A stretch of 64,000 nt of DNA from Armatimonadota bacterium (lineage in GTDB: Bacteria > Armatimonadota > Zipacnadia > Zipacnadales > JABUFB01), in assembly GCA_013314775.1 (NCBI GenBank), contig JABUFB010000014.1, positions 1 through 64,000 of the forward strand, written 5' to 3'. The stretch's first letter is position 1. Each line of letters begins with the position of its first letter. The position numbers and the translations under genes were made by a program. The notes under the pieces were generated by a model, which saw nothing but the letters and a program-made list of their open reading frames with translations, was not told the origin of the DNA and ran no database searches. Of this stretch, positions 1 through 64,000 are shown one piece after another.

Positions 1-174
1 GCGAAGGTCGAGCGTCCTGCTCGACAGGCCGTTGGTCGTTCGGCCCCGGGTTGGTGCCCCGGGTTGAAACCCGGGTTGTGCCCCGCGCTGAAGCACGGGG
101 CTAGAGGCCTGCGGCCGGGCGTCCTGAGGGACGCGAAGGTCGAGCGTCCTGCTCGACAGGCCGTTGGTCGTTCG
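1..174. repeat. Direct repeat pair flanking GC-rich hairpins
   Basis: A 42-base unit at 1-42 recurs without mismatch at 133-174. Each copy contains the inverted repeat GTCGAGC-gtcct-GCTCGAC. Between the copies are two further hairpins: CCCGGGTT/AACCCGGG at 58-65 and 68-75, and GCCCCG/CGGGGC at 80-85 and 96-101 with an inner GC-TGAA-GC stem. I see no convincing coding frame here. The block looks like a palindromic intergenic repeat family, but its left boundary is cut by the window edge. Confidence 0.85.
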
Positions 175-356
175 CCGTTGCCGTCCAGCCCCGCAGGGGC
201 GTAAGCCCTTTGCCACCAGCGTGAGCTGGTGGAACCAGGTATCCCCCTTTGATTTTCCAGGAGCCCCCGAAGGGGGTGGCATTGGACTGCCCGGGAACGG
301 CCGGCGCGGTACAAGCTCGCACCCCTGAAACGGCGTAGGGCTGGTGGACGGTCCGC
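175..356. repeat. Hairpin-rich non-coding stretch
   Basis: This gene-free stretch continues the repeat block. It holds GCCCC-gca-GGGGC at 188-200, an 8-bp perfect stem CCACCAGC-gtga-GCTGGTGG at 213-232 and CCCCC-gaa-GGGGG near 263-275. The open frames crossing it are short and resemble no family I know. It could also act as a terminator region for the minus-strand gene ending at 357, but there is no T-tract. Confidence 0.6.
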
Positions 357-821
357 TTACGCGAGACGCGCGATGATCTCGCGGACCCGGGCAGTTGCCT
401 CCCGAACAGCCTGCCCGACCGGCAGAGACAAGCCCGTTCCCGGCAGGTCTTCCGCCGGCTGCACCAGCACAAACCACAGGTCCGGCAGGGGAAATGCCAG
501 GGCACCCACGTCTAGTAGATCGGCGAGGGTCCCCGGCAGGTCCGTTGCGGATGCGGCGGCGTCCTCAAGTTCGGCGGCCTTCAAAACAGTGACCGTGCCG
601 GGCTCCGCGCCAGTAGCCGCCGCGGTGATGATAATCGCCGCATCCAGGCCGCGGAGGTCCGCAAGCAGGCCGATCCCGGCGGACCGTGCTTCGGAAGTCT
701 GGACATGCGGCGGCAGGCCCTCGCCTACCAGCGCGCGTAGGGCCACTAAGCCCACGCCCTGGTCGCGGCGGTATTCATTGCCTACTCCGAAAAGCCCAAT
801 TTGCGGTGCACCGTCGGTCAA
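357..821 (-). CDS. Hydrogenase maturation protease-like protein, metal ligands lost
   Basis: The 154-residue product has the fold signature of the HybD/HycI family, which trims [NiFe]-hydrogenase large subunits: a GVGN strand-loop near the N-terminus, an RRDQGVG segment, a central IIITAAATG strand and a PGT turn. Against HybD as I remember it, the Ni-binding positions Glu16, Asp62 and His93 read Gln, Thr and a non-His residue, and the protein has a single histidine elsewhere. Classical protease activity is therefore doubtful. The start is uncertain. TTG at 821 has GGAG nine bases upstream, whereas TTG at 830 has GGAG directly against it. No [NiFe]-hydrogenase gene is visible in the window. 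Confidence 0.75.
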   Translation of the reverse strand: MTDGAPQIGLFGVGNEYRRDQGVGLVALRALVGEGLPPHVQTSEARSAGIGLLADLRGLDAAIIITAAATGAEPGTVTVLKAAELEDAAASATDLPGTLADLLDVGALAFPLPDLWFVLVQPAEDLPGTGLSLPVGQAVREATARVREIIARLA

Positions 822-930
822 TGTCGTCAACTCCGTCCGTAAGATTTGTGGTCCATACGGTATTCACCGTTTCCGCTCCGTTGGCCTCTGCGCAAAGGAC
901 TCCCGTGGAGTTCCGGAGAACCTGAGTGGA

Positions 931-940
931 ACAATATTGT
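931..940. promoter_or_regulatory. AT-rich perfect palindrome between divergent genes
   Basis: ACAATATTGT is a perfect 10-base palindrome in an otherwise GC-rich 153-bp intergenic region. It lies between the minus-strand protease-like gene and the large plus-strand secreted protein. It could be an operator or part of a -10 element. The assignment rests only on symmetry and AT contrast. Confidence 0.3.
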
Positions 941-974
941 CAGGGGCCATCGCGGCCCGGGATGGTGAACAGGC

Positions 975-3900
975 ATGAAATGGATGATTCTCGCGCTCAT
1001 CGCTGGGTGCGTATTCGCGCAGGAGGGTGAGAAGGTGGGCAAGCGACCTTACGAACTGGACTGGGCAGGGCGGATGGAGGACGACAACCCGCCGCTGGTG
1101 GATTTCGAGGACATGACCGGCTGGCGCGTGGAGACGGAGAACGCCGAAGCCACCTTCATCCGCACCCGCGAGGAGCAGATCTGGGGTGACTACGTTGCGA
1201 AACTCACGTACCGGGCAACTGGCAATGCCCCGACCGTGCGCATGCTGCCGCCCACGCCGATAGCCATCGCAGAGAGCTTCGATGCGGTGACCATGTGGAT
1301 CTACGGGAACAACTGGGCGTGGGAGTCCGACACCAGTACCCCAAGGGTGAATGTGTTCGTGGATTTCGAGGACAGTGCCGGGAACCCCATCCGGGTGCAC
1401 CTCATCACGGTGCGCTGGCGCGAGTGGTTCCTGTGCCACAAGCGCCTGACGCCCGAACAGATTCAGCAGGTGAAGGCCGGGGCGAAGTTCGTAGGCTTCA
1501 CGGTGACCGGCGGAAGCAACAAGGCGGACCGGTTCATCTACCTGGATAACCTGGCGGTGTTCACCGAGAAGTTCGAGCGCCTGAGCTTCGCGCCGCGTGC
1601 GAAGCGGGGAATCGACCTGTTCCCCGGGCAGGATCCGGGTGTGAATACGGGGCCGGGAAAGCTGCCTTTCCCGACCCGCCCCCAGACGATTCTGCCTTCG
1701 AACCTGACTGAACAGTTTACGACCAGCGTGCGACGGGACGGCGAGGCCTTTGTGTTCGAGTACGCGGGCGATGACGGCCGGCTCATCTACCGCCTGCAGC
1801 CCGAGACCGGGACGTGGAGCGATGTCACCGCGCGGTGGAACGGCGGCGCGGTCATACAGCCCTGCGTTGAAGGCGGCGCGCGCTTGAGCGTCGATGGGAA
1901 GGCTGTGCTGCCCGGATCCCGCCAGCACCTGGAAACCCGGCTGGACGGAGATAAGGTGGTGTCCCGCTGGCGCTATACGGAAGGAGATGTCTCGGCGGAG
2001 ATTGAGTACACCTATCGCCTGTGGAACAAGTCGATGGTGATCGATACTGTTGCGCGCGGGGGGAATGTGGCTGAAGTGCGCTACGGCTACGCGCTGGGCC
2101 TGGACAATGCGCGGCTGGTGACCAACCCCTTCTACACCTGCGATGCGGGAAGGCCGGCGGTGGTGGTGTCCGGTACAGTGGATGATCCGCTGTTCGTGAC
2201 TGGAAACACTGACTGGTATTTGTCCAATGCTTCGACGCCTTTCAGCGAGAACAGCCTGAAGGATGGGAAGGTAGTCTACAACGGAGGAACGCGGTACATC
2301 GCGAAGACCAACGGGGAGCGCAATGACTGTTACGAGCGGTTCTTCGTAACCGTTTCGCCGCGTTACGAAGAGATGCTGCCCACGGTGGACAACCCGGTCT
2401 CGCCCTGGAAGCATATCACCGGCACCCGGCTCTGGCGCGCCCACGGGGCAGGCAATCGGGACAGCGACAAAGCGTACTGGCGGAGGGTACACCGTTACGG
2501 GATGACCGAGGTGGTGGTGACTGACCACGAGACCATGTGGCGCGACGGCGGCGAAAGCTTCACATTCCGCACCAAGGCCGCGCCGGGCAAGGGCGGCGAT
2601 CAGGGCGCATATGAGTACGCCCGGGTCATGCAGGACGAACTCGGGTTTGTCTACGGGCCTTACAACAACTTCACGGATTTCGCCCCGGTGAACGAGTATT
2701 GGAGCACGGACATCGTGGGGCGCACTCCGGACAATCAGCTTCAGCACGCCTGGGCGAGGTGTTACGCACCCAAACCGGCGCGGGCGGTGGAGTACTGCGA
2801 ACTGCTGTCGCCGATCAATGATGATAAGTACGAGTTCAGCACCGCGTACTGTGACGTGCACACGGCCGTCACTCCCTGGAGCCGCACGGACTACGACTAC
2901 CGCGTTCCTGGGGCGGGCACCTTCGGCGCGGTCTTCTACAGCTACGGCGAGATCATGTTGCTACAGAAAGCGGCCTGGGACGGCCCCGTCTATTCCGAGG
3001 GCAACAACCACTTCCTCTACTGCGGCCTGACCGACGGCAATTATGGACAGGACCAGCGGTATACTCAGACCAACAAGCCTTGGCTGGTGGACTTCGACCT
3101 GCGCAAGCTGCACGACCTGTGCTGCAACTTCGGTATGGGTAACCCGGAGATGTTCTATGGGCGCGACGAATCTCCGGGGATCACCAGAGAAGAGCGCGAT
3201 GCTTGGGTGGACCGGTTCCTTGCGGCAACCGTAGCCTTCGGACACCCGGGGTTCCTCACCTTCGAGGGGGGATATCACAACGCCCTGCGCAGTTATTACA
3301 TGCTCCAGCAGCTGCACAGCCGCTACTGCCTGGCCAGTGCGGAGGAGATCCGCTATGCGGACGCTGGTGGCAATCTACTGGACACCACCCGCGCCGTGGC
3401 GTCGGGCGCTTTCGAGCGTTCGCAGATCGTGACGCGGTACTCGGACGGCACGGTGACGGCGGTCAACGGGAGCCGCACCGAGCGTATGAAGGTGACGGCG
3501 TATGGCCGCGATCTAGACCTGCCGCCCGCCGGGTATGTGGGCTGGACGAGTGATGGGCAGATCGAGGTGCGCAGCGAAGACCCACGTGGGCACCGGTGCG
3601 ACTACGCGGTCACCCCCGCTTACCTGTATGTCGACGGACGGGGGAAGTTCATGCGCTTCGAGAAGGCCGGCGGCAACGGCATCGGCATCTGCCGGGTCCT
3701 TGGGGAAGGCAAATACGAGCTGATCCCCTACGAGGGCGCCGAGTGCGGGTTCGCCGTGGATGGGGTGAGAGCCACCGCGCTGGGCTACGAGCGGAATGAG
3801 ATTGGTCCGGCCGAAGTGCGCAAGTCCCGAGGGCTGACGTACGTCATGCCGGTAGAGGGAGCCTTTAGCTATATCCTCGAAACCGGGGCGGCGGGCGGCG

Positions 3901-5306
3901 AAGAACTGGTGTGCCGGAGGGACGAGGTGGTGCCCGGCGAGACCGTGACCGTGCAGGGCGTGCAGGCCCACGAGCTGCGAATCCCGGTGGACGCGAAAAT
4001 CGGTGCCCGCATCTGGCGGGAGTTCGAGGGCAAATGGATTGACTTCACCGTGGTTCCACTGGCTGAGAGTGAACTTGTGCTGGACGGGAACACTCTCAAC
4101 CTGCGCCTGCGGAGCAATCTGCCGTCGGCGCGGGTGGTGACCGCGACGCTGGGCGAGATTTCCAGGACCGTGGAACTCGCGCCCGGGGAGTGGCAGACGG
4201 TTTCGTTCGACCTGGGGGAGCCGGAAGGCGAGAGTGCAGAGATCGTCCAGATTCGCCTGAGTGCGGGCGAGCTTGCCCAGACGATCGAGGCCGGCATGAC
4301 CGTGGGTCTTGGGACGGTGAAGGTCGCCGACCTCCCTGAACGCTGGCGTGTGGGAATGGCGCTGCGGGGGCAGCCCGAGACCGGGGAGTTCGGCGAGACC
4401 CGGGCCAGCGTCAGCTGGGGCACCCGGACGGCAGGGCAGGAGAACCGGGCCGGTCACCTCATGCACCCGCCCTATGTAGGCGGCGTTGGATACGTCTTCG
4501 TGGAGTATGAGCCAGTGCAGTTGCCGGTTGCTCCCGCCTCGGCGTTCCGGGCGTATGTCTGCAAGGGTGATGGGAGCGACCCGGGCGACGGGATCCTGTA
4601 CAAGCTGGCAGTCATCGATGAGGCAGGCGTAGAGACGGTGGCAGCGCAGCAGGTGCACACCCAGCACGCGTGGTTGCCCTTCGAAGCGGACCTCTCCCGT
4701 TGGGCCGGGCAGAGGGTGCGCCTGAAGCTCATCGCCGACGTGGGTGATGGCGATGACTCCTCGGGTGACTGGGCCGGATGGGCTGATCCGGTGATCGAGA
4801 CGCTAAAGCCCCTCCTGACTCGGCGGCTGGAAGCAGACATCGACCTGTATCGGCGCGAGCCCGGTCCGTATCCGGTGTCCGGCCTGACGGTGGAAGACCT
4901 GCGGGCAGCCAGGCGCGGGTGGTTGCGGTATGACGGCATGGGCCTTTCGGGCACAGGCGACCAGTACGGGAGCTTCGCGGTGTTGAATGGGGTGGAGCTC
5001 GGGAATATGGCACCGGCCGGGGGACAGGAGACCCGGAATATCTGGGCCGAGAACGTGGCGGTACCATTGACTCCCGAGGCCATCGCGACACTGGGGTTCC
5101 GCAACAGGTTCGAGCTGCGCAATCCGGGCCGCGATTACTTCAAGGTGCGGCGGTTCTGGATTGAGCTGGAGCTCGCCGACGGCCGAAAGTGTTCCTCGCA
5201 AATCTCCACGGCCACCTTCACTCAGCCACCTGGATGGCCGTATGCCGAGGGCATCGGGGTGCCCCACGGTCAGAATATCGCGCAGGACATCTGGTTCGCG
5301 CGGTAG
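975..5306 (+). CDS. Very large secreted glycoside hydrolase-like protein
   Basis: The 1443-residue product starts with a signal peptide (MKWMILALIAGCVFA, then QEG). Residues about 35-195 look like a carbohydrate-binding beta-sandwich (FEDMTGWRVE, YLDNLAVF). A central region around residues 240-900 contains an aromatic- and acid-rich putative TIM barrel with AYCDVHT and YSEGNNHF. Several beta-sandwich modules follow. The overall plan resembles GH101-type or DUF5696-like glycosidases, but I cannot fix a family. Asp in AYCDVH and Glu in YSEGNN are catalytic candidates by inference only. The stop lies three bases from the end of the convergent oxidoreductase gene. Export and glycan-related context support an extracellular polysaccharide-degrading role. 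Confidence 0.7.
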   Translation: MKWMILALIAGCVFAQEGEKVGKRPYELDWAGRMEDDNPPLVDFEDMTGWRVETENAEATFIRTREEQIWGDYVAKLTYRATGNAPTVRMLPPTPIAIAESFDAVTMWIYGNNWAWESDTSTPRVNVFVDFEDSAGNPIRVHLITVRWREWFLCHKRLTPEQIQQVKAGAKFVGFTVTGGSNKADRFIYLDNLAVFTEKFERLSFAPRAKRGIDLFPGQDPGVNTGPGKLPFPTRPQTILPSNLTEQFTTSVRRDGEAFVFEYAGDDGRLIYRLQPETGTWSDVTARWNGGAVIQPCVEGGARLSVDGKAVLPGSRQHLETRLDGDKVVSRWRYTEGDVSAEIEYTYRLWNKSMVIDTVARGGNVAEVRYGYALGLDNARLVTNPFYTCDAGRPAVVVSGTVDDPLFVTGNTDWYLSNASTPFSENSLKDGKVVYNGGTRYIAKTNGERNDCYERFFVTVSPRYEEMLPTVDNPVSPWKHITGTRLWRAHGAGNRDSDKAYWRRVHRYGMTEVVVTDHETMWRDGGESFTFRTKAAPGKGGDQGAYEYARVMQDELGFVYGPYNNFTDFAPVNEYWSTDIVGRTPDNQLQHAWARCYAPKPARAVEYCELLSPINDDKYEFSTAYCDVHTAVTPWSRTDYDYRVPGAGTFGAVFYSYGEIMLLQKAAWDGPVYSEGNNHFLYCGLTDGNYGQDQRYTQTNKPWLVDFDLRKLHDLCCNFGMGNPEMFYGRDESPGITREERDAWVDRFLAATVAFGHPGFLTFEGGYHNALRSYYMLQQLHSRYCLASAEEIRYADAGGNLLDTTRAVASGAFERSQIVTRYSDGTVTAVNGSRTERMKVTAYGRDLDLPPAGYVGWTSDGQIEVRSEDPRGHRCDYAVTPAYLYVDGRGKFMRFEKAGGNGIGICRVLGEGKYELIPYEGAECGFAVDGVRATALGYERNEIGPAEVRKSRGLTYVMPVEGAFSYILETGAAGGEELVCRRDEVVPGETVTVQGVQAHELRIPVDAKIGARIWREFEGKWIDFTVVPLAESELVLDGNTLNLRLRSNLPSARVVTATLGEISRTVELAPGEWQTVSFDLGEPEGESAEIVQIRLSAGELAQTIEAGMTVGLGTVKVADLPERWRVGMALRGQPETGEFGETRASVSWGTRTAGQENRAGHLMHPPYVGGVGYVFVEYEPVQLPVAPASAFRAYVCKGDGSDPGDGILYKLAVIDEAGVETVAAQQVHTQHAWLPFEADLSRWAGQRVRLKLIADVGDGDDSSGDWAGWADPVIETLKPLLTRRLEADIDLYRREPGPYPVSGLTVEDLRAARRGWLRYDGMGLSGTGDQYGSFAVLNGVELGNMAPAGGQETRNIWAENVAVPLTPEAIATLGFRNRFELRNPGRDYFKVRRFWIELELADGRKCSSQISTATFTQPPGWPYAEGIGVPHGQNIAQDIWFAR

Positions 5307-5309
5307 GCG

Positions 5310-6302
5310 TCAACGATCGGCTGCGCACATCTCCAGGAGCGTCTCCTGGACCGCGAGATCGTGTCCCGGCGCGAAATCCGGCTCCTTCCGGCCGCGGATG
5401 CAGTCGGCGAATTCGCGCAGGTCCCGGATATGCCTGGGCAGAGGGTTGATTGGTGCGCTCTGCCAGCCCTGTCGATACTGCTCCCAGGGCTGGTCGAGAT
5501 GCAGCATGACCTCGGGCGGCTCCATGGGCTGGATCACCACCGTCCCCGTGGTGCCGTAGACTTCGAAACTGCGGTTCTGGAGGGCTCCTGACTCCATGGC
5601 GCAGGTCTCGATGGTGGCGAAGGCGCGGTCGTATTCCAGGACGGCGAGGGCGTTATCAGTGTATCTGCGAGAGGGGTCATGGTGGCGGCCGAAAAAACCT
5701 GTAGCGGTTCCCGGACGGCCCAGGAGCGCCAGGATCAGGTCCAGGTAGTGGCAACCCAGTTCAAACAACATTCCCCCGGGGAGCGTGCCCACCTGGGGCA
5801 TGTGGTGCTCGTAGCCGGCGCGCTCCCACGAAATGCGGCCACGAATGGACACGATGTCGCCCAGCGCCCCGGCGTCATGAAGGCGGCGGATCAATTCGAA
5901 GCCCGCGTTGTAGCGCATGATGTAGCCCATCTGGATGCGCAAGTGGCGCTCGGAGGCCATGCGGTGCAGTTCCACGAAGGGTTCCAGCGCCAGCCCGGCG
6001 GGCTTTTCCAGCAGCACGTGCTTGCGGTGCTCGACGGCCGCAAGAGCGAGATTCAGGTTCTCCGGCACCTGCCCGTCCACGATGACGCCGTCTATACGGT
6101 CGGCGCTCAGAGCCTCTTCGAGGGAATTGTAGATTACCAGGTTCCGGTGGTAGTCGGCCCATTCGGTGCAACGTCGGCGGGCAAGCTGGCTGTCGGCGTC
6201 CCAGACGCCAACGAGTTCGACCTCGTCAACCATCGCCGCGGCTCGTGCGTTGCCGTGGGAATGTGCATGCGACAGGCCCAGCATGATCAGACGTACCGGC
6301 AT
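5310..6302 (-). CDS. Gfo/Idh/MocA family NAD(P)-dependent oxidoreductase
   Basis: The 330-residue protein has an N-terminal Rossmann domain (IMLGLSHAHSHG, then GVWDADS), the LLEKPAG motif carrying the conserved Lys, and a GCHYLDL segment supplying the usual His of the C-terminal substrate-binding domain. Members oxidise or reduce sugars, inositols and their derivatives. I chose ATG at 6302 over an upstream in-frame start because AAGGGGA sits just upstream and the Rossmann strand begins immediately after. It is divergent from a sugar isomerase gene, which suggests a joint role in sugar or cyclitol conversion. Substrate unknown. Confidence 0.88.
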   Translation of the reverse strand: MPVRLIMLGLSHAHSHGNARAAAMVDEVELVGVWDADSQLARRRCTEWADYHRNLVIYNSLEEALSADRIDGVIVDGQVPENLNLALAAVEHRKHVLLEKPAGLALEPFVELHRMASERHLRIQMGYIMRYNAGFELIRRLHDAGALGDIVSIRGRISWERAGYEHHMPQVGTLPGGMLFELGCHYLDLILALLGRPGTATGFFGRHHDPSRRYTDNALAVLEYDRAFATIETCAMESGALQNRSFEVYGTTGTVVIQPMEPPEVMLHLDQPWEQYRQGWQSAPINPLPRHIRDLREFADCIRGRKEPDFAPGHDLAVQETLLEMCAADR

Positions 6303-6434
6303 CGAGCAGGTCCCCTTCCGTTTGCCCGACAGGAGGCGGCTACGCTTGCAAGTATGCGCTCTTGGAAGGCGCAATTCCTCCCTCGGCGTCATGACTTGTG
6401 GTCAAACTTTCTACCACCTGCGGCGGCGGCAGGC

Positions 6435-6440
6435 TATAAT
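6435..6440 (+). promoter_or_regulatory. Possible -10 element upstream of sugar isomerase
   Basis: TATAAT occurs in the GC-rich divergent intergenic region, 135 bases upstream of the plus-strand isomerase gene. No good -35 hexamer lies at 16-19 bases, so the call depends on the -10 match alone. Confidence 0.25.
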
Positions 6441-6574
6441 GACGGGCGCAGACACGCCGGCCCATGGGTAGCCTTCGGGCGAGCTGACCCGCTATCCGTG
6501 AGCCCTCCTGCACTTGCTTCGTATCAGTCGCAGAGCGCTGCCGTCACCGGCGCCAACCCGGAGGTCCTCTGCCA

Positions 6575-7384
6575 ATGGATATGTCCCGAGTGTCAACTTG
6601 CAGTTACCCACTGCGGGAACGCAGCCTGGATGACGCTATCCGTATTCTCACCGATTGCGGGTTTACAAACATCGATCTGTGGGGCCGGTCTCCCCATTTC
6701 TCCATCAACCCGCAGGAAGTGAAGCCCAAAGACATCGAGGCCACGGCGGCAAAGTATGGGGCGAAGATCGCGAATCTGGGCACCTATCCCGGACGGGATT
6801 TCGCCAACGCCGACCGACAGGCCCGGCACACCGAGATGATGGGCATGACCCGAACCATCGACCTCGCTGCGCGTTTCGGCGCCCGGTCGATCCGCGTCCT
6901 GCCCGGTGAGAGCGATGCGCGGGACCTGGTGAAGCATCTGGTCAGGCCGTTCCGGCAGTCAGCGGTGTACGCGGCGTCCAAGGGCATCTTTCTGGGGATG
7001 GAAAACCACGCGGGCAGCATCGCGGGGGACCCCGATCTGTGCAGGCGGCTGTGCGTGGATGTGGACAGCCGCTTCTTCGGCGTCCTGTATGAGCCCTGCA
7101 ATCTGCTGCACGGCAGAGTGGATTACCGCGAGGCCTTCGAAACGTTCAAGGACCACATCGTCCATGTGCATATCAAGGATGGTCGATGGGTCGGCGACAA
7201 GTTCGAGCGCTGCCACCTGGGCGACGGCGATGTGGATGTGGCCTGGATTGTGGAAGCGATGGAGGGCATCGGCTACACCGGCTATTACGCGCTGGAGTAC
7301 GAACTGACGGATATCGAGCCCATCGAGACGGGCTTGCCGAAGTGGCGGGAGTATTTCCTCAAGGCTACCGCACACATCGGTTGA
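6575..7384 (+). CDS. Sugar phosphate isomerase/epimerase family TIM barrel
   Basis: The 269-residue protein matches the xylose isomerase-like / AP endonuclease 2 superfamily: a DLWGRSPHF strand near the start, GMENHAGS with a metal-binding Glu in the middle, HVHIKDGRW with His and Asp ligands, and YYALEYE near the end. Such enzymes isomerise or epimerise free or phosphorylated sugars and inositols in the cytosol. GGAGG at 6560-6564 sets the ATG start. It is divergent from a Gfo/Idh/MocA oxidoreductase, a common pairing in sugar or inositol catabolism. The specific substrate cannot be read from sequence. Confidence 0.85.
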   Translation: MDMSRVSTCSYPLRERSLDDAIRILTDCGFTNIDLWGRSPHFSINPQEVKPKDIEATAAKYGAKIANLGTYPGRDFANADRQARHTEMMGMTRTIDLAARFGARSIRVLPGESDARDLVKHLVRPFRQSAVYAASKGIFLGMENHAGSIAGDPDLCRRLCVDVDSRFFGVLYEPCNLLHGRVDYREAFETFKDHIVHVHIKDGRWVGDKFERCHLGDGDVDVAWIVEAMEGIGYTGYYALEYELTDIEPIETGLPKWREYFLKATAHIG

Positions 7385-7436
7385 GTTGTTTCGCACTGCA
7401 CGAACACACGTCGGCCGGACAAGAGGAGGAGTTCCC

Positions 7437-10190
7437 ATGCGAACCATGGTGCTGGTGGTGGCTGCCGTGACTTGTGCGTCTGGGTTCCCCGCGACCGTAT
7501 TGACTATTGACGATTTCGAATATGCCGACGTTGCTGCGGCAAGGGCAGCGTGGGTACAGGCGGAACGATCAGAGCCTGTTGAGCTGATGGCCCGCGACAC
7601 CGAAGATGGCGGCAGGACGGCGCTGAAGATGCCCTGTAACTTCACCCTGCCGCAGTACGCCGAAAGCAGCAACAACCCGCGGGCGGTGTACGACCGCAAG
7701 GTCAATCTTGACCTCACCAACTACGGCTCTATCGTGTTCGACTTCTACTGCGAAGACCCGGCACCGATCCGCAACTGCACCCTCTACTTCCACTCGGCCG
7801 CAGGCTGGTACGGCCGGGGGTTCACTCCGGCGAAGGGCTGGAGTCGGGTGGTGCTCGGGAAAGCCGAATTCAGCACCGAAGACGAGCCGGGTGGCTGGGC
7901 AAGTGTGGACACCATTCGCATCTGCGCCTGGCAGGGGAAAGCCGCAGATACGTTCTGCGCCATCGACAATCTCCATGCGCGGACCGAAGACATCGCGCTT
8001 GTGGGAGGCGGTGCGCGAGGCCCCGAGGGAGGGACGGCGCAGCAGTGTGTGGAGGACTGGGGTGCCTGGCTGTCGACAATGGGGGTTCCGTACGGGTCAT
8101 ACACGGAGGAGGATGTGGCTGCGGGAGTGCTGAGCACCCAGAAACTGGCGGTGTTCCCATACAACCCGGGGATGAGCGACGAGACAGTCGAAGCGGTCGA
8201 GAAGTACGTGGCGGCGGGTGGGAAAGTGGTCATGGTCTACAGCATCCACCAGCAGTTTGCGGCGCTACTGGGAGTTGGGCCGTTGACCTACATGCGGAGG
8301 GAACGCGAAGGCCAGTTCGCGGACATCGTCTTCGATCAGGAAGCGCTGGAGGGAGTCCCGGCCACCGTCGCACAGGACTCGTGGAACGTGAATGTGCCCA
8401 CGCTCGGACCCGGCGTGAAGACGGTCGGCTGGTGGCAGGACCGGGACGGGGTGAAGGGAGAGCCGGCGGTTGTGGTGGGTGAGAACGGCGCGTACATCGG
8501 CCATATTCTCACCAGCGCGGACAACGAGAACAAGCGTCTGCTGGTGCTGGCGCTCGTGGGGCATTTCGTGCCGGATGCCTGGAAGGAGGCTGCAGCGAAG
8601 GCCCTCACTATCGCAGGCACTATCGGGCCCTTCAGGGACCGCGGGGCCCTCGAAGAGTACCTGCGCACCATGGCCGACAAGGTGAAGGCTACCGCCGAGA
8701 TCCGCCGGTTGCTTGGCGTCGCTGACCAGGAGAAGCAGGCGGCTGCCGAGGCACTCGCGGCAGAAGAGTACCCGGAAGTGCTGCACCGGGCGGCGGCCAT
8801 GAGAACCGCGCTTTCGGCGGCCTATCAGCATGCCCACGTCTCGCGGGATGGTGAGTTCCGGGCGGTGTGGAACCATTCGGGCACCGGCGACTGTGGCAGT
8901 TGGGACGAGGCCATGCGCCTGCTGTCCGAGGCAAACTTCAATGCGGTTGTGCCGAACATGTGGTGGGCCGGTCTTGCACATTACGACAGTGAGTACCTGC
9001 CACATTCGAAGACCTTCGAGGAGAAGGGCGATCAGATCGCCCAGGCCGTGGAAGCCGGAAAGAAGTATGGAATTGAGGTCCACCCTTGGAAAGTAAACTG
9101 GAACCTGTCAAACGCTCCGAAGGAGTTTGTGGACAAGCTGCGGCAGGAAGGGCGCTTGCAGGCTCGTGCCAATGGCGAAGAGCGCGCGTGGCTGTGCCCA
9201 TCGCACCCGGACAACTTCAAGCTCGAACTGGACACCATGCTGGAAGTGGTACGCAAGTATGATGTGGACGGCGTGCATTTCGACTACATCCGATATCCAG
9301 ACGGCGATAGCTGCTACTGTGACGGCTGCCGGGAGCGATTCGAGGCGCAGATCGGCCAGAAGGTCGCAGACTGGCCCGCGGACTGCGTGAGCGGGAAGCT
9401 CCGCGAGGAATGGCGACAATTCCGCCGCGACCAGATCACCCGGTTGGTGCGCGCCACTGCCGAACAGGCACGGCAGATCAAGCCACATATACAGATCTCG
9501 GCTGCGGTCTTCGGCAGCTACCCGGAGATCCGGAACTCCATCGGACAGGACTGGGTGCTGTGGTGCCGCGAGGGCTGGCTCGACTTCGTCTGCCCCATGA
9601 ACTACACCGAGAGCGACACGTACTTCGAGAATATCGTCAAGCGGCAGGTGGGTTATGTGGGCGGCGTGGTGCCCCTGTACACGGGAATCGGGCACTGGCG
9701 CATCCCTGATGACCAGGCCATTGGCCAGATGGCGATGTCGCGTGAACTGGGTGCCGACGGGTTTATCCTCTTCAACATGGGAGAGACCCTGGCGCGAAAA
9801 GGGCTGCCTGCCTTCGGGACTGCCATCACCAGCGAGAAGGCCGTGCGTCCCCACAATGCTCCAATCGTCCGTTTCTCATCGCCCGCGGATGATGAATCCC
9901 AGATCGTAGAGTTCGGCGGCGACTCAGCGCAGATCACCGCGCGGGTGCAATCGATGGGTCCGCACCGGGTAGCGCCCCAGTCGATGAGCGGCAGGTTCGT
10001 GATGGAGACCATGGGCGGCGAAGCGATCAGGGAACTAGGCGACCTGCCGGCAGTGGGCGATCAGGTGACCCTGACCGTGACCCGCATCGATGAGCCGTTC
10101 CGTATTGCGGTCAAAGGCGAGTTCACCCTTGCGGACGGGACGAAGCAACCCTTCATTCGCCGCAGCCGGCCGTACCAGTTCGCGCAGTGA
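7437..10190 (+). CDS. Secreted GHL10-type glycoside hydrolase-like protein
   Basis: The 917-residue product begins with a signal peptide (MRTMVLVVAAVTCASGFPA). Residues about 20-190 form a carbohydrate-binding-like beta domain. About 195-420 resembles a glutamine amidotransferase-like alpha/beta domain (VEKYVAAGGKVVMVYS). From about 475 a TIM barrel of the GHL10/DUF187 type follows: GEFRAVWNHSGTG, NAVVPNMWW, HPWKVNWN, VDGVHFDYIRYPDG with candidate catalytic Asp, and a small Cys cluster CYCDGC. A C-terminal beta domain ends the chain. GAGGAGG just upstream of ATG 7437 decides the start over an ORF extension to 7386. It lies 52 bases after the isomerase gene and may be co-transcribed with it. 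Confidence 0.85.
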   Translation: MRTMVLVVAAVTCASGFPATVLTIDDFEYADVAAARAAWVQAERSEPVELMARDTEDGGRTALKMPCNFTLPQYAESSNNPRAVYDRKVNLDLTNYGSIVFDFYCEDPAPIRNCTLYFHSAAGWYGRGFTPAKGWSRVVLGKAEFSTEDEPGGWASVDTIRICAWQGKAADTFCAIDNLHARTEDIALVGGGARGPEGGTAQQCVEDWGAWLSTMGVPYGSYTEEDVAAGVLSTQKLAVFPYNPGMSDETVEAVEKYVAAGGKVVMVYSIHQQFAALLGVGPLTYMRREREGQFADIVFDQEALEGVPATVAQDSWNVNVPTLGPGVKTVGWWQDRDGVKGEPAVVVGENGAYIGHILTSADNENKRLLVLALVGHFVPDAWKEAAAKALTIAGTIGPFRDRGALEEYLRTMADKVKATAEIRRLLGVADQEKQAAAEALAAEEYPEVLHRAAAMRTALSAAYQHAHVSRDGEFRAVWNHSGTGDCGSWDEAMRLLSEANFNAVVPNMWWAGLAHYDSEYLPHSKTFEEKGDQIAQAVEAGKKYGIEVHPWKVNWNLSNAPKEFVDKLRQEGRLQARANGEERAWLCPSHPDNFKLELDTMLEVVRKYDVDGVHFDYIRYPDGDSCYCDGCRERFEAQIGQKVADWPADCVSGKLREEWRQFRRDQITRLVRATAEQARQIKPHIQISAAVFGSYPEIRNSIGQDWVLWCREGWLDFVCPMNYTESDTYFENIVKRQVGYVGGVVPLYTGIGHWRIPDDQAIGQMAMSRELGADGFILFNMGETLARKGLPAFGTAITSEKAVRPHNAPIVRFSSPADDESQIVEFGGDSAQITARVQSMGPHRVAPQSMSGRFVMETMGGEAIRELGDLPAVGDQVTLTVTRIDEPFRIAVKGEFTLADGTKQPFIRRSRPYQFAQ

Positions 10191-10301
10191 GAGCGGCGGA
10201 GCCGCCGGATGGGACCGTCAGCCATCGATCACGAGTCGGGGCCCGATGACCCCTCCGGGGGACCACCGGGCACCCATGAGACCAGAGGACTGGACGTCGC
10301 C

Positions 10302-12959
10302 ATGACCAAGATGAGCTGGAACGCAATGCTCTCCGTGCTCGGAGTGGTGCTCATGTCCGGGACGATGTCCTTTGGCATGACCGCAGAGGTGAAGGATCAT
10401 GCGGGTTCGCCGATGATCCACATTGACGGGCAGCCCGTCAGCCCGCTGATGTTCTTCGGCTGGGCGGACGGTTCCGGGCCCCACGTGGAGCGCATCGGCA
10501 CCGAATGGCGAGAATACCACTACACCTTCATCGCTCCGGAGACCACGAAAGGGGATTCGGGCATCCATTTCCGCGTGGGCGGCGACGGCCCGGGGACGGT
10601 CTGGGTCGACAACATCAAGCTGTATCCCGGTGAGAAGGTGGACGAGCCGACCGTGAATCTCGTCCGGCAGGGGGACTGGGAGGGCGCCCGCGAGGAGATC
10701 AGCAAAGACTGGACCCTGTTCCAAGCCCAGTATGCCGGTGCAAAGGCCGTGTGGACACTGGACCCGGCCACGAAGGTCAGCGGCGAGCAGAGCCTGCGCA
10801 TCGACATTGAGCATGCCGGCGAAAACACCATGCACCTGCACTTCTACCAGACCCGGCACAGCGTCCAGGAAGGCCAGAAGTACACGTACTCGCTGTGGAT
10901 GAAGGCGGACCGTCCACGCACAGTGGACTTTATGGCTCTGCACATTGGGGAGCCGTGGACAATCTACGGCGGCGTGAGCTCTGTCTACCAGAACCAGGTC
11001 GCGCTTGCGCGGGAAGCCGGAGTGCGCACGTACTCTTTCGGCATTCCCATGCCCTGGCCCAAGCCGGGCGAGGATTACAATTTCGCCGGGGTGGACCGCG
11101 CGATCCAGGCGACCCTCGCGGTTGACCCGGACGGTCTGCTCCTGCCGCGTTTCGGAATGGCGCCTCCGGCCTGGTGGCTGGACGAGCACCCGGACGCGCG
11201 AATGCTCTTTGACGACGGGAGGACCGAGGGTTTCTCGGTGGCCTCCCAGGAATGGCTCGCGGATGCGCTGGTGCACCTGCGGGCGCTGGTGAATCACTGC
11301 GAAGAGAAGTTCGGAAGGAACATGCTGGGTTACCACCCGTGCGGGCAGCACACGGGGGAGTGGTTCTATGAGCGCTCCTGGGAGCCGCGCCTGAGCGACT
11401 TCTCGCCGGCGATGAAGCGGGGGTTCGCTCGGTGGCTGGAGCGCAAGTATGGTGATGTGCAGGCGCTGGCTCAGGCTTGGAACAGGCCTGGCCTCACCTT
11501 CGATCACGTGACCGTCCCCACCCCGGAGGAGCAGCTTTCCACCAGTTACGGCCTGCTGCGCGACCCGGTGAAGGAGCGGGCGGTTGTCGACTGGTTCGAG
11601 TACAAGCAGGTGGCTATGGCGGAACCGCTCACCGAGATGTCCCGGGTCATCAAGGAAGCCACCGGCCGCAGGAAACTGGTCTGCCTCTTCTACGGGTACA
11701 TCTTCGACATGCACGGACTGCCGCTGGGGCCGCAGGGCAGTGGGCATCTGGCCATGCGCCGGCTCATCGACTGTCCGGATGTGGACATCCTGTGCTCGCC
11801 CATCTCGTACCTGGACCGTGAGCAAGGGGGCGCGGGATGCTTCATGTGCGCGGTGGACAGCGTCCGGATCGGCGGCAAGCTCTGGCTCAACGAGGACGAC
11901 ACTCGCACGTACCTGACGCCGCCTGATTCCGGATTCGGGAGAGTGGATAACGCACCGGGCACGTACTGGGTCCTGGAGCGGAACTTTGGGCAACTGTGGC
12001 CGCGCCGGCTGGCTACCTGGTACATGGACCTGGGCAATGCGGGGTGGTTCAATGGTGCGGACATCTGGGATCACATTGCTCCGATGCAGCGCCTGTACCA
12101 GGAGCGCATAGACGAGCCCGCACAGTGGGCGCCGGAGATCGCGCTGATCGTGGACGAGGAAAGCCCATGCTACACGAAGTGTGACCGGGCGCTCCACAGC
12201 CCGCTGGTGTACCAGATGCGCTCCCAGTTCTACCGGATCGGCGCGCCTTTCGGCGTCTACCTGCTCAGCGATCTGGTTTCCGGGCGCGTTCCGCCGGCAA
12301 AGGTTTATTTCTTCGCGAACTGCTTCCAGATGGACGACGCTGAACGGGCCGCAGTGAAGCGCGCGACCACTGGGCGCGGCGCGGTGTACTTCTACGGCGG
12401 CGGAGCGATCAACGAGGACGTGTCCGCGGCGAACATGAGCGATCTGACGGGGCTGGGAATGGCTCAGATCGCTCCCACCTCCGGTCGTGTGAAGCCCGCG
12501 AATACCCAGTGGCTTGGACTGACCCGAGAGCCGGGCGATTTCGGAACGGAGGCGGTGTTGAGTCCCTGCTGGGTGGTGAATCCAGACGGTGCGGTGACTC
12601 TTGGCACCTACGTGAACGGACAAACCGCTGCTGCCGTGAAGGAAGGCCCGGAGGGTCTGCGCGGATACATCGGGGCGGTGCATTGTCCGGCGGCGATTCT
12701 GCGCGGTCTGGCGCGAAGGTGCGGCGTGCACATCTACAGTGACCAGGATGACGTGATTCTGACCGATGGGAAGTTTCTGTCCATCACGGCGAGTTCCCCG
12801 GGCGCGAAAACCGTGCGGCTGCCTGAGCCGAAGCGGGTTATGTCGGCCTTTGACGGCGCGGAACTCTGGCACGCCGCGGAAGCACTGGACCTCGACCTGC
12901 AACTGGGCGAGACCCGCAGTTACATCCTGCTGCCCGTCGGTGAGCAGGGGGCACAATGA
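10302..12959 (+). CDS. Secreted GH42-like beta-galactosidase family protein
   Basis: The 885-residue product carries an N-terminal hydrophobic export signal (residues about 5-26), then a short module and a carbohydrate-binding-like domain (about 60-205). The barrel follows: RFGMAPPAWWLDEHPD, HPCGQHTGEWFYE with candidate acid/base Glu353, and the MKRGFARWLERKYG helix with AQAWN that is typical of GH42 and related GH-A clan enzymes. KLWLNEDDTR supplies candidate nucleophile Glu531. A trimerisation-like domain comes after (AEIALIVDEES-type strand through VYFFANCFQMDD). I preferred ATG 10302 because the signal peptide starts there. The stop overlaps the next gene as ATGA. Confidence 0.8.
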   Translation: MTKMSWNAMLSVLGVVLMSGTMSFGMTAEVKDHAGSPMIHIDGQPVSPLMFFGWADGSGPHVERIGTEWREYHYTFIAPETTKGDSGIHFRVGGDGPGTVWVDNIKLYPGEKVDEPTVNLVRQGDWEGAREEISKDWTLFQAQYAGAKAVWTLDPATKVSGEQSLRIDIEHAGENTMHLHFYQTRHSVQEGQKYTYSLWMKADRPRTVDFMALHIGEPWTIYGGVSSVYQNQVALAREAGVRTYSFGIPMPWPKPGEDYNFAGVDRAIQATLAVDPDGLLLPRFGMAPPAWWLDEHPDARMLFDDGRTEGFSVASQEWLADALVHLRALVNHCEEKFGRNMLGYHPCGQHTGEWFYERSWEPRLSDFSPAMKRGFARWLERKYGDVQALAQAWNRPGLTFDHVTVPTPEEQLSTSYGLLRDPVKERAVVDWFEYKQVAMAEPLTEMSRVIKEATGRRKLVCLFYGYIFDMHGLPLGPQGSGHLAMRRLIDCPDVDILCSPISYLDREQGGAGCFMCAVDSVRIGGKLWLNEDDTRTYLTPPDSGFGRVDNAPGTYWVLERNFGQLWPRRLATWYMDLGNAGWFNGADIWDHIAPMQRLYQERIDEPAQWAPEIALIVDEESPCYTKCDRALHSPLVYQMRSQFYRIGAPFGVYLLSDLVSGRVPPAKVYFFANCFQMDDAERAAVKRATTGRGAVYFYGGGAINEDVSAANMSDLTGLGMAQIAPTSGRVKPANTQWLGLTREPGDFGTEAVLSPCWVVNPDGAVTLGTYVNGQTAAAVKEGPEGLRGYIGAVHCPAAILRGLARRCGVHIYSDQDDVILTDGKFLSITASSPGAKTVRLPEPKRVMSAFDGAELWHAAEALDLDLQLGETRSYILLPVGEQGAQ

Positions 12960-13942
12960 TCCGGGGACGGGGGCGGTCTGCGCTGCCGGGAGTCCTCTCG
13001 TGGGCCTGCGCGGCTGCAATGGCAGCGACCTGGGGGGTGCGCGAGTTTATCGGCGAAAGGCACCCGGCGGGCTGCCTGATTGCGCTTGCGCCCCAGTGGG
13101 TGTGGTGCGTTACGCCGCTGGCCCTGTTGGTCTGGACCGGATTCGCGCGACAGTTCGGTCTCCTGGCGCTGAACGCAGGAGTGCTTGTGTTCGCCGCGGT
13201 TGTCCTGGGCGGGTTCGCGGTGGCCACCGGCAGTCCACATTCCGACGCACAGCGCTCCTTTCCCCTGCGGGTTGTCACCTGGAATGTCCTGGGGCACCGG
13301 ACCCACAAGAACCCCGGCGCTATCATCTCGGAGCTCAATGCAGTCTGCCCGGATGTGATCTGCCTGCAGGAGTCGGGTTTCGGCTCATTTCACCGGTACG
13401 GTGAAGGCTGGCACCGTGCGGGACGGAACGACTTGAGGGTGATGAGCCGCTTCCCGCTGGCTGAAATCCCACTGGATGGCGGGGAGTGCGAGGGCGTGGC
13501 GGCGTACTTGCTTCAGACCCCTGTCGGGCCTTTGGTGCTCATGAACGTGCACTTCCGCGTGACCGCCGCAGGCTCCCAGGAGCTGATCCCGGACGCCGGG
13601 GAATTTTCGCGGTACCTTCTCGATTCCAGCCGTTTGCGCGCGGCTCATGTGCGGCATGTGCTTTCCCACCTTCCTTCCGATCTTCCCGTGGTGGTCTGCG
13701 GCGACATGAATCTTCCGCCCACTTCGGCAACGTACCGCATGCTGAGCCAGCGCCTGACGGACGCCTTCGCGGCCACACGGTTCGGCTTCGGGCTGACGTA
13801 TCTCGCGAAGGGCCGAGTGCCTGCGTGGCGGATCGATTACGTCTGGTGCGGCAATGGCGTGCGCCCGGTGTGGGCGCGCACCAGCAGCTCCGGGCCTTCC
13901 GACCACCGGCCGGTGGTCGCCGACTTGCTGGTGGGGGGCTGA
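12956..13942 (+). CDS. Membrane-anchored endonuclease/exonuclease/phosphatase protein, copy 1
   Basis: The 328-residue protein has three hydrophobic segments within residues 10-92, then an EEP domain. RVVTWNVLGH contains Asn110, ICLQES contains Glu139, and MNVHF, VCGDMNLPPTS, RIDYVWCG and SDHRPV follow in the expected order, so the metal and phosphate-binding residues are all present. Such domains cleave nucleic acids, phospholipid head groups or phosphate esters. The position of the domain after the membrane anchors fits an outward-facing activity, but topology is inferred. Start overlaps the preceding glycosidase by four bases (ATGA), and the paralogue follows after one base. Confidence 0.88.
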   Translation: MIRGRGRSALPGVLSWACAAAMAATWGVREFIGERHPAGCLIALAPQWVWCVTPLALLVWTGFARQFGLLALNAGVLVFAAVVLGGFAVATGSPHSDAQRSFPLRVVTWNVLGHRTHKNPGAIISELNAVCPDVICLQESGFGSFHRYGEGWHRAGRNDLRVMSRFPLAEIPLDGGECEGVAAYLLQTPVGPLVLMNVHFRVTAAGSQELIPDAGEFSRYLLDSSRLRAAHVRHVLSHLPSDLPVVVCGDMNLPPTSATYRMLSQRLTDAFAATRFGFGLTYLAKGRVPAWRIDYVWCGNGVRPVWARTSSSGPSDHRPVVADLLVGG

Positions 13943-13943
13943 T

Positions 13944-14948
13944 ATGGCTGCTGAAGCCGGTGCCCGTGCAAAGAGGCCGCGAAATGCGTGGCGCCTGGTC
14001 TGCGACATTGGATCGGCATTGCCGGGGGCTCTCTGGCTGGTGCATCGGGCATCGCCATCCGGCATAACGGGCACCGCTGTCGCTCTGGCGCCACAATGGC
14101 TCTGGATAGCGCTCTTGCTGCTGTTCCTCGCGCTTGCAGCGCGCTCCCGCGATGTCGTGAGCGTTCTGTTGGCAGTCCTCGTGGCATCCCCTGCATCAAT
14201 GTCCCTCGCTGGGTTCTCATCTGGGGCGGGACGTTTCACCGCCAGCAGGACGGATGATGTGGTGCTCCGGGTGGTTACCTGGAACGTGCACAACCAGTAT
14301 GAGAGGGTCGCGCAGATCGCCAGGCAGCTGGAGACACTCGATGCCGACGTGATCTGCCTGCAGGAGGCGTCAGACAAGGCCTTCGACGGTCTGTTCCCGG
14401 GCATGCGCGAGCTCCACAGCACTTCGCTGAAGCTCTATGTGCGGGGAGTATTGCGGCCGTGGCGGGGGGCCTGCGACGCCGACCCGTTGTTCCAGCGGTG
14501 GCTTCCGGTGGTCGTGCATGTGAAAGGCGTGCGCCTGCGACTGCTCCCCGTCCACTTCCATAGTCGTGTGGGCGGGTACCGGCTGATGATGGACCACTCG
14601 CGCCTGGGCGAGTACCTCGCGGGGATGCGGTGGACGAATTCGCGGCAGATTGAGACGATCGCCCGGGTCTCCCAGGGGCCTGAGCCGGTGTTGGTCTGCG
14701 GCGATCTCAATACGCCGCCTTTGTCGCCCGCGCTGGATGTCCTGAGGGTTGGGCTCACGGATGCCTTCGCACACGCGGGTTTCGGGCTGGGATTGACCTA
14801 CCTGTTGCAGGGGAAGCTCCCGGCGTGGCGGATCGACTACATCTGGTGCGGCGGGGGAGTGAGACCCCTGCGGTGCTTCACGGGCCGTTCGGGGCCTTCG
14901 GATCACCGGCTGGTGATCGCGGACATTGCTGTGACCAGGGCACGTTAG
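13944..14948 (+). CDS. Membrane-anchored endonuclease/exonuclease/phosphatase protein, copy 2
   Basis: The 334-residue paralogue has the same layout as its upstream neighbour: N-terminal hydrophobic segments, then RVVTWNVHNQ, VICLQEAS, LPVHFHS, VCGDLNTPP, RIDYIWCGGG and SDHRLV. All EEP catalytic motifs are retained. I chose ATG 13944, one base after the upstream stop, over an ORF extension to 13854 that would run through the neighbour's C-terminus. The shared ending (FGFGLTYL versus FGLGLTYLLQGK) shows tandem duplication. It ends six bases from the convergent small membrane protein gene, leaving no room for a separate terminator. Confidence 0.87.
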   Translation: MAAEAGARAKRPRNAWRLVCDIGSALPGALWLVHRASPSGITGTAVALAPQWLWIALLLLFLALAARSRDVVSVLLAVLVASPASMSLAGFSSGAGRFTASRTDDVVLRVVTWNVHNQYERVAQIARQLETLDADVICLQEASDKAFDGLFPGMRELHSTSLKLYVRGVLRPWRGACDADPLFQRWLPVVVHVKGVRLRLLPVHFHSRVGGYRLMMDHSRLGEYLAGMRWTNSRQIETIARVSQGPEPVLVCGDLNTPPLSPALDVLRVGLTDAFAHAGFGLGLTYLLQGKLPAWRIDYIWCGGGVRPLRCFTGRSGPSDHRLVIADIAVTRAR

Positions 14949-14954
14949 CCACGG

Positions 14955-15212
14955 TCAGCGCTGCATCCTGCGCAACTGGTCCACGATCCAAAGGAACAGG
15001 AAGGCGCCGCCGACCGCCACGGCGACCTGGACCACCAGGCTGTTGCCCAGAGGGTAGCCGAGAATTTGATAGATCATACCGCCCACCGCGGAACCGGACA
15101 TTCCCAGCAGCAGGTAGTTCACCCATTCCCGCCGGAAATTGCGTTTCTGGATGGCGGCCAGGATATAGCCCGCGATCGCACCTACAACGACCCACATGAG
15201 AATCCCCGACAC
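14955..15212 (-). CDS. GlsB/YeaQ/YmgE-type small membrane protein
   Basis: The product of about 85 residues is almost entirely hydrophobic, with three membrane segments, a central positively charged loop (QKRNFRREW) and glycine-rich packing (GAIAGYI, GMSGSAVGGMI). This matches the transglycosylase-associated / GlsB family of stress-linked inner-membrane proteins, whose exact role is unclear. GTG at 15212 has AAGGGG at a normal distance. GTG at 15221 and ATG at 15197 are alternatives. A similar small protein lies just upstream on the same strand. Confidence 0.75.
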   Translation of the reverse strand: MSGILMWVVVGAIAGYILAAIQKRNFRREWVNYLLLGMSGSAVGGMIYQILGYPLGNSLVVQVAVAVGGAFLFLWIVDQLRRMQR

Positions 15213-15233
15213 TGCGAACACCCCTTGAGGTAC

Positions 15234-15467
15234 CTACCTGGAGCGGAGCATGTCCAGAAGCCAGGCTGCTCCGATGATAGCCACGGAGAGCACCAGCAGA
15301 ATCCAGAAGAGCTTCAAGAGTAACCCCAGGAGCACCATGGTGATGATGCCTATGATGACGTAGGTGAAGAATCCGCCTCTGAAATCACGGCCCAGGAATA
15401 TGCTGACGACCCAACCCACGACAGCCCCGAGAACGATCCAGCCGACGACATTCGCGACGAAATCCAT
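15234..15467 (-). CDS. Small three-helix membrane protein, GlsB-like
   Basis: The 77-residue protein has three hydrophobic helices and the same GAVVGW...LGRDFRGGFFTYVIIG pattern as its neighbour, so it is probably a divergent paralogue in the GlsB/YeaQ group. ATG 15467 is supported by GGAGG at 15476-15480. An ORF start at 15482 would place the ribosome site inside the gene. It lies 21 bases upstream of the 14955-15212 gene and 19 bases downstream of the acetyltransferase, so the three probably form one minus-strand unit. Confidence 0.7.
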   Translation of the reverse strand: MDFVANVVGWIVLGAVVGWVVSIFLGRDFRGGFFTYVIIGIITMVLLGLLLKLFWILLVLSVAIIGAAWLLDMLRSR

Positions 15468-15486
15468 TGTGCTGACCTCCAATGCG

Positions 15487-16020
15487 TCACGCCGGATCGG
15501 CCGGATCCGGGTAACTCTGCACCTGGGCGATCATGACGTACTGACCCACGCCCTGAGACCGGTTGATGACCGTTTCCACGGGTCTGAATCCGTAGCGCCG
15601 ATACAGCTTCTGTCCGCGCGGGTTGTCGAGATGCACATGCAGGCCGATCCGTTCAATGCCGCGCTCGTGGGCGATGGTCATCAGGCGCGCGAGAAGGCGG
15701 CTGCCGATGCGGTGCTCCTGGCGATCAGGCCTGATGCAGATGCCAAACCACCATTCGCCGCCGGGCGGCCTGCGAATATACGCGTATCCATCCATTCGCT
15801 CTCCGTCCGGCGTCTCCTCCACAGCCAGCAGGGCGATGAGGTCCGGGCATTCCGCGTCGGCGGCCAGTCTGCAGGCATGCTCATCATCCAGCGGGTGTGG
15901 GTAGAAGAACCAGGTGTCCCGGGGCGTGAGGCTGGCGTAGAACTCCTTGATGATCGGGGCATCCGTGAGCTTGAGGGGGCGGATGTTGATACTCGGGATG
16001 GGTTCGGGCAAGGTTCTCAC
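15487..16020 (-). CDS. GNAT family N-acetyltransferase
   Basis: The 177-residue protein shows the GNAT fold: INIRPLKLTDAPIIKEFYASL at the start (first strand and helix), WWFGICIRPDRQEHRIGSRL with the acetyl-CoA loop (Q/R-x-x-G-x-G/S variant, here QEHRIGS), a helix LLARLMTIAHERGI, LHVHLDNPRGQKLYRRYGF and a final strand. It would transfer an acyl group from acyl-CoA to an amine, acceptor unknown. A long ORF extension to 16389 is antisense to the membrane-protein gene end and lacks family sequence. GTG at 16020 with GAGAAGGG upstream is the likely start. Confidence 0.8.
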   Translation of the reverse strand: MRTLPEPIPSINIRPLKLTDAPIIKEFYASLTPRDTWFFYPHPLDDEHACRLAADAECPDLIALLAVEETPDGERMDGYAYIRRPPGGEWWFGICIRPDRQEHRIGSRLLARLMTIAHERGIERIGLHVHLDNPRGQKLYRRYGFRPVETVINRSQGVGQYVMIAQVQSYPDPADPA

Positions 16021-16148
16021 ACCCTTCTCATGTTTTTGGCGGACGGCGGCGGCAAACGATCGGCGGCCGGCACCACACCACGCCCAGCCTGGTGGGTGGA
16101 GGACTGGGCTAGCCTCGCAGGAAACAGCGGCACCCCTGCAGACGCCGC

Positions 16149-18113
16149 CTATGTCCAAAAGAAATACTGTGGCTTGCGGGTGAACATCGCAAGGAGCGAC
16201 CAGAAGCCGCCCACCGCGAATTCGCCCAGCGTAAGCCCGAGAAACAGCGGCAGGCCCCGGCGATAGGCCTTGGGGCCGAGATAGCGCATCACCAGCAGCT
16301 TGATGCCCCAGCCCAGCAGCAGCGGGAGCCAGATGAGGCCCGTGGTCCAGTCCGCGGCAATCGCGTAGCCGATGGGGTGGAACTGCCACCAGACGAACCG
16401 GCAGCGCATGGCCATGAGCAGTGATGCGAAGCCGAACCCCATGGCGATGCCCACCAGTCCCGGCCAGTTGGGGGGAGCCTGGGCACCCATAAACTGTCCC
16501 ACGAGCTGCCAGCCGCCGGGAGAAAGGCGCTTCACGGGTTCACCCATTTGCTCGACGCCCTCGCGGAAGCACAGGTGAAGCAGGGCCCATACCGCGGCGT
16601 AGCAGCCGAGAGTTGTTGCGGCGGCGATAGCCCCGGTGACTCGCTGGGGGCTTGCGCCCAGCATCTCCCCGATTTTCATGCCCTCAAGCTGGTGGGGCAT
16701 GGGTACGCCGGTGTATGCGCGATTGAAACCGAACAACAGCCCCCAGGCGGACATGGTGCGCACCGGCATGCGGCTGGGGCTGATGAAAGTCATGAGAATG
16801 TGGTCCGGCCCGGCGAAATGGAAGCCATGGGTGGGCGCCCCGGCTTCGGCGCGGACTTTGGTAATCGCGGTATTGATCACGAGATATAGCAGCAGATAGA
16901 CCACGCCGATGTACATGGGCATGCCGATGCTGGAAGCGAACAGCGTGGTCAGCACCAGCCCACCGGCGATGACCGCGAAGGCCATCCGGTACTCCACCAC
17001 CTGCGCTCCGTCGATCTCGGTGCGCCGATCTCCGGTGATCTGGGGCCCGTGCCAGACCGATCGCCAGACCGCCGCGAGATGTTTGCGTCCAGCCCACAGG
17101 CCGAAAGCTACCACCGCGAGATAGCTCCCGATCCCCTGCTCGAGCATGAATGGGATGACGCTGCGGCCCGTGGACTGCCAGGGGTACGGGGACGGGTAGC
17201 CTGCTGCCGAGCAGATGAAGCGCTCGAACCGGAACAGCAGGAGAAAGAACCAGGTGGAGAAGGTCAGGTCCGAAGGTAGGAGGTAGGCGATACCGATCAC
17301 GAAGGGGTAGAAGGCGATGCCCGTGGTGGTGAGGGGGCCGTTCCAGCGGGGTGAGAATTGTAGCCAGTTGACCTTCACCTTCAGCAGCGGGATTACCGGG
17401 AAATACATGCTCAGGCCGTTGATGATGTCGATTGCCCCCGAGTTCGCGAACCCCAGCCAGAGCAGATTGTTTCGCCAGATGCTTCGCGGTCCGGGGTTGG
17501 TCATCTCCAGTGGCATGATGACAAGGGGGAAACTGAGCTTCTTGTGCTGTGTCCACTGCCTGCGGATGATGACGTTCACACCCAGGCACATGAGCTGCGT
17601 CAGGGCAATGAAGGTGGCCCAAAGAAGGCCAGGAGCAAGCCACGGACGGTAGTTCTCGGCAAGATAGAGCGACGAATCGCCCTCGTAGAAGTTGCGCACT
17701 GCCACCGGGTCGCCCACCACCGCGTGGGTGGGAAGGTAGGGGATGAGATCGGTGGCCCAGCGGTTGGCATCTGTGGCGTAGCGAAAGGGGTGGGACAGGG
17801 ATGGAATAAGGATCGCCATGAACTGGTCGCCCACTATGCCGCTGGAGGCGCCGATCATCACGTAGATGATGAGCATCTCCATGCGGCTGAAGCAAAGGCG
17901 AGGCGAGACCAGGTGCAGGACTGAGTTGACGGCGATCAGCGCCGCGAGGAGTATTACGGCGTGGAAGAAAACCGATAGATAGGTGGGACGGCCGCCGTAT
18001 ACGTTTTCCATGCCCGCCACCCACAGGCTCACCAGAGGGACGAGAACGAGCCCGAGCACGATTGAGCGGGTGCGGATGTTCTCGGCAGGCTGGGTTGGCG
18101 GCGACACGCTCAA
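16149..18113 (-). CDS. Polytopic DUF6785-like membrane protein, OPT-transporter-like
   Basis: The protein of about 654 residues has some 13-16 hydrophobic helices and recurring motifs such as YVMIGASSGIVGDQFMA, FPLVIMPLEM, KVRAEAGAPTHGFHF and a conserved HPIGYAIAADWTTG near the C-terminus. I recognise this as the family annotated DUF6784/DUF6785 in Armatimonadota and Planctomycetota, with a resemblance to oligopeptide transporters. Substrate unknown. TTG 18113 has GGAGG six bases away. GTG 18107 and ATG 18170 are alternatives. Its position among secreted glycan-degrading proteins suggests uptake of breakdown products, which is inference. Confidence 0.72.
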   Translation of the reverse strand: MSVSPPTQPAENIRTRSIVLGLVLVPLVSLWVAGMENVYGGRPTYLSVFFHAVILLAALIAVNSVLHLVSPRLCFSRMEMLIIYVMIGASSGIVGDQFMAILIPSLSHPFRYATDANRWATDLIPYLPTHAVVGDPVAVRNFYEGDSSLYLAENYRPWLAPGLLWATFIALTQLMCLGVNVIIRRQWTQHKKLSFPLVIMPLEMTNPGPRSIWRNNLLWLGFANSGAIDIINGLSMYFPVIPLLKVKVNWLQFSPRWNGPLTTTGIAFYPFVIGIAYLLPSDLTFSTWFFLLLFRFERFICSAAGYPSPYPWQSTGRSVIPFMLEQGIGSYLAVVAFGLWAGRKHLAAVWRSVWHGPQITGDRRTEIDGAQVVEYRMAFAVIAGGLVLTTLFASSIGMPMYIGVVYLLLYLVINTAITKVRAEAGAPTHGFHFAGPDHILMTFISPSRMPVRTMSAWGLLFGFNRAYTGVPMPHQLEGMKIGEMLGASPQRVTGAIAAATTLGCYAAVWALLHLCFREGVEQMGEPVKRLSPGGWQLVGQFMGAQAPPNWPGLVGIAMGFGFASLLMAMRCRFVWWQFHPIGYAIAADWTTGLIWLPLLLGWGIKLLVMRYLGPKAYRRGLPLFLGLTLGEFAVGGFWSLLAMFTRKPQYFFWT

Positions 18114-18201
18114 GCGACACCTCCGGGCAACACTGGGAGCCAGGGGCACGGAACACGGACGTCCAATCATACCCCGCTGCGGGTGGCTGATGCAACGATC
18201 T

Positions 18202-18303
18202 GTGGCGGCAGGCCAGGACCATCGGTTCCCTGGGAGACGTGCTGGCTGAGACCGAATTCGCGTTCAGCATGCCCTTCGCCCTGAGCCCTTGCCTCGCAGC
18301 CCG
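18202..18303. repeat. Dispersed intergenic repeat, copy A
   Basis: About 100 bases here align with 23480-23579 at roughly 75% identity, including the shared run TGCCCTTCGCCCTG and GAATTC followed by TTCAGC. Both copies lie in the same orientation in gene-free DNA, upstream of a minus-strand gene. The shared reverse-strand reading (QGEGHAE.EF.LS.H) is seen only over this block and has no family match I know, so I treat it as a repeat and not a gene. The rest of 18114-18500 holds nothing I can identify. Confidence 0.65.
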
Positions 18304-18504
18304 CTTCGCGGGCTGTGAGCCAAAAGGCCCACCCGTGAGATGCCAACACGCCATCAACTCGCTCGGCCAGCTGAGCCCATACCAGACAGGGAAAATGCCT
18401 GACCCCGGCAGGACCGCACACCCTCGAGCCGGCGGGCAGACGGTCAGAGCGGATGAACGCGGCAGGTACCAGCACTTTCAGTCCGGCGGAGGTCATGCCG
18501 ATCC

Positions 18505-18708
18505 ATACCTGAAGTGCACACGACCCTCATGGGAGCGCGGTCGGTGGAAGAAGTCGAGAAGAATGTGGCGGCGGTAGAATCGGGGCCGCTGCCGGCTGAG
18601 ATTCACGCACGACGGGGTGAGATCACCGCGACGGTGCCCATCCGGCTCATGGACGAACCCTTCGGGTGGGAATTTGGGGGATTCAGGGGCCCGGGCATCG
18701 CGCGGTAG
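18505..18708 (+). pseudogene. Aldo/keto reductase C-terminal remnant
   Basis: The frame reads MGARSVEEVEKNV, then ESGPLPAEIH and ends PFGWEFGGFRGPGIAR before a stop. This is the C-terminal cofactor-binding end of aldo/keto reductases, where a GARS-type loop and GPLP helix contact NADP. The remaining ~270 residues of the usual ~320 are missing, and the sequence upstream in all frames is unrelated. No credible start or ribosome site exists, so it is a decayed fragment and probably the end of a gene lost by deletion or recombination. Confidence 0.72.
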
Positions 18709-18720
18709 CCCGCCCTCTGG

Positions 18721-21162
18721 CTATTCGAGTTCGAGCAGCAGGATGCCCCACTGGTCCACTCGCGGGATCACAATGCGCGTTCGCCCGGGGAGTGGATCGA
18801 CGACCGCAGCCTCCGGTTCATGCCCGGGCGCGTGGAAACTAGCCGAGTGTATCTGTGCGCCTCCCAGGAACGAGTTGCGCAGAGCTACGGACAGGTATCT
18901 CAACGGCGCGACCGCGCCCGAGCCGGGCATGCGGTTGCGATTGAGAATGTGGCAGGCAATGCGCCGGTCGGTGCCCCCGGCGGGTGCGCGCAGAAGGCAG
19001 TAGATTTCCTGCGGCCCCCAGAGCTCGACGGGTGACACCTGAAGCAGGAGACGGTCCGACACCTGGTGGTCGAGCAAGACCGGGACCGCATTGCGCGCTG
19101 CTTCGAGTGCCCTCGTGTCGGCTTCGGGGAGAGCGTCCGGGTCGCAGGCGAGGACGACCAAGTCCACGGTCTGGAGTTCTTCGGGCGTCAGGTGCTGCTC
19201 GAAGCACGATCTTCCCGAAGGAAACAGGCGGAAAGGCACCTGAGACGCCAGCAACCGCGAGACAATCCGCTGGGTGCGATGCCTGTCATAGCGGTCTGTG
19301 TCGATGACCACGCCCACAGTGGCTACCGTCTCGAAGCCGTCAAGGAGCGCCGCATTCCCCCGCACGAAGCTGTACAGGTCGCCGTAGTCCTCCAGTTTCC
19401 CGAAATGCCGATCTTTCCCTGGTCCCATCCAGATGTCCCAGGGCACGAGAGTGAAGTGCCCCAGGGCGTAGGTGGCTGCGATCTCGGCGCGAGTGTCCAG
19501 GACGTTGTGGGGAAAGGGCGAGACAACCTGCCATGTCGCGAGGGCATCGGCCGCCCGGGCGCAGATGGCCAAGTCGGGCAGGGCTTCGGACCATGTCTCC
19601 CCGATCAGGAAGTCGAATTCATCCGCCAGGAAGTTGGTTTGCTGTGACGGGGTTTGCAGATTGGAGTTCGCCGACAGCGGCACCCGGCGTCCCGCGTGAG
19701 CGTCCATCTGCTCTCGCAGCCAGAGGAAAAACGAGCGCACCGATTTCCGCTGGAAGTCCTCGAAGAGCGGTGTCCCGGGCAGTTCACGACGGCGGGCCTT
19801 GTAGTCGGCGGCCGTGGAAATGCCCTGCTCGCGCAGGTGGGCGCGATAGTCGTAACCTTCGAGGGACTCGGCGCCGATCTCCCGGCGCTTGTCAATTGGC
19901 ACCGTCCCCAGGTATTCGCGGAAGGCTTCCATGCAGCGGTCGCACATGCACCCGCCGCCCCAACTGTGGGCGCTGACGATGAGGGCCCAATCGTCGAACT
20001 GCATCCAATCAACGCCGGCATCCAGTGTCTTGCGGGCGGCGGCCAGGACGGCCTCCCGGTATGCGGGCTGGTTGTTGCATCCCCATTTCACCGGGTTCTT
20101 CGGGTCGAACGTCGTCATCCACGGCGCCACGAGCTTTGTTCCGTCCAGGTCGACGCAGTAGGCCGACAGGTCGTCGGTGCGGGGGATGGAGTTGATCGCT
20201 CCCTGCACCGTCCTGCCTTCGGCGCGCAGCTTCTGGACATAGGAGCCATCGTTTGTGTAGACCCAGACGACCCGGTTCGCGCCGAAGGAGCGGATCACAT
20301 CGGGCGCTTCCGGGCGATTCCAGCGGGTGGAGAAGAACACATCAGAGCGGTGGATGTCGGGCGCTTGCGGGCGGATCTGGCGAATCGCGCAATCGAAGAC
20401 GGTGCGCGTCCGGGGGCGATCCTGCGCGTGCATGGCAGTCACCTGCTCCGGGGAGAGCGCCGTGTTGAAGATCCGCACATTGTCCATGAGGCCCTTGAAG
20501 GGGCGGATGCCGTCGAGGTTACCGATGTCTACTCGCGCCCCCATGGCGTCGGGTTCGGGCGGCGACTCCCAGGTTGCCACTGACATGGGGCTTTCCCCGG
20601 GCCGAGCGAGATACATCACTGATTTGCCTGCATCGAAGTCGGTGGAGACCGCGACAAAGGACCACTCATTGGACGGCACGGGAGCGGATTCTGGGGGCAT
20701 GGGCAGGAAGTAGTCCTTGCCCTCACGCTTGAGCTTGAAAGTGATCCTGCCGCCGCTGAACCACAGGTCCCAGGCTGCCGAGAAGAGCAGCCGGGCGGGG
20801 CCTTCGGTTTGAACCGGCAAGAACCACGTGCTGATGGTAAAGTTGCGCAGGGCGGCGAGGTTCGGATGCTCATACACAATAGCGCCGCCTGCCTTGTCGG
20901 TTCCGGATCCTCCCGATCGTGAGCTTGCCTCGAAGGAGATCCCCATCCCGCGCACTCCCGGAGCGAACACGGGGCCTTCGCCCGGCACATACTCCTTCAG
21001 TTCGCCCTCACCCCCGAGAGCTCCGCTGTTGCGCAGGTCGCCGTTGAGAGCGAACTCCACCAGGGGCGCAGGCACGGCCTGTTCAGCGAGTGTGAACGCG
21101 AACACAAGCAACACAGTGGTGAATCCCGCCCTGTGCAGCACTGTTTTCCGTGTCAACCGCAT
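18721..21162 (-). CDS. Secreted LamG-domain glycosidase-like protein
   Basis: The 813-residue product has a signal peptide (FTTVLLVFAFTLAEQAVPA). Residues about 30-240 form a LamG/concanavalin-like domain: NFTISTWFLPV, LFSAAWDLWFSGG, NEWSFVAVSTDF, GLMDNVRIFNTALSPEQV. From about 265 an aromatic-rich barrel follows (FFSTRWNRPEAPDVIRSFG, GVDWMQFDDWAL, a GGGCMCDRC cluster, PLSANSNLQT, FDFLIGETWSEA), like uncharacterised GH-A-type glycosidases. The DD and GETW acids are candidate catalytic residues. GAAGGGGA supports ATG 21162. Its start codon lies within the last ten bases of the upstream PAP2 gene, so translation is probably coupled. Confidence 0.78.
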   Translation of the reverse strand: MRLTRKTVLHRAGFTTVLLVFAFTLAEQAVPAPLVEFALNGDLRNSGALGGEGELKEYVPGEGPVFAPGVRGMGISFEASSRSGGSGTDKAGGAIVYEHPNLAALRNFTISTWFLPVQTEGPARLLFSAAWDLWFSGGRITFKLKREGKDYFLPMPPESAPVPSNEWSFVAVSTDFDAGKSVMYLARPGESPMSVATWESPPEPDAMGARVDIGNLDGIRPFKGLMDNVRIFNTALSPEQVTAMHAQDRPRTRTVFDCAIRQIRPQAPDIHRSDVFFSTRWNRPEAPDVIRSFGANRVVWVYTNDGSYVQKLRAEGRTVQGAINSIPRTDDLSAYCVDLDGTKLVAPWMTTFDPKNPVKWGCNNQPAYREAVLAAARKTLDAGVDWMQFDDWALIVSAHSWGGGCMCDRCMEAFREYLGTVPIDKRREIGAESLEGYDYRAHLREQGISTAADYKARRRELPGTPLFEDFQRKSVRSFFLWLREQMDAHAGRRVPLSANSNLQTPSQQTNFLADEFDFLIGETWSEALPDLAICARAADALATWQVVSPFPHNVLDTRAEIAATYALGHFTLVPWDIWMGPGKDRHFGKLEDYGDLYSFVRGNAALLDGFETVATVGVVIDTDRYDRHRTQRIVSRLLASQVPFRLFPSGRSCFEQHLTPEELQTVDLVVLACDPDALPEADTRALEAARNAVPVLLDHQVSDRLLLQVSPVELWGPQEIYCLLRAPAGGTDRRIACHILNRNRMPGSGAVAPLRYLSVALRNSFLGGAQIHSASFHAPGHEPEAAVVDPLPGRTRIVIPRVDQWGILLLELE

Positions 21163-22031
21163 TGCGCATCCCCTTCATTGGGGCGAGGTGGGCTGTCTGC
21201 TGTGGCAGGGCGCCATCCCCGTGCGTGTACCCAGGCCAAGATAATCTGCCCCACGAGCAACCCGATGAGCAGACCTCCGGCGACATCACCGGGGAAATGT
21301 TTGGCCGCCGCCAGCCGCTGGACCATGGCGATGGCCGGGAACACGAACAGCCAGGAAAGCGACGATGGCCGGCCCAGCATGCCCCACAGAACCAGGACCA
21401 GGGCGGCAGTCACCAGCACGTCGCCGGAGGGAAATGAGTGCCACTCGCTCGCGTCCAGCTGAACGGCCAGGGTCGGGCGTGGCTCATCCATGGCGGTGGG
21501 CCTGGGTCTGCGGACAGCCGCTTTCAAACCGGTTGTGATGAGAGTGGCGAGGACGAAGGTCAACAGGAGCCAGCGGCACACGGTGAGATATCGTGCGCGG
21601 CTGGCTCCGGTAGAGCGGATCAGACTGGCGCAGAGACATGCTATGAGAAAGAAACCGGGCAGGCCGATCAGGGCGATCATTGCATCCTTGCCGTCAGGGG
21701 ACAGAACCGCCCACACGAGATAGGCGGTAGCGGAGAGGGTTGCGGCGACGATCCCGAGCAGGCGTACGGCCCACCGCGAACAGACGACGCCGCCCAGCAA
21801 AGCTGCCAGGAGCACGGGCCCCTGCACCCCTCCAGCCCCGGTGTAGCCCAGGGTCATCTGGAACTGAGGCAAGGGGGGTACCTGTCGGTTCGCCAGGCAC
21901 CAGCGGCCCACGGGCTCATCAACAAACAGCATGAGCAGCGCCACGGCGGCCGCGCCGAGAAGCCAGGGGGCAAGGGCAGCGATGGTTTGGAGTGCGGACT
22001 GTCCGGGATGATTTGGAGGTCTCGGTGTCAT
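21153..22031 (-). CDS. PAP2 family membrane phosphatase with PSGD in place of PSGH
   Basis: The product of about 292 residues has six membrane segments and the three PAP2 motifs: KAAVRRPRP (K-x6-RP), SFPSGDV, and QRLAAAKHFPGD (R-x5-H-x3-D). The family removes phosphate from lipid phosphates such as undecaprenyl pyrophosphate or phosphatidate at the membrane. The second motif normally ends in His, which assists leaving-group departure. Here it is Asp, and the Ser of the third motif is Gln. The nucleophilic His is retained. Start at ATG 22031 is tentative because no strong ribosome site precedes it. Overlaps the LamG gene by ten bases. Confidence 0.82.
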   Translation of the reverse strand: MTPRPPNHPGQSALQTIAALAPWLLGAAAVALLMLFVDEPVGRWCLANRQVPPLPQFQMTLGYTGAGGVQGPVLLAALLGGVVCSRWAVRLLGIVAATLSATAYLVWAVLSPDGKDAMIALIGLPGFFLIACLCASLIRSTGASRARYLTVCRWLLLTFVLATLITTGLKAAVRRPRPTAMDEPRPTLAVQLDASEWHSFPSGDVLVTAALVLVLWGMLGRPSSLSWLFVFPAIAMVQRLAAAKHFPGDVAGGLLIGLLVGQIILAWVHARGWRPATADSPPRPNEGDAQCG

Positions 22032-22151
22032 GGTGGTGACATTCACCCACAGACGCCGCCCGACCTGCCCATGCCCGCAAGCAAGTCGGGCTGGAGCATC
22101 CATGTGCGCCAGCCCGAGCGATTGCGCGATAACGGCTGATGGCCTGTTGCC

Positions 22152-23288
22152 TCAGCGCTCCTCTATGGGTGTGACCTGCAGGTCCACCGGGCCCGAGTAG
22201 TGGCTGAGGGGGCGGATAAGCTTGTTATTGGACCACTGCTCGAGAACGTGGGCCGTCCAGCCGACCATGCGAGCAATGGCGAAGATGCAGGTATACAGGT
22301 CGTTGTCGATACCCAGCATATGATAGACGGATGCCGAGTAGAAGTCCACGTTGGGGCAAAGGCCCTTCTCCTCGAACACCACCTGTTCCACGGCTTCGGA
22401 GATCTCAGCCCACTGAGGCTGTCCCACGTGGTCACCCAGTTCCCGGCACCAGCGGCGCAGCACGGCGGCTCTCGGGTCCTCCACCTTGTAGACGCGGTGG
22501 CCGAAGCCCATGATCCGCTCCTTGCGTTCGAGTTTCCCGAGCACCCATTCGCGAGCGTTCTCCGGCTTCCCGATCTCGCGCAGCATGCTCATAACGCGCA
22601 TGTTCGCGCCACCGTGCAGAGGACCGCGCAGTGCGCCGATTGCGGCGGTGATTGCCGAGAACATGTCGGACAATGTGGCGGCGGTGACTCGGGCTGCGAA
22701 TGTTGAGGCGTTGAAGCCATGTTCCGCATGGAGGGTCAGGCAGTTGTCGAAAATGCGGACCTCAAGGTCTTCGGGATACTCTCCGCGAATACCGTGAAGG
22801 AAGTTGCCCGCGTGGGACAGGCCCGGGTCCGACGGCACGGGTTCCAGACCTCTGCGGTAGCGTTGGTAGGCCGCCACGATGCTCGGGGCCTTGGCAGTGA
22901 GGGTCAGGGCGAGCTCGAAATTGGTCTCGGCGCTATGACTTTCGGCGCGGGGGTCGTACAGGCCGAGCGCGGACACAGCGGTGCGCAGTACGGACATGGG
23001 CGCGGCGTGGTGCGGAAAGTGGCCCAGGAGCTCGAGCATGGGAAGGGTGAGCGCACTCTCCGCCACGAGCTTGTCTCGCAGCTCATCCAGCTCAGAGGCT
23101 GTGGGCAGAGCGCCATGCCAGAGCAGATGGGCGACCTCCTCGAAGCAGCAGTTTTCGGCAAGATCCTGGACCCGATACCCCCGGTAGATCAGGTTCCCTG
23201 CCTGCCCGTCGATATGGCAGATGGCGGAATTGGCCACGACGACGTTCGCAAGCCCCTCGCGGACCTCGGTTCCTCCTTGGTCGGTCAT
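22152..23288 (-). CDS. gltA: Citrate synthase
   Basis: The 378-residue enzyme condenses acetyl-CoA with oxaloacetate (or, in the methylcitrate branch, propionyl-CoA). The motifs are in order: IYRGYRVQDLAE near the N-terminus, LHAEHGFNAS, LHGGANM with the first catalytic His, GFGHRVYK with the second, and NVDFYSASVYHMLGI with the catalytic Asp. Length matches the short Gram-positive/archaeal-type synthases. Start is uncertain. ATG 23288 begins the conserved region but has no clear ribosome site, and in-frame starts at 23360 and 23393 exist. A good minus-strand promoter lies at 23441-23469. Confidence 0.93.
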   Translation of the reverse strand: MTDQGGTEVREGLANVVVANSAICHIDGQAGNLIYRGYRVQDLAENCCFEEVAHLLWHGALPTASELDELRDKLVAESALTLPMLELLGHFPHHAAPMSVLRTAVSALGLYDPRAESHSAETNFELALTLTAKAPSIVAAYQRYRRGLEPVPSDPGLSHAGNFLHGIRGEYPEDLEVRIFDNCLTLHAEHGFNASTFAARVTAATLSDMFSAITAAIGALRGPLHGGANMRVMSMLREIGKPENAREWVLGKLERKERIMGFGHRVYKVEDPRAAVLRRWCRELGDHVGQPQWAEISEAVEQVVFEEKGLCPNVDFYSASVYHMLGIDNDLYTCIFAIARMVGWTAHVLEQWSNNKLIRPLSHYSGPVDLQVTPIEER

Positions 23289-23440
23289 GCTCTCTGACAC
23301 CCGCTTTCTGGCAGGCGCGCTGGTCGGCGCCCGGATATCCGACAGACTGGTTGCACGCATGATAATCGTGCACTTGACAGCAGAAAAAAGCACACCCTCC
23401 CGGCATTTGCACGGGGGGGTGAGACTGTTCGCGCATGTTC

Positions 23441-23469
23441 ATTATACTTTGGCGGCGCCTGGGTGACAA
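23441..23469 (-). promoter_or_regulatory. Sigma-70-type promoter for citrate synthase
   Basis: On the minus strand TTGTCA (23464-23469, 5 of 6 to consensus) is followed after 17 bases by a perfect TATAAT (23441-23446). Transcription would begin near 23434, leaving a leader of about 145 bases if translation starts at 23288 or about 40 if it starts at the GTG at 23393. Confidence 0.65.
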
Positions 23470-23479
23470 GGTAGGGCGT

Positions 23480-23579
23480 GGGGTGCGGCAGGAGCAACGG
23501 GCCTATGGGATGCGTGCCGGCTCAGGCAGAATTCCCATTCAGCGTGCCCTTCGCCCTGCGCCGTTGCCCCACAGCCCGC
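23480..23579. repeat. Dispersed intergenic repeat, copy B
   Basis: This matches copy A at 18202-18303 in the same orientation over about 100 bases, with long shared runs around the TTCAGC and TGCCCTTCGCCCTG segments. It lies inside the 700-base gap between citrate synthase and the hydrogenase operon. From its end to about 23840 I find no gene, hairpin or promoter I can support. Confidence 0.65.
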
Positions 23580-23849
23580 GGAGCGAGGGACAGTCTGTAG
23601 CCTCAGGCGGAAGCAGCCGGATTGCCGCCGCGCGAGACAGCGGGACAGGTACCGAACAGGGCGCGCGGATGGTCTCGGCAGGTCGAGATGCGCTCGGGAC
23701 GGCGATAGATGGCGCGCAGGTGGCTGCAGCGATGAAATGCACTTCGTGGGTGCTGTCTGATCTATCGGGGCTCCGCCTGACTTCTGGGGGAATGGGCTGC
23801 GCCCGGGCAAGCGGGCCAATGGGAGCGCGGAAAAAAGGGGGCGCAGGCA

Positions 23850-23879
23850 TTGACAGGTGGGAGGGTTTGTGTCAATATT
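23850..23879 (+). promoter_or_regulatory. Possible distal promoter of the hydrogenase operon
   Basis: A perfect TTGACA at 23850-23855 is followed after 18 bases by AATATT (4 of 6 to TATAAT). It lies 140 bases upstream of hydA in the only AT-richer part of the gap. TTGTGT at 23867-23872, inside the spacer, resembles a Rex half-site. Confidence 0.4.
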
Positions 23880-23969
23880 CGGGTGTCCTAACAGCGCAGG
23901 TCAGAAGTGACGCGAGCACAGGCTGGCTCGCTGAAAAGCGGCCAGCCATAATCGTGTGCCGGGACCAGA

Positions 23970-23987
23970 TTGCGCAATATTTCACAA
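23970..23987 (+). promoter_or_regulatory. Putative Rex operator upstream of hydA
   Basis: TTGCGC-AATATT-TCACAA has the exact 18-base geometry of Rex sites (TTGTGA-N6-TCACAA). The right half is perfect and the left half matches 4 of 6. Rex is the NADH/NAD+-sensing repressor that controls fermentation and hydrogenase genes in Clostridia and Thermotogae. The site ends 30 bases before the hydA start, where a bound repressor could block initiation. No rex gene is in this window. Confidence 0.6.
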
Positions 23988-24017
23988 AGTCGCTATGCAA
24001 ATGCAAGGTGAACGCTG

Positions 24018-25790
24018 ATGGCGGATGTCACACTGACGATTGACGGCGTGACGGTGACGGTGCCGGAAGGCGCGACGATCATGGAGGCGGCGGACAAAGC
24101 CGGCATCCACATTCCGCGTCTGTGCTACCACCCTGAGCTGTCCATCGCGGGAGCTTGCCGGGTGTGCATCGTGGAAGTCGAGGGTATGCGGAACCTTCCC
24201 GCCTCGTGCTCTTACCCGGCTGCCGAGGGTATGGTCGTGCGGTCGCACAGCCCGGAAGTTCTCAGGCTGCGAAGGGATATTGTCGAGCTCCTCGTCGATA
24301 ACCACCCGATGGACTGCAACACGTGCGAGCGCGACGGCAACTGCGAACTGCAGCGCCTTGCGAACGCGATGGGTATCCGCGAGCGCCTGTTCGCGGGAGA
24401 TCGCAAACGCTACGCGAAGGACCTGACCGGGCCTTCGATTACCCGCGACCCGGAAAAATGCATCCTGTGTGGACGCTGCGTGCGCATGTGCGGGGAAATC
24501 CAGGAAGTCGCCGCCCTCGGGCAGGTCAACCGCGGATTCGATACGGTGGTCATGCCCGCCCACGACGCGCCGGCTGTGGACACGGTCTGCACCGGGTGTG
24601 GACAGTGCATCAACGTCTGCCCGACCGCGGCATTCCTTGAAGCGGATGCGACCAGCGAGCTGATGGCTGCCATCGAGGACCCGGATAAGATCGTAGTGGC
24701 CCAGATGGCACCCTCGGTGCGCGCGGCGATCGGCGAGTGCTTCGGTCTTGAGCCCGGCAAAGCCTGGGAGGGTGAGTGCTTCGCGGCAATGCGCCGGATG
24801 GGCATTGACGTGGTTTTCGACACCCAGTTCGCGGCAGACCTCACGATCATGGAGGAGGCCGCGGAGTTCGTGGAGCGTTTCAAGTCCGGGCACCTGCCGA
24901 ACATCACCTCGTGCTGTCCGACGTGGGTGAAGTACTGCGAGCAGTTCCACCCGGACATGATGCAGTACCTGTCCTCGGCCAAGTCACCCATGAGCATGCA
25001 AGGCGCGGTTACCAAGACCTATTGGGCCGAGAAGATGGGCATCGATCCCCACCGGATCTTCTCGGTGGCCTTCATGTGCTGCACGTGCAAGAAATTCGAG
25101 GCAGAGCGTCCCGAGCTGTTCGTGGACGGTATGCCCGCTGTGGACAAGGTCTGTACTACTCGCGAGTTCGGCTGGCTCATGAAGCATATGGGCATTGACT
25201 TCCTGAACCTGCAGCCGGAAGAGCCGGATAACCCGATCGGGTCGTCCTCCGGCGCGGGCGTTATTTTCGGTGCCACCGGCGGCGTGACGGAAGCCGCCCT
25301 GCGCACAGCTTACTGGATGCTCTTTGATGAAGAATTGCCGGACGACGGCATCGATTTCTACGAGACCCGCGGTATTGACGGCGTACGCGAGGCGTGGCTT
25401 GATCTGAAAGGCAACAAGGTTCACATCGCCATCGCCAGCGGGCTTGGCAGCGCGAACAAGCTGCTGGATCGGCTCCGGGCCGGCGAGGAGTTCCATTGGA
25501 TCGAGATCATGGGTTGCCCGGGCGGTTGCATCGGCGGCGGCGGACAGCCATACGCGGGCGCCAATGCCATCCCGTTGGACAAAGAGTTACTCAAGAAGCG
25601 GGCGAGCGCCCTGTACAATCTGGATGCCGAGCGGACCATCCGAAAGTCCCATCTCAATCCGGACATCCAGAAGCTCTATGCGGAATACCTCGGCAAACCG
25701 ATGAGTGAGAAGGCTCACCATCTGCTTCACACGCATTACCACGCGCGGCTGCCCGTGGGCATCCGGCCGCAGGAGGCGCAGCACGAATAA
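24018..25790 (+). CDS. hydA: [FeFe]-hydrogenase catalytic subunit HydA, M3 type
   Basis: The 590-residue subunit reduces protons or oxidises H2. N-terminal plant-type [2Fe-2S] domain: C36, C47, C50, C64. His-ligated [4Fe-4S]: H96, C100, C103, C109. Two-cluster ferredoxin domain: C148, C151, C154, C158 and C191, C194, C197, C201. H-domain: TSCCPTW (C299, C300), MCCTCKKFE (C355, K358, E361) and MGCPGGCIGGGGQP (C500, C504). The C-terminal small-subunit domain ends the chain. The proton-path residues known from Clostridium CpI (two Glu, Arg, Ser in SSAKSP) are present. The second motif is normally MPCxxK. Here Pro354 is Cys and residue 357 is also Cys. AAGGTG precedes the ATG. The stop overlaps the next start by one base. 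Confidence 0.96.
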   Translation: MADVTLTIDGVTVTVPEGATIMEAADKAGIHIPRLCYHPELSIAGACRVCIVEVEGMRNLPASCSYPAAEGMVVRSHSPEVLRLRRDIVELLVDNHPMDCNTCERDGNCELQRLANAMGIRERLFAGDRKRYAKDLTGPSITRDPEKCILCGRCVRMCGEIQEVAALGQVNRGFDTVVMPAHDAPAVDTVCTGCGQCINVCPTAAFLEADATSELMAAIEDPDKIVVAQMAPSVRAAIGECFGLEPGKAWEGECFAAMRRMGIDVVFDTQFAADLTIMEEAAEFVERFKSGHLPNITSCCPTWVKYCEQFHPDMMQYLSSAKSPMSMQGAVTKTYWAEKMGIDPHRIFSVAFMCCTCKKFEAERPELFVDGMPAVDKVCTTREFGWLMKHMGIDFLNLQPEEPDNPIGSSSGAGVIFGATGGVTEAALRTAYWMLFDEELPDDGIDFYETRGIDGVREAWLDLKGNKVHIAIASGLGSANKLLDRLRAGEEFHWIEIMGCPGGCIGGGGQPYAGANAIPLDKELLKKRASALYNLDAERTIRKSHLNPDIQKLYAEYLGKPMSEKAHHLLHTHYHARLPVGIRPQEAQHE

Positions 25791-26326
25791 TGCGGTACCA
25801 ACGCCAGATACTTGACACGCCTCAATGGTGGAAGGAACTGGATGAATACATTGAGGAACAGAAGCGGCGGAATCCGGGTCACGTCCAGAGCGGTCTGATC
25901 CAGGTCCTGCACCATGTGCAGAACAAGTTCGGCTACGTTCCCGAGAAGGCGATCAACCACGTTGCCCAGGCTTTGGGCGTCCCTTCGGTGTACGTTGAGG
26001 GCGTCGCCAGCTTCTACTCCTACTTCTCCCTGGAGCCCAAAGGCAACTACAGCATCAGCGTGTGTCTGGGGACCGCCTGCTACGTTCAGGGCAGCCAGGC
26101 AGTCCTGGACGAGTTCTGCCGGTTGCTCGATGTGAAGCCGGGAGGGACCACCGCGGACGGCTTGTTCACGCTCGCAGAGGCCCGCTGTCTGGGGGCCTGC
26201 GGTCAGGCGCCGGTTGTCATGGTGAATGAGCGCGTCCACGCCCGCGTGAAGCCGGAGGACGTTGCCGATATCATCGCGTACTATAACGCCGAGGCGCAGG
26301 CAAGCGCCGAGACGGTGGAAGCCTGA
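25790..26326 (+). CDS. hydC: NuoE-like [2Fe-2S] subunit of the hydrogenase
   Basis: The 178-residue protein is a 24-kDa-type thioredoxin-like ferredoxin. It has an N-terminal helical region (LIQVLHHVQNKFGYVPEKAI), GVASFYSYFS, and the four [2Fe-2S] ligands C92, C97, C133 and C137. In multimeric [FeFe]-hydrogenases (HydABC of Thermotoga, Hnd of Desulfovibrio) it passes electrons between the NuoF-like and HydA subunits. Its start codon shares a base with the hydA stop (TAATG), so the subunits are translationally coupled. A complex I role is unlikely because no membrane Nuo genes are nearby. Confidence 0.93.
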   Translation: MRYQRQILDTPQWWKELDEYIEEQKRRNPGHVQSGLIQVLHHVQNKFGYVPEKAINHVAQALGVPSVYVEGVASFYSYFSLEPKGNYSISVCLGTACYVQGSQAVLDEFCRLLDVKPGGTTADGLFTLAEARCLGACGQAPVVMVNERVHARVKPEDVADIIAYYNAEAQASAETVEA

Positions 26327-26444
26327 AGCCGATGCGAGACCTGTCCGGCTGAGCAGCGAAGATCAGCCAGGCGGCCGGCGGGAGCTCCGACTTCCGTCGC
26401 AGGTTACCGGCAAGGGATAGCCCGCTACCCGGAGAGAGAGAACA

Positions 26445-26849
26445 ATGAGCGACCAGGCCAAGAAAATACTGATTGTTGACGACGACGTGGACTTCATCCA
26501 GGCCAACAAGGTGGCGCTGGAGTCCATGGGATTCGAGGTCATTACAGCCACGGACTCCAAGCAGGGCGTAGAGCTGGCCGAGCGGGAGAAACCCGACCTG
26601 ATCACGCTGGACCTTATGATGGAGAAGATGTACTCGGGCTTTTCGGTGCTCGAGACCCTCCAGGCACATGAGGCGATTGCCGGCATCCCCATCATTATGA
26701 TCTCGGCGGTTACCACCGAGACCGGATTCCGCGTGGATACGGACGGCGAGAAGCCCGAGTGGCTGGATGTGGTGGAGTTCGTACACAAACCGATCGACCC
26801 GGTCGATCTCGCCAAGAAAGTCGCAAGCATTCTAGAAGGAAAGAGTTGA
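26445..26849 (+). CDS. Single-domain response regulator inside the hydrogenase operon
   Basis: The 134-residue protein is a CheY-like receiver with no output domain: ILIVDDDVDF acidic pocket, phospho-acceptor Asp56 in LDLMM, ISAV Ser/Thr switch region and HKPID Lys. A ten-residue insertion (TETGFRVDTDGEKPEW) lies between strand 4 and strand 5. GAGAGAGA precedes the ATG. It lies between the NuoE-like and NuoF-like subunit genes, with ten bases to the latter, so it should be made with the enzyme. It may act by protein contact or as a phosphorelay partner of the receiver-kinase encoded at 29958. Confidence 0.9.
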   Translation: MSDQAKKILIVDDDVDFIQANKVALESMGFEVITATDSKQGVELAEREKPDLITLDLMMEKMYSGFSVLETLQAHEAIAGIPIIMISAVTTETGFRVDTDGEKPEWLDVVEFVHKPIDPVDLAKKVASILEGKS

Positions 26850-26859
26850 GCACAGCGCT

Positions 26860-28758
26860 ATGTCAGTGCTTGAAGGTCTGAACAAGCTGGTTGAGAAAGC
26901 CAAGCCTGTGGTCAAGCAGGTCCCTGACAAACCGCAGGTGCTCTTTGGCGTGGCCACGTGCGCTCTCGCCGCAGGCGCTCAGGACACGGAAAACGCAATG
27001 CTGGCGGCCCTCGAGGAAGCGGGCTTGACCGGCAAGGTGGACGTCGGCCACGTGGGTTGCGTCGGCGGCTGCTACCTGGAACCGCTGGTTGAGATCCGTG
27101 AGCCCGGGAAGGCGCCGCGGATGTACGTCAAAGTCGACGCGAAGATGGCGGCGGAAATCGTCAAGCGTGATCTCGTGGGCGGAGAGCCGATCACAGAGTG
27201 GCTCCTTGCCGGCGGCACGGCAGCCGAGCCGGTTGCACAGGACGACACACCTGAGATCATCAATCGGTTCACCCGCGAGTGGAGCCACCTGGACTATTTC
27301 CGGCGCCAGTTGCGCATCACGCTGCGCAATGTCGGAAGAGTGGATCCGGAATCTCTGGACGACTACCTCGCCGTGAGCGGGTACCAGGCTCTGGCCAAGG
27401 TCCTCGACGGAATGACCCCTGAGGACGTGATCGCGACCCTCAAGACCTCCGGTCTGCGTGGTCGCGGCGGCGCCGGATTTCCAACGGGTATGAAGTGGGA
27501 TTTGACCCGCAAGGCCAAAGGTGATGAGAAGTTTTTCATCTGCAACGCTGATGAGGGCGACCCCGGCGCTTTCATGGATCGCAGCACCCTCGAGGGCGAC
27601 CCGCACTCAGTCCTGGAAGCCATGATCATCGGTGGCTACGCAATCGGCGCGAGGCAGGGGTACATCTACGTGCGCGCCGAGTACCCGCTGGCAATCCGAC
27701 GCCTCGAGATCGCCATCGACGCCGCGCGCAAGGCGGGTCTGCTGGGTGAGAACATCCTGGGTTCCGGCCACAGTTTCGACATTGAGTTGCGCCTTGGCGC
27801 CGGAGCGTTCGTGTGCGGTGAGGAGACCGCGCTTATAGCCTCCATCGAGGGCAAGCGCGGTATGCCCCGGCCTCGGCCCCCGTACCCCGCGGAAAGCGGC
27901 CTGTGGGGCAAGCCGACCTGCATCAACAATGTGGAGACGCTTGCCAGCATACCGGCGATTATCCTGCTGGGTGGTGAATGGTATGCGTCGGTAGGCACCG
28001 AGAAGTCCAAAGGCACCAAGGTCTTCGCACTGGCCGGGAACGTGCAGAACACCGGCCTCGTCGAGGTGCCCATGGGTATCAGCCTCCGCGAGGTCATCTT
28101 CGACATCGGCGGCGGGATTCCCGGTGGCCGCGAGTTCAAGGCTGCCCAAACCGGTGGACCGTCCGGCGGCTGTCTGCCGGCGTCCTCGCTGGACACACCT
28201 ATCGACTACGACTCGTTGCGCGAGGCCGGCTCGATCATGGGTTCCGGTGGTCTCATCGTCATGGATGACAGGAACTGCATGGTGGACATCGCCAAGTTCT
28301 TCCTGACCTTCACCCGGGACGAAAGCTGCGGCAAGTGCACCCCGTGTCGCGAGGGCACCAAGCGCATGCTGGATATTCTCGAACGGATCACCAACGGCGA
28401 GGGTGAGGAGAGGGACTTCGAGCGCCTGAAGCGCCTGTCCGACGTGTGCAGCCGTGGGGCCCTGTGCGGGCTGGGGCAGACTGCGCCGAACCCGGTGAGC
28501 AGCACACTGAGGCACTTCCGCGACGAGTACGAAGCCCACATCAAGGACCGGACCTGTCCGGCTCATGTCTGCCAGGCGCTTGTCCAGTACACGATTGACG
28601 TCGAGAAATGCATCGGCTGCGGTCTTTGCCGCCGGGCATGCCCGGTGCAGTGCATCAGTGGTGAGCCGAGGAAGCCGCACTTCATCGACCAGGACCGCTG
28701 CATCCGGTGTGGCGCCTGCTTCCAGGCCTGCAAGTTCGATGCTGTCGTGAGGGGATAG
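26860..28758 (+). CDS. hydB: NuoF-like FMN/NADH-binding subunit of the hydrogenase
   Basis: The 632-residue subunit is the NAD(H) site and probable flavin bifurcation site. Residues 1-110 form a thioredoxin-like domain with C34, C67 and C71 (only three clear Cys). The 51-kDa core follows: SGLRGRGGAGFPTG (about 197-210), CNADEGDPGAFMDR for FMN/NADH, GEETALIASIEG, an SLBB domain and [4Fe-4S] ligands C490, C493, C496, C536. A C-terminal two-cluster ferredoxin domain has C584, C587, C590, C594 and C614, C617, C620, C624. This matches HydB/HndC and not plain NuoF. Separated from hydC by the response regulator gene. Confidence 0.94.
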   Translation: MSVLEGLNKLVEKAKPVVKQVPDKPQVLFGVATCALAAGAQDTENAMLAALEEAGLTGKVDVGHVGCVGGCYLEPLVEIREPGKAPRMYVKVDAKMAAEIVKRDLVGGEPITEWLLAGGTAAEPVAQDDTPEIINRFTREWSHLDYFRRQLRITLRNVGRVDPESLDDYLAVSGYQALAKVLDGMTPEDVIATLKTSGLRGRGGAGFPTGMKWDLTRKAKGDEKFFICNADEGDPGAFMDRSTLEGDPHSVLEAMIIGGYAIGARQGYIYVRAEYPLAIRRLEIAIDAARKAGLLGENILGSGHSFDIELRLGAGAFVCGEETALIASIEGKRGMPRPRPPYPAESGLWGKPTCINNVETLASIPAIILLGGEWYASVGTEKSKGTKVFALAGNVQNTGLVEVPMGISLREVIFDIGGGIPGGREFKAAQTGGPSGGCLPASSLDTPIDYDSLREAGSIMGSGGLIVMDDRNCMVDIAKFFLTFTRDESCGKCTPCREGTKRMLDILERITNGEGEERDFERLKRLSDVCSRGALCGLGQTAPNPVSSTLRHFRDEYEAHIKDRTCPAHVCQALVQYTIDVEKCIGCGLCRRACPVQCISGEPRKPHFIDQDRCIRCGACFQACKFDAVVRG

Positions 28759-28806
28759 AAACGCTGATGGCTGAACTTCGGGAGCCCGGCGAGTGAGGTG
28801 GGAGGA

Positions 28807-29844
28807 ATGACCACCAAAGCGAAGGAGCGCGGGCTGGAGGTAGTCTTCTGCGAGAGTGAAGGCCATGAGAGAGGCTATCTGGACGCGTGCGAGACGTGCT
28901 CCGGCTGGGACATACGGTACGTCGAGGAGACTGTGAACGAGCTGCCGGATGAAGTGCGCGAGGCGGTGTCGGTCCTGTCGTGCTTCATCCGGTCGCGCGT
29001 CGATCGGGAGTTCATTGAGACCTGCCCAAACCTGAAGCTGGTGGCGACACGGTCCGCGGGCTATGACCACATCGACCTGAAGGCCTGCGGCGAACGCGGC
29101 ATTACAGTCTGTAATGTCCCGCAGTACGGCGAGAACACGGTAGCGGAACACACCCTGGGCCTCATTCTCGCGCTTTCAAGGCATGTCTATGAGGGCGTGG
29201 ACAGGGTCAAACGGGGAAGCCTGGGGCTGGATGGACTGCTCGGGTTCGACCTTCATGGCAAGACTCTGGGCGTCATCGGCGCAGGTCGTATCGGCCTGCG
29301 GGTCGCGCGGTTCGGTGTCGCCCTGAATATGCGCGTGCTTGCGTACGACGTGCGGCCCAATGACCTGTTGGCGGAAGTCGTGGGATTTGAGTACCGGGAG
29401 CTGGACGAACTGCTGAGCGAGTCAGACGTGGTCAGCGTGCACGTGCCGCTCATGCCGGCGACGCACCACCTGCTCAACGCCGAGCGTCTGGCACTGATGA
29501 AGCCCACCGCGGTGCTTGTGAATACGTCGCGCGGAGGCATCATCGACAGCCGCGCGTTGCTGGACGCACTGAACCAGGAGCGCCTTGCGGCCGCGGCTTT
29601 GGACGTCCTCGAGAACGAGGATGTCATCACGGAGGACCGTGTCCTGACCCGAGACCTGTCGTTGGAAAAGCTCCGGCTTGCGGTTGAATCCTACCAGCTC
29701 ATCCACCACCCACGAGTGTTGGTGACACCGCACATGGCTTTCTACAGCCAGGAGGCGCTGCAGCGGATCTTGACCACCACTGTCGAGAACATCGCCGGGT
29801 TCGCCGCGGGCTCACCTGTGAATGTGGTGGCGCCACCTGCCTGA
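28807..29844 (+). CDS. D-lactate dehydrogenase-like 2-hydroxyacid dehydrogenase
   Basis: The 345-residue NAD-dependent enzyme has VAEHTLGLILALSRH, DGLLGFDLHGKTLGVIGAGRIG (Rossmann GxGxxG), catalytic Arg in VNTSRGG, Glu in DVLENED and His in TPHMAFYSQEAL. The DGLLGFDL stretch and the long insertion after DVLEN are characteristic of fermentative D-lactate dehydrogenases, not of SerA. It would reduce pyruvate to D-lactate with NADH. GAGGTG seven bases before ATG 28807 sets the start over GTG 28798. It follows the hydrogenase subunit genes by about 50 bases, consistent with a shared redox-balancing role. Confidence 0.82.
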   Translation: MTTKAKERGLEVVFCESEGHERGYLDACETCSGWDIRYVEETVNELPDEVREAVSVLSCFIRSRVDREFIETCPNLKLVATRSAGYDHIDLKACGERGITVCNVPQYGENTVAEHTLGLILALSRHVYEGVDRVKRGSLGLDGLLGFDLHGKTLGVIGAGRIGLRVARFGVALNMRVLAYDVRPNDLLAEVVGFEYRELDELLSESDVVSVHVPLMPATHHLLNAERLALMKPTAVLVNTSRGGIIDSRALLDALNQERLAAAALDVLENEDVITEDRVLTRDLSLEKLRLAVESYQLIHHPRVLVTPHMAFYSQEALQRILTTTVENIAGFAAGSPVNVVAPPA

Positions 29845-29957
29845 GAGTGTGCGGAACGGCACGGCCGGGCAGAGGCTGTCTGTTGTCGCAGATCGTACCA
29901 GCGGTTTGTTATCGAAGCACGGGACCGTTGCCACGCAAACTCTGGAGCAGAGTGACG

Positions 29958-31562
29958 ATGAGAGCGCCGATCGATGGCGCAATTAGCCAAGAGATGCTGA
30001 GGGCGCGCTACGGTGCGACTGCATCGGAATCACGCCCTCATGAGCCGGGCTTCCACCACATACTCGTGGTTGACGATGAGGCGGGAATCCGCGACGGCAG
30101 CAAGCGCATCCTCACCGCCGAAGGCCACGTGGTCCTGCTTGCAGCGTCGGGCGAAGAGGGACTGAAGATCCTAGAAGCCAACCCGGATACCGATGTGGCC
30201 CTGGTTGACCTGAACATGCCCGGCATAGACGGGCTGGAGTTCCTCAGCCGGGCCGCCGAGGTCGCCCCTGAAACAATCTGCGTTGTGGTTGCCGAGTATG
30301 CCTCTTTGGATACCGCCATCGAGAGCACGAAGCGCGGTGCCTACGACATCCTCACCAAACCCTTCACCTCTGACCAGCTTGTGCGCGCCGTCAATAAGGC
30401 TCTCGCGGGCGCTCACCTGCTCCGCGAGCGCAATCGTGTGCAGGAGCAGAAAGACCTGCGCATGCTTGAGGTGGCCACGGAGCAGTCACGCCTGCGCACG
30501 ATCATCAACTGCATGAATGACGGGGTGATCGTGTGCAACGCCGAGCGCAAGCTGGTCCTCTATAATCCGGCGGCGCTACGGGTGCTCACGAATGTCGATC
30601 CGGGGCAGTGCGTGCTGGAGCTGTCCGACGCTATCCGTCACGAAGAACTGGTGAGCATGATCAACCAGGCGTCGGCTGACCATAACCGCCTGTCACGCGA
30701 GATCGAGCTCCAGAACGGCAACTCGAGTCACTGGCTGCTGGCGGACGTTGCCCCCGTCGCGGACGAGCGGTCGGGGCAGTTCATGGGCACCGTGACGGTA
30801 TTGCGGGACATCACGGAGATCAAGAAGGTCGAGGAACTCAAGGCCCAGTTCGTCAACATGGTGGCGCACGAATTGCGGGCTCCTCTGTCGGCGGTGAGTG
30901 GCTACCTGTCGGTCATGCTCGAGGGCATGGTCGCCGATCCGGCCAAGCAGCGCGAGATGCTGAGCCGCTCCAACGAGCGCATCAAAGCCCTTCTTGATCT
31001 GGTGACTGACCTGCTGCATGTGTCCCGCATGGAAGCGGGCACGGTGAGCCGGACTATCACCGGCCAACAGATCCCGGAACTGCTGCGCGATGTCGCGGCT
31101 CTCATGCAGCCCCTGGCCGATGAGAGGAAGGTAACGATCTCCGTCAGCGCTCCGAAGGAACTGCCGCGGGTTGAGGCCGACCGCGAAGAGCTCATACGCC
31201 TGTTCAACAATCTGGTCAGCAACGCGATCAAGTACAACCGCGAGGGCGGTGCCGTTATTCTCCAGGCTGCGCAGGACGGGCCTTACGTTCGGGTCTCGGT
31301 TCAGGATACCGGTATCGGCATCAGCAAGGAAGGCCTGGAACGGTTGTTCACCGAGTTCTTCCGCGAGAAGCGGCCGGAGACGGCGTACGTCACCGGCACG
31401 GGTCTCGGTCTGAGTATCGTCAAGCGCGTGGTAGACTTCTACCACGGGAAGATCAAAGCGACCTCGGAGCTCGGACAGGGCTCCACCTTTACCGTCTGGC
31501 TCCCCTTCAAATTCGAACCGGAGCACGCCTCACTCGACGGGTCAACAGGAGAGGCCCCGTGA
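29958..31562 (+). CDS. Receiver-PAS-histidine kinase
   Basis: The 534-residue soluble protein has an N-terminal receiver (ILVVDDEAG, phospho-Asp84 in LVDLNMPG, Lys134 in LTKPF), a PAS domain (about 178-290, IINCMNDGVIVCNAERKLVLYNPAA), a HisKA domain with His304 in VAHELRAPLS, and an HATPase domain (NNLVSNAIKYN, DTGIGIS, GTGLGLSIVKRV). No membrane segment is visible, so the PAS domain would sense a cytosolic signal. Two Cys near the PAS start (C185, C193) could bind a cofactor, which is speculative. GGAG precedes ATG 29958. The stop overlaps hydE by four bases, tying the kinase to the hydrogenase maturation genes. Confidence 0.9.
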   Translation: MRAPIDGAISQEMLRARYGATASESRPHEPGFHHILVVDDEAGIRDGSKRILTAEGHVVLLAASGEEGLKILEANPDTDVALVDLNMPGIDGLEFLSRAAEVAPETICVVVAEYASLDTAIESTKRGAYDILTKPFTSDQLVRAVNKALAGAHLLRERNRVQEQKDLRMLEVATEQSRLRTIINCMNDGVIVCNAERKLVLYNPAALRVLTNVDPGQCVLELSDAIRHEELVSMINQASADHNRLSREIELQNGNSSHWLLADVAPVADERSGQFMGTVTVLRDITEIKKVEELKAQFVNMVAHELRAPLSAVSGYLSVMLEGMVADPAKQREMLSRSNERIKALLDLVTDLLHVSRMEAGTVSRTITGQQIPELLRDVAALMQPLADERKVTISVSAPKELPRVEADREELIRLFNNLVSNAIKYNREGGAVILQAAQDGPYVRVSVQDTGIGISKEGLERLFTEFFREKRPETAYVTGTGLGLSIVKRVVDFYHGKIKATSELGQGSTFTVWLPFKFEPEHASLDGSTGEAP

Positions 31563-32593
31563 CCCCTGCTTTGGAAATGCCCGATCTGATGAGTTCTGAG
31601 CTGACACCCGCCGACCTCGTCCCTCTGATCAGGGCGCGGGGCGAGCAGGCCGAGGCGCTTCATGACCGCGCTGACCAATTGCGCCGGGAGACAGTGGGCG
31701 ACGCGGTTCACCTTCGCGGGATCATCGAGTTCTCCAGCTACTGCCGCTGCCACTGCAAGTACTGCGGTCTGCGCGCGGACAATGCAGCCGCAGGGCGCTA
31801 CCGACTCACCCCCGATGAAGTCCTTGAGGCCTCCCAGGTGGTCTGTGCCATGGGGTTCGGCACGGTTGTGCTCCAATCGGGCGAGGACCCGTGGTGGACC
31901 GCGGAGCGTCTCGCAGAGGTGATCGTGCGCATCAAGCGGGACACCGGGCTGGCCATCACGCTTTCCGTGGGCGAACGGGACGAGGAGGACTACCGCATCT
32001 GGCGTGAGGCGGGCGCGGACCGCTATCTCCTGCGCCATGAGACCGCAGACCCCGAGCTTTACGCGCGGCTGCATCCAGGCGCAAGCTTCGAAGCCCGGGT
32101 GCATTGCATGCATATGCTGCGCGATCTGGGCTACCAGGTGGGCGCGGGAAGCATCGTCGGTCTGCCAGGGCAGAGCTGGGAAGCGCTGGGTCTCGACCTG
32201 CTTTTCATGCGAGACATGCAGTTCCACATGGGCAGCGTGGGCCCACTCGTGCCTCATCCCGGCACGCCGTTGGGGGAGGAACCTGTGGGAGACACTCAGA
32301 CGGTGCTGAACATGATGGCCCTGCTACGGCTGATGATCCCGGACATCATGCTCCCTTCAACGACCTCGCTGGAGACCGCGCTGGAAGGTGGAAGACTGTG
32401 GGGCCTGCGCTGCGGGGCGAATGTGATCATGCCCAACCTGACACCACGGTCGGTTGCGGCGAAGTACGAGATCTACCCGGGGAAGAAAGCTCCCTGGATC
32501 ACGCTGGAAGATGAAGTCGGCCGCGCCATGGCGCTCATCCGCAAGGCCGGCCGTGTTGTGGGAACGGGTCCCGGCCACAGTCCCCGTGCGTAA
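31559..32593 (+). CDS. hydE: [FeFe]-hydrogenase maturase HydE, radical SAM
   Basis: The 344-residue radical SAM enzyme works in assembling the organometallic part of the H-cluster. The SAM-cluster motif is C62-x3-C66-x2-C69 within SSYCRCHCKYCGLRADN. YRLTPDEVLE, VVLQSGEDPWW, HETADPELYARLHP, VGLPGQSWE and LVPHPGTPLG are typical of HydE. GTG 31559 is preceded by GGAGAGG and overlaps the kinase stop as GTGA. The family also contains PylB-type enzymes, but the hydrogenase context and motif set favour HydE. Together with HydF downstream, two of the three maturases are present. Confidence 0.93.
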   Translation: MTPALEMPDLMSSELTPADLVPLIRARGEQAEALHDRADQLRRETVGDAVHLRGIIEFSSYCRCHCKYCGLRADNAAAGRYRLTPDEVLEASQVVCAMGFGTVVLQSGEDPWWTAERLAEVIVRIKRDTGLAITLSVGERDEEDYRIWREAGADRYLLRHETADPELYARLHPGASFEARVHCMHMLRDLGYQVGAGSIVGLPGQSWEALGLDLLFMRDMQFHMGSVGPLVPHPGTPLGEEPVGDTQTVLNMMALLRLMIPDIMLPSTTSLETALEGGRLWGLRCGANVIMPNLTPRSVAAKYEIYPGKKAPWITLEDEVGRAMALIRKAGRVVGTGPGHSPRA

Positions 32594-32682
32594 ACTGCGG
32601 ATGGTGTACTGGCGGAAACAGTCCACAGCCTCCAGCTGAATCGACGCGATACCCCAATCAAGGCCTGGAGAAGACCTGAATC

Positions 32683-33978
32683 ATGAGCAAGCAGCCCGTC
32701 ACCGCTGTGATCATCGGCGCCGGACACCGGTCGATGCTGTACGCCTCCTATGCCCTGCGCCATCCCGATGAGATGAAAATCGTGGCGGTGGCCGAGCCCG
32801 ACGAAGTCCGTCGGCGGAAGGCCGCGGAGGCCCACGGAATCCCACCTGAGCGCTGCTTCCTGACCGCGGAGGAACTCGCCGCACAGCCGCGCATGGCCGA
32901 TGCGGCAATCAATGGCACCATGGACCTGCATCATGTACCGACGACCCTGCCACTGCTGGAGGCGGGCTACCACGTGCTCCTTGAGAAGCCGATCTGCCCG
33001 AATGCTGCGGAATTGATGCAGCTTCTGCGCGCCACACAGGAGACCGGCCTGCATCTCATGATCGGGCACGTCCTGCGATACGCGCCCTTCTACGTGCAGC
33101 TCAAGCAACGGGTGCTCGAGGGCGCCGTCGGCCGGATCATCAGCATGCAGACCGTGGAGAACGTGAGCTACCATCATATGGCCACTGCCTTCGTGCGTGG
33201 GAAGTGGAACCGGCGGGACACCTCCAACCCCATGCTCCTGGCCAAGTGCTGCCACGATCTAGACCTGATCTGCTGGTATATGAGCGGGGTGGATCCGTGT
33301 ACGGTTGCGAGCCTGGGGGGCCGTAGTTTCTTCCGCGAAGAGTGCGCTCCCGAGGGGGCCACGGACCGGTGCCTCAACGGTTGTCCGCTGGAGGAAAACT
33401 GCACTTACTCGGCAGAGACCATGTACCTGGAACAGCGCTTCTGGCCCACCTACGCCTGGGAGGGCATCGAGCACGTGGACAATCCCAGCGACGAGTATAA
33501 GGCCGAGTCGCTGAAAACCACGAACCCCTACGGGCGCTGCGTCTGGCGCTGCGACAATGACGTTGTGGACCATCAGGGCGTGCTGATCCAGTTCGGCGAC
33601 GGCTGTGTCGCATCCCACAGCCTGAACACCGGCACCGCCCGGCCTTGCCGCTCGATACACATCCTGGGAACCGAGGGCGAGCTCCAGGGCGTCATGGAAG
33701 AAGGAAAGTTCGTGATCCGCAGGCCAGACACCCGGCCCGGTCACGAGTTTTCTGAGGAGAGTGTGGACCTGGCGGTCTCCGGCGCCATGCACGGTGGGGG
33801 CGACCTGCGGCTGGTGAGCGATTTCGTGCGGGTTGTGCAGGGCGAAGAACCGTCGATCTCATGCACGAATGTGATGGACTCTGTGAACGGCCATCTGGTG
33901 GCTTTCGCAGCGGACATTTCAATGCTTGAGCAGCGCATGGTCGCGATCCAGGAGTTGCGGGAATCGACCGTTGCATGA
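32683..33978 (+). CDS. Gfo/Idh/MocA oxidoreductase inserted in the hyd cluster
   Basis: The 431-residue protein has a Rossmann fold (AVIIGAGHRSML), LLEKPICPN with the conserved Lys, and CCHDLDLICWYM with the catalytic His region. A Cys-bearing insertion (around residues 210-250, EECAPEGATDRCLNGCPLEENC) is seen in one subgroup of this family. It probably acts on a sugar-type substrate using NAD(P). GGAGAAGACC precedes the ATG. It lies between hydE and aspartase on the same strand, but no reported hydrogenase function is known for it, so it may be a passenger. A promoter starts at its last codons for the next gene. Confidence 0.85.
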   Translation: MSKQPVTAVIIGAGHRSMLYASYALRHPDEMKIVAVAEPDEVRRRKAAEAHGIPPERCFLTAEELAAQPRMADAAINGTMDLHHVPTTLPLLEAGYHVLLEKPICPNAAELMQLLRATQETGLHLMIGHVLRYAPFYVQLKQRVLEGAVGRIISMQTVENVSYHHMATAFVRGKWNRRDTSNPMLLAKCCHDLDLICWYMSGVDPCTVASLGGRSFFREECAPEGATDRCLNGCPLEENCTYSAETMYLEQRFWPTYAWEGIEHVDNPSDEYKAESLKTTNPYGRCVWRCDNDVVDHQGVLIQFGDGCVASHSLNTGTARPCRSIHILGTEGELQGVMEEGKFVIRRPDTRPGHEFSEESVDLAVSGAMHGGGDLRLVSDFVRVVQGEEPSISCTNVMDSVNGHLVAFAADISMLEQRMVAIQELRESTVA

Positions 33979-33999
33979 CAGATAACCGAGCTATATAAT
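33971..33999 (+). promoter_or_regulatory. Promoter for aspartase-hydF
   Basis: TTGCAT (33971-33976, overlapping the stop of the preceding gene), 17 bases, then a perfect TATAAT (33994-33999) in GC-rich DNA. The predicted start near 34006 gives a leader of about 34 bases before the GTG of aspartase. Confidence 0.55.
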
Positions 34000-34039
34000 C
34001 ACGTCAACTGAGCGCCGACCGCGAAGGTGGTGAGTTGTC

Positions 34040-35461
34040 GTGTCGGAGGAGACAAGGACGGAGCGAGATTTGCTGGGCGAGATGGAGATCCCGGCAGACG
34101 CTTACTACGGCATTCACGCGGCGCGTGCGCTTGAGAACTTTCCGTTGCTGGGACAGCCGGTGCACCCTGCGCTGATTGAGTGCCTGGCGCTCACCAAGAA
34201 GGCCTGCGCTCTTGCTAACATGCGGGCCGGAGTACTGGAAGAGCGAATTGGCCAGGCCATCTGCGCGGCCTGTGATGAGATTGTCGCTGGTAAGTTGCAC
34301 GACCAGTTCATCGTCGATGCGCTCCAGGGGGGCGCCGGCACATCCAGCAACATGAACGCCAACGAGGTCATCGCGAACCGCGCGATCGAACTGCTCGGCG
34401 GCACCAAGGGCGATTACTCCCTCGTTCACCCCAACGACCACGTGAATCTGTCGCAGTCCACGAACGACGTCTTCCCCACGGCTGTGAAGGTCGCGGCGAT
34501 CAAGCTGCTACGACCGTTGAGCCAGGCGATGAGCGACCTCCAGGGGGCGCTGCAGCAGAAGGAGAGGCAGTTCGCGGCGATTGTAAAGCTGGGCCGCACG
34601 GAGATGCAGGATGCGGTGCCTGTGACAGTGGGGCAGGAGTTTGCGGCATGGGCTCAGGCCATCCAGCGAGACTGGTGGCGGCTTTACAAGGTGGAGGAGC
34701 GCCTGCGCCAGGTGAACCTGGGGGGGACAGCGATCGGGACCGGGCTGAACGCGCCCCTACGGTATGTTTACTCCGCGGTCGATTATCTGCGCGACTTCAC
34801 CGGCTTCGGACTTGCGCGGGCCGAGAACCTCATAGACTGCACCCAGAACTGTGACGTATTTGTGGAAGTCTCAGGGCTGCTCAAGGCTGCCGCGGTGGAT
34901 CTTGCCAAGATCGCGGCAGACCTGCGCCTGCTGTCCTCCGGGCCGAAAGGCGGGTTCGGGGAATTCCGGCTGCCTCCCCGGCAGGCGGGCTCGTCCATCA
35001 TGCCCGGAAAAATCAACCCGGTGATCACCGAAGCGGTGACGCAGGCCGCTTACCAGGTGGTTGCAAACGACAGCGCAATCACTCTGGCGGCGCAGGCCGG
35101 GCAACTGGAACTGAACGCATTCATCCCGCTGATCGCCCACAACCTGTTCCAGTCGCTGGACCTTCTCACTCGTGCGGCGCTGATGCTCAAGGACAAGTGC
35201 ATTCTGGGCATCGAGGTGGACGAGGAGCATTGCCGTGAGCTGCTGGAGCGCAGCGCGGCGCTGGCCACTGCGATGGCGCCTTACATCGGCTACGACGAGG
35301 CCTCGCGTGTCGCGAAGACGGCGTTGGCAGAGAACCTGACCGTGCCGGAGGTCCTTCTGCGCGAGGGCCTTGTCACAGAAGAGAAACTCGCTGACATGCT
35401 GCGGCCCGAACAGCTGACAACACCGGGCATCGCCGGAGACAAGAGACGACGGGAAACGTAG
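34040..35461 (+). CDS. aspA: Aspartate ammonia-lyase
   Basis: The 473-residue enzyme belongs to the fumarase/aspartase superfamily: LGEMEIPADAYYGIHAARA at the start, GAGTSSNMNANEV, HPNDHVNLSQSTND, TEMQDAVPVTVG-type helix and the GSSIMPGKINPVITE signature loop. The NPV-I-x-E ending and QAAYQVVAND favour aspartase over fumarase. It would convert aspartate to fumarate and ammonia in the cytosol. GTG 34040 has AAGGTGG upstream. It ends ten bases before hydF. Aspartase genes recur among [FeFe]-hydrogenase maturation genes in several anaerobes, possibly linked to supply of the nitrogen of the bridging dithiolate, a role that is not established. Confidence 0.9.
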   Translation: MSEETRTERDLLGEMEIPADAYYGIHAARALENFPLLGQPVHPALIECLALTKKACALANMRAGVLEERIGQAICAACDEIVAGKLHDQFIVDALQGGAGTSSNMNANEVIANRAIELLGGTKGDYSLVHPNDHVNLSQSTNDVFPTAVKVAAIKLLRPLSQAMSDLQGALQQKERQFAAIVKLGRTEMQDAVPVTVGQEFAAWAQAIQRDWWRLYKVEERLRQVNLGGTAIGTGLNAPLRYVYSAVDYLRDFTGFGLARAENLIDCTQNCDVFVEVSGLLKAAAVDLAKIAADLRLLSSGPKGGFGEFRLPPRQAGSSIMPGKINPVITEAVTQAAYQVVANDSAITLAAQAGQLELNAFIPLIAHNLFQSLDLLTRAALMLKDKCILGIEVDEEHCRELLERSAALATAMAPYIGYDEASRVAKTALAENLTVPEVLLREGLVTEEKLADMLRPEQLTTPGIAGDKRRRET

Positions 35462-35471
35462 GTGACCTGAC

Positions 35472-36704
35472 GTGACCAGTATGAACCAAACGCCCAGCAG
35501 CGAGCGGCTGCACATCGCCATCTTCGGGCGGCGGAATGCAGGGAAGTCCAGCCTGATCAACGCGCTGACCCGGCAGGAAGCAGCCATTGTCTCCGCTGTC
35601 CCGGGGACTACCACAGACCCGGTGCGAAAGTCCATGGAGATCCTGCCCATCGGGCCGGTTGTCATCGTGGACACCGCGGGGATCGACGATGTGGGAGAAC
35701 TTGGCGAGAAGCGCATCCGGATGACCATGCGCATTCTCGACCAGACTAATCTGGCGCTGCTGGTGCTGGATCAGGAGCAGTCTATCGACGGCTACGAGGA
35801 GGAACTCCTCGAGCATTTCCGAAAACGCGAGACGGACGTGATTGCGGTCGCAAACAAGATCGACTCGAATCCCGACTACTCCCGGGCGAAAGAGTGGGCC
35901 AAGTCCCGCGGCGTCCCCTTCGCGGCCGTGAGCGCGATGACAGGTGAAGGCATTGAGGACCTCAAGCGCCTCATGGCCGATGTGGCGCCTGAGAACTTCT
36001 TTCAGCCTGCGATCATCGGCGATCTGCTCAATCCGGGCGACATCGCGATCCTGGTTATTCCGGTGGACAAGGCCGCGCCCAAAGGCCGCCTGATCCTGCC
36101 GCAGGTCATGACACTGCGCGACGCCATTGACCATGACGCCTACGCCATGGTGGTCAAAGAGCGGGAACTGCGGGATGCTATCGGGAGCCTGAACAAGAAG
36201 CCGAAAATCGTGGTGACGGATTCGCAGGCGGTCCTGAAGGCTTCGGCCGACACCCCGCGCGACATCCCCTTCACCACCTTCAGCATCCTGTTCGCGCGCT
36301 ACAAAGGAGACCTGGAGATGCTCGCGAAGGGTGCGAAAGCGCTGCGCAAGATCAAGCCCGGCGCGAAGGTACTTATCGCCGAGGGCTGCACGCACCATCC
36401 GGTGCCCGACGACATTGGGCAGGTGCAGATTCCGCGCTGGCTGCGGCAATATGCGGGTGGCGAGATCCAGTTCGACTATGTTTCCGGGGGCGATTTCCCC
36501 GCGAACCTTGCCGAATATGACCTCGTGGTGCATTGCGGGGCGTGCATGCTGAACCGCCAGGAGATGTTGGCGCGCCTGGGACGGGCCGAAGAATTGGGTA
36601 TCCCGATCATCAACTACGGTGTGTTCCTCTGCTTCGTGCACGGTGTATTGGAACGGGCCCTGGAGCCGTTCCCCCTGGCAAGATTGGCCTTCGAAGAAGA
36701 CTGA
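35472..36704 (+). CDS. hydF: [FeFe]-hydrogenase maturation GTPase HydF
   Basis: The 410-residue scaffold assembles the diiron subcluster and delivers it to HydA. The N-terminal GTPase domain has Walker A GRRNAGKSS (19-27), switch PGTTTDPV, DTAGIDD and ANKID. A dimerisation domain follows. The C-terminal cluster domain carries C306-T-H-H and HCGAC (C355, C358), the three Cys that bind its [4Fe-4S] cluster. GTG 35472 has AGGTGA upstream and ATG 35481 is an alternative. It is probably co-transcribed with aspartase. A strong hairpin follows at 36726. Confidence 0.95.
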   Translation: MTSMNQTPSSERLHIAIFGRRNAGKSSLINALTRQEAAIVSAVPGTTTDPVRKSMEILPIGPVVIVDTAGIDDVGELGEKRIRMTMRILDQTNLALLVLDQEQSIDGYEEELLEHFRKRETDVIAVANKIDSNPDYSRAKEWAKSRGVPFAAVSAMTGEGIEDLKRLMADVAPENFFQPAIIGDLLNPGDIAILVIPVDKAAPKGRLILPQVMTLRDAIDHDAYAMVVKERELRDAIGSLNKKPKIVVTDSQAVLKASADTPRDIPFTTFSILFARYKGDLEMLAKGAKALRKIKPGAKVLIAEGCTHHPVPDDIGQVQIPRWLRQYAGGEIQFDYVSGGDFPANLAEYDLVVHCGACMLNRQEMLARLGRAEELGIPIINYGVFLCFVHGVLERALEPFPLARLAFEED

Positions 36705-36725
36705 CCGAGGCGCCGCGCTATCTCC

Positions 36726-36762
36726 GATATCCCTCCCTGCCGCCGCGGCATGGAGGGATATC
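36726..36762 (+). terminator. Long hairpin after hydF
   Basis: GATATCCCTCC (36726-36736) pairs perfectly with GGAGGGATATC (36752-36762). Inside, TGCCG pairs with CGGCA around a CCG loop. The two stems are separated by one mismatch, giving 16 paired positions. There is no T-tract, so it may be a transcript-stabilising or rho-assisted end, or a mobile palindrome. Its place just after hydF suggests it marks the end of the hydrogenase block. Confidence 0.6.
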
Positions 36763-36811
36763 GCCGTTCTGGGTGGAAACTTCCGATGCAGATCACTCAC
36801 ATGAGGTGAGC

Positions 36812-39574
36812 ATGATGCAATGGCTTTGCCTGGCGGCTACACTCGTGGCATCGGTAGCCCTGGCCGCGCTTCAGAACGGGGACTTCGAACAGGGGCTCGC
36901 AGGGTGGTCCACCAATCACACCTGGTACGAGCAGCCCAAAGGCGCCGGGATGAGCGCTATTGATGTGGTGGATGGTGAAGGGCGCGGCGGCAGCAAGGCC
37001 CTTCGAATCACCGGGAAGGGGAACCGCGGGATCGCCATGCAGGTCTTCCCAGCCCGCCCGGGACGCTACCGGATCGCGGGCTGGATCCGCACCGAGAACC
37101 TGGGGGATGCAAGCGCCCAGATTCTCGCAGAGTGGATGGACAAGGAAAACAAGTGGATGAGCGGCTCGCCCGCCGGCGCTGTGACCGGCACCACCGACTG
37201 GCAGTGGATCGAGGCCACGGTGGACGCTCCGGCGGGCACACGTTCTGTGCATTTCGACCTCCTGGTGGGTGCCCCGAACTCGGGCACAGCCTGGTTCGAT
37301 GACGTGGTCTTCGAGCGCGTGAAGTCCGGCTTCCCACCGCCGAACCCGCCGAACATCAAGGCGGATACGCCCGCGGGAGGGGATGGCTGCCTGCGCGTGA
37401 CGTGGGACCCCGCGACATTGGGGCAGGGCGTGACCACGGTGCACGTTTTCTGCGAGGAAGACGGGTTCGGTGACGCGGGAACGGCAGTCCCCCGGGCTGC
37501 GTTTGATGCCGAAGCAGGCGAAGGCCTTATCCACTCTCTCGACAATGGCGTCCGGTACGAACTTGCCGCGACCTGCATGAATGGCGACGGTGACACGTCG
37601 CCAATGGGACCGCGTGTCACTGCGACCCCCGCCGATCTTCAGGCTCCCCGCCCGGGTTGGCTCCAGGTGATTGCGACAGTTGCCGGCAGGGCGAGAATCC
37701 GCTGGTGGCCGCACACACTTGAGTTCGATCTTGCGCGGCTGCACGTGATGGCCCGCGCGGATGCGACATCGGCGCCTGTGGGCCTGGAGGTGCGGGAGTT
37801 GGCGGACGTGCTGGCGCTGGACCGGCCCTTCTACTGCACAGAGCCCTGGGTGGAGCTGGAGGTCGCGTTTCCTGAAGGTGCGCGCGAGGTCGGCGTGTCC
37901 TGCGAGGATACCAGCGGCAATCGCGGGGAAGCAGTGTGGGCGGCTCCCTCTGCTCCCGCGAATCTCGCCGCTCAAGCTCCCTGCGCGCTGTGGACTGCGC
38001 CGGCCACGGAGCAACTGCCGGTGGATGCGCCGGCGCCTGCCGAGGGTGAGACCGGGTTCGACCTGCTCCTCATGCGCGGCCAGGCCAAGGGTTTCCAGGT
38101 GATGCTCAGACCTGAGCAGGCGCTCGAGGGCGTTCGGGTGGAGTTTGAGCCGCTCATGCAGGTGGGCGGCGACGGTGCGATCGATCCGCGCTGGCTGGCA
38201 TGGCATTTCGTGGACTATGTGAAGATCGACATCAACTCCCGCGCGACGCCGCGCGAAGAATTGGTCTGGCCCGGTCCCGCTGAATACCCCGACGAGCTCG
38301 CCGATGACCTGGTCCGCGACTTGCAGCCGGGACGGCTGCAGCCGATCTATGTCCGGGTGACCGCGCCGCGGGGCGCCGCTCCGGGACAGTACCGGGGCAG
38401 GGGTTACGTGCGATCGGTACAGGGCAGCCGCGAGTTCGAGATCAGGATTGAAGTGTCGCCGGTTGAGCTTGCGGACAAGCCCAGACTTCAGTTCGTATAC
38501 TGGGATTCATGGGACGATCCCTGCCGACAGTTCGGTGTCGAGCCGTATGCGGCGGACGGCTGGCGGGTGCTGGCCCGCCACGCTCAGCTCATGAAGGCAC
38601 ATCACCAGAATGTTTTCGTGGCCGCCTGGAGCCGGGTCCAGTCTTACCGCCTTGCAGACGGCCGGCTGGTGCATGACTTCCGGCTGTTCGATCGTTACCT
38701 GCGGACCCTCATGGAGAATGGCGTCGACCGGCGCATCTGCCTGAGCCACATGGGAAGCCGCACAACGGGCGAGTGGCAATGCCCGACCATGGGCTCCCAT
38801 GGCCACGTGGTCACGGACCTGGCCAAAGGCGAGCAATTCCAGATGGACGTCATCGACCTGCTCCCGGCGCTCGAAAAGCACATCGAGGAAATCGGGCTCC
38901 TGGACCGGTTCACGGTTCACGTGGCCGACGAGCCTATCCCGGTGAACCTGGACAGCTACCGCGAGCTGTCGGCGCGAGTGAAGGCGGCGGCTCCCAGGCT
39001 GCCGCGGATAGATGCGGTGCATGTGCCGAACCTGGAAGGAGCGCTGGAGGTCTGGGTGCCGCAGCTCAACTACTTCGAGCAGTGGCTGGACCAGTACAAG
39101 GCGGCCCAGGCGGCGGGGAATGAGGTCTGGTTCTACGTGGCTTGGGTACCGCAGGGCAAACACCCCAACCGGATGATCGACAGTCATGCCATCAAGTCGC
39201 GGGTGCTTCACTGGCTCAATGCCATGTATGACACCGACGGCTACCTGCATTGGGCGCTGAACCGCTGGTCGATACCGCTGTCGTCGCTGGAGTCGCCCGG
39301 CGATCAATACATCTGCTGGCCGAGTCGCCTGTTCGTCTCGGATAGCTCCCTGCGTTATGAGGCAGAGCGCGAGGGCCTTGAGGACTGCGAGTTGATGTTC
39401 ATGCTGATCGATGAACTGATGAAAGGCGGTCTCACCCGCGAGCAGGCGCTGGCGCAGGTGGTCGAGCTGGCAAGCCCCGGGGTGCGCGGGTTCCAGGACT
39501 ACTCCCGCCAATGGGCGGACCTTGAGATGGCGCGCAAGGCGATGCTGGATCGTCTGGCCGGGGCTGGTCAGTGA
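36812..39574 (+). CDS. Secreted DUF4091-type glycoside hydrolase-like protein
   Basis: The 920-residue product starts with a signal peptide (MQWLCLAATLVASVALAA). A carbohydrate-binding module follows (LQNGDFEQGLAGWST, residues about 20-170), then two fibronectin-like beta domains (about 180-400). The C-terminal half carries the DUF4091 barrel: LMKAHHQNVF, FTVHVADEPIPVNLDSY with candidate acid Asp-Glu, VPQLNYFEQW, YVAWVPQGKHPN, a DGYLHWALNRW core, SLRYEAEREGLEDCELM at the end. AGGTGAG precedes the ATG pair at 36812/36815. An ORF extension to 36533 overlaps hydF and is rejected. The stop overlaps the next GTG by four bases. Confidence 0.85.
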   Translation: MMQWLCLAATLVASVALAALQNGDFEQGLAGWSTNHTWYEQPKGAGMSAIDVVDGEGRGGSKALRITGKGNRGIAMQVFPARPGRYRIAGWIRTENLGDASAQILAEWMDKENKWMSGSPAGAVTGTTDWQWIEATVDAPAGTRSVHFDLLVGAPNSGTAWFDDVVFERVKSGFPPPNPPNIKADTPAGGDGCLRVTWDPATLGQGVTTVHVFCEEDGFGDAGTAVPRAAFDAEAGEGLIHSLDNGVRYELAATCMNGDGDTSPMGPRVTATPADLQAPRPGWLQVIATVAGRARIRWWPHTLEFDLARLHVMARADATSAPVGLEVRELADVLALDRPFYCTEPWVELEVAFPEGAREVGVSCEDTSGNRGEAVWAAPSAPANLAAQAPCALWTAPATEQLPVDAPAPAEGETGFDLLLMRGQAKGFQVMLRPEQALEGVRVEFEPLMQVGGDGAIDPRWLAWHFVDYVKIDINSRATPREELVWPGPAEYPDELADDLVRDLQPGRLQPIYVRVTAPRGAAPGQYRGRGYVRSVQGSREFEIRIEVSPVELADKPRLQFVYWDSWDDPCRQFGVEPYAADGWRVLARHAQLMKAHHQNVFVAAWSRVQSYRLADGRLVHDFRLFDRYLRTLMENGVDRRICLSHMGSRTTGEWQCPTMGSHGHVVTDLAKGEQFQMDVIDLLPALEKHIEEIGLLDRFTVHVADEPIPVNLDSYRELSARVKAAAPRLPRIDAVHVPNLEGALEVWVPQLNYFEQWLDQYKAAQAAGNEVWFYVAWVPQGKHPNRMIDSHAIKSRVLHWLNAMYDTDGYLHWALNRWSIPLSSLESPGDQYICWPSRLFVSDSSLRYEAEREGLEDCELMFMLIDELMKGGLTREQALAQVVELASPGVRGFQDYSRQWADLEMARKAMLDRLAGAGQ

Positions 39575-40533
39575 AAAGTGGCCGGGACGCGTGGACGGAT
39601 GGCGGCCGGATTTCAGCGACGAGAGCAGCAGCGGTTCTTGTGCTACCGCTGGTGGTGGCGATGAGCCTGCTGTCCGGATGCCAACCGCGCGGGACACCCC
39701 CGGCACCCGGGCTCGACCGGGTGCTTGACCCCGTGCCCGCGCGGGCTGTGCCTGACAGCGCCATGCGCTGGCTGGATGTCGCGGGCGCGCCCTATGGGGA
39801 AGCCTTCCGAACTCCGCGATTTTATGAGCCCACAGACCGCAGGTATGTGCGGGTGGAATGGGCTTCGCAGGCGGACACGTTCCGGGGCAGGATCGTCATG
39901 CGCGGTCTGAAGCCCAACTTCGCATACCAACTCAAGCTCATGGGACGGGCAGGCGTCATGCCCGGAGACCCGACGCCCGAGGCCCTTGCGAGCAGACGGC
40001 TCGGGGAACTGGGACGATGGTGGTCAGCCGTCGACGACTCGAATGTGGCCGACTGCAAACTGGAAGCGCGCCTGAGAGCCGGAGCAGATGTCCGCGGGTA
40101 CCTTCTCTTCGATTTCCTGGTGACCGATCGCAACGGCGACTGTGTCCGCGAATTTGCTCTGGATAGCAGCTACCACGTGCTGTGGCGGTCGGATCAGCGG
40201 ACGCGAGGTCGCACTGATTCGCCCTACCACGAGGTGCGGGTGGACCGGGGGCACTACGGGTACGCTTCGAGTGACACGCCTGCCCCGGAAACCGTCCGAG
40301 TGTTCGCTGAGAGGGAAGGGCAGCGCCCCAGGCCCGGCAACATCATCCTGCCACCCGGGGAGTACCCTGTGCTCATCAACATCACCGAAGAGAGCTTCCA
40401 CGCGAACCAGAAGGTGCGGGTGCAGGACGGTGGTTTCTGGGCCCAGGTGCTGGAGGGCCCGGTGGATTTTGTCATCTCGCGCGCTGTACGGGAGCCGCAG
40501 ACTTCAGCCGGTCGGAAGCCGAGTGCACCATGA
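39571..40533 (+). CDS. Putative lipoprotein of unknown function
   Basis: The 320-residue protein has a hydrophobic segment (VLVLPLVVAMSLLSGC) ending in a lipobox LLSGC, so it is probably a diacylglycerol-anchored lipoprotein. The rest is beta-rich with FRGRIVMRGLKPNFAYQLKLMG and LPPGEYPVLINITEESFH, which looks like an Ig or transthyretin-like fold. I do not recognise a family. GTG 39571 overlaps the DUF4091 stop (GTGA), and its own end overlaps the methyltransferase start (ATGA), so the three genes are coupled. Confidence 0.75.
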   Translation: MKSGRDAWTDGGRISATRAAAVLVLPLVVAMSLLSGCQPRGTPPAPGLDRVLDPVPARAVPDSAMRWLDVAGAPYGEAFRTPRFYEPTDRRYVRVEWASQADTFRGRIVMRGLKPNFAYQLKLMGRAGVMPGDPTPEALASRRLGELGRWWSAVDDSNVADCKLEARLRAGADVRGYLLFDFLVTDRNGDCVREFALDSSYHVLWRSDQRTRGRTDSPYHEVRVDRGHYGYASSDTPAPETVRVFAEREGQRPRPGNIILPPGEYPVLINITEESFHANQKVRVQDGGFWAQVLEGPVDFVISRAVREPQTSAGRKPSAP

Positions 40534-41222
40534 GTAAGGCCGTGCAGCGGATGTTCGGGCAGATCCCGGCAACTTACGAGCTGACCAATACCGCGATGAC
40601 GCTGGGGTTGGACCGAACCTGGCGCCGGGCAGCGGCGCGAATAGCGGTGGCCCACGGTGGAAGCAGCTGGCTGGACGTGTGCTGCGGAACCGGAGACATG
40701 ACTTTGGAGCTGCGGCGCCAGGGCGGAAACGGCCCGGTCATCATCGGCGCAGATTTCGCGCTGCCCATGCTCCAACGGGGTAGACAACGTGCCGCCGGTC
40801 CAGGAACGGCGTTCGTCGCCGCAGACGCCACGCGCCTGCCCTTTGCGAAGGACCAATTCGACCTCGTGACGGTCTCCTTCGCGTCACGGAACCTGAACAC
40901 CGGGCGGGAAGCGTTCAGGGCCGCCTGGAGTGAGATGGCCCGCGTGCTAAAGCCCGGCGGGGCGCTGGTGATTGTGGAGACCAGCCAGCCACCGAACCGG
41001 TTTGTGCGATGGGCCTATCACACCTTCGTGCGTCTCACAGTTCCCGCTCTCGGTCGGCTTATTTCCGGTTCGCGTGAGGCGTATGCGTATCTCGCCCACA
41101 CGATTCCCCGGTTTCTCGGCGCCGATGAGTTCGCTGCAGTGCTGGGGGATTGCGGATTCTCAGACGTCACTTTCCACCGTATGACCTTTGGTGCGGTGGC
41201 CGTCCTCGTTGCGGTCAAGTAA
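40530..41222 (+). CDS. UbiE/MenG-type SAM methyltransferase
   Basis: The 230-residue class I methyltransferase has MFGQIPATYELTNTAMTLGLDRTWRR, the start typical of UbiE/MenG, motif I LDVCCGTGDM, GADFALPML, ATRLPFAKDQFDLVTVSFASRNL and LKPGGALVIVETSQP. The family methylates demethylmenaquinone or demethoxyubiquinol at the inner face of the membrane. The RNL step (usually GIRNV) is retained in altered form. No other quinone genes are nearby, so the substrate is inferred from family alone. Coupled to the lipoprotein gene by ATGA overlap. Confidence 0.85.
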   Translation: MSKAVQRMFGQIPATYELTNTAMTLGLDRTWRRAAARIAVAHGGSSWLDVCCGTGDMTLELRRQGGNGPVIIGADFALPMLQRGRQRAAGPGTAFVAADATRLPFAKDQFDLVTVSFASRNLNTGREAFRAAWSEMARVLKPGGALVIVETSQPPNRFVRWAYHTFVRLTVPALGRLISGSREAYAYLAHTIPRFLGADEFAAVLGDCGFSDVTFHRMTFGAVAVLVAVK

Positions 41223-41262
41223 GCCCCGGGCCACTGGGCGGAACCTCAGGAGTTGATGGCGC

Positions 41263-42267
41263 GTGTCGGACCAGACTGGACGTGTGGACAAAGTTCGCGT
41301 CGTGATGGTCGGTGCCGGGAGCATGGCCAATGCGGTGCACTACCCGTCACTGTCATCCTTCGAGGACGTTGAGATTGCCGCTGTATGCGACCTGAACCCG
41401 GAGCGGCTGGAGCAGACGGCGGAGAAGTGGGGCATCGCCGGGCGCTACCAGGACTATCGGAAGATGGTAGAGGAAGTCGCTCCTGACGCTGTTTACGCCA
41501 TCGGACAGCCCGAGTACATGTTCGAAGTGTGGACGTGGTGCCTGCGGCAGGGGCTGAACCTGTACATCGAAAAGCCCATGGGGATCACGATCCACCAGGC
41601 GCGGGCCCTGGCGACGCTGGCCGAGCAGAATGGCTGCATCACCCAGGTGAGCTTCCAGCGCCGGACCTGCCCCATGGTAGTGCAGCTGCGCGACGAGTGC
41701 CTGAAGCGCGGCCCCATCACCCACGCGGTCTGCGAGTTCTACAAATGCGCGCCGGACCCGTATCTTGCGGCGAGGGATCACATGATGGATGACGGCGTCC
41801 ATGCGATCGACACGCTGCGCTGGATGTGCGGCGGTGAGGTGACCGGCGTCCAGTCCGTCACCCGCCGGGTACTCACCCCGGACATCAACTTCATCGTCGC
41901 CACGCTCCGGTTTGACAATGGTGCGACCGGTGTGATGATCAACAGCTGGACCAGCGGCCGACGGATTTTCCGCGTCCAGATGCATGCCCCGGGCATCTGC
42001 GCTGAGGCGGAGCATGAGGGCAAGGGGTTCTTGTATGCGGACGGTGACACCACCGGCGTCACCTACGATACCCGCGAGGTATCGGGGAGCGATGAGTTGT
42101 TTGTCTATGGAGGCTTCCAGGCGAAGAACCGGGAGTTCATTGACTGCCTCAAAGAAAAACGCCAGCCGGGTTCGCACTTCGCCGATGCCGTGAAGACCAT
42201 GGAAGTGGCCGAGATGATCCTGGCGCAAACGCTGACTGCCGAGTGGGACGAATCCCGGCGTGCCTGA
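41263..42267 (+). CDS. Gfo/Idh/MocA family oxidoreductase
   Basis: The 334-residue protein has VVMVGAGSMANAVHYP (Rossmann loop), LYIEKPMGIT with conserved Lys and DGVHAIDTLRWM with the usual Asp/His pair, then a beta-sheet domain (TGVMINSWTSG). It is likely an NAD(P)-dependent sugar or inositol dehydrogenase. GTG 41263 has AGGAG about 11 bases upstream. It ends just before the heparinase-like gene, 13 bases before its ATG, so it may process a product of that enzyme. This is the third member of the family in the window. Confidence 0.87.
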   Translation: MSDQTGRVDKVRVVMVGAGSMANAVHYPSLSSFEDVEIAAVCDLNPERLEQTAEKWGIAGRYQDYRKMVEEVAPDAVYAIGQPEYMFEVWTWCLRQGLNLYIEKPMGITIHQARALATLAEQNGCITQVSFQRRTCPMVVQLRDECLKRGPITHAVCEFYKCAPDPYLAARDHMMDDGVHAIDTLRWMCGGEVTGVQSVTRRVLTPDINFIVATLRFDNGATGVMINSWTSGRRIFRVQMHAPGICAEAEHEGKGFLYADGDTTGVTYDTREVSGSDELFVYGGFQAKNREFIDCLKEKRQPGSHFADAVKTMEVAEMILAQTLTAEWDESRRA

Positions 42268-42280
42268 GAGGGGACTGGAT

Positions 42281-44914
42281 ATGCTTAGGGCGGTCTGGAT
42301 GCTGCTGTTGACCGCTGCCTGCGGGGCCTTCGCTCAAGACACCGCAAGTCTCACCATCGCGGACATGGATGCTACACCCGGCCAGTGGCGGAGCAAGTTC
42401 ACCGGCCACAAAATGGTGGAGGTGGAGCGCGATGGCGCGGAGACGGGGGCATTGCAGCTGGACTTCGACCTGACTGCCGCCCCCCACTACGACTGGGTGC
42501 GCGCCGTGGTCTCACCCGGTGTCAAGCTGGAGCCGTACACCCACCTGAGCGTGCGGGTGTGGTCCGATGGCTGCGGGGCCCACGTTGCCCCGATGCTGAT
42601 TCGCTCGGTGCCCGCGTCCGAGGGGAACCGGTCGGGAGAGGACGTCTACCCGGCGCAGAATCGGGCCATTGTGCTGGCACACCAGGGCTGGAAGCAGTTC
42701 AGCATCCCCCTGGGGGCGTTCACGACTGATGGCAAGCTGCCGGACGAGGTGCACCAGTTCAACTTCGCACTGTCGGGCGCCCGAACGCAGGTGAAGGGGC
42801 GACTCATGCTTGACGACTTGAGGCTGACGATGCAGCCGGAGGGAGAGATGCTTGAGGAATCGGTGGACTATCCGCCGGCGGATATTGCGATCAAAGATGA
42901 GGCGGAGTTTTTTGGGTTGATGGACCTCGACCGGCCGGGACTCGAAGCCGTGCGCGATGCCGTTGCGCGGCAGGATTGGGCGGCTGCGAAGGAGGCATGG
43001 GCCGCGCACCTTCAAACACGGACGACGCCGGTCTGGACGTGGTCGCGCAAAGACAAGGCGCGGATTCTGGAGGCATACGAGGCCCGGTTCGGTGGGACGG
43101 CGCAGTTCGCTCCCCGCGCCGATCGCGTGCTGGCGCGAGATTTCGACTGGCTCGGGGTCCGCAAGCAGCTTGAGAAGGATGTGGAATGGCTGCAGGGGCC
43201 GACGGAATGGACCCACGTGCTCAGCCGACACGGCTACTGGAAGGATCTGGGGTGCGCATACTGGGCAACGGGGGACGAGAAGTACGCGGAAGACTGGGTG
43301 TACATGCTCAAGGACTGGATCGCCGACAACCCCGTCCCGCGGATCCTCACCAATTCGCGGGGGACGCGGGGGACCGTGTGGCGCACGCTGGAGACCGGAA
43401 TCCGCGGGGACTGCTGGTTTGACATGATGGAGCTGTTCATGGATGCGCCGGCCTTCGACGCGGAAGCCCGGTACCTGATGACGCGCTCTCTCGTGGAACA
43501 TGCCCGGCATCTGCACCGGTACACGGTGGCTCTGCGGATGGGCAACTGGCAGGTGGTGGAGTGCACCGGGCTGGCTGCAATCGGGATCATGCTCCCAGAG
43601 TTCCGGGAAGCAGACGGATGGCGCCGGCGTGCCTTTGAGTATCTGGCGTTGCATATGGAGAAGGACGTCTATCCCGACGGAGCACACTCCGAGCTGACGC
43701 CGGGATACCATGGCTGGGTGTTAGAACGGTTCCTGAAGGCCGCGCTGCTATGCGAGGCCAACGGGTACGAAGTGCCCGGGTTGCTGGAGCGCCACGAGCG
43801 GATGTTCGAGTTCCTCATGCACGTCAGCCGGCCGGACCGCCGCTACTGGGCGCTGGGAGACGCGGGGTCAGGCGGGGGGATCGAGAACATGATGGGCCTT
43901 GGTGCACTCCTGTACGGACGCCAGGACATGCGGTTCTTGGGCAGCAAGGATATCCAGGCGGGCTGGCTGTGGCTTTTCCCGCAGGAGCAGCTGGACCAGT
44001 ATGCGACCATCGAAGCACGGGAGCCCGAGTTCACCTCGGCCATGCTTCCGTATGCGAAGTACTGCGTCATGCGCACTGGTTGGGAGCGCGAAGACCGCGC
44101 GCTGTTGTTCGACTGTGCGCCCTGGGGCGGGGGACACAGCCACCAGGACCGGCTCCAGGTCCTCTTGTATGCAGGACGCGACCTGCTCATCGACCCCGGC
44201 ATCTACAGCTACGATCAGCCCCTGTCGGGCAGTTACTTCCGCAAGGGAGTGGCGCACAACATCCTTACCATTGACGGAAAAGAGCAGATACAGGCGGATC
44301 CGGAGTTGCTGTCCTGGCAAGTGACGCACGAATTCGACCTCGCGGCCGGCAGGATTGAGCGGGACGGTCTGTCGCACCAGCGGACGGTGGTGTTCGTGAA
44401 GCCCGACTTCTGGCTTGTAGTCGATCACGTCGGTGGTGAGGGCGCACATGACCTGGTCCGCCAGTTCCACCTGCCGAAGGGCGATGTTGAGACATCTGAG
44501 CGCGGGTTCCGCACGAGCTTCCCGGACCATAATGTGTGGGTCGCCAGTAACAGCGGCGCGCTTGAGATGACCGAGGGATGGATCCCTAATTCGGGTTCCA
44601 CCGCCGAGACGGCTCCGGTGGCCGTTTTCCGAGATCAAGCCACGCTCCCGGCCACCCTCGGCACGGTGATCGTGCCCTTCACCGAGGCATCCGAGCTGCC
44701 GAAAGTGGAGTGGGTGCGACTGGAAGAGGGAGCCCTCGCGGTTACGCTCGCCTGGCCGGACGGGCAGAAGGACACGGTCGCAGTGGCGCAGGATCCGGGC
44801 GAGATGCACATCGGGGAACACAGCGGGCAGGGCCGGGCCATTTGCGTGCGGACTGGACCACGAAGCACGGCGGCAGCGGTGCTGGACGGGCTGAACGTGG
44901 CTGGACCCAGATGA
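42281..44914 (+). CDS. Secreted heparinase II/III-like polysaccharide lyase
   Basis: The 877-residue product has a signal peptide (MLRAVWMLLLTAACGAFA). Residues about 20-195 are a carbohydrate-binding-like sandwich. An alpha/alpha toroid with alginate lyase-like features runs from about 205 to 560 (HGYWKDLGCAYWATGDEKYAEDW, NWQVVECTGLAAIG). The C-terminal heparinase II/III-like domain has GGGHSHQDRLQVLLYAGRDLLIDPGIYSY and GVAHNILTIDGKEQ. These enzymes break uronic acid-containing glycans by beta-elimination. GAGGGGAC precedes ATG 42281. The substrate (heparinoid, alginate or other) cannot be told. A hairpin terminator follows the stop. Confidence 0.87.
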   Translation: MLRAVWMLLLTAACGAFAQDTASLTIADMDATPGQWRSKFTGHKMVEVERDGAETGALQLDFDLTAAPHYDWVRAVVSPGVKLEPYTHLSVRVWSDGCGAHVAPMLIRSVPASEGNRSGEDVYPAQNRAIVLAHQGWKQFSIPLGAFTTDGKLPDEVHQFNFALSGARTQVKGRLMLDDLRLTMQPEGEMLEESVDYPPADIAIKDEAEFFGLMDLDRPGLEAVRDAVARQDWAAAKEAWAAHLQTRTTPVWTWSRKDKARILEAYEARFGGTAQFAPRADRVLARDFDWLGVRKQLEKDVEWLQGPTEWTHVLSRHGYWKDLGCAYWATGDEKYAEDWVYMLKDWIADNPVPRILTNSRGTRGTVWRTLETGIRGDCWFDMMELFMDAPAFDAEARYLMTRSLVEHARHLHRYTVALRMGNWQVVECTGLAAIGIMLPEFREADGWRRRAFEYLALHMEKDVYPDGAHSELTPGYHGWVLERFLKAALLCEANGYEVPGLLERHERMFEFLMHVSRPDRRYWALGDAGSGGGIENMMGLGALLYGRQDMRFLGSKDIQAGWLWLFPQEQLDQYATIEAREPEFTSAMLPYAKYCVMRTGWEREDRALLFDCAPWGGGHSHQDRLQVLLYAGRDLLIDPGIYSYDQPLSGSYFRKGVAHNILTIDGKEQIQADPELLSWQVTHEFDLAAGRIERDGLSHQRTVVFVKPDFWLVVDHVGGEGAHDLVRQFHLPKGDVETSERGFRTSFPDHNVWVASNSGALEMTEGWIPNSGSTAETAPVAVFRDQATLPATLGTVIVPFTEASELPKVEWVRLEEGALAVTLAWPDGQKDTVAVAQDPGEMHIGEHSGQGRAICVRTGPRSTAAAVLDGLNVAGPR

Positions 44915-44921
44915 CGAAAAC

Positions 44922-44957
44922 ACGCCGGCGCGGATTGTCGCCTGCCCGCGCCGGCGT
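44922..44957. terminator. Bidirectional hairpin terminator
   Basis: ACGCCGGCGCGG (44922-44933) pairs perfectly over 12 bases with CCGCGCCGGCGT (44946-44957) around a 12-base loop. It sits in the 61-base gap between convergent genes. On the minus strand the stem is followed by GTTTTCGT, a T-rich tail, so it best serves the fucosidase gene, and it can also end the heparinase-like transcript. Confidence 0.8.
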
Positions 44958-44975
44958 GATGATCAGGAACTCGCG

Positions 44976-46277
44976 CTACTTCAGGAACAGCTCGACCACG
45001 GGGATGGTCACTGGCGGCTTGGTGATGGGCAGGTCCAGTGTCAGGGTGTCGCCCGCGCCGCCCTCGATGCTTGCCTGGTGCTCGTGGGGCGTGTGGAAGA
45101 ACACCTCGGACGCGTCGTTCAACAGTTGCGCGTAGGCCACACGCTCCCTGTATGCGCCGTCCAGGTGAAGCTGCTTGATGGGCCAGTTGAGGATGTGGAC
45201 GTACAGCCGGTTGGTCTGCGGGTTGTAGGTGAGGCGGCAGTCGTTGGGCGTCTTGAACTCGGCGGGCGCCTGGGTGCAGCCGTAGATCGCCCGGCCGTGA
45301 CGCTTCATCCACTCTCCCATTCCGGCCAGTCTGTCCAGCGCGCGGTAGTCGAACTCGCCGCGACCGGTAGGCCCCACGTTGAGCAGCAGGTTGCCGCCCT
45401 TGCTCACCGTGTCGATGAGCATGGTGAGAAGCTGCTCCACGCTCTTCCAAGTGGCTTCGTCTCGGTGGTAGCCCCAGGAACCTGAGAACGTCTGGCAGGT
45501 CTCCCAGATTACCTTCTGTCCGTTGACGCGAACCCAGTCGCGGACCAGAAACTGCTCAGGGGTCTTGTAGTCCCAGCCGCCCTCGACGTCGTGCAGGTCG
45601 AGGCGGTCATTGACCAGAATCTTCGGCTGCAGTTCGCGCACCATTGCCAGAAGCTTCTCGCTCTGCCAGTCATCGCGGCCCTTGCCCACGCGGGTTTCGT
45701 TGGACGGGTAGCTGAAGTCAAAGAACAGCAAGTCCACTTGCCCGAACCGAGTGAGTAGTTCGCGAGTCTGGGCATGCAGGTACTCGGCATACTTCCTCTG
45801 GTCCCGGGTCTCGTTGAGCTTCTGGCGATCCGGGTGGTTGCGCATGGAGTGCAGGTCGTCGATGACAAAATGCGGGTGGTGCCAGTCGATGACCGAGTGG
45901 TAGAAACCGACCCTCAGACCGGCCCCACGGTAGGCCTCAACCATGGGCGCGATCAGGTCCTTGCCGTAGGGTGTGTTGGTGACCTTGTAGTCGGTCTGGT
46001 CGGTATCCCAGAGGCAGAAACCGTCGTGGTGTTTGGTGGTGACCACGAAGTACTTCATCCCTGCGTTGCTCGTGACCTTGGCCCAGAGTTCGGGGTCGTA
46101 CAGGTCCGGGTCGAACCGCTCGAAGTATTTCTGATATGCTTCGTCGGGAATCTGCTCACGCTGCTTGACCCATTCATGGCGGGCCGGCAATGCGTACAGG
46201 CCCCAGTGGATGAATAGACCGAAACGGTCGTGAGTGAACCAGCTGCTGTCACCGACAGCCGGGCGTACGTCTGACAT
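44976..46277 (-). CDS. GH29 alpha-L-fucosidase, no signal peptide
   Basis: The 433-residue enzyme has FTHDRFGLFIHWGLYA at the start, YFVVTTKHHDGFCLWDT, YYSVIDW-type FYHSVIDWHHP and VDLLFFDFSY with candidate nucleophile Asp187, followed by GNLLLNVGPTGRGEFD. These define family GH29, which removes alpha-L-fucose from glycans. AGGGAGGA precedes ATG 46277. No signal peptide is visible from this start, so it probably acts on imported oligosaccharides in the cytosol. The C-terminal small beta domain is present, so the enzyme looks complete. It is divergent from the iron-sulfur reductase gene. Confidence 0.9.
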   Translation of the reverse strand: MSDVRPAVGDSSWFTHDRFGLFIHWGLYALPARHEWVKQREQIPDEAYQKYFERFDPDLYDPELWAKVTSNAGMKYFVVTTKHHDGFCLWDTDQTDYKVTNTPYGKDLIAPMVEAYRGAGLRVGFYHSVIDWHHPHFVIDDLHSMRNHPDRQKLNETRDQRKYAEYLHAQTRELLTRFGQVDLLFFDFSYPSNETRVGKGRDDWQSEKLLAMVRELQPKILVNDRLDLHDVEGGWDYKTPEQFLVRDWVRVNGQKVIWETCQTFSGSWGYHRDEATWKSVEQLLTMLIDTVSKGGNLLLNVGPTGRGEFDYRALDRLAGMGEWMKRHGRAIYGCTQAPAEFKTPNDCRLTYNPQTNRLYVHILNWPIKQLHLDGAYRERVAYAQLLNDASEVFFHTPHEHQASIEGGAGDTLTLDLPITKPPVTIPVVELFLK

Positions 46278-46436
46278 GGGAGTCCTCCCTGTTTGGCGAT
46301 GCCTCCAACGGAGTTGGCCTCGGCTATGACCGGGCACACTGGATGTGTTTCGCCGGAGGGGGACGGGTGCCCTCCAGCGAATAGACTTCACAATCGCCCA
46401 CCGGCCGCTGCCGGAACGGAAGGAGACGAGACGCCC

Positions 46437-47450
46437 TTGTCATCGATCACAGCTGCTGAAGTCAAGGCCTACGCCCGGGAGTTGGGCGCTGATGTGGTCG
46501 GCATCGCGTCTGCCGAACGCTGGGAAGGCGCGCCGATTCAGATGGACCCGCGGCAGATCATGCCTGAAGCGAAGTCGGTCATCGCCATGGCCTTCCGGGT
46601 CATGCGCGGGAGCCTGCGCGGGATTGAGGAAGGCACATTTTTCAGCAACTACTCGTCCATGGGATATGGCGGGCTGACCTACCTGTACATGCCCCTGGTG
46701 GTCATCAATCTCGCAAAGGCCATTGAAGACCACGGCTACGAGGCCATACCCTACGGCCACCAGAGCGACTGGCGGGCTGTGGATGGCAACGGCTTTCTGC
46801 GCGAGGGCTACAGCCGCGCCGTGGAGCCAGGTCGTGCGGAGCCCGATGTCATGGTCCACCTGCGTATCGCCGCCTATCTGGCGGGTCTGGGCGAGATTGG
46901 TTACAGCAAGGTGTTCCTGACCCCCGAGTTCGGCCCGCGCCAGCGCATCGGTATTGTTGTCACCGAGGCCGAACTGGAGCCAGACCCGATCTACGACGGG
47001 CCGCCGCTGTGCAACCGATGCATGGCGTGCGTGCGGGACTGTCCGGGGCAGGCGATCAGCGCCACGGAGACTGTGAAGGTGAATCTCGCCGGGCACGAGG
47101 TGGAGTGGGCGAAGCTGGACTGTGAGGCCTGTGACATCGCCTTCCGCGGGGGCAAGGTGGTGGATGAGGAAGGCATGGAAGGCGACTACACCGAGCCGAT
47201 GTACGGCAAGCAGATCACCCGCAGTCAGTACACGCCTTTCTACCGCAAGCCGCGGAACCTGTACAACACAGGTCAGGCAATCTGCGGTGGCAGGGGCTGT
47301 ATGCGCGCCTGCATGATCAGCCTGGAGTCCCGCGATGTGCTGAAGAACAAGTTCGAGAAGCCCTTCCGGCGGCGCAAGCCCTGGACGGTGGACTGGTCCC
47401 AGGAGCCGGTGCGCGGGGAGACCGGCCCTTCACACAAGGAAGCCGACTGA
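46437..47450 (+). CDS. QueG-like [4Fe-4S] reductase (COG1600 type)
   Basis: The 337-residue protein resembles epoxyqueuosine reductase and related reductases: ELGADVVGIASAERW at the N-terminus, MAFRVMRGSLRG, GLGEIGYSKVFLTPEFGPRQRIGIVVTEAEL, then ferredoxin-type CNRCMACVRDCPG and further Cys in CEAC and CGGRGCMRAC. It probably carries one or two [4Fe-4S] clusters. Whether it binds cobalamin cannot be told. TTG 46437 has AAGGAG about 11 bases upstream and begins the conserved region. The ORF extension to 46293 is unsupported. Two bases separate it from the U32-like gene, so they form a tight pair. Confidence 0.8.
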   Translation: MSSITAAEVKAYARELGADVVGIASAERWEGAPIQMDPRQIMPEAKSVIAMAFRVMRGSLRGIEEGTFFSNYSSMGYGGLTYLYMPLVVINLAKAIEDHGYEAIPYGHQSDWRAVDGNGFLREGYSRAVEPGRAEPDVMVHLRIAAYLAGLGEIGYSKVFLTPEFGPRQRIGIVVTEAELEPDPIYDGPPLCNRCMACVRDCPGQAISATETVKVNLAGHEVEWAKLDCEACDIAFRGGKVVDEEGMEGDYTEPMYGKQITRSQYTPFYRKPRNLYNTGQAICGGRGCMRACMISLESRDVLKNKFEKPFRRRKPWTVDWSQEPVRGETGPSHKEAD

Positions 47451-47452
47451 AC

Positions 47453-48481
47453 GTGCGTTTCGCCATTGGATACCAACTGAGTGAAGAAGATGAAGAGCCG
47501 TTTCTTGACCTGGTCCGCGACTACCGGGAGCACATTGCGGAAGTCTACTTCCCCTGGGCGGACATGCCCTCGGGAAGAGCCCCTCTGACCACCCGACGGG
47601 GCTACACGGACTGGACCGCGCAGGGCCGGCTTGAGGACGACCTGCGGGCTCTGCGCGAGTTGGGCTTGAAGCTGGACATCCTCTTCAATGCAAATTGCTA
47701 CGGACGCCACGCCGCCAGCACTTACCTGGAGAACCAGGTGGGATCGGTGCTCCAGCATCTCGAAGACATCGTGGGCGGGGTGGATACCGTCACCACGACA
47801 TCGCTCACAGTGGCGCGAACGGTGAAGCAGTACTTTCCCCGGGTGGATGTTCGCGCGTCCGTGAACATGCGAATCGGCACGATCAAGGGGATGCAGTATC
47901 TCGCGGACCTGTTCGATAGCTTCCAGGTTCAGCGGGACTACAACCGGGACCTCGAGTACTTGCGGGAACTCAAGGACTGGGCTGATTCAGTGGGAAAGCG
48001 GCTGCACCTGCTGGCCAACAGCGGCTGCATGGCCTTCTGCTCAGGCCAGGTTTTCCACGACAACATGGTGGCGCATGAGGCAGAGATCGATGAGACCCGC
48101 AATATCGAGGGCTGGAACCCCCATGCCTGCTGGAACTACCTGCGGATCCGCGAACACTGGGTATCGATCCTGCAGAACACCTGGATTCGCCCTGAGGACC
48201 TGCACCACTACGAGGGCCTGTTCGACCAAGTGAAGCTGGCCACAAGAATGCACTCGCGACCGCGAATGGTGGTTCGCGCGTATGCGACCCGGAGGTTCCG
48301 GGGCAACCTGCTGGACCTGTTCGAACCGGGTTTCGCCCCGGCGCTTGCGCCGTATATCATCGACAATGAACGGTTCCCGGACGACTGGTTTGAGAGGACT
48401 TCCACCTGCTCGCGGCAGTGCCACAAGTGCGGGTACTGTGAGTCTGTTCTGGAACAAGTGCTGGTGAAGATGGAGGCCTGA
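47453..48481 (+). CDS. U32 peptidase-like protein with Cys cluster
   Basis: The 342-residue protein resembles the peptidase U32/UbiU-UbiV superfamily barrel: RFAIGYQLSEEDEE, DILFNANCYGRH, VDTVTTTSLTVARTVKQYFP, VDVRASVNMRIGTIKGMQYL, LLANSGCMAFCSGQVFHDN. It ends with C-x3-C-x2-C-x2-C (CSRQCHKCGYC). With the internal Cys this suggests an [Fe-S] cluster like those in UbiU/UbiV and the tRNA or rRNA hydroxylases of this family. True protease activity is unlikely. GTG 47453 follows the reductase stop by two bases, so the two proteins probably work together, perhaps as electron donor and oxygen-independent hydroxylase or reductase. Confidence 0.75.
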   Translation: MRFAIGYQLSEEDEEPFLDLVRDYREHIAEVYFPWADMPSGRAPLTTRRGYTDWTAQGRLEDDLRALRELGLKLDILFNANCYGRHAASTYLENQVGSVLQHLEDIVGGVDTVTTTSLTVARTVKQYFPRVDVRASVNMRIGTIKGMQYLADLFDSFQVQRDYNRDLEYLRELKDWADSVGKRLHLLANSGCMAFCSGQVFHDNMVAHEAEIDETRNIEGWNPHACWNYLRIREHWVSILQNTWIRPEDLHHYEGLFDQVKLATRMHSRPRMVVRAYATRRFRGNLLDLFEPGFAPALAPYIIDNERFPDDWFERTSTCSRQCHKCGYCESVLEQVLVKMEA

Positions 48482-48489
48482 CCAGGCCG

Positions 48490-49362
48490 TCAGGCCTCGT
48501 AGCACGTCTGCACCCAGTCCCGCAATGTCCCCGGAAAGCGTGCGTGAGCAAGGCGCTCCTCGCCTTGCTGGTTCCCCCAGGAGTAGTAGATCACCGTCTC
48601 CCCCCGCCATTCCACGAAGTCGATGTCCGAGTTATTTATGTCCTCGCCCGGATCAGCGCGCAGGATGGGATTGGCCGGACAGTCCTGCCAGTGAAGCAGG
48701 TCCTGGGAGCGCGTGAGCCACGTCTCAAACCACCAGTCAGCCGTCGGCCGCTCCAGGTACCACATGTAGTAGAAACCGTCGATCCAGCGGATGCTCGGGC
48801 ACGCTGTGTACCTGTCGGTTCCGTAGACTGCCCGGTCCACGGGGAGTTTGGTCCAGGTGCGCAGGTCGGCGGATGTGGCGAATTTGATGGTGAATGCGGG
48901 CCAGTGAGGGTCGTTGGTCTCGTAGGCCATCACGTATCGGTCAGCATCACGACAGACGGAGCAGTTGAAAAGAAGTTCGCCCTCGCCACGGATCGCGACC
49001 GACCGGCGCCAGGTCTTCAGGTCCGAGGACTCGAACAGGTGTATGTCGTCCTGCACCAGGCCGTCCTTCTCACCCAGGGTTGCATAGACGAAGACTCGGT
49101 CGTCAGCCACTAGGGGCACGCCGAAGGTGAACCCTTCGCCGAACTCGGCGAGGACTTCTCCGGTCTGGAACTCGGCGGCATCCTGGACATCCCGGGTTCC
49201 GTCGGCCAGCCGGCGGATGCGCAGGTAGTGGAGTCCTCCGCGGCTGTTGTCCGGAGTGCGCGGACGCACAGACTCGAAGATCAGCAGCTCACCCTTGTAC
49301 TCAAAGGGCGAGACTTCGACCAGATGCATCTGCACCGTCCCCAGCTTTTCGATGCTTGGCAT
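48490..49362 (-). CDS. GH43/GH32-like five-bladed propeller glycosidase
   Basis: The 290-residue protein has blade repeats typical of clan GH-F/J propellers: PFEYKGELLIFESV, FVYATLGEKDGLVQDDIHLFESSDLKTWRR, CPSIRWIDGFYYMWYLER, NNSDIDFVEWRGETVIYYSWGNQ. The Asp and Glu on blade strands could be catalytic, but I cannot assign a family number with certainty. No signal peptide is seen, so it would be cytosolic. GGAGG nine bases upstream fixes ATG 49362. It begins one base after the stop of the SpoIIM-like gene, so the two are co-transcribed, although no functional tie is evident. Confidence 0.75.
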   Translation of the reverse strand: MPSIEKLGTVQMHLVEVSPFEYKGELLIFESVRPRTPDNSRGGLHYLRIRRLADGTRDVQDAAEFQTGEVLAEFGEGFTFGVPLVADDRVFVYATLGEKDGLVQDDIHLFESSDLKTWRRSVAIRGEGELLFNCSVCRDADRYVMAYETNDPHWPAFTIKFATSADLRTWTKLPVDRAVYGTDRYTACPSIRWIDGFYYMWYLERPTADWWFETWLTRSQDLLHWQDCPANPILRADPGEDINNSDIDFVEWRGETVIYYSWGNQQGEERLAHARFPGTLRDWVQTCYEA

Positions 49363-49363
49363 C

Positions 49364-50407
49364 TCATGCGGCCTCCGTAACAGTGCGGCCGTCGGCCTTG
49401 CCTGCCGGTTCCTTGCCCCACAGGCGGTCTCCAAAGAGCAGGTAGATCCAAAAACACGTGCCCACCAGGAGCCCGAAGGCGATTCTCGGCGAGTCGCTTG
49501 CGAAAAGCCCGGCATTCTGAGGGCTGATCATACCCTCGATGATGCCCGCGACCAGGAACATGGGCACGGTCCCAATGATCAGCCGGACCGCATCCTGGGC
49601 GGCGATCCGCAAAGCATCCCGTCGCGGGCGATCGCCCGGGTCCACCAGCGCGTGGCCGATAAGCAGACCGGCGGCGCCCGCGATAAGAATGGCGGACAAC
49701 TCGGCTACGCCGTGAGGCGCGATCACTGAGACAAACAGCAGCAACTGATCCTCGTTGGCCGCTACACCCAGGAGAGCGCCTACCATGAAGCCGTTGGCGA
49801 TGAGCACATAGAGGGTCCCCAGTCCGAAAAGCATCCCGAAGGCGAAGGCTTTCAGAGCCACCTGGATGTTGTTGCTGAACAATAGGCCGGAGAACTCAGC
49901 CCCGCCAAGCTGTGCCGCTGTGTCGGCGAAGTAGCTTCCGGCGGGTTCTCCTTTTTCCGCAAACTGCTGCCACGTGTGAACGGCGCCTTCGCTCACGAAT
50001 GCCGGCGCCCAGGATGGGTCGGCCAGCACGGCGATGCATGCGATGAGCGCCGCTCCCACGGTGATAGCACCCGAAGCCAGCAGATAGGCGCCGCGCCGGC
50101 GGAAGGTGCGGGGTATCTCGGCCGCGAATAGTCTCCCGATGCCCAGTTGCCGACGACTGCGGCCCGTGTAGATCCGTGCGTACGCCCGCGCGCAGAGCTG
50201 GTTCAGATACTGGACACGCTCCGGGTCCGCCTCTGTAGCTCTTGCCTCGGAAAGTTGGGCGGCAAGCCGGCGATACAGCAGGCCGAGTTCGCGCAATTGC
50301 GAGTCCTCTAAGGACGACAGGCCACGGTGGTCTGCCTGCTCAAGCAGAGCGGCCAGCCGGCGTTGATCGGCGCGGTCGCGATCCTGGGTGCTGTCCGCGG
50401 GCAGCAT
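49364..50407 (-). CDS. SpoIIM family membrane protein
   Basis: The 347-residue protein has a soluble helical N-terminus (residues 1-105, LAALLEQADHRGLSSLEDSQLRELGLLYRRL) and about five or six membrane segments. FGMLFGLGTLYVLIANGFMVGALLG and FVSVIAPHGVAELSAILIAGAAGLLIG are the stage II sporulation M/DUF95 motifs. The family is widespread outside spore formers, often next to RDD proteins, MoxR ATPases and DUF58 proteins. Here it is divergent from an RDD gene across 51 bases. It is therefore no evidence of sporulation. Confidence 0.88.
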   Translation of the reverse strand: MLPADSTQDRDRADQRRLAALLEQADHRGLSSLEDSQLRELGLLYRRLAAQLSEARATEADPERVQYLNQLCARAYARIYTGRSRRQLGIGRLFAAEIPRTFRRRGAYLLASGAITVGAALIACIAVLADPSWAPAFVSEGAVHTWQQFAEKGEPAGSYFADTAAQLGGAEFSGLLFSNNIQVALKAFAFGMLFGLGTLYVLIANGFMVGALLGVAANEDQLLLFVSVIAPHGVAELSAILIAGAAGLLIGHALVDPGDRPRRDALRIAAQDAVRLIIGTVPMFLVAGIIEGMISPQNAGLFASDSPRIAFGLLVGTCFWIYLLFGDRLWGKEPAGKADGRTVTEAA

Positions 50408-50458
50408 GAGAGAAGAACCATACTCCAGGCAGGTGCGGGGCCAAGCCCCGGAAGCGAT

Positions 50459-51265
50459 ATGCAGTCTGACCAGGTGACGCTGGAGACGCCGGAACGGGTG
50501 GAGCTTGAGTTCGAACTGGCCGGCATCGGATCCAGATTCCTCGCGGCCGTCATCGATTCCTTGCTCCAGTTTCTGATACTCGTCGCCCTCGCACTGGCTC
50601 TTGGTGCGTCGCGGTGGGTTTTCACCGGCAACCTGGACAGTATCGGGCTATCGGCGCTGCTGGTCTTCATGTCCTCGATGTTGGTGGTCGTGATCTACTA
50701 CGTGGCCTTCGAAATGGCCTGGGCCGGCCAGTCTCCCGGCAAGCGTCTTGCGGGCCTGGTGGTCGTGACCGATCAAGGCGGGCCACTGAGCTTCACTCAG
50801 TCCCTGGTGCGCAATATCCTGCGCCTGGTGGACATACTCCCGATTCTGTATATGACGGGTTTCTTTTCGATCCTGGTCACACGCCAGTGCAAACGTCTTG
50901 GCGATATGGCGGCGGGCACGCTGGTCATCAAAGTGCGCACCTTCGAACCGGCTGGCGACGAGAGCGCTGATGAGCCTGCCCCAGATGCGCCCCGGTACTC
51001 CCACCCGGTGGGCCTCGTAGCCCGGGCAATGCCCGGAGTGGCCTCGCTCAGCCCCCGCGAGCGCGAGACAGTGGTGCGTTTCACGCAGCGGCGTTTTGAG
51101 CTGGATGAAGCGAGTCGTCGCGATGTGGCCGAGCGGATCGCGGAGGGCCTGCGCCAGAAGTTCCCGGCGCTCTCGATACAGGAAGTGCCGGACGCGGAAG
51201 TGTTCATCCAGATCGTGTATGATGCGTGGATGGCCTCGCAGCGAGCCGCCGGGCCGCCCCAGTGA
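50459..51265 (+). CDS. RDD family membrane protein
   Basis: The 268-residue protein has a soluble ~20-residue lead (VTLETPERVELEFELAGIGSRFLAAVIDSLL with the RDD-type Arg-Asp-Asp signature in altered form), three to four membrane segments and GQSPGKRLAGLVVV. A charged helical tail (about 195-268) contains LSPRERETVVRFTQRR, which may bind partners. Function of RDD proteins is mostly unknown and transport has been proposed for some. GGAAG precedes ATG 50459 and the ORF extension to 50327 overlaps the divergent SpoIIM gene. The RDD-SpoIIM pairing is recurrent in bacteria. Confidence 0.85.
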   Translation: MQSDQVTLETPERVELEFELAGIGSRFLAAVIDSLLQFLILVALALALGASRWVFTGNLDSIGLSALLVFMSSMLVVVIYYVAFEMAWAGQSPGKRLAGLVVVTDQGGPLSFTQSLVRNILRLVDILPILYMTGFFSILVTRQCKRLGDMAAGTLVIKVRTFEPAGDESADEPAPDAPRYSHPVGLVARAMPGVASLSPRERETVVRFTQRRFELDEASRRDVAERIAEGLRQKFPALSIQEVPDAEVFIQIVYDAWMASQRAAGPPQ

Positions 51266-51329
51266 CAGACACCGGAACGGTGAAAACGCCCGCACGGCCC
51301 CCCTCACGAAGAACCCGGAGGACAGCTCG

Positions 51330-53669
51330 ATGAAGCAGCACCGCGATGCCCACCCGCATCTTGACCCGCGGCAGCCCAGGGATGGGAGCCGTCCGCTTAC
51401 CAATCCGCCGGTGTTCGCCTGGAAGCCCGTCGAGGGGGTTGCTTCTTACGGTCTCGTCGTGGCCCGGGATGCGGGTCTGAGCGACGTCGTGCTGGAGACA
51501 ACCGGGCTCCGCAACCCCATGTACCTGCCCTTCCGGGCTTTCGAGCCGGGAATGCATTACTGGACCTGGACGGCGGAGGGCCTGGAGCCGGAGGTCTTCA
51601 GCTTCGAGATGCCGCAGGATGCCGCCACCGTCGTCGTTCCGCCGGCGGAGACCTGGCTCGGCCGCCTGGGAGACGACCATCCGAGACTCTATGTGTCCCG
51701 GCAAGAACTGGCCGACCTCCGCGAGTCCCGCAATGGCGTGAGGGCGAAGGCCTGGGCGGAGCTTCAGTCTGCTGCCGACCGGTTACTGTCGGAGCCCCAC
51801 GAGATAGAGGAACCGCCCTACCTGCCGGACCGAACCCGCGATTACCAGGCGTTCTTCCGTGCCTGGGCCCCGGTCATGTGGAATTCGCGGCGGTTCGTGA
51901 AAGGCGCGGAGTTACTGGCCTTCGCGTGGTTGGCCAGTGGGGATGAGCGCTATGGTCGGGCCGCCTGCGAGCGAATGGCCTCGATCTCGCGATGGGATCC
52001 GGATGGCTCCAGCCACATCAGCCACAACGATGAGGCGCACATGTCGGTAATCTGGAATGGCACGAAGGCCTGCGACTGGGCCTGGGAACTGTTCACGGCG
52101 GAGGAGCGCGCTGTGGTCGTCGAGCAGTTCCGCAGGCGCGGCGAGATCACCTACGAGCACATGCACGGCCGGGGCTGCTACGGCGTCACGCGATTCGATT
52201 CCCACGCAGGCCGTGAGATCGTGTTCCTGGCGCTCCTGGGGATGGTCTTTCATGAACATATCCCGCAGGCCGTGGAATGGCTCGACTGGCTCCGGCCGGT
52301 ACTCTGCGGAATCTGGCCCGTCTGGGCTGGAGATGACGGTGCGTGGGCAGAGGGGCCGTCCTATGGGCTTGCGTATGTTTCCATCATGACCATGTTCGCC
52401 ACCGCACTGAAGCAGGGCGTCGGTGTGGACCTGTACCAGCGCCCCTTCTGGAAAGGCCATGCGCGGTGGCGCGAGTGGTGCTGGCCGCCGTACGCGGAGT
52501 GGATCGGCTTCGGCGATCACACCGAACGCTGGCGGGGCAACTGGCTGTCCAACGCCCGGCTGGTAAACCTCATCCAGCTGCAGACAGGCACGTCTGAGTT
52601 CGGCCATTACGTGGAAAGCCTGCGAGCCACGGCGGAGAAACTTGAGACGCCCGATGACCGAAAGACGCCGGAGATATCAGCACAGGAGTATCTCCTGGGC
52701 GGACTTTTGGCGCCGGATTCGGCCACCACTCAGGACCGGATGCTCCGGGTCTTCCCCGGCGCCGGCTGGGCGGCGATCCGCACCGATCTACGCGACCCCG
52801 AGCGCGATGTCGCATTCATCTTCCGCTCTTCGCCCTTCGGTGCGATCAGTCACTCCCATGCCGCGAACAATGACTTCATCCTGCACGCGGGCGGCAAGGT
52901 GCTCGCGATGCCCAGCGGGTACTACGACGGCTACGGGTCCAACCACCACGCCCACTGGGTTTGGCACACAAAATCCCACAATTGCGTTACCCTGTCGGAC
53001 GCCGGGCAGATCATGCGGTCCCACCGTTCCCGCGGCACGATTGCCAACGCCTTTGAGGATGACAGACTGGCGTACCTCGCAGGCATTGCCGATGAAAGCT
53101 ACGCTGACCGAGCCACTTGCTGCCGGCGTCACGTGGTCTTCCTGAAGGAAGCGCTGGCGTTCGTGATGATCGACGAGTTCGTGGCCGTGCCCGGGATCGT
53201 CTCGGCGCTGCAGTGGAACATCCACTCATGGGCGCGGTTCGACGTGGATGAGAACACTCGTCGCTTCAGGCTGGAGCGCGAAGGAAGCAGCCTAGAAGGG
53301 ACGTTCATGGTCCACCGCAACAGTTTCTTCTCGCTCATGGAGGGCTGGGATCCGCCACCAACTCGAGACAAGCCCAGCGACCAGTGGCTGCCACAGCATC
53401 ACCTGCGCTTCACGCTTTCCGGCCCTTACGAGCGCGCGGTGCTGGGGACCGTACTGTGTGCGGGGTTGCCGGACCGCGATCCGAGTCCGGTGGAGACCGC
53501 GTTGGAGGATGGAGTGGAGACAGCGGAGGTTTCCGGCGCGCGCATCGAGTTGTGCGGCAGGAGCGGGAAGGAACCTGCAGATGAGCAAGCCCCCGTTGTG
53601 GCGCGAGTCACGCTGGCGGGTCTGTGTTACTCGGTCACTGAAAGCGGGATCTTGGTGAACCCCGCATGA
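51330..53669 (+). CDS. DUF4962-type heparinase II/III-like polysaccharide lyase
   Basis: The 779-residue protein opens with an Ig-like DUF4962 domain (HPHLDPRQPRDGSRP, WKPVEGVASYGLVVARD), then an alpha/alpha toroid (SGDERYGRAACERMASIS, WNGTKACDWAWELFT) and a heparinase II/III C-terminal beta domain with FGAISHSHAANNDFILHAGG and YYDGYGSNHHAHW, where the His pair and Tyr are the expected catalytic residues. No signal peptide is seen at ATG 51330, although GGAGG supports that start, so it may be periplasmic by an unrecognised route or cytosolic. The end overlaps the YfhO-like gene by four bases. Confidence 0.87.
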   Translation: MKQHRDAHPHLDPRQPRDGSRPLTNPPVFAWKPVEGVASYGLVVARDAGLSDVVLETTGLRNPMYLPFRAFEPGMHYWTWTAEGLEPEVFSFEMPQDAATVVVPPAETWLGRLGDDHPRLYVSRQELADLRESRNGVRAKAWAELQSAADRLLSEPHEIEEPPYLPDRTRDYQAFFRAWAPVMWNSRRFVKGAELLAFAWLASGDERYGRAACERMASISRWDPDGSSHISHNDEAHMSVIWNGTKACDWAWELFTAEERAVVVEQFRRRGEITYEHMHGRGCYGVTRFDSHAGREIVFLALLGMVFHEHIPQAVEWLDWLRPVLCGIWPVWAGDDGAWAEGPSYGLAYVSIMTMFATALKQGVGVDLYQRPFWKGHARWREWCWPPYAEWIGFGDHTERWRGNWLSNARLVNLIQLQTGTSEFGHYVESLRATAEKLETPDDRKTPEISAQEYLLGGLLAPDSATTQDRMLRVFPGAGWAAIRTDLRDPERDVAFIFRSSPFGAISHSHAANNDFILHAGGKVLAMPSGYYDGYGSNHHAHWVWHTKSHNCVTLSDAGQIMRSHRSRGTIANAFEDDRLAYLAGIADESYADRATCCRRHVVFLKEALAFVMIDEFVAVPGIVSALQWNIHSWARFDVDENTRRFRLEREGSSLEGTFMVHRNSFFSLMEGWDPPPTRDKPSDQWLPQHHLRFTLSGPYERAVLGTVLCAGLPDRDPSPVETALEDGVETAEVSGARIELCGRSGKEPADEQAPVVARVTLAGLCYSVTESGILVNPA

Positions 53670-56143
53670 TCTCAGGTTCGCCGCCGGGTGCCTGGAGCCG
53701 TGCTGGTACGGGCTCACGCCGCCTTTGGTTCGCGGCGGTCTGCCTGTTCTTCGCAGCCTACGGTCTGTCGCTGTTCGGGCCGGTCGTGCTGGGAAACCGT
53801 GCCCTCTTCTGGCACGATGTGAGCATCGCTTACCTTCCGCTGCGCACTTCGGCGGCCGAGGCCATCGCTGCAGGTCACCTGCCGCTGTGGGAATCCCGTC
53901 TGGGCAATGGTTTTCCTGTGCTCGCGGAGGGTCAGGCCGGCGTGTTCTACCCACCGCATCTCCTGGGGTACACGGGTCTGCCGCAATATCAGGTCTATGC
54001 GATACTGGTCTGGCTGCACTGTGTCCTGGGCGCGGCTCTCATGGCGCTCTTCTGCCGCGAACTGGGCATGCGGCTCATGCCATGCCTGCTCGCGGGGCTC
54101 ACCTACGGCTGGTCAGGCTTCTTCATCACCCACGTCATGCACATTACCATGCTGGAAGCCGCGGCGTGGATCCCTGCCATGCTGCTTTGCCTGGAGAAGT
54201 GGCTGAGCAATCCCCGAACGCACGGTTGGCTGGTCGGAGCCGCGGCGGCCCTCGCGCTCCAGGAACTGGCCGCGATGCCGCAGATCTTCTTCTACTCGCT
54301 CCTCAGCGCCATGCTGTATCTGCTGGTTGGCGCTGCAGGCAGAGCGCCGGCGGATGAGGACATTCGGCGCCCCGCATGGGTTGGGCGTGTTACCATGGCG
54401 GCCGTCGCGGTGGCACTGGGGGCGGTGCTCCTTGCCGCTGTGCAAGTGGTGCCGACCAAGTCGCTCGTGGGCGCATCTGACCGCGAAACAGTGACTGCGG
54501 AAAAGCTGCGGGAACTGGCCCTCCTGCCGCGCAACCTGGCCTATTTCGTACACCCCTATCTCCTGGGTTCGTATGCGGAGGGCAACTACTTCGGCCGTGA
54601 CCACCACTACGAGGTCTGCGGTTTCACGGGAACGGCGGCCCTTCTGTTCGCCATCCTTGGCGGGGTGGTGGGCAGAGGCCGCGCGCGGGTATTCGCACTG
54701 TGCATCATCCCCCTGTCTTTGTTTCTCGCGCTGGCGAAACAGAACCCTCTGTACGAGTTCCTGGTAAATGTGCCCGGCTTCAACTGGTTCCGCGGAGCCG
54801 GGCGGTATGTCCTCTTGACGGGCGTCGGGGTGTCGCTGCTTGCTGCCTACGGCGTACAGGCGCTGGGGACAGTCCGGCGCGCACCGGCTCTTTTGGCATG
54901 GATTGGCCTGCTGGGGCTGTGCCTGTGGGCAGTGAGCTGGGCAGGGCTGCGCCTGGGCGGAAGTCTCATCTTGCCGCGCATGGAGAGGGTCGTGGGCGGC
55001 CAGGACACGACGCCTCTGGAGGCCCGAGAGGAAGCGCGGGAGAAGTATGAGTTCCTCATCGAGCGTGTTTCTCCCGCTGACCCAATCATGCTGCTGGTGC
55101 TGTTGTTACTGGGGCTGCCTGCCGCCCTGTGCGTTGCCCACCGGCTTCGGCCTTTTGACATACGGACGGTCGGGGAAGCCGCGGTTGCGCTTGCACTGGT
55201 TCAGCTTTTCATCTTCGCCCGGGACTACAATCCGTCCATTGAGCCCAGTTACTACACGCGGGCGCCGAGTCTGTCCGGGCAGATTGACAGGCAGGCGGGC
55301 CACTGCCTGTTCATTCACGATCAGAATCGCATCACCAACTCGGTAACACCGAAAACCAACCAGGGCTGGGCAGGGGGGGATCTGAGCAGATACTGGAACG
55401 AGCGCGAGTTCTTGCGCCCCAATCGCCAGGTGCTCTACGACCAGCGGTCTGCCAATGTGTTCTATGCACTCGTGCCCGCCCGATACTGGGACATCGACCG
55501 CCTGCTCAATGCCACGCTGGACGGACGAATTGATAGGGCCAGCGGACTGAAGGTGGCGCGGCCTACCGAAGTCCTGCGCGCGATGGGTGTCTCCGTGGTC
55601 TGCACAGCGGACCCCGATGCGCTCTCCAATCTGCCCGTGATCAGGCGGTACCCAACGTGGGTTGCCCGCCGTAATCCCGGCGCGATGCCGCTGGCCTGGT
55701 TCGCCGATCGACCGGTTATCTGCCCCGACAGGGAGTCCGCATTGCGGTACATGGCGTCCGCGGATTTCGGAGTTTGCGCACCTGCGGTTGAGATGGAGTC
55801 GGGCGCGGTCCTGCCACTCGATCAGGCCGTGCACAGGGGGAAGGTCATCTCGGCCACCAATGATTTCGGGAATGTGCGGGTGTGGTGCCAGACTCGCGAA
55901 CCGTCCTTCCTTGTGGTGCGGGAGATGTGGGACAGCCATTTTCAGTGCCTGATCGACGGCCAGGAGACGCCGATCCTGCGCGCGAACTATCTATACAGGG
56001 GCGTGGTAGTGCCGCCGGGAGAGCACGAGGTGGAGTTCAGGTATGTGGCCGGAGATCTGCAAATCGGAGCAGCGATCAGCGGCATCGCGGCCGCCCTCGC
56101 AGTGTTCCTGCTGCTCGTGTCGGGCAGACGCAAAAGGCAGTGA
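53666..56143 (+). CDS. YfhO-like polytopic membrane protein
   Basis: The 825-residue protein has about 11-13 membrane segments. LFWHDVSIAYLPLRTSAAEAIAAGHLPLWESRLGNGFP at the start, AEGQAGVFYPPHLLG, LQELAAMPQIFFYS and PGFNWFRGAGRYVLL are typical of YfhO and related GT-C-like proteins. A periplasmic domain near residues 530-790 ends in a final membrane helix (IGAAISGIAAALAVFLLLVSG). Such proteins are thought to be lipid-linked glycosyltransferases for envelope polymers. The start overlaps the heparinase stop (ATGA). The pairing with a lyase is unusual and may only reflect compact gene packing. Confidence 0.83.
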   Translation: MISGSPPGAWSRAGTGSRRLWFAAVCLFFAAYGLSLFGPVVLGNRALFWHDVSIAYLPLRTSAAEAIAAGHLPLWESRLGNGFPVLAEGQAGVFYPPHLLGYTGLPQYQVYAILVWLHCVLGAALMALFCRELGMRLMPCLLAGLTYGWSGFFITHVMHITMLEAAAWIPAMLLCLEKWLSNPRTHGWLVGAAAALALQELAAMPQIFFYSLLSAMLYLLVGAAGRAPADEDIRRPAWVGRVTMAAVAVALGAVLLAAVQVVPTKSLVGASDRETVTAEKLRELALLPRNLAYFVHPYLLGSYAEGNYFGRDHHYEVCGFTGTAALLFAILGGVVGRGRARVFALCIIPLSLFLALAKQNPLYEFLVNVPGFNWFRGAGRYVLLTGVGVSLLAAYGVQALGTVRRAPALLAWIGLLGLCLWAVSWAGLRLGGSLILPRMERVVGGQDTTPLEAREEAREKYEFLIERVSPADPIMLLVLLLLGLPAALCVAHRLRPFDIRTVGEAAVALALVQLFIFARDYNPSIEPSYYTRAPSLSGQIDRQAGHCLFIHDQNRITNSVTPKTNQGWAGGDLSRYWNEREFLRPNRQVLYDQRSANVFYALVPARYWDIDRLLNATLDGRIDRASGLKVARPTEVLRAMGVSVVCTADPDALSNLPVIRRYPTWVARRNPGAMPLAWFADRPVICPDRESALRYMASADFGVCAPAVEMESGAVLPLDQAVHRGKVISATNDFGNVRVWCQTREPSFLVVREMWDSHFQCLIDGQETPILRANYLYRGVVVPPGEHEVEFRYVAGDLQIGAAISGIAAALAVFLLLVSGRRKRQ

Positions 56144-56147
56144 ACAG

Positions 56148-56177
56148 TTGACGACATTCGTATAGTCTGGTTATATA
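56148..56177 (+). promoter_or_regulatory. Promoter-like element before the polysaccharide deacetylase
   Basis: TTGACG (56148-56153, 5 of 6) is followed after 18 bases by TATATA (56172-56177). TATAGT at 56161-56166 is another -10-like match without a good -35. With the former pair, transcription would begin near 56184, almost at the ATG, giving a leaderless or very short leader. Confidence 0.4.
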
Positions 56178-56186
56178 GGGGTACCG

Positions 56187-57803
56187 ATGAACGGTCCCGT
56201 GCTCGTCGCAGACAGCCAGGAGACACAGCCGTTAGCCGGTCGCGGATCTGCACCGGCTCGTGTCGCGGCATGGGTACTCGTGATTGCTGCCTGCAGTGTC
56301 CTTGCACTGTACCTGCAGCCGGGCACGGCCTCAGTGAACGGCCTGCGCGTTCCGGTGGGCAGGGACTGGACGGCAGCGGACTGCGCACGTTTCGCAAACC
56401 TGCGCACCGACTGTGGTGCGCTCCTCGATGTTACGGGGCGGCTCATCTCTCCCGAGGGTGGCTACCGCATCCGTGTCTGGCGTGGTGACAGGGAGATCGC
56501 GCTCACGTCGCACATCAGGCCGGGGGAGAAGCTTCGCATCGAGCCTGCCCGCGATCTTGTCGAGCCCGTCGCGGATAGGATCGAGTACATTCCCGCCACT
56601 TGCATCCTGGCGGACGGGTCAACTGTCGACGGTTCCGTTGCTGCCAGCCCTGTCAGCGCTATCCGGCGCGAGCGCCGGGGAGCGCTGAGTGGGAAGCTGG
56701 TAAGCCGCGAACAGGCCGCCAAATGGGCAGTCATGGAGATCGGCAGCCGGCGCCCGCCGCACCGCACTCTGGCACTGACCTTCGATGACGGCCCCGATGA
56801 CGCCTGGACGCTGAAAATCATGGATGCCCTTGAGGAGCGTGGTGCCCGGGGCACCTTCTTCTGCATGGGCCACGCGGTCAAGGTCTATCCGGAAGTGCAC
56901 CGCCAGACCGTGGCGCGAGGGCACGAGACGGGCACCCACAGCTGGCTGCATGCGGATTACAACAAGCTCTCCGACGCGGCGATTCGCGCAGATATCCGTA
57001 AGTGCCTGGAGACGATGAAGGCGGCCGGCGCGAAAAGCGTGCGATGGTGCCGGCCTCCGTACGGCAACCACTCGCCGCGGGTGGACAAGGTGATCGCGGA
57101 ATTCGGCCTGCGCATTGCGATGTGGGACGTGGACACCAACGACTGGCAACTGCCGGGCGCAGACAAGATCGTGTCCCGCATACTCAGGGGCGCGAAAGAC
57201 GGCGGCATCATCTTGATGCATGATGGGCCCCGCAACAGGGAGCAGACGCTGGCGGCTGTGAAGCGCGTGGTGCCCCTGCTGCAGGCGCAGGGGTATCGTC
57301 TGGTGACTCTTTCCGAAGCCAAAGGACTTGTGCCGGTGTTTACGGGCGAGGTGCGAATGCGCATCGGTGACCGGGAGTTCGTGCTGAAGCCGCTGCCCGC
57401 CGACACCATCCTTGAAGTGGGCGCCGAGCGGCTGTCGTTGGCATGCGTACCATTGCGGGTCGGTGACGATTACCTGGTCCCGGCGCGGGAAGTGGGGACT
57501 GCCCTGGGCGCACAGGTGGCCTACGACAAGAAAAGCGAGACGGTTACCCTCCAAGTATTCGGCCGGTCCGGCGAGTTCAGGCTCGATTCCCTGCATGCCG
57601 AGATCGACGGTGCGCCCATTGAGTTGGACGTGCCCGCCGTTCTCTATGAAGGCCGGGCGATGGTTCCGGTCGGCGTGCTGAAGCGTTTCATCCCCATCGG
57701 CTGCAAGTACGACGAGAGCAGGCACGTGCTGAGTATCGCGATCCTGCAGAGTGCGGCTAATGAACTGATACAGGCCGTCGCTGCGCCCGTCGTTGCCGGC
57801 TAA
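56187..57803 (+). CDS. Membrane-anchored polysaccharide deacetylase with copper amine oxidase N-like domain
   Basis: The 538-residue protein has one N-terminal membrane helix (VAAWVLVIAACSVLALYL). The NodB domain spans about 190-385: LALTFDDGPDD with the metal Asp and base, GTFFCMGHAV, ETGTHSWLHAD with the two metal His, RPPYGNHS and MWDVDTNDW, then IILMHDGP. All catalytic motifs are intact. It should remove acetyl groups from cell-wall or exopolysaccharide sugars outside the membrane. A C-terminal stretch (about 400-535, GDDYLVPAREVGTALGAQVAYDKKS) resembles the copper amine oxidase N-terminal domain used as a wall-binding stalk in Firmicutes. It converges with the FG-GAP gene. Confidence 0.9.
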   Translation: MNGPVLVADSQETQPLAGRGSAPARVAAWVLVIAACSVLALYLQPGTASVNGLRVPVGRDWTAADCARFANLRTDCGALLDVTGRLISPEGGYRIRVWRGDREIALTSHIRPGEKLRIEPARDLVEPVADRIEYIPATCILADGSTVDGSVAASPVSAIRRERRGALSGKLVSREQAAKWAVMEIGSRRPPHRTLALTFDDGPDDAWTLKIMDALEERGARGTFFCMGHAVKVYPEVHRQTVARGHETGTHSWLHADYNKLSDAAIRADIRKCLETMKAAGAKSVRWCRPPYGNHSPRVDKVIAEFGLRIAMWDVDTNDWQLPGADKIVSRILRGAKDGGIILMHDGPRNREQTLAAVKRVVPLLQAQGYRLVTLSEAKGLVPVFTGEVRMRIGDREFVLKPLPADTILEVGAERLSLACVPLRVGDDYLVPAREVGTALGAQVAYDKKSETVTLQVFGRSGEFRLDSLHAEIDGAPIELDVPAVLYEGRAMVPVGVLKRFIPIGCKYDESRHVLSIAILQSAANELIQAVAAPVVAG

Positions 57804-57812
57804 GCATGCGTA

Positions 57813-60518
57813 TCAGCGGAAGCGGACCCGGACTTCCCGAACGCGCGGCGTCGCCACCGAGTTGGTAGCGCCCAGCGCTAGCCGGTACTGGATCCATCGA
57901 GCCGCCCCGGGCAGATCTATGCCGTCCCCGTTGTCGAGATACCCGTCTGTTCCCCCAGCCCCAACCCAGCGCGCGCTCGGTAAGGCCTCGAGAGAACCCG
58001 CGCACCGGAGCTGTGCACGCACCCAGGTCTTCAGCGGGATATCGGCATCCCATTCGATGGTGACACGCCGCGTTTCGTCGTCCAGTTCCCTGGGCTCGGA
58101 GATGTAGTGTTCCTCCGGGCCGCGGTCGGAGATGCTGCCCACCGGGAGACGGACCATGCCGTGCGGACCGTTGCTTGGCACCTGGGTGACCCGGTCCGGC
58201 CTGAAGCCTTCCGGGCCGTTCCACCAGATCGCCGAGTGCCCGACGTGGTCATTGTTCACCTTGTGGTAAGCCACTGCCAAGTCGATTCGGCCATCTTCGT
58301 CGAAGTCCGCCGCGACGCAACCGGATGCCGAATGCATGAAAATGCGCTTGCGGTCTTCGGCGTCGAAATGCCCGCCCGGTTGCCCCCAGTAGATGAAGGA
58401 GTCTACGTCTCGGGTGCGGCCCTCGTGGTAGTTGGAGACGAACAGATCGAGAATGCCGTCCCCATTGAAGTCTGCCAGTTGCAGGGCGTTGACTCCGTAC
58501 GCCGGAAGTTCAGTGCGGTTCTCCTCGCGGATGCCCTGGGGACCGTTCCAGTAGACGTACACGAATGAGTCATGGGGCCCGGTCGGGCTCGGTGCGTGCC
58601 CCCCGACTACCAGGTCCAGCCAGCCGTTACCGGTAAGATCCGCCGCCTGGGCACAAGACGCGTGACGGGCGCAAATCATCTGGCGGCGCGATATGTCGAA
58701 GCCCTCGGGACCGCCCCAGAGGATGAAGCTCCGGTCGGCGTTGATGTGAGGCACGAACAAATCCAGCCAGCCATCATTGTTGAGGTCGGCCAGCAGGATC
58801 CACCGGGTCTCGCTGTACGTTACCCCGTCGATCCTCATCTCCAACCGCTGCGGGTTGTGGACGTCGAAGCCATCGGGGCCGCCGTAGTAAACCAGGAGTT
58901 CGGGGTTCTGGAATCCGCCGAAGACCAGGTCCAGATACCCGTCGCGGTTGATGTCTCCGCAGACTACACCGTGCGCGCGCACCGTCGGGAAAACCACGTC
59001 GGGCTCGTACCGGTAACCTTCCGCGCGCCCCTTGAAGAGGAAGGAGCCCGGGTCCAGGTGCACGGCGTTCTCCGAGCAGTTCGCAGTGACGATGTCCACC
59101 AGGTTCCTGTCGAAAATGTCCACGCAAAGGGCGTCCACGCAGTCTCGCCCCTTGAGATGGATGCGCCGCTCAGGCGCGAAACCCTCGGGGCCACCGGTGT
59201 AGATGACCGGGTCGATGTCACCCCCACTGCGTCTGGCGCGGTGGTTGACGAAGACCAGCTCGGGCCGGTCCGCGCCCCGGAAGTGGCCGATGAGCGCCCG
59301 ACGGACGTTGTGACTCAGCAGGCGGACGGGCGCCGGATCGATCCCCTCGGGCGTGCCCCTGAAAACCAGCGAGGGAACAGAGAATGTAACTTCGTCGCGC
59401 TCGGTTGCGATGACTACCGCGGCGCAAGGACTGTCATCCAGATGCCCCACCGCGACGTCGCAGGCCATTGATGTGGCCAGCGGCGTGCGCCTGTCCTCCG
59501 AGAACCCCTCGGCACTCCCCCAGTAGCACCACGAGCACTCCGTTCCTGAACAGTCGTCCCGGGCGGCGAGCACCAGGTCCGGGTAGCCATCGCTGTTCAC
59601 GTCGCCAATCGCTGCGCTGAGGCAGGACCGGCATAGCAGCACGATTGGCTCTCCGAACCCTCGGCCCCGGACCGGGACCAGGAGTACGCGGTCGGCGAGG
59701 GGGACGAACAGGTGTGGCAGTCCGTCCAGTTCGAGAATGCTCGGGACGGCCTGCGTGGCAGTGACGTGGTCCTCCGGTTCCGACGGGGTCTCGGACGCCG
59801 CTTCCTGCGCAGCCCTGTCGGCAACAGGCACTGTTGAGATTGCATCGGGGCGGAGACCCTCGGGCCCACCCCAGGCTACCCTCGGCGGCCCGATCGATGA
59901 GAAAAGATAGAGGTCGCAGTAGCCGTCGTCATCCAGGTCGGCGGCGCAGATTTGGTCAGCCTTGATGTCCAGGTCGGTGTGCACTTCGCGCTCGAACCCA
60001 AAATGGCCCTGGTTGAAGACCCGCAGGCGCCCCGTTGTGATAATCGCCAGGTCCATGCGCCCGTCGCCATTGAAGTCTCCGGCTGCGATGGACGAGGCGG
60101 TCGGTGCGGGCAGACTGACACATCGTTGCCGGCTGAGACCGTCCGGGCCCCCGTAGTAGATTAGAGCGTTCAGGTCGGTGCGCGTGCCGTTATAGCGCAT
60201 CGCCAGGGCGAGGTCATCATAGCCGTCGCCGTTGAGATCGGCGACCACCCCCGAAATCGCCCCGTCCGATGGAAGCTCAGTGAGTTCAGGCCGGCCAAAG
60301 GGGTCAGAGTAGATGTAGATCGGCGGGCGCTCCCAGTGGTTCTGGCTATTGCAGACTAGAACATCGGCGAAGCCATTTCGGTTGAGGTCGAACTGGTGGA
60401 TGCGCTGGAGAACACCGGCCCGCGAAACATACAGGTTCTGCCCGGCGTTCCCCATCCGTCCGCGCGAGAAGCCCTCGAAGCCCCGGGTGATCCACAGGTG
60501 GTTCCGGTCATCCGGCAT
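57813..60518 (-). CDS. FG-GAP/VCBS repeat propeller protein, no signal peptide
   Basis: The 901-residue protein holds at least nine calcium-loop repeats of the type D-x-N-x-D-G-x-x-D-L: DLNGDGYDDLALA, DFNGDGRMDLAI, DLDDDGYCDLYLF, DVNSDGYPDLVLA, DINRDGYLDLVFG, DLNNDGWLDLFV, DLTGNGWLDLVVG, DFNGDGILDLFVS and DFDEDGRIDLAVAY, interspersed with YYGGPDGF-type strands. It would form one or two integrin-like beta-propellers. The C-terminus (about 795-901) is a small beta domain. GGAGGAAC sets ATG 60518. No signal peptide follows from it, and an upstream start at 60557 gives none either, odd for a family that is usually secreted. Confidence 0.85.
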   Translation of the reverse strand: MPDDRNHLWITRGFEGFSRGRMGNAGQNLYVSRAGVLQRIHQFDLNRNGFADVLVCNSQNHWERPPIYIYSDPFGRPELTELPSDGAISGVVADLNGDGYDDLALAMRYNGTRTDLNALIYYGGPDGLSRQRCVSLPAPTASSIAAGDFNGDGRMDLAIITTGRLRVFNQGHFGFEREVHTDLDIKADQICAADLDDDGYCDLYLFSSIGPPRVAWGGPEGLRPDAISTVPVADRAAQEAASETPSEPEDHVTATQAVPSILELDGLPHLFVPLADRVLLVPVRGRGFGEPIVLLCRSCLSAAIGDVNSDGYPDLVLAARDDCSGTECSWCYWGSAEGFSEDRRTPLATSMACDVAVGHLDDSPCAAVVIATERDEVTFSVPSLVFRGTPEGIDPAPVRLLSHNVRRALIGHFRGADRPELVFVNHRARRSGGDIDPVIYTGGPEGFAPERRIHLKGRDCVDALCVDIFDRNLVDIVTANCSENAVHLDPGSFLFKGRAEGYRYEPDVVFPTVRAHGVVCGDINRDGYLDLVFGGFQNPELLVYYGGPDGFDVHNPQRLEMRIDGVTYSETRWILLADLNNDGWLDLFVPHINADRSFILWGGPEGFDISRRQMICARHASCAQAADLTGNGWLDLVVGGHAPSPTGPHDSFVYVYWNGPQGIREENRTELPAYGVNALQLADFNGDGILDLFVSNYHEGRTRDVDSFIYWGQPGGHFDAEDRKRIFMHSASGCVAADFDEDGRIDLAVAYHKVNNDHVGHSAIWWNGPEGFRPDRVTQVPSNGPHGMVRLPVGSISDRGPEEHYISEPRELDDETRRVTIEWDADIPLKTWVRAQLRCAGSLEALPSARWVGAGGTDGYLDNGDGIDLPGAARWIQYRLALGATNSVATPRVREVRVRFR

Positions 60519-60581
60519 GTGGCTGTTCCTCCGACATGCAATCGGTGAGAGATACACAATCCAGCCCCGAGCGTCGCGTTA

Positions 60582-61355
60582 TCAGCCTGTGACCGCCGAT
60601 GGCTGCAGGAGAAGCTCGGCCCAATCAGACGGCGCGTATCCCGCCTGCTCAAGAAGAAGGTGATGGTAGGTGAAATCCCCAAACTCATGGGCCCGGTGGG
60701 TATCGGTGGCGATGGAGACCGTCACTCCGGCCTCCCGGCAGAGACGCAGCATAACCCGGTCGCAGTCTTGCACCTGGTAGTGGCAGTTGAGTTCCAGGGC
60801 GATGCCGTGCTCGTGCGCTGTGCAAACAAGCCACTCGATCAAGGAGTGGGGCACCTCGCGTTTCTTCTGCGCCCACTCCCGGAAGGGGTGGGCAAGGGAG
60901 TGGACACCAATTCCGCAGAGCGCAAGGGTCCGGACCATGAACTCTTCCGCCACTTTGCTGTCGGACAGGTCGCCGCTGAGCGCCCGGATACCGTGGACCG
61001 CGCCAACGATGATATCGAGGCGCGGCAGGAGGTCAGGATCGAACACCACGGTGCCGTCCGCAAACACGTCAAGCTCCACACCAATGAGCATGTTCCCGCG
61101 ACGCCCGGTTTCGAGCCACTCCACATATGCCGCGCACTGGTCCAGTCCCTGCCGGTAATGGGCGTCGAAGATCTCCCGGGCGTCGTCGCCCCAGAAAGCC
61201 CATGCCTTACCGGGCGGGTAGAAAATGTGGGCGCTGTGATCTGTGATGGCGAAACAGACGTCGGAGGTTGTCGCGATTTCCTGGTACATTCGAAGGCTGA
61301 CGTCTTCGGCACATGCGGATAGCTCGGTGTGGCAGTGCGTGTCGAACAGCTGCAT
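60582..61355 (-). CDS. PHP-domain phosphoesterase
   Basis: The 257-residue protein has the PHP metal-site motifs: DTHCHTELS, ITDHSAHIFYP, GVELDVFADGTVVFDPDLL, VHSLAHPFREW, ALELNCHYQVQD and ATDTHRAHEFGDF. The family includes histidinol phosphatases and polymerase-type 3'-exonucleases, all trinuclear-metal phosphoesterases in the cytosol. The specific substrate is not evident. Histidine genes are absent nearby. AGAGGA fixes ATG 61355. A promoter-like element lies just upstream. Confidence 0.87.
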   Translation of the reverse strand: MQLFDTHCHTELSACAEDVSLRMYQEIATTSDVCFAITDHSAHIFYPPGKAWAFWGDDAREIFDAHYRQGLDQCAAYVEWLETGRRGNMLIGVELDVFADGTVVFDPDLLPRLDIIVGAVHGIRALSGDLSDSKVAEEFMVRTLALCGIGVHSLAHPFREWAQKKREVPHSLIEWLVCTAHEHGIALELNCHYQVQDCDRVMLRLCREAGVTVSIATDTHRAHEFGDFTYHHLLLEQAGYAPSDWAELLLQPSAVTG

Positions 61356-61418
61356 CGGCGAGTCCTCTTCAGGGCGCTTTTCCCGGCGGGTGCGGGTGCT
61401 TCGGTCTGCCCGGACCAC

Positions 61419-61446
61419 AGTTTACACCATAGAAACTTGGGGTCAA
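61419..61446 (-). promoter_or_regulatory. Promoter for the PHP phosphoesterase gene
   Basis: On the minus strand TTGACC (61441-61446, 5 of 6) is followed after 16 bases by TAAACT (61419-61424, 4 of 6). Transcription would begin near 61412, about 57 bases before the ATG. Confidence 0.45.
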
Positions 61447-61563
61447 CTGCGGGCCTCTCGCGACCGCATGGGCAAAGCCCCCGACAGACTGGACCGCCGG
61501 GAGGCAATGCGAGCCCTCGTAGCGAAATGATTGCGAATACGATTTGAGAGAGGACGGACTCAC

Positions 61564-63831
61564 ATGCGGGCCTTCTGCGCAATTTGCGTGCTCATCACCG
61601 GAATCGCCGCCGCCCAGGGAGAGCGGCTGCTCCCCTGGCAGTCTTGGATTGAGCAGGCTAAGGTGGCCGAAACCAGGGAGCTCGACACGCTTTTCGATCT
61701 GCCCTGGCGAAGCTCCGGAGGCAAGGAGGGGGTCCTGTCGCTCTCGGACGAGAAGGGGCCCTGGGGCGGTCCGTGCTGGCGGTTCGATGTGACGATCGAC
61801 CACAAGAACGCCGGCCAGTATCCCATGGGCTGGCCATCCTTCGAAACAATACCCTCGCCGCCACTGGACTTCTCGGGGTATGACGCCCTCCAATACTGGA
61901 TCCGCTGTGACACCAGTCCGGACCGCAGAGGAAGCATCCGCTTCATCCTCTGGACCGATGGGGCCCTGCGAATTAACACACCGCTTCCACCGCTCAAGCC
62001 GGGGAACTGGACGCTGGTGACCCACCGCATCCGCGACCTGCCGAGCATCAATGCCGTGGATCGACTGCATTTCTTCCTGTGCGAGGACGAGTACAAGCAT
62101 GGGGAACAGCTGTCCTTCACGGTCGGCGGATTCCGATTGTGCAATCTGGAGAAAGAACGGAGCCGGCTGGCAGATGGTGAGGCCGCGATGGGCCTTTGGC
62201 TGGGGGAGCGCGCCGACACCGGGGAGCAGGCGGTGATCCAGGACCGAGGCGCTGAGGCGGTACCGGCCCTGTTGGTCTTCGAGACCGGCGACGCTGCATC
62301 TCTCAAGCCGGATGACGAACTGGCGATCCGGTTCCACGAGGTGTTCAGCGGCCAAGAGACGGAGCAGCGGATGCCGCTAGGTGACAGCGTCCCCCCGGGT
62401 CAGGTCTCGAGATTCACGCGTGCCCTCCCCACAGCCGATCTCGCGCCCGGGTACTATCTGGTGGTCGCCGATGTCAGGCGCGGGGGGAATTCGCTGCTGG
62501 GTGGACGAGTGGGTTCGGATGACCTGTATATCCGCAAGCCCGATGAGAGTATGACTTACACCGTCCTGTCCATTCGTTCGGGAATGGTGCAGTGGGTGCG
62601 CGACCTGCTGCATGGGGACATCATGTGCAGGACACGGATTGCGCTGCCGCATGTCTATGACCCGCTCAACCCCGACACCTACCCGGAGTTCATCCAGCTT
62701 TTCGCGCACTCCACGGGCAAGCATACCGAGGGCAATGAGGCCGGAGATACGGGGCTGGTGCTCGCGGCGGAAGCTTTCCGGAAGTCCGGCGACATGGTGC
62801 GCTGCCGGTATGTCGAGGGGCTGCTTGAGGACAGCTTCCGCAGCATGATCGACAACATGCAGGCGCCTGGCGGCGGGACGATCACCTGGGTCAACCAACT
62901 TGCCGATGACGGGATCGGCAAAGGCGGTCGCAGTAACGCCTTTGGGGCGTACGATTCGAACCAGATCGGCGAGTGGCTTCGCCCCCTGGCGTACGGGATC
63001 ATCTATTACAGCCGCATCCCGGGTCGCGAGGAATACGCGCGGGAATTGAGCCGCGCTTGCCGCAAGGCCGCCGACTTCCTCATCGCCCACTCGCTACAGG
63101 ATTCCGACGGGATTCCTCACGTCATGCGCCATTTACATCTGCAGGAAGCCGCGGACGGCACTGTCCGGCAGGTTGTCTATCACCAGGAGGGGCGGCAGTG
63201 CGACGTTTACCTCGGTCGCGCGCTGGCCGGACTCTCGTACTACGCCTACGCCATGCAGCTTCTAGGGGAGAGGGTGCCGGACAAGTGGTGGGAGGTCATG
63301 GACAACACCGTCCGCTGGTGCGACAGGAAGATGAAGCCCAACGGTTGGTTCGACTGGCAGTGCGAGGACGTGGTCGAAGGCGGCTGTCACACTTTTCTTG
63401 GCAATATCTACGTCGGGGAGGGCATGTTCGGCTGTTATCTCGCTACCCGGTACGCCGGAAGAAACGAGGAAGCGGACAGGGCTGCCGCGGCTACGAAGAA
63501 AGCCTACCGGTATGTTACGGACGACTGCTGGATCCGGGGACGCAAATTCGCGTACCCGCTGGAGTTCTGGGTCGGGCCCTATGTGTACTGGCTGTTCACG
63601 GAATACCTGGACACAGTGGGGCCCGACGAGCGTTTCCAGGACTGGCTCTCCGAACTTGACCGCCGCTGGTCCGTCGATAGAGGCTGGCGCGATTTTCTCG
63701 ACCGCGCACCAGAAGGCGGATGCGGCCGTACCACAACCAACGGCATGCTGGAAGTGTCAATTCTCGGGTATCTCGGGATCAAGCAGATGGATGAGACCGG
63801 CGAGCCGCTGCATTGGGTGGTTGAGCCTTGA
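61564..63831 (+). CDS. Secreted (alpha/alpha)6 glycosidase-like protein
   Basis: The 755-residue product has a signal peptide (MRAFCAICVLITGIAAAQ). Residues about 50-190 form a carbohydrate-binding-like beta domain (DYDALQYWIRCD-type strand YDALQYWIRCDTSPDRRGSI). About 190-330 is a further beta domain. A helical toroid fills about 350-740 (VLAAEAFRKSGDMVRCRYVEGLLEDSF, YYAYAMQLLGERVPDKWWEVMDNTVRWCDRKM, ATRYAGRNEEADRAAAATKKAYRYV), similar to GH127/GH88-like or lyase toroids. I cannot name a family or catalytic residue. GAGAGGACGG precedes ATG 61564. It lies just upstream of another secreted gene. Confidence 0.7.
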   Translation: MRAFCAICVLITGIAAAQGERLLPWQSWIEQAKVAETRELDTLFDLPWRSSGGKEGVLSLSDEKGPWGGPCWRFDVTIDHKNAGQYPMGWPSFETIPSPPLDFSGYDALQYWIRCDTSPDRRGSIRFILWTDGALRINTPLPPLKPGNWTLVTHRIRDLPSINAVDRLHFFLCEDEYKHGEQLSFTVGGFRLCNLEKERSRLADGEAAMGLWLGERADTGEQAVIQDRGAEAVPALLVFETGDAASLKPDDELAIRFHEVFSGQETEQRMPLGDSVPPGQVSRFTRALPTADLAPGYYLVVADVRRGGNSLLGGRVGSDDLYIRKPDESMTYTVLSIRSGMVQWVRDLLHGDIMCRTRIALPHVYDPLNPDTYPEFIQLFAHSTGKHTEGNEAGDTGLVLAAEAFRKSGDMVRCRYVEGLLEDSFRSMIDNMQAPGGGTITWVNQLADDGIGKGGRSNAFGAYDSNQIGEWLRPLAYGIIYYSRIPGREEYARELSRACRKAADFLIAHSLQDSDGIPHVMRHLHLQEAADGTVRQVVYHQEGRQCDVYLGRALAGLSYYAYAMQLLGERVPDKWWEVMDNTVRWCDRKMKPNGWFDWQCEDVVEGGCHTFLGNIYVGEGMFGCYLATRYAGRNEEADRAAAATKKAYRYVTDDCWIRGRKFAYPLEFWVGPYVYWLFTEYLDTVGPDERFQDWLSELDRRWSVDRGWRDFLDRAPEGGCGRTTTNGMLEVSILGYLGIKQMDETGEPLHWVVEP

Positions 63832-63869
63832 GTCTGCTCGCCTTACTCCCGAGACCAGGAGGTCGTTCA

Positions 63870-64000
63870 ATGGGTTTCCCGCGCATCCTTGCGCTCTGCA
63901 CCCTGCTGTTCGTCACCACCGCGACAGTGGCACTTACCGGACCTGAGCCGGTGGTCTTCGGCTTTGAGGACGAGAGCTCGCCCCTCAATGAGAAGTGGCT
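63870..64000 (+). CDS. Secreted protein, truncated by window edge
   Basis: ATG 63870 has AGGAGG seven bases upstream and opens a frame without a stop to the window end (43 codons). The product begins MGFPRILALCTLLFVTTATV, a clear signal peptide, then GPEPVVFGFEDESSPLN, which looks like the start of a carbohydrate-binding domain as in several neighbours. Function is unknown. Confidence 0.75.
   Translation, partial: MGFPRILALCTLLFVTTATVALTGPEPVVFGFEDESSPLNEKW

Follow-up and report, generated by a model that had tools for sequence, protein, structure and literature searches.

The HydA hydrogenase encoded in the window (the whole stretch of 64,000 nt of Armatimonadota DNA that was analyzed) has Cys instead of Pro at residue 354 of its second H-cluster motif. 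This is a conserved trait, undescribed in the literature searched, and it is solidly coupled in evolution to a Gly at residue 499 in the third motif. The likeliest reading, to which we give roughly even chances, is that the second coordination sphere of the [4Fe-4S]H cubane has been naturally remodelled in a functional group A HydABC hydrogenase. The substitutions coupled to Cys354 in the first and third motifs (L1 and L3) tell the most about this enzyme.

The hydA gene (24018 to 25790, forward strand) encodes a 590-aa group A [FeFe]-hydrogenase catalytic subunit, identified from Pfam and NCBI profiles and from a structure match. Its domain layout comprises [2Fe-2S], NuoG-type and two [4Fe-4S] domains, the H-domain, and a small-subunit domain. 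It matched PF02906 (7e-84, 281.7 bits against a cut-off of 22.1), PF02256, PF13510, and PF10588, and scored 790.8 and 457.7 bits against NF040763 (NCBI name A6) and TIGR02512, with cut-offs of 765 and 405.95, respectively. Since the cut-offs of TIGR02512 and PF02906 are exceeded, the protein belongs to group A, in agreement with the assignment made in an earlier note on this DNA. Its AlphaFold model has a mean pLDDT of 82.8. The L2 motif, residues 353 to 361 (25074 to 25100, forward strand), reads MCCTCKKFE. The codons ATG TGC TGC ACG TGC AAG AAA TTC GAG specify M353, C354, C355, T356, C357, K358, K359, F360, and E361, which bears out the earlier reading of Cys at both 354 and 357 and of three Cys (354, 355, and 357) within four residues. 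C355 is the conserved cubane ligand, whereas C354, in place of Pro, and C357, in place of Ala or Ser, are supernumerary. The group A consensus MPCxxKxxE thus differs at one consensus position, that of the Pro. We nevertheless regard the protein as a group A variant because of its profile score, its ligands, its fold, and its nested position in the gene tree.

The earlier note had taken the other two motifs as canonical, and this did not hold. The L1 motif, TSCCPTW (residues 297 to 303; 24906 to 24926, forward strand), agrees with the group A pattern TSCCPxW and retains the proton-transfer residue C299 and the ligand C300, but it has T302 in place of Gly or Ala. The L3 motif EIMGCPGGCIGGGGQP (residues 496 to 511; 25503 to 25550, forward strand) begins EIMGCPGGC and has G499, equivalent to A498 of CpI, in place of Ala; as EIMGCPGGCIGG it agrees with the group A pattern ExMxCxxGCxxG, with Gly at an x position that is usually Ala. 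The segment that usually reads SPQQM is also altered, to SPMSM (residues 323 to 327 with M325 and S326; 24984 to 24998, forward strand), a form also present in the Pro354 sister sequences. The cubane ligands C300, C355, C500, and C504, the proton-transfer residue C299, and K358 are all kept. Numbering is the same as that of CpI through L1 and L2 (C299, C300, M353, C355, and K358) and is greater by one at L3.

A sequencing or assembly error at 25074 to 25100 was rejected, because a genome of the same genus, assembled independently, has MCCTCKKFE with different synonymous codons (G001/L007, 98% identical over this part). MCCTCK was found in eight further species-level genomes. A scan of 291 Armatimonadota genomes for the pattern MCCxxKK gave 18 matches, orthologues were also gathered from related genomes, and a 19th Cys354 genome (G016, MCCTCKKAE) escapes the pattern. 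The earlier note had named the frequency of Cys at the two positions as the check on its reading. Among the 60 dereplicated HydA rows, 19 carry Cys354, 10 as MCCTCK (including the window) and 9 as MCCTAK, and all of them belong to one Armatimonadota clade; Cys354 occurs in none of 26 Bacteroidota HydA. Outside the clade, none of the 61 sampled HydA had Cys354 and all had Pro354; these were the 26 Bacteroidota sequences and 35 of the 60 dereplicated rows (5 of the Kapabacteria/Ignavibacteria type and 30 from the outgroup). Cys357 is present in all MCCTCK rows and is also found with Pro354 elsewhere, for example in Desulfobaculum (L095). Three pattern matches in 395 Bacteroidota genomes were chance lookalikes in non-hydrogenases, and the viral contigs scanned yielded no MCC hydrogenase. 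The HydA-rich phylum Bacillota was sampled through a few records of a plasmid collection, all with Pro354, and for 195 Hydrogenedentota HydABC surveyed in the literature the second motif was given as xxMPCxAKK (PMC11406978). A literature search on MCCTCK, and on P354 with hydrogenase, found no paper. In a separate observation, a Paraclostridium bifermentans plasmid (L096) encodes a HydA fusion annotated as rubrerythrin, with TPC in L2 and Thr preceding the L3 Cys, which resembles the HydR enzyme of Clostridium perfringens (PMC11926857).

Further comparison of the 60 dereplicated HydA showed that residue 354 does not vary alone. Gly499 is present in all 19 Cys354 rows and in none of the 41 others, so that EVM-A-CPGGC becomes EVM-G-CPGGC. 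All MCCTCK rows also have Thr302 (CPTW for CPGW) along with Cys357; in the MCCTAK rows residue 302 is Ala or Gly and residue 357 is Ala. Pro354 has returned in two lineages within the clade, namely, G002, which belongs to the window's family and has a HydA 79% identical to that of the window, and five genomes of family f6. When all 590 columns were scanned, four switched cleanly in both of these lineages: 302 from T to G, 354 from C to P, 357 from C to A, and 499 from G to A; three further columns differed only loosely in the regained-Pro354 lineages. The four switching columns all lie within the H-cluster motifs, which make up 32 of the 590 columns, and simple arithmetic puts the chance of this at about 7e-6. 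HydA of the MCCTAK clade, e.g., L075 and L073, have TSCSSAW as L1, with Ser300 at the usual ligand site and Ser301, together with C354. Compensation by Cys354 for the loss of this ligand was considered and rejected, since Ser300 is common alongside Pro354, as in 14 of the 26 Bacteroidota rows and in Hydrogenedentota (PMC11406978). On its own, Ser300 is frequent in HydA of the HydABC type.

With the pocket columns left out of the alignment, an IQ-TREE gene tree groups the 25 Armatimonadota rows in one clade (100/97) and requires three changes at residue 354, and a tree constrained to hold the Cys354 rows as a single clade was rejected (p 1.3e-13). The position of G002 within the MCCTCK clade is firm, with placement outside it at p 0.002. 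For f6 the corresponding value is p 0.12, at which the gene tree alone is undecisive, and nesting is favored by kinship because f6 belongs to the window's order and MCCTCK reaches beyond that order within the class (f9 and f10). With f6 outside the clade, Thr302 and Cys357 would have been gained later, and residues 354 and 499 would even so have switched jointly on three or more occasions. Among independent pairs, Gly499 follows residue 354 in three of three, which with about three switching events gives a sign test p of 0.25. The reversion to Pro354 in G002 is not explained by a difference in the whole operon, because its operon is intact. Codons 352 to 363 of its HydA gene (L009) are identical at 35 of 36 bases to those of its own MPC paralogue, and a short gene conversion of L2 from the canonical paralogue is therefore possible. 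Its L3 is one base away from the window in the codon concerned (GGT to GCT) and appears unconverted. The L009 locus, from a Candidatus Zipacnadia MAG, encodes a full hydABC operon; [FeFe]-hydrogenases were reported absent from 77 Zipacnadia and Hebobacteria MAGs (PMC10290634).

All of the genes described around hydA in the window are on the forward strand. Downstream lie hydC (25790 to 26326; NuoE-like [2Fe-2S] subunit, PF01257 at 3e-50), a response-regulator-like gene recognized by its translation and synteny and conserved in the operon (26445 to 26849), and hydB (26860 to 28758), whose product, a NuoF-like FMN/NADH subunit, carries two [4Fe-4S] motifs in its C-terminal part (PF01512, PF10589, and PF00037). 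These are followed by a hybrid receiver/PAS/histidine kinase gene, also placed in the operon by synteny (29847 to 31562; PF00072, PF00512, and PF02518), by hydE, for the H-cluster radical SAM maturase (31559 to 32593; TIGR03956, 324 bits against a cut-off of 254.6), and by hydF, for the H-cluster maturation GTPase (35487 to 36662; G000:C14; TIGR03918, 559.5 bits against a cut-off of 325.6). The hydG gene is outside the window, on contig C6, and the set of HydE, HydF, and HydG is complete in the genome. HydB and its orthologues carry the B2-cluster His/Cys pair DEYEAHIKDRTC, its equivalence being judged from motif spacing, and a pair of this kind (H525/C531 type) is associated with electron bifurcation (PMC9304861). 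Read from these genes, the window HydA is of the trimeric HydABC type, with the HydB signature of bifurcating complexes. The receiver gene and the hybrid kinase gene are interleaved with hydC and hydB, an arrangement conserved in most MCCTCK loci; an HK_RR match beside hydB was lacking in the f6 loci and also in three of four MCCTAK loci examined. Elsewhere in the window genome, a second locus (L146; G000:C10:123500-130500) encodes a HydG-like radical SAM protein of 526 aa that scores 245 bits, below the HydG cut-off of 312. It is flanked by a canonical MPC HydA paralogue and by a protein that joins an H-cluster domain with the sequence GPCIAKKEE to parts resembling a kinase and a receiver. 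Several relatives have clusters of this kind, and the locus may represent a second set of genes for maturation or sensing that has diverged.

The altered pocket chemistry proposed in the earlier note is probably real, but its placement at the diiron site was not upheld, as published work locates residues 302 and 357 close to the [4Fe-4S]H cubane. We would place the remodelling at the cubane, with a diiron site that is probably normal, because of the published roles of 302, 357, and Ser267 of TmHydS, the last of which we take to be an L3 position. In CpI, Ser357 is near [4Fe-4S]H and was proposed, with Met353, as a residue tuning catalytic bias (PMC11926857), and G302 contributes to the field close to the [4Fe] subsite (PMC12138974). 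In TmHydS, the change of S267 to Met made a [4Fe-4S]H-linked couple 50 mV more negative (PMC10055695). Residue 354 directly precedes the ligand C355, and residue 499 stands before the next ligand pair. Judging by covariation alone, these obligate partners may have side chains in contact. Replacement of Ala by Gly499 would free room near the cubane for the side chain of Cys354, and loss of the rigid Pro354 would add a backbone NH, while the extra thiols of C354 and C357 could make S-H...S or N-H...S contacts. The redox potential of [4Fe-4S]H or its proton uptake might shift as a result, and with it the balance of H2 uptake versus production in an NADH/ferredoxin-coupled complex; the cubane may also gain some protection from O2.

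Other explanations were weighed against this remodelling. The substitution adjoins the active site, and the MCC protein might have lost its hydrogenase role, with no diiron site and some other function. This is barely credible, as no ligand has been lost, the proton-path Cys and K358 are kept, and hydE and hydF are close by. Moreover, in G043 (98% complete) and G044 the MCCTCK HydA is the sole PF02906 protein, and both genomes retain HydG and HydF above the curated cut-offs. Because HydG and HydF are kept where MCCTCK HydA is the only one, and because the ligands, Cys299, and Lys358 are intact, maturation of the H-cluster and H2 activity are very likely, in line with the "probably active" of the earlier note. 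Neutral drift, in which a compensated swap of Pro to Cys is tolerated once Ala has become Gly and has no functional effect, would fit a change that arose once and reversed without loss of the operon, as in G002, which has Pro354 and its whole operon. We consider drift improbable, since the trait is kept across several orders and classes at 57 to 76% identity to the window sequence, and since the reversal came as a four-site package, whereas drift of the pocket should leave mixed states.

The package could instead be mainly a natural shield of the cubane against O2 and solvent. Thr302 and Cys357 would fill the path beside [4Fe-4S]H, as in engineered CpI variants, and Cys354 would add a sacrificial or redox-active thiol. 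Brocks et al. in 2024 reportedly attributed an effect of G302S and S357T on O2 stability to a water channel beside the cubane. Structures of both CpI variants have been solved (7qhf and 8cjy, respectively), and the O2 tolerance of T356V/S357T, the most tolerant variant of a rational library (PMC9919214), points the same way. COX1 or cytochrome bd was found in 10 of 19 Cys354 genomes versus 0 of 6 regained-Pro354 genomes, a weak count among related genomes. However, the window genome shows neither oxidase, both are present in all four Pro354 genomes of the Kapabacteria/Ignavibacteria type, and the MCCTAK half of the clade is without Thr302 and Cys357; the Cys354/Gly499 pair itself is left unexplained. 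Such a shield seems rather unlikely as the main role. It is also conceivable that C354 or C357 serves as a ligand instead of, or in alternation with, a canonical one, or that the extra Cys form a redox-switchable disulfide. Two supernumerary Cys do flank the ligand C355, and the MCCTAK clade combines Ser at ligand site 300 (TSCS) with C354. Yet Ser300 is so common with Pro354 that C354 does not track the loss of C300, the window enzyme retains all four ligands, and C357 is missing in half of the clade, all of which makes an altered ligand set very unlikely. By analogy with the proximal cluster of O2-tolerant [NiFe] hydrogenases, a six-Cys environment of [4Fe-4S]H in MCCTCK enzymes, in which the cubane changes ligation or gains a redox step to give a naturally O2-protected or differently biased enzyme, would likewise be a long shot.

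The residues that govern the potential, bias, and O2 sensitivity of the H-cluster have so far been sought mostly by single-site engineering of a small number of model enzymes. In the Armatimonadota clade, evolution has both made and unmade a package of cubane residues, among orthologues at 65 to 79% identity with few clean pocket changes. The comparison set names two couplings, 354/499 and 302/357, which are combined in no study found.

Among known systems, the O2-tolerant [NiFe] hydrogenases with a 6-Cys [4Fe-3S] proximal cluster also place two supernumerary Cys next to a cubane serving the active site. This is an analogy only, as the [NiFe] enzyme is an unrelated protein and the cubane of the window HydA is part of the active site. 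The group B enzyme CpIII (TSCCCP) resembles the window HydA in having an extra Cys beside an H-cluster motif and M225 at the 302 position (PMC12138974), but its extra Cys is in L1 and its L2 is different (F266/G268 pair). The G302S, S357T, and T356V/S357T variants of CpI from Clostridium pasteurianum are altered, as is the window HydA, at positions 302 and 357 beside the cubane, whereas CpI keeps MPC and Ala498 and its variants carry one or two engineered changes of smaller size. The best solved relatives are HydA1 of the group A trimeric bifurcating HydABC (Bfu) complexes of Thermoanaerobacter kivui (8a6t, the best match) and Acetobacterium woodii (7q4v), with the same domain order, H-cluster ligands, HydB His/Cys signature, and fold (TM 0.92, 48% identity). 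Compared to these complexes, the window HydA has Cys for Pro354, Gly499 for Ala, Thr302 for Gly, Cys357 for Ala, and SPMS for SPQQ.
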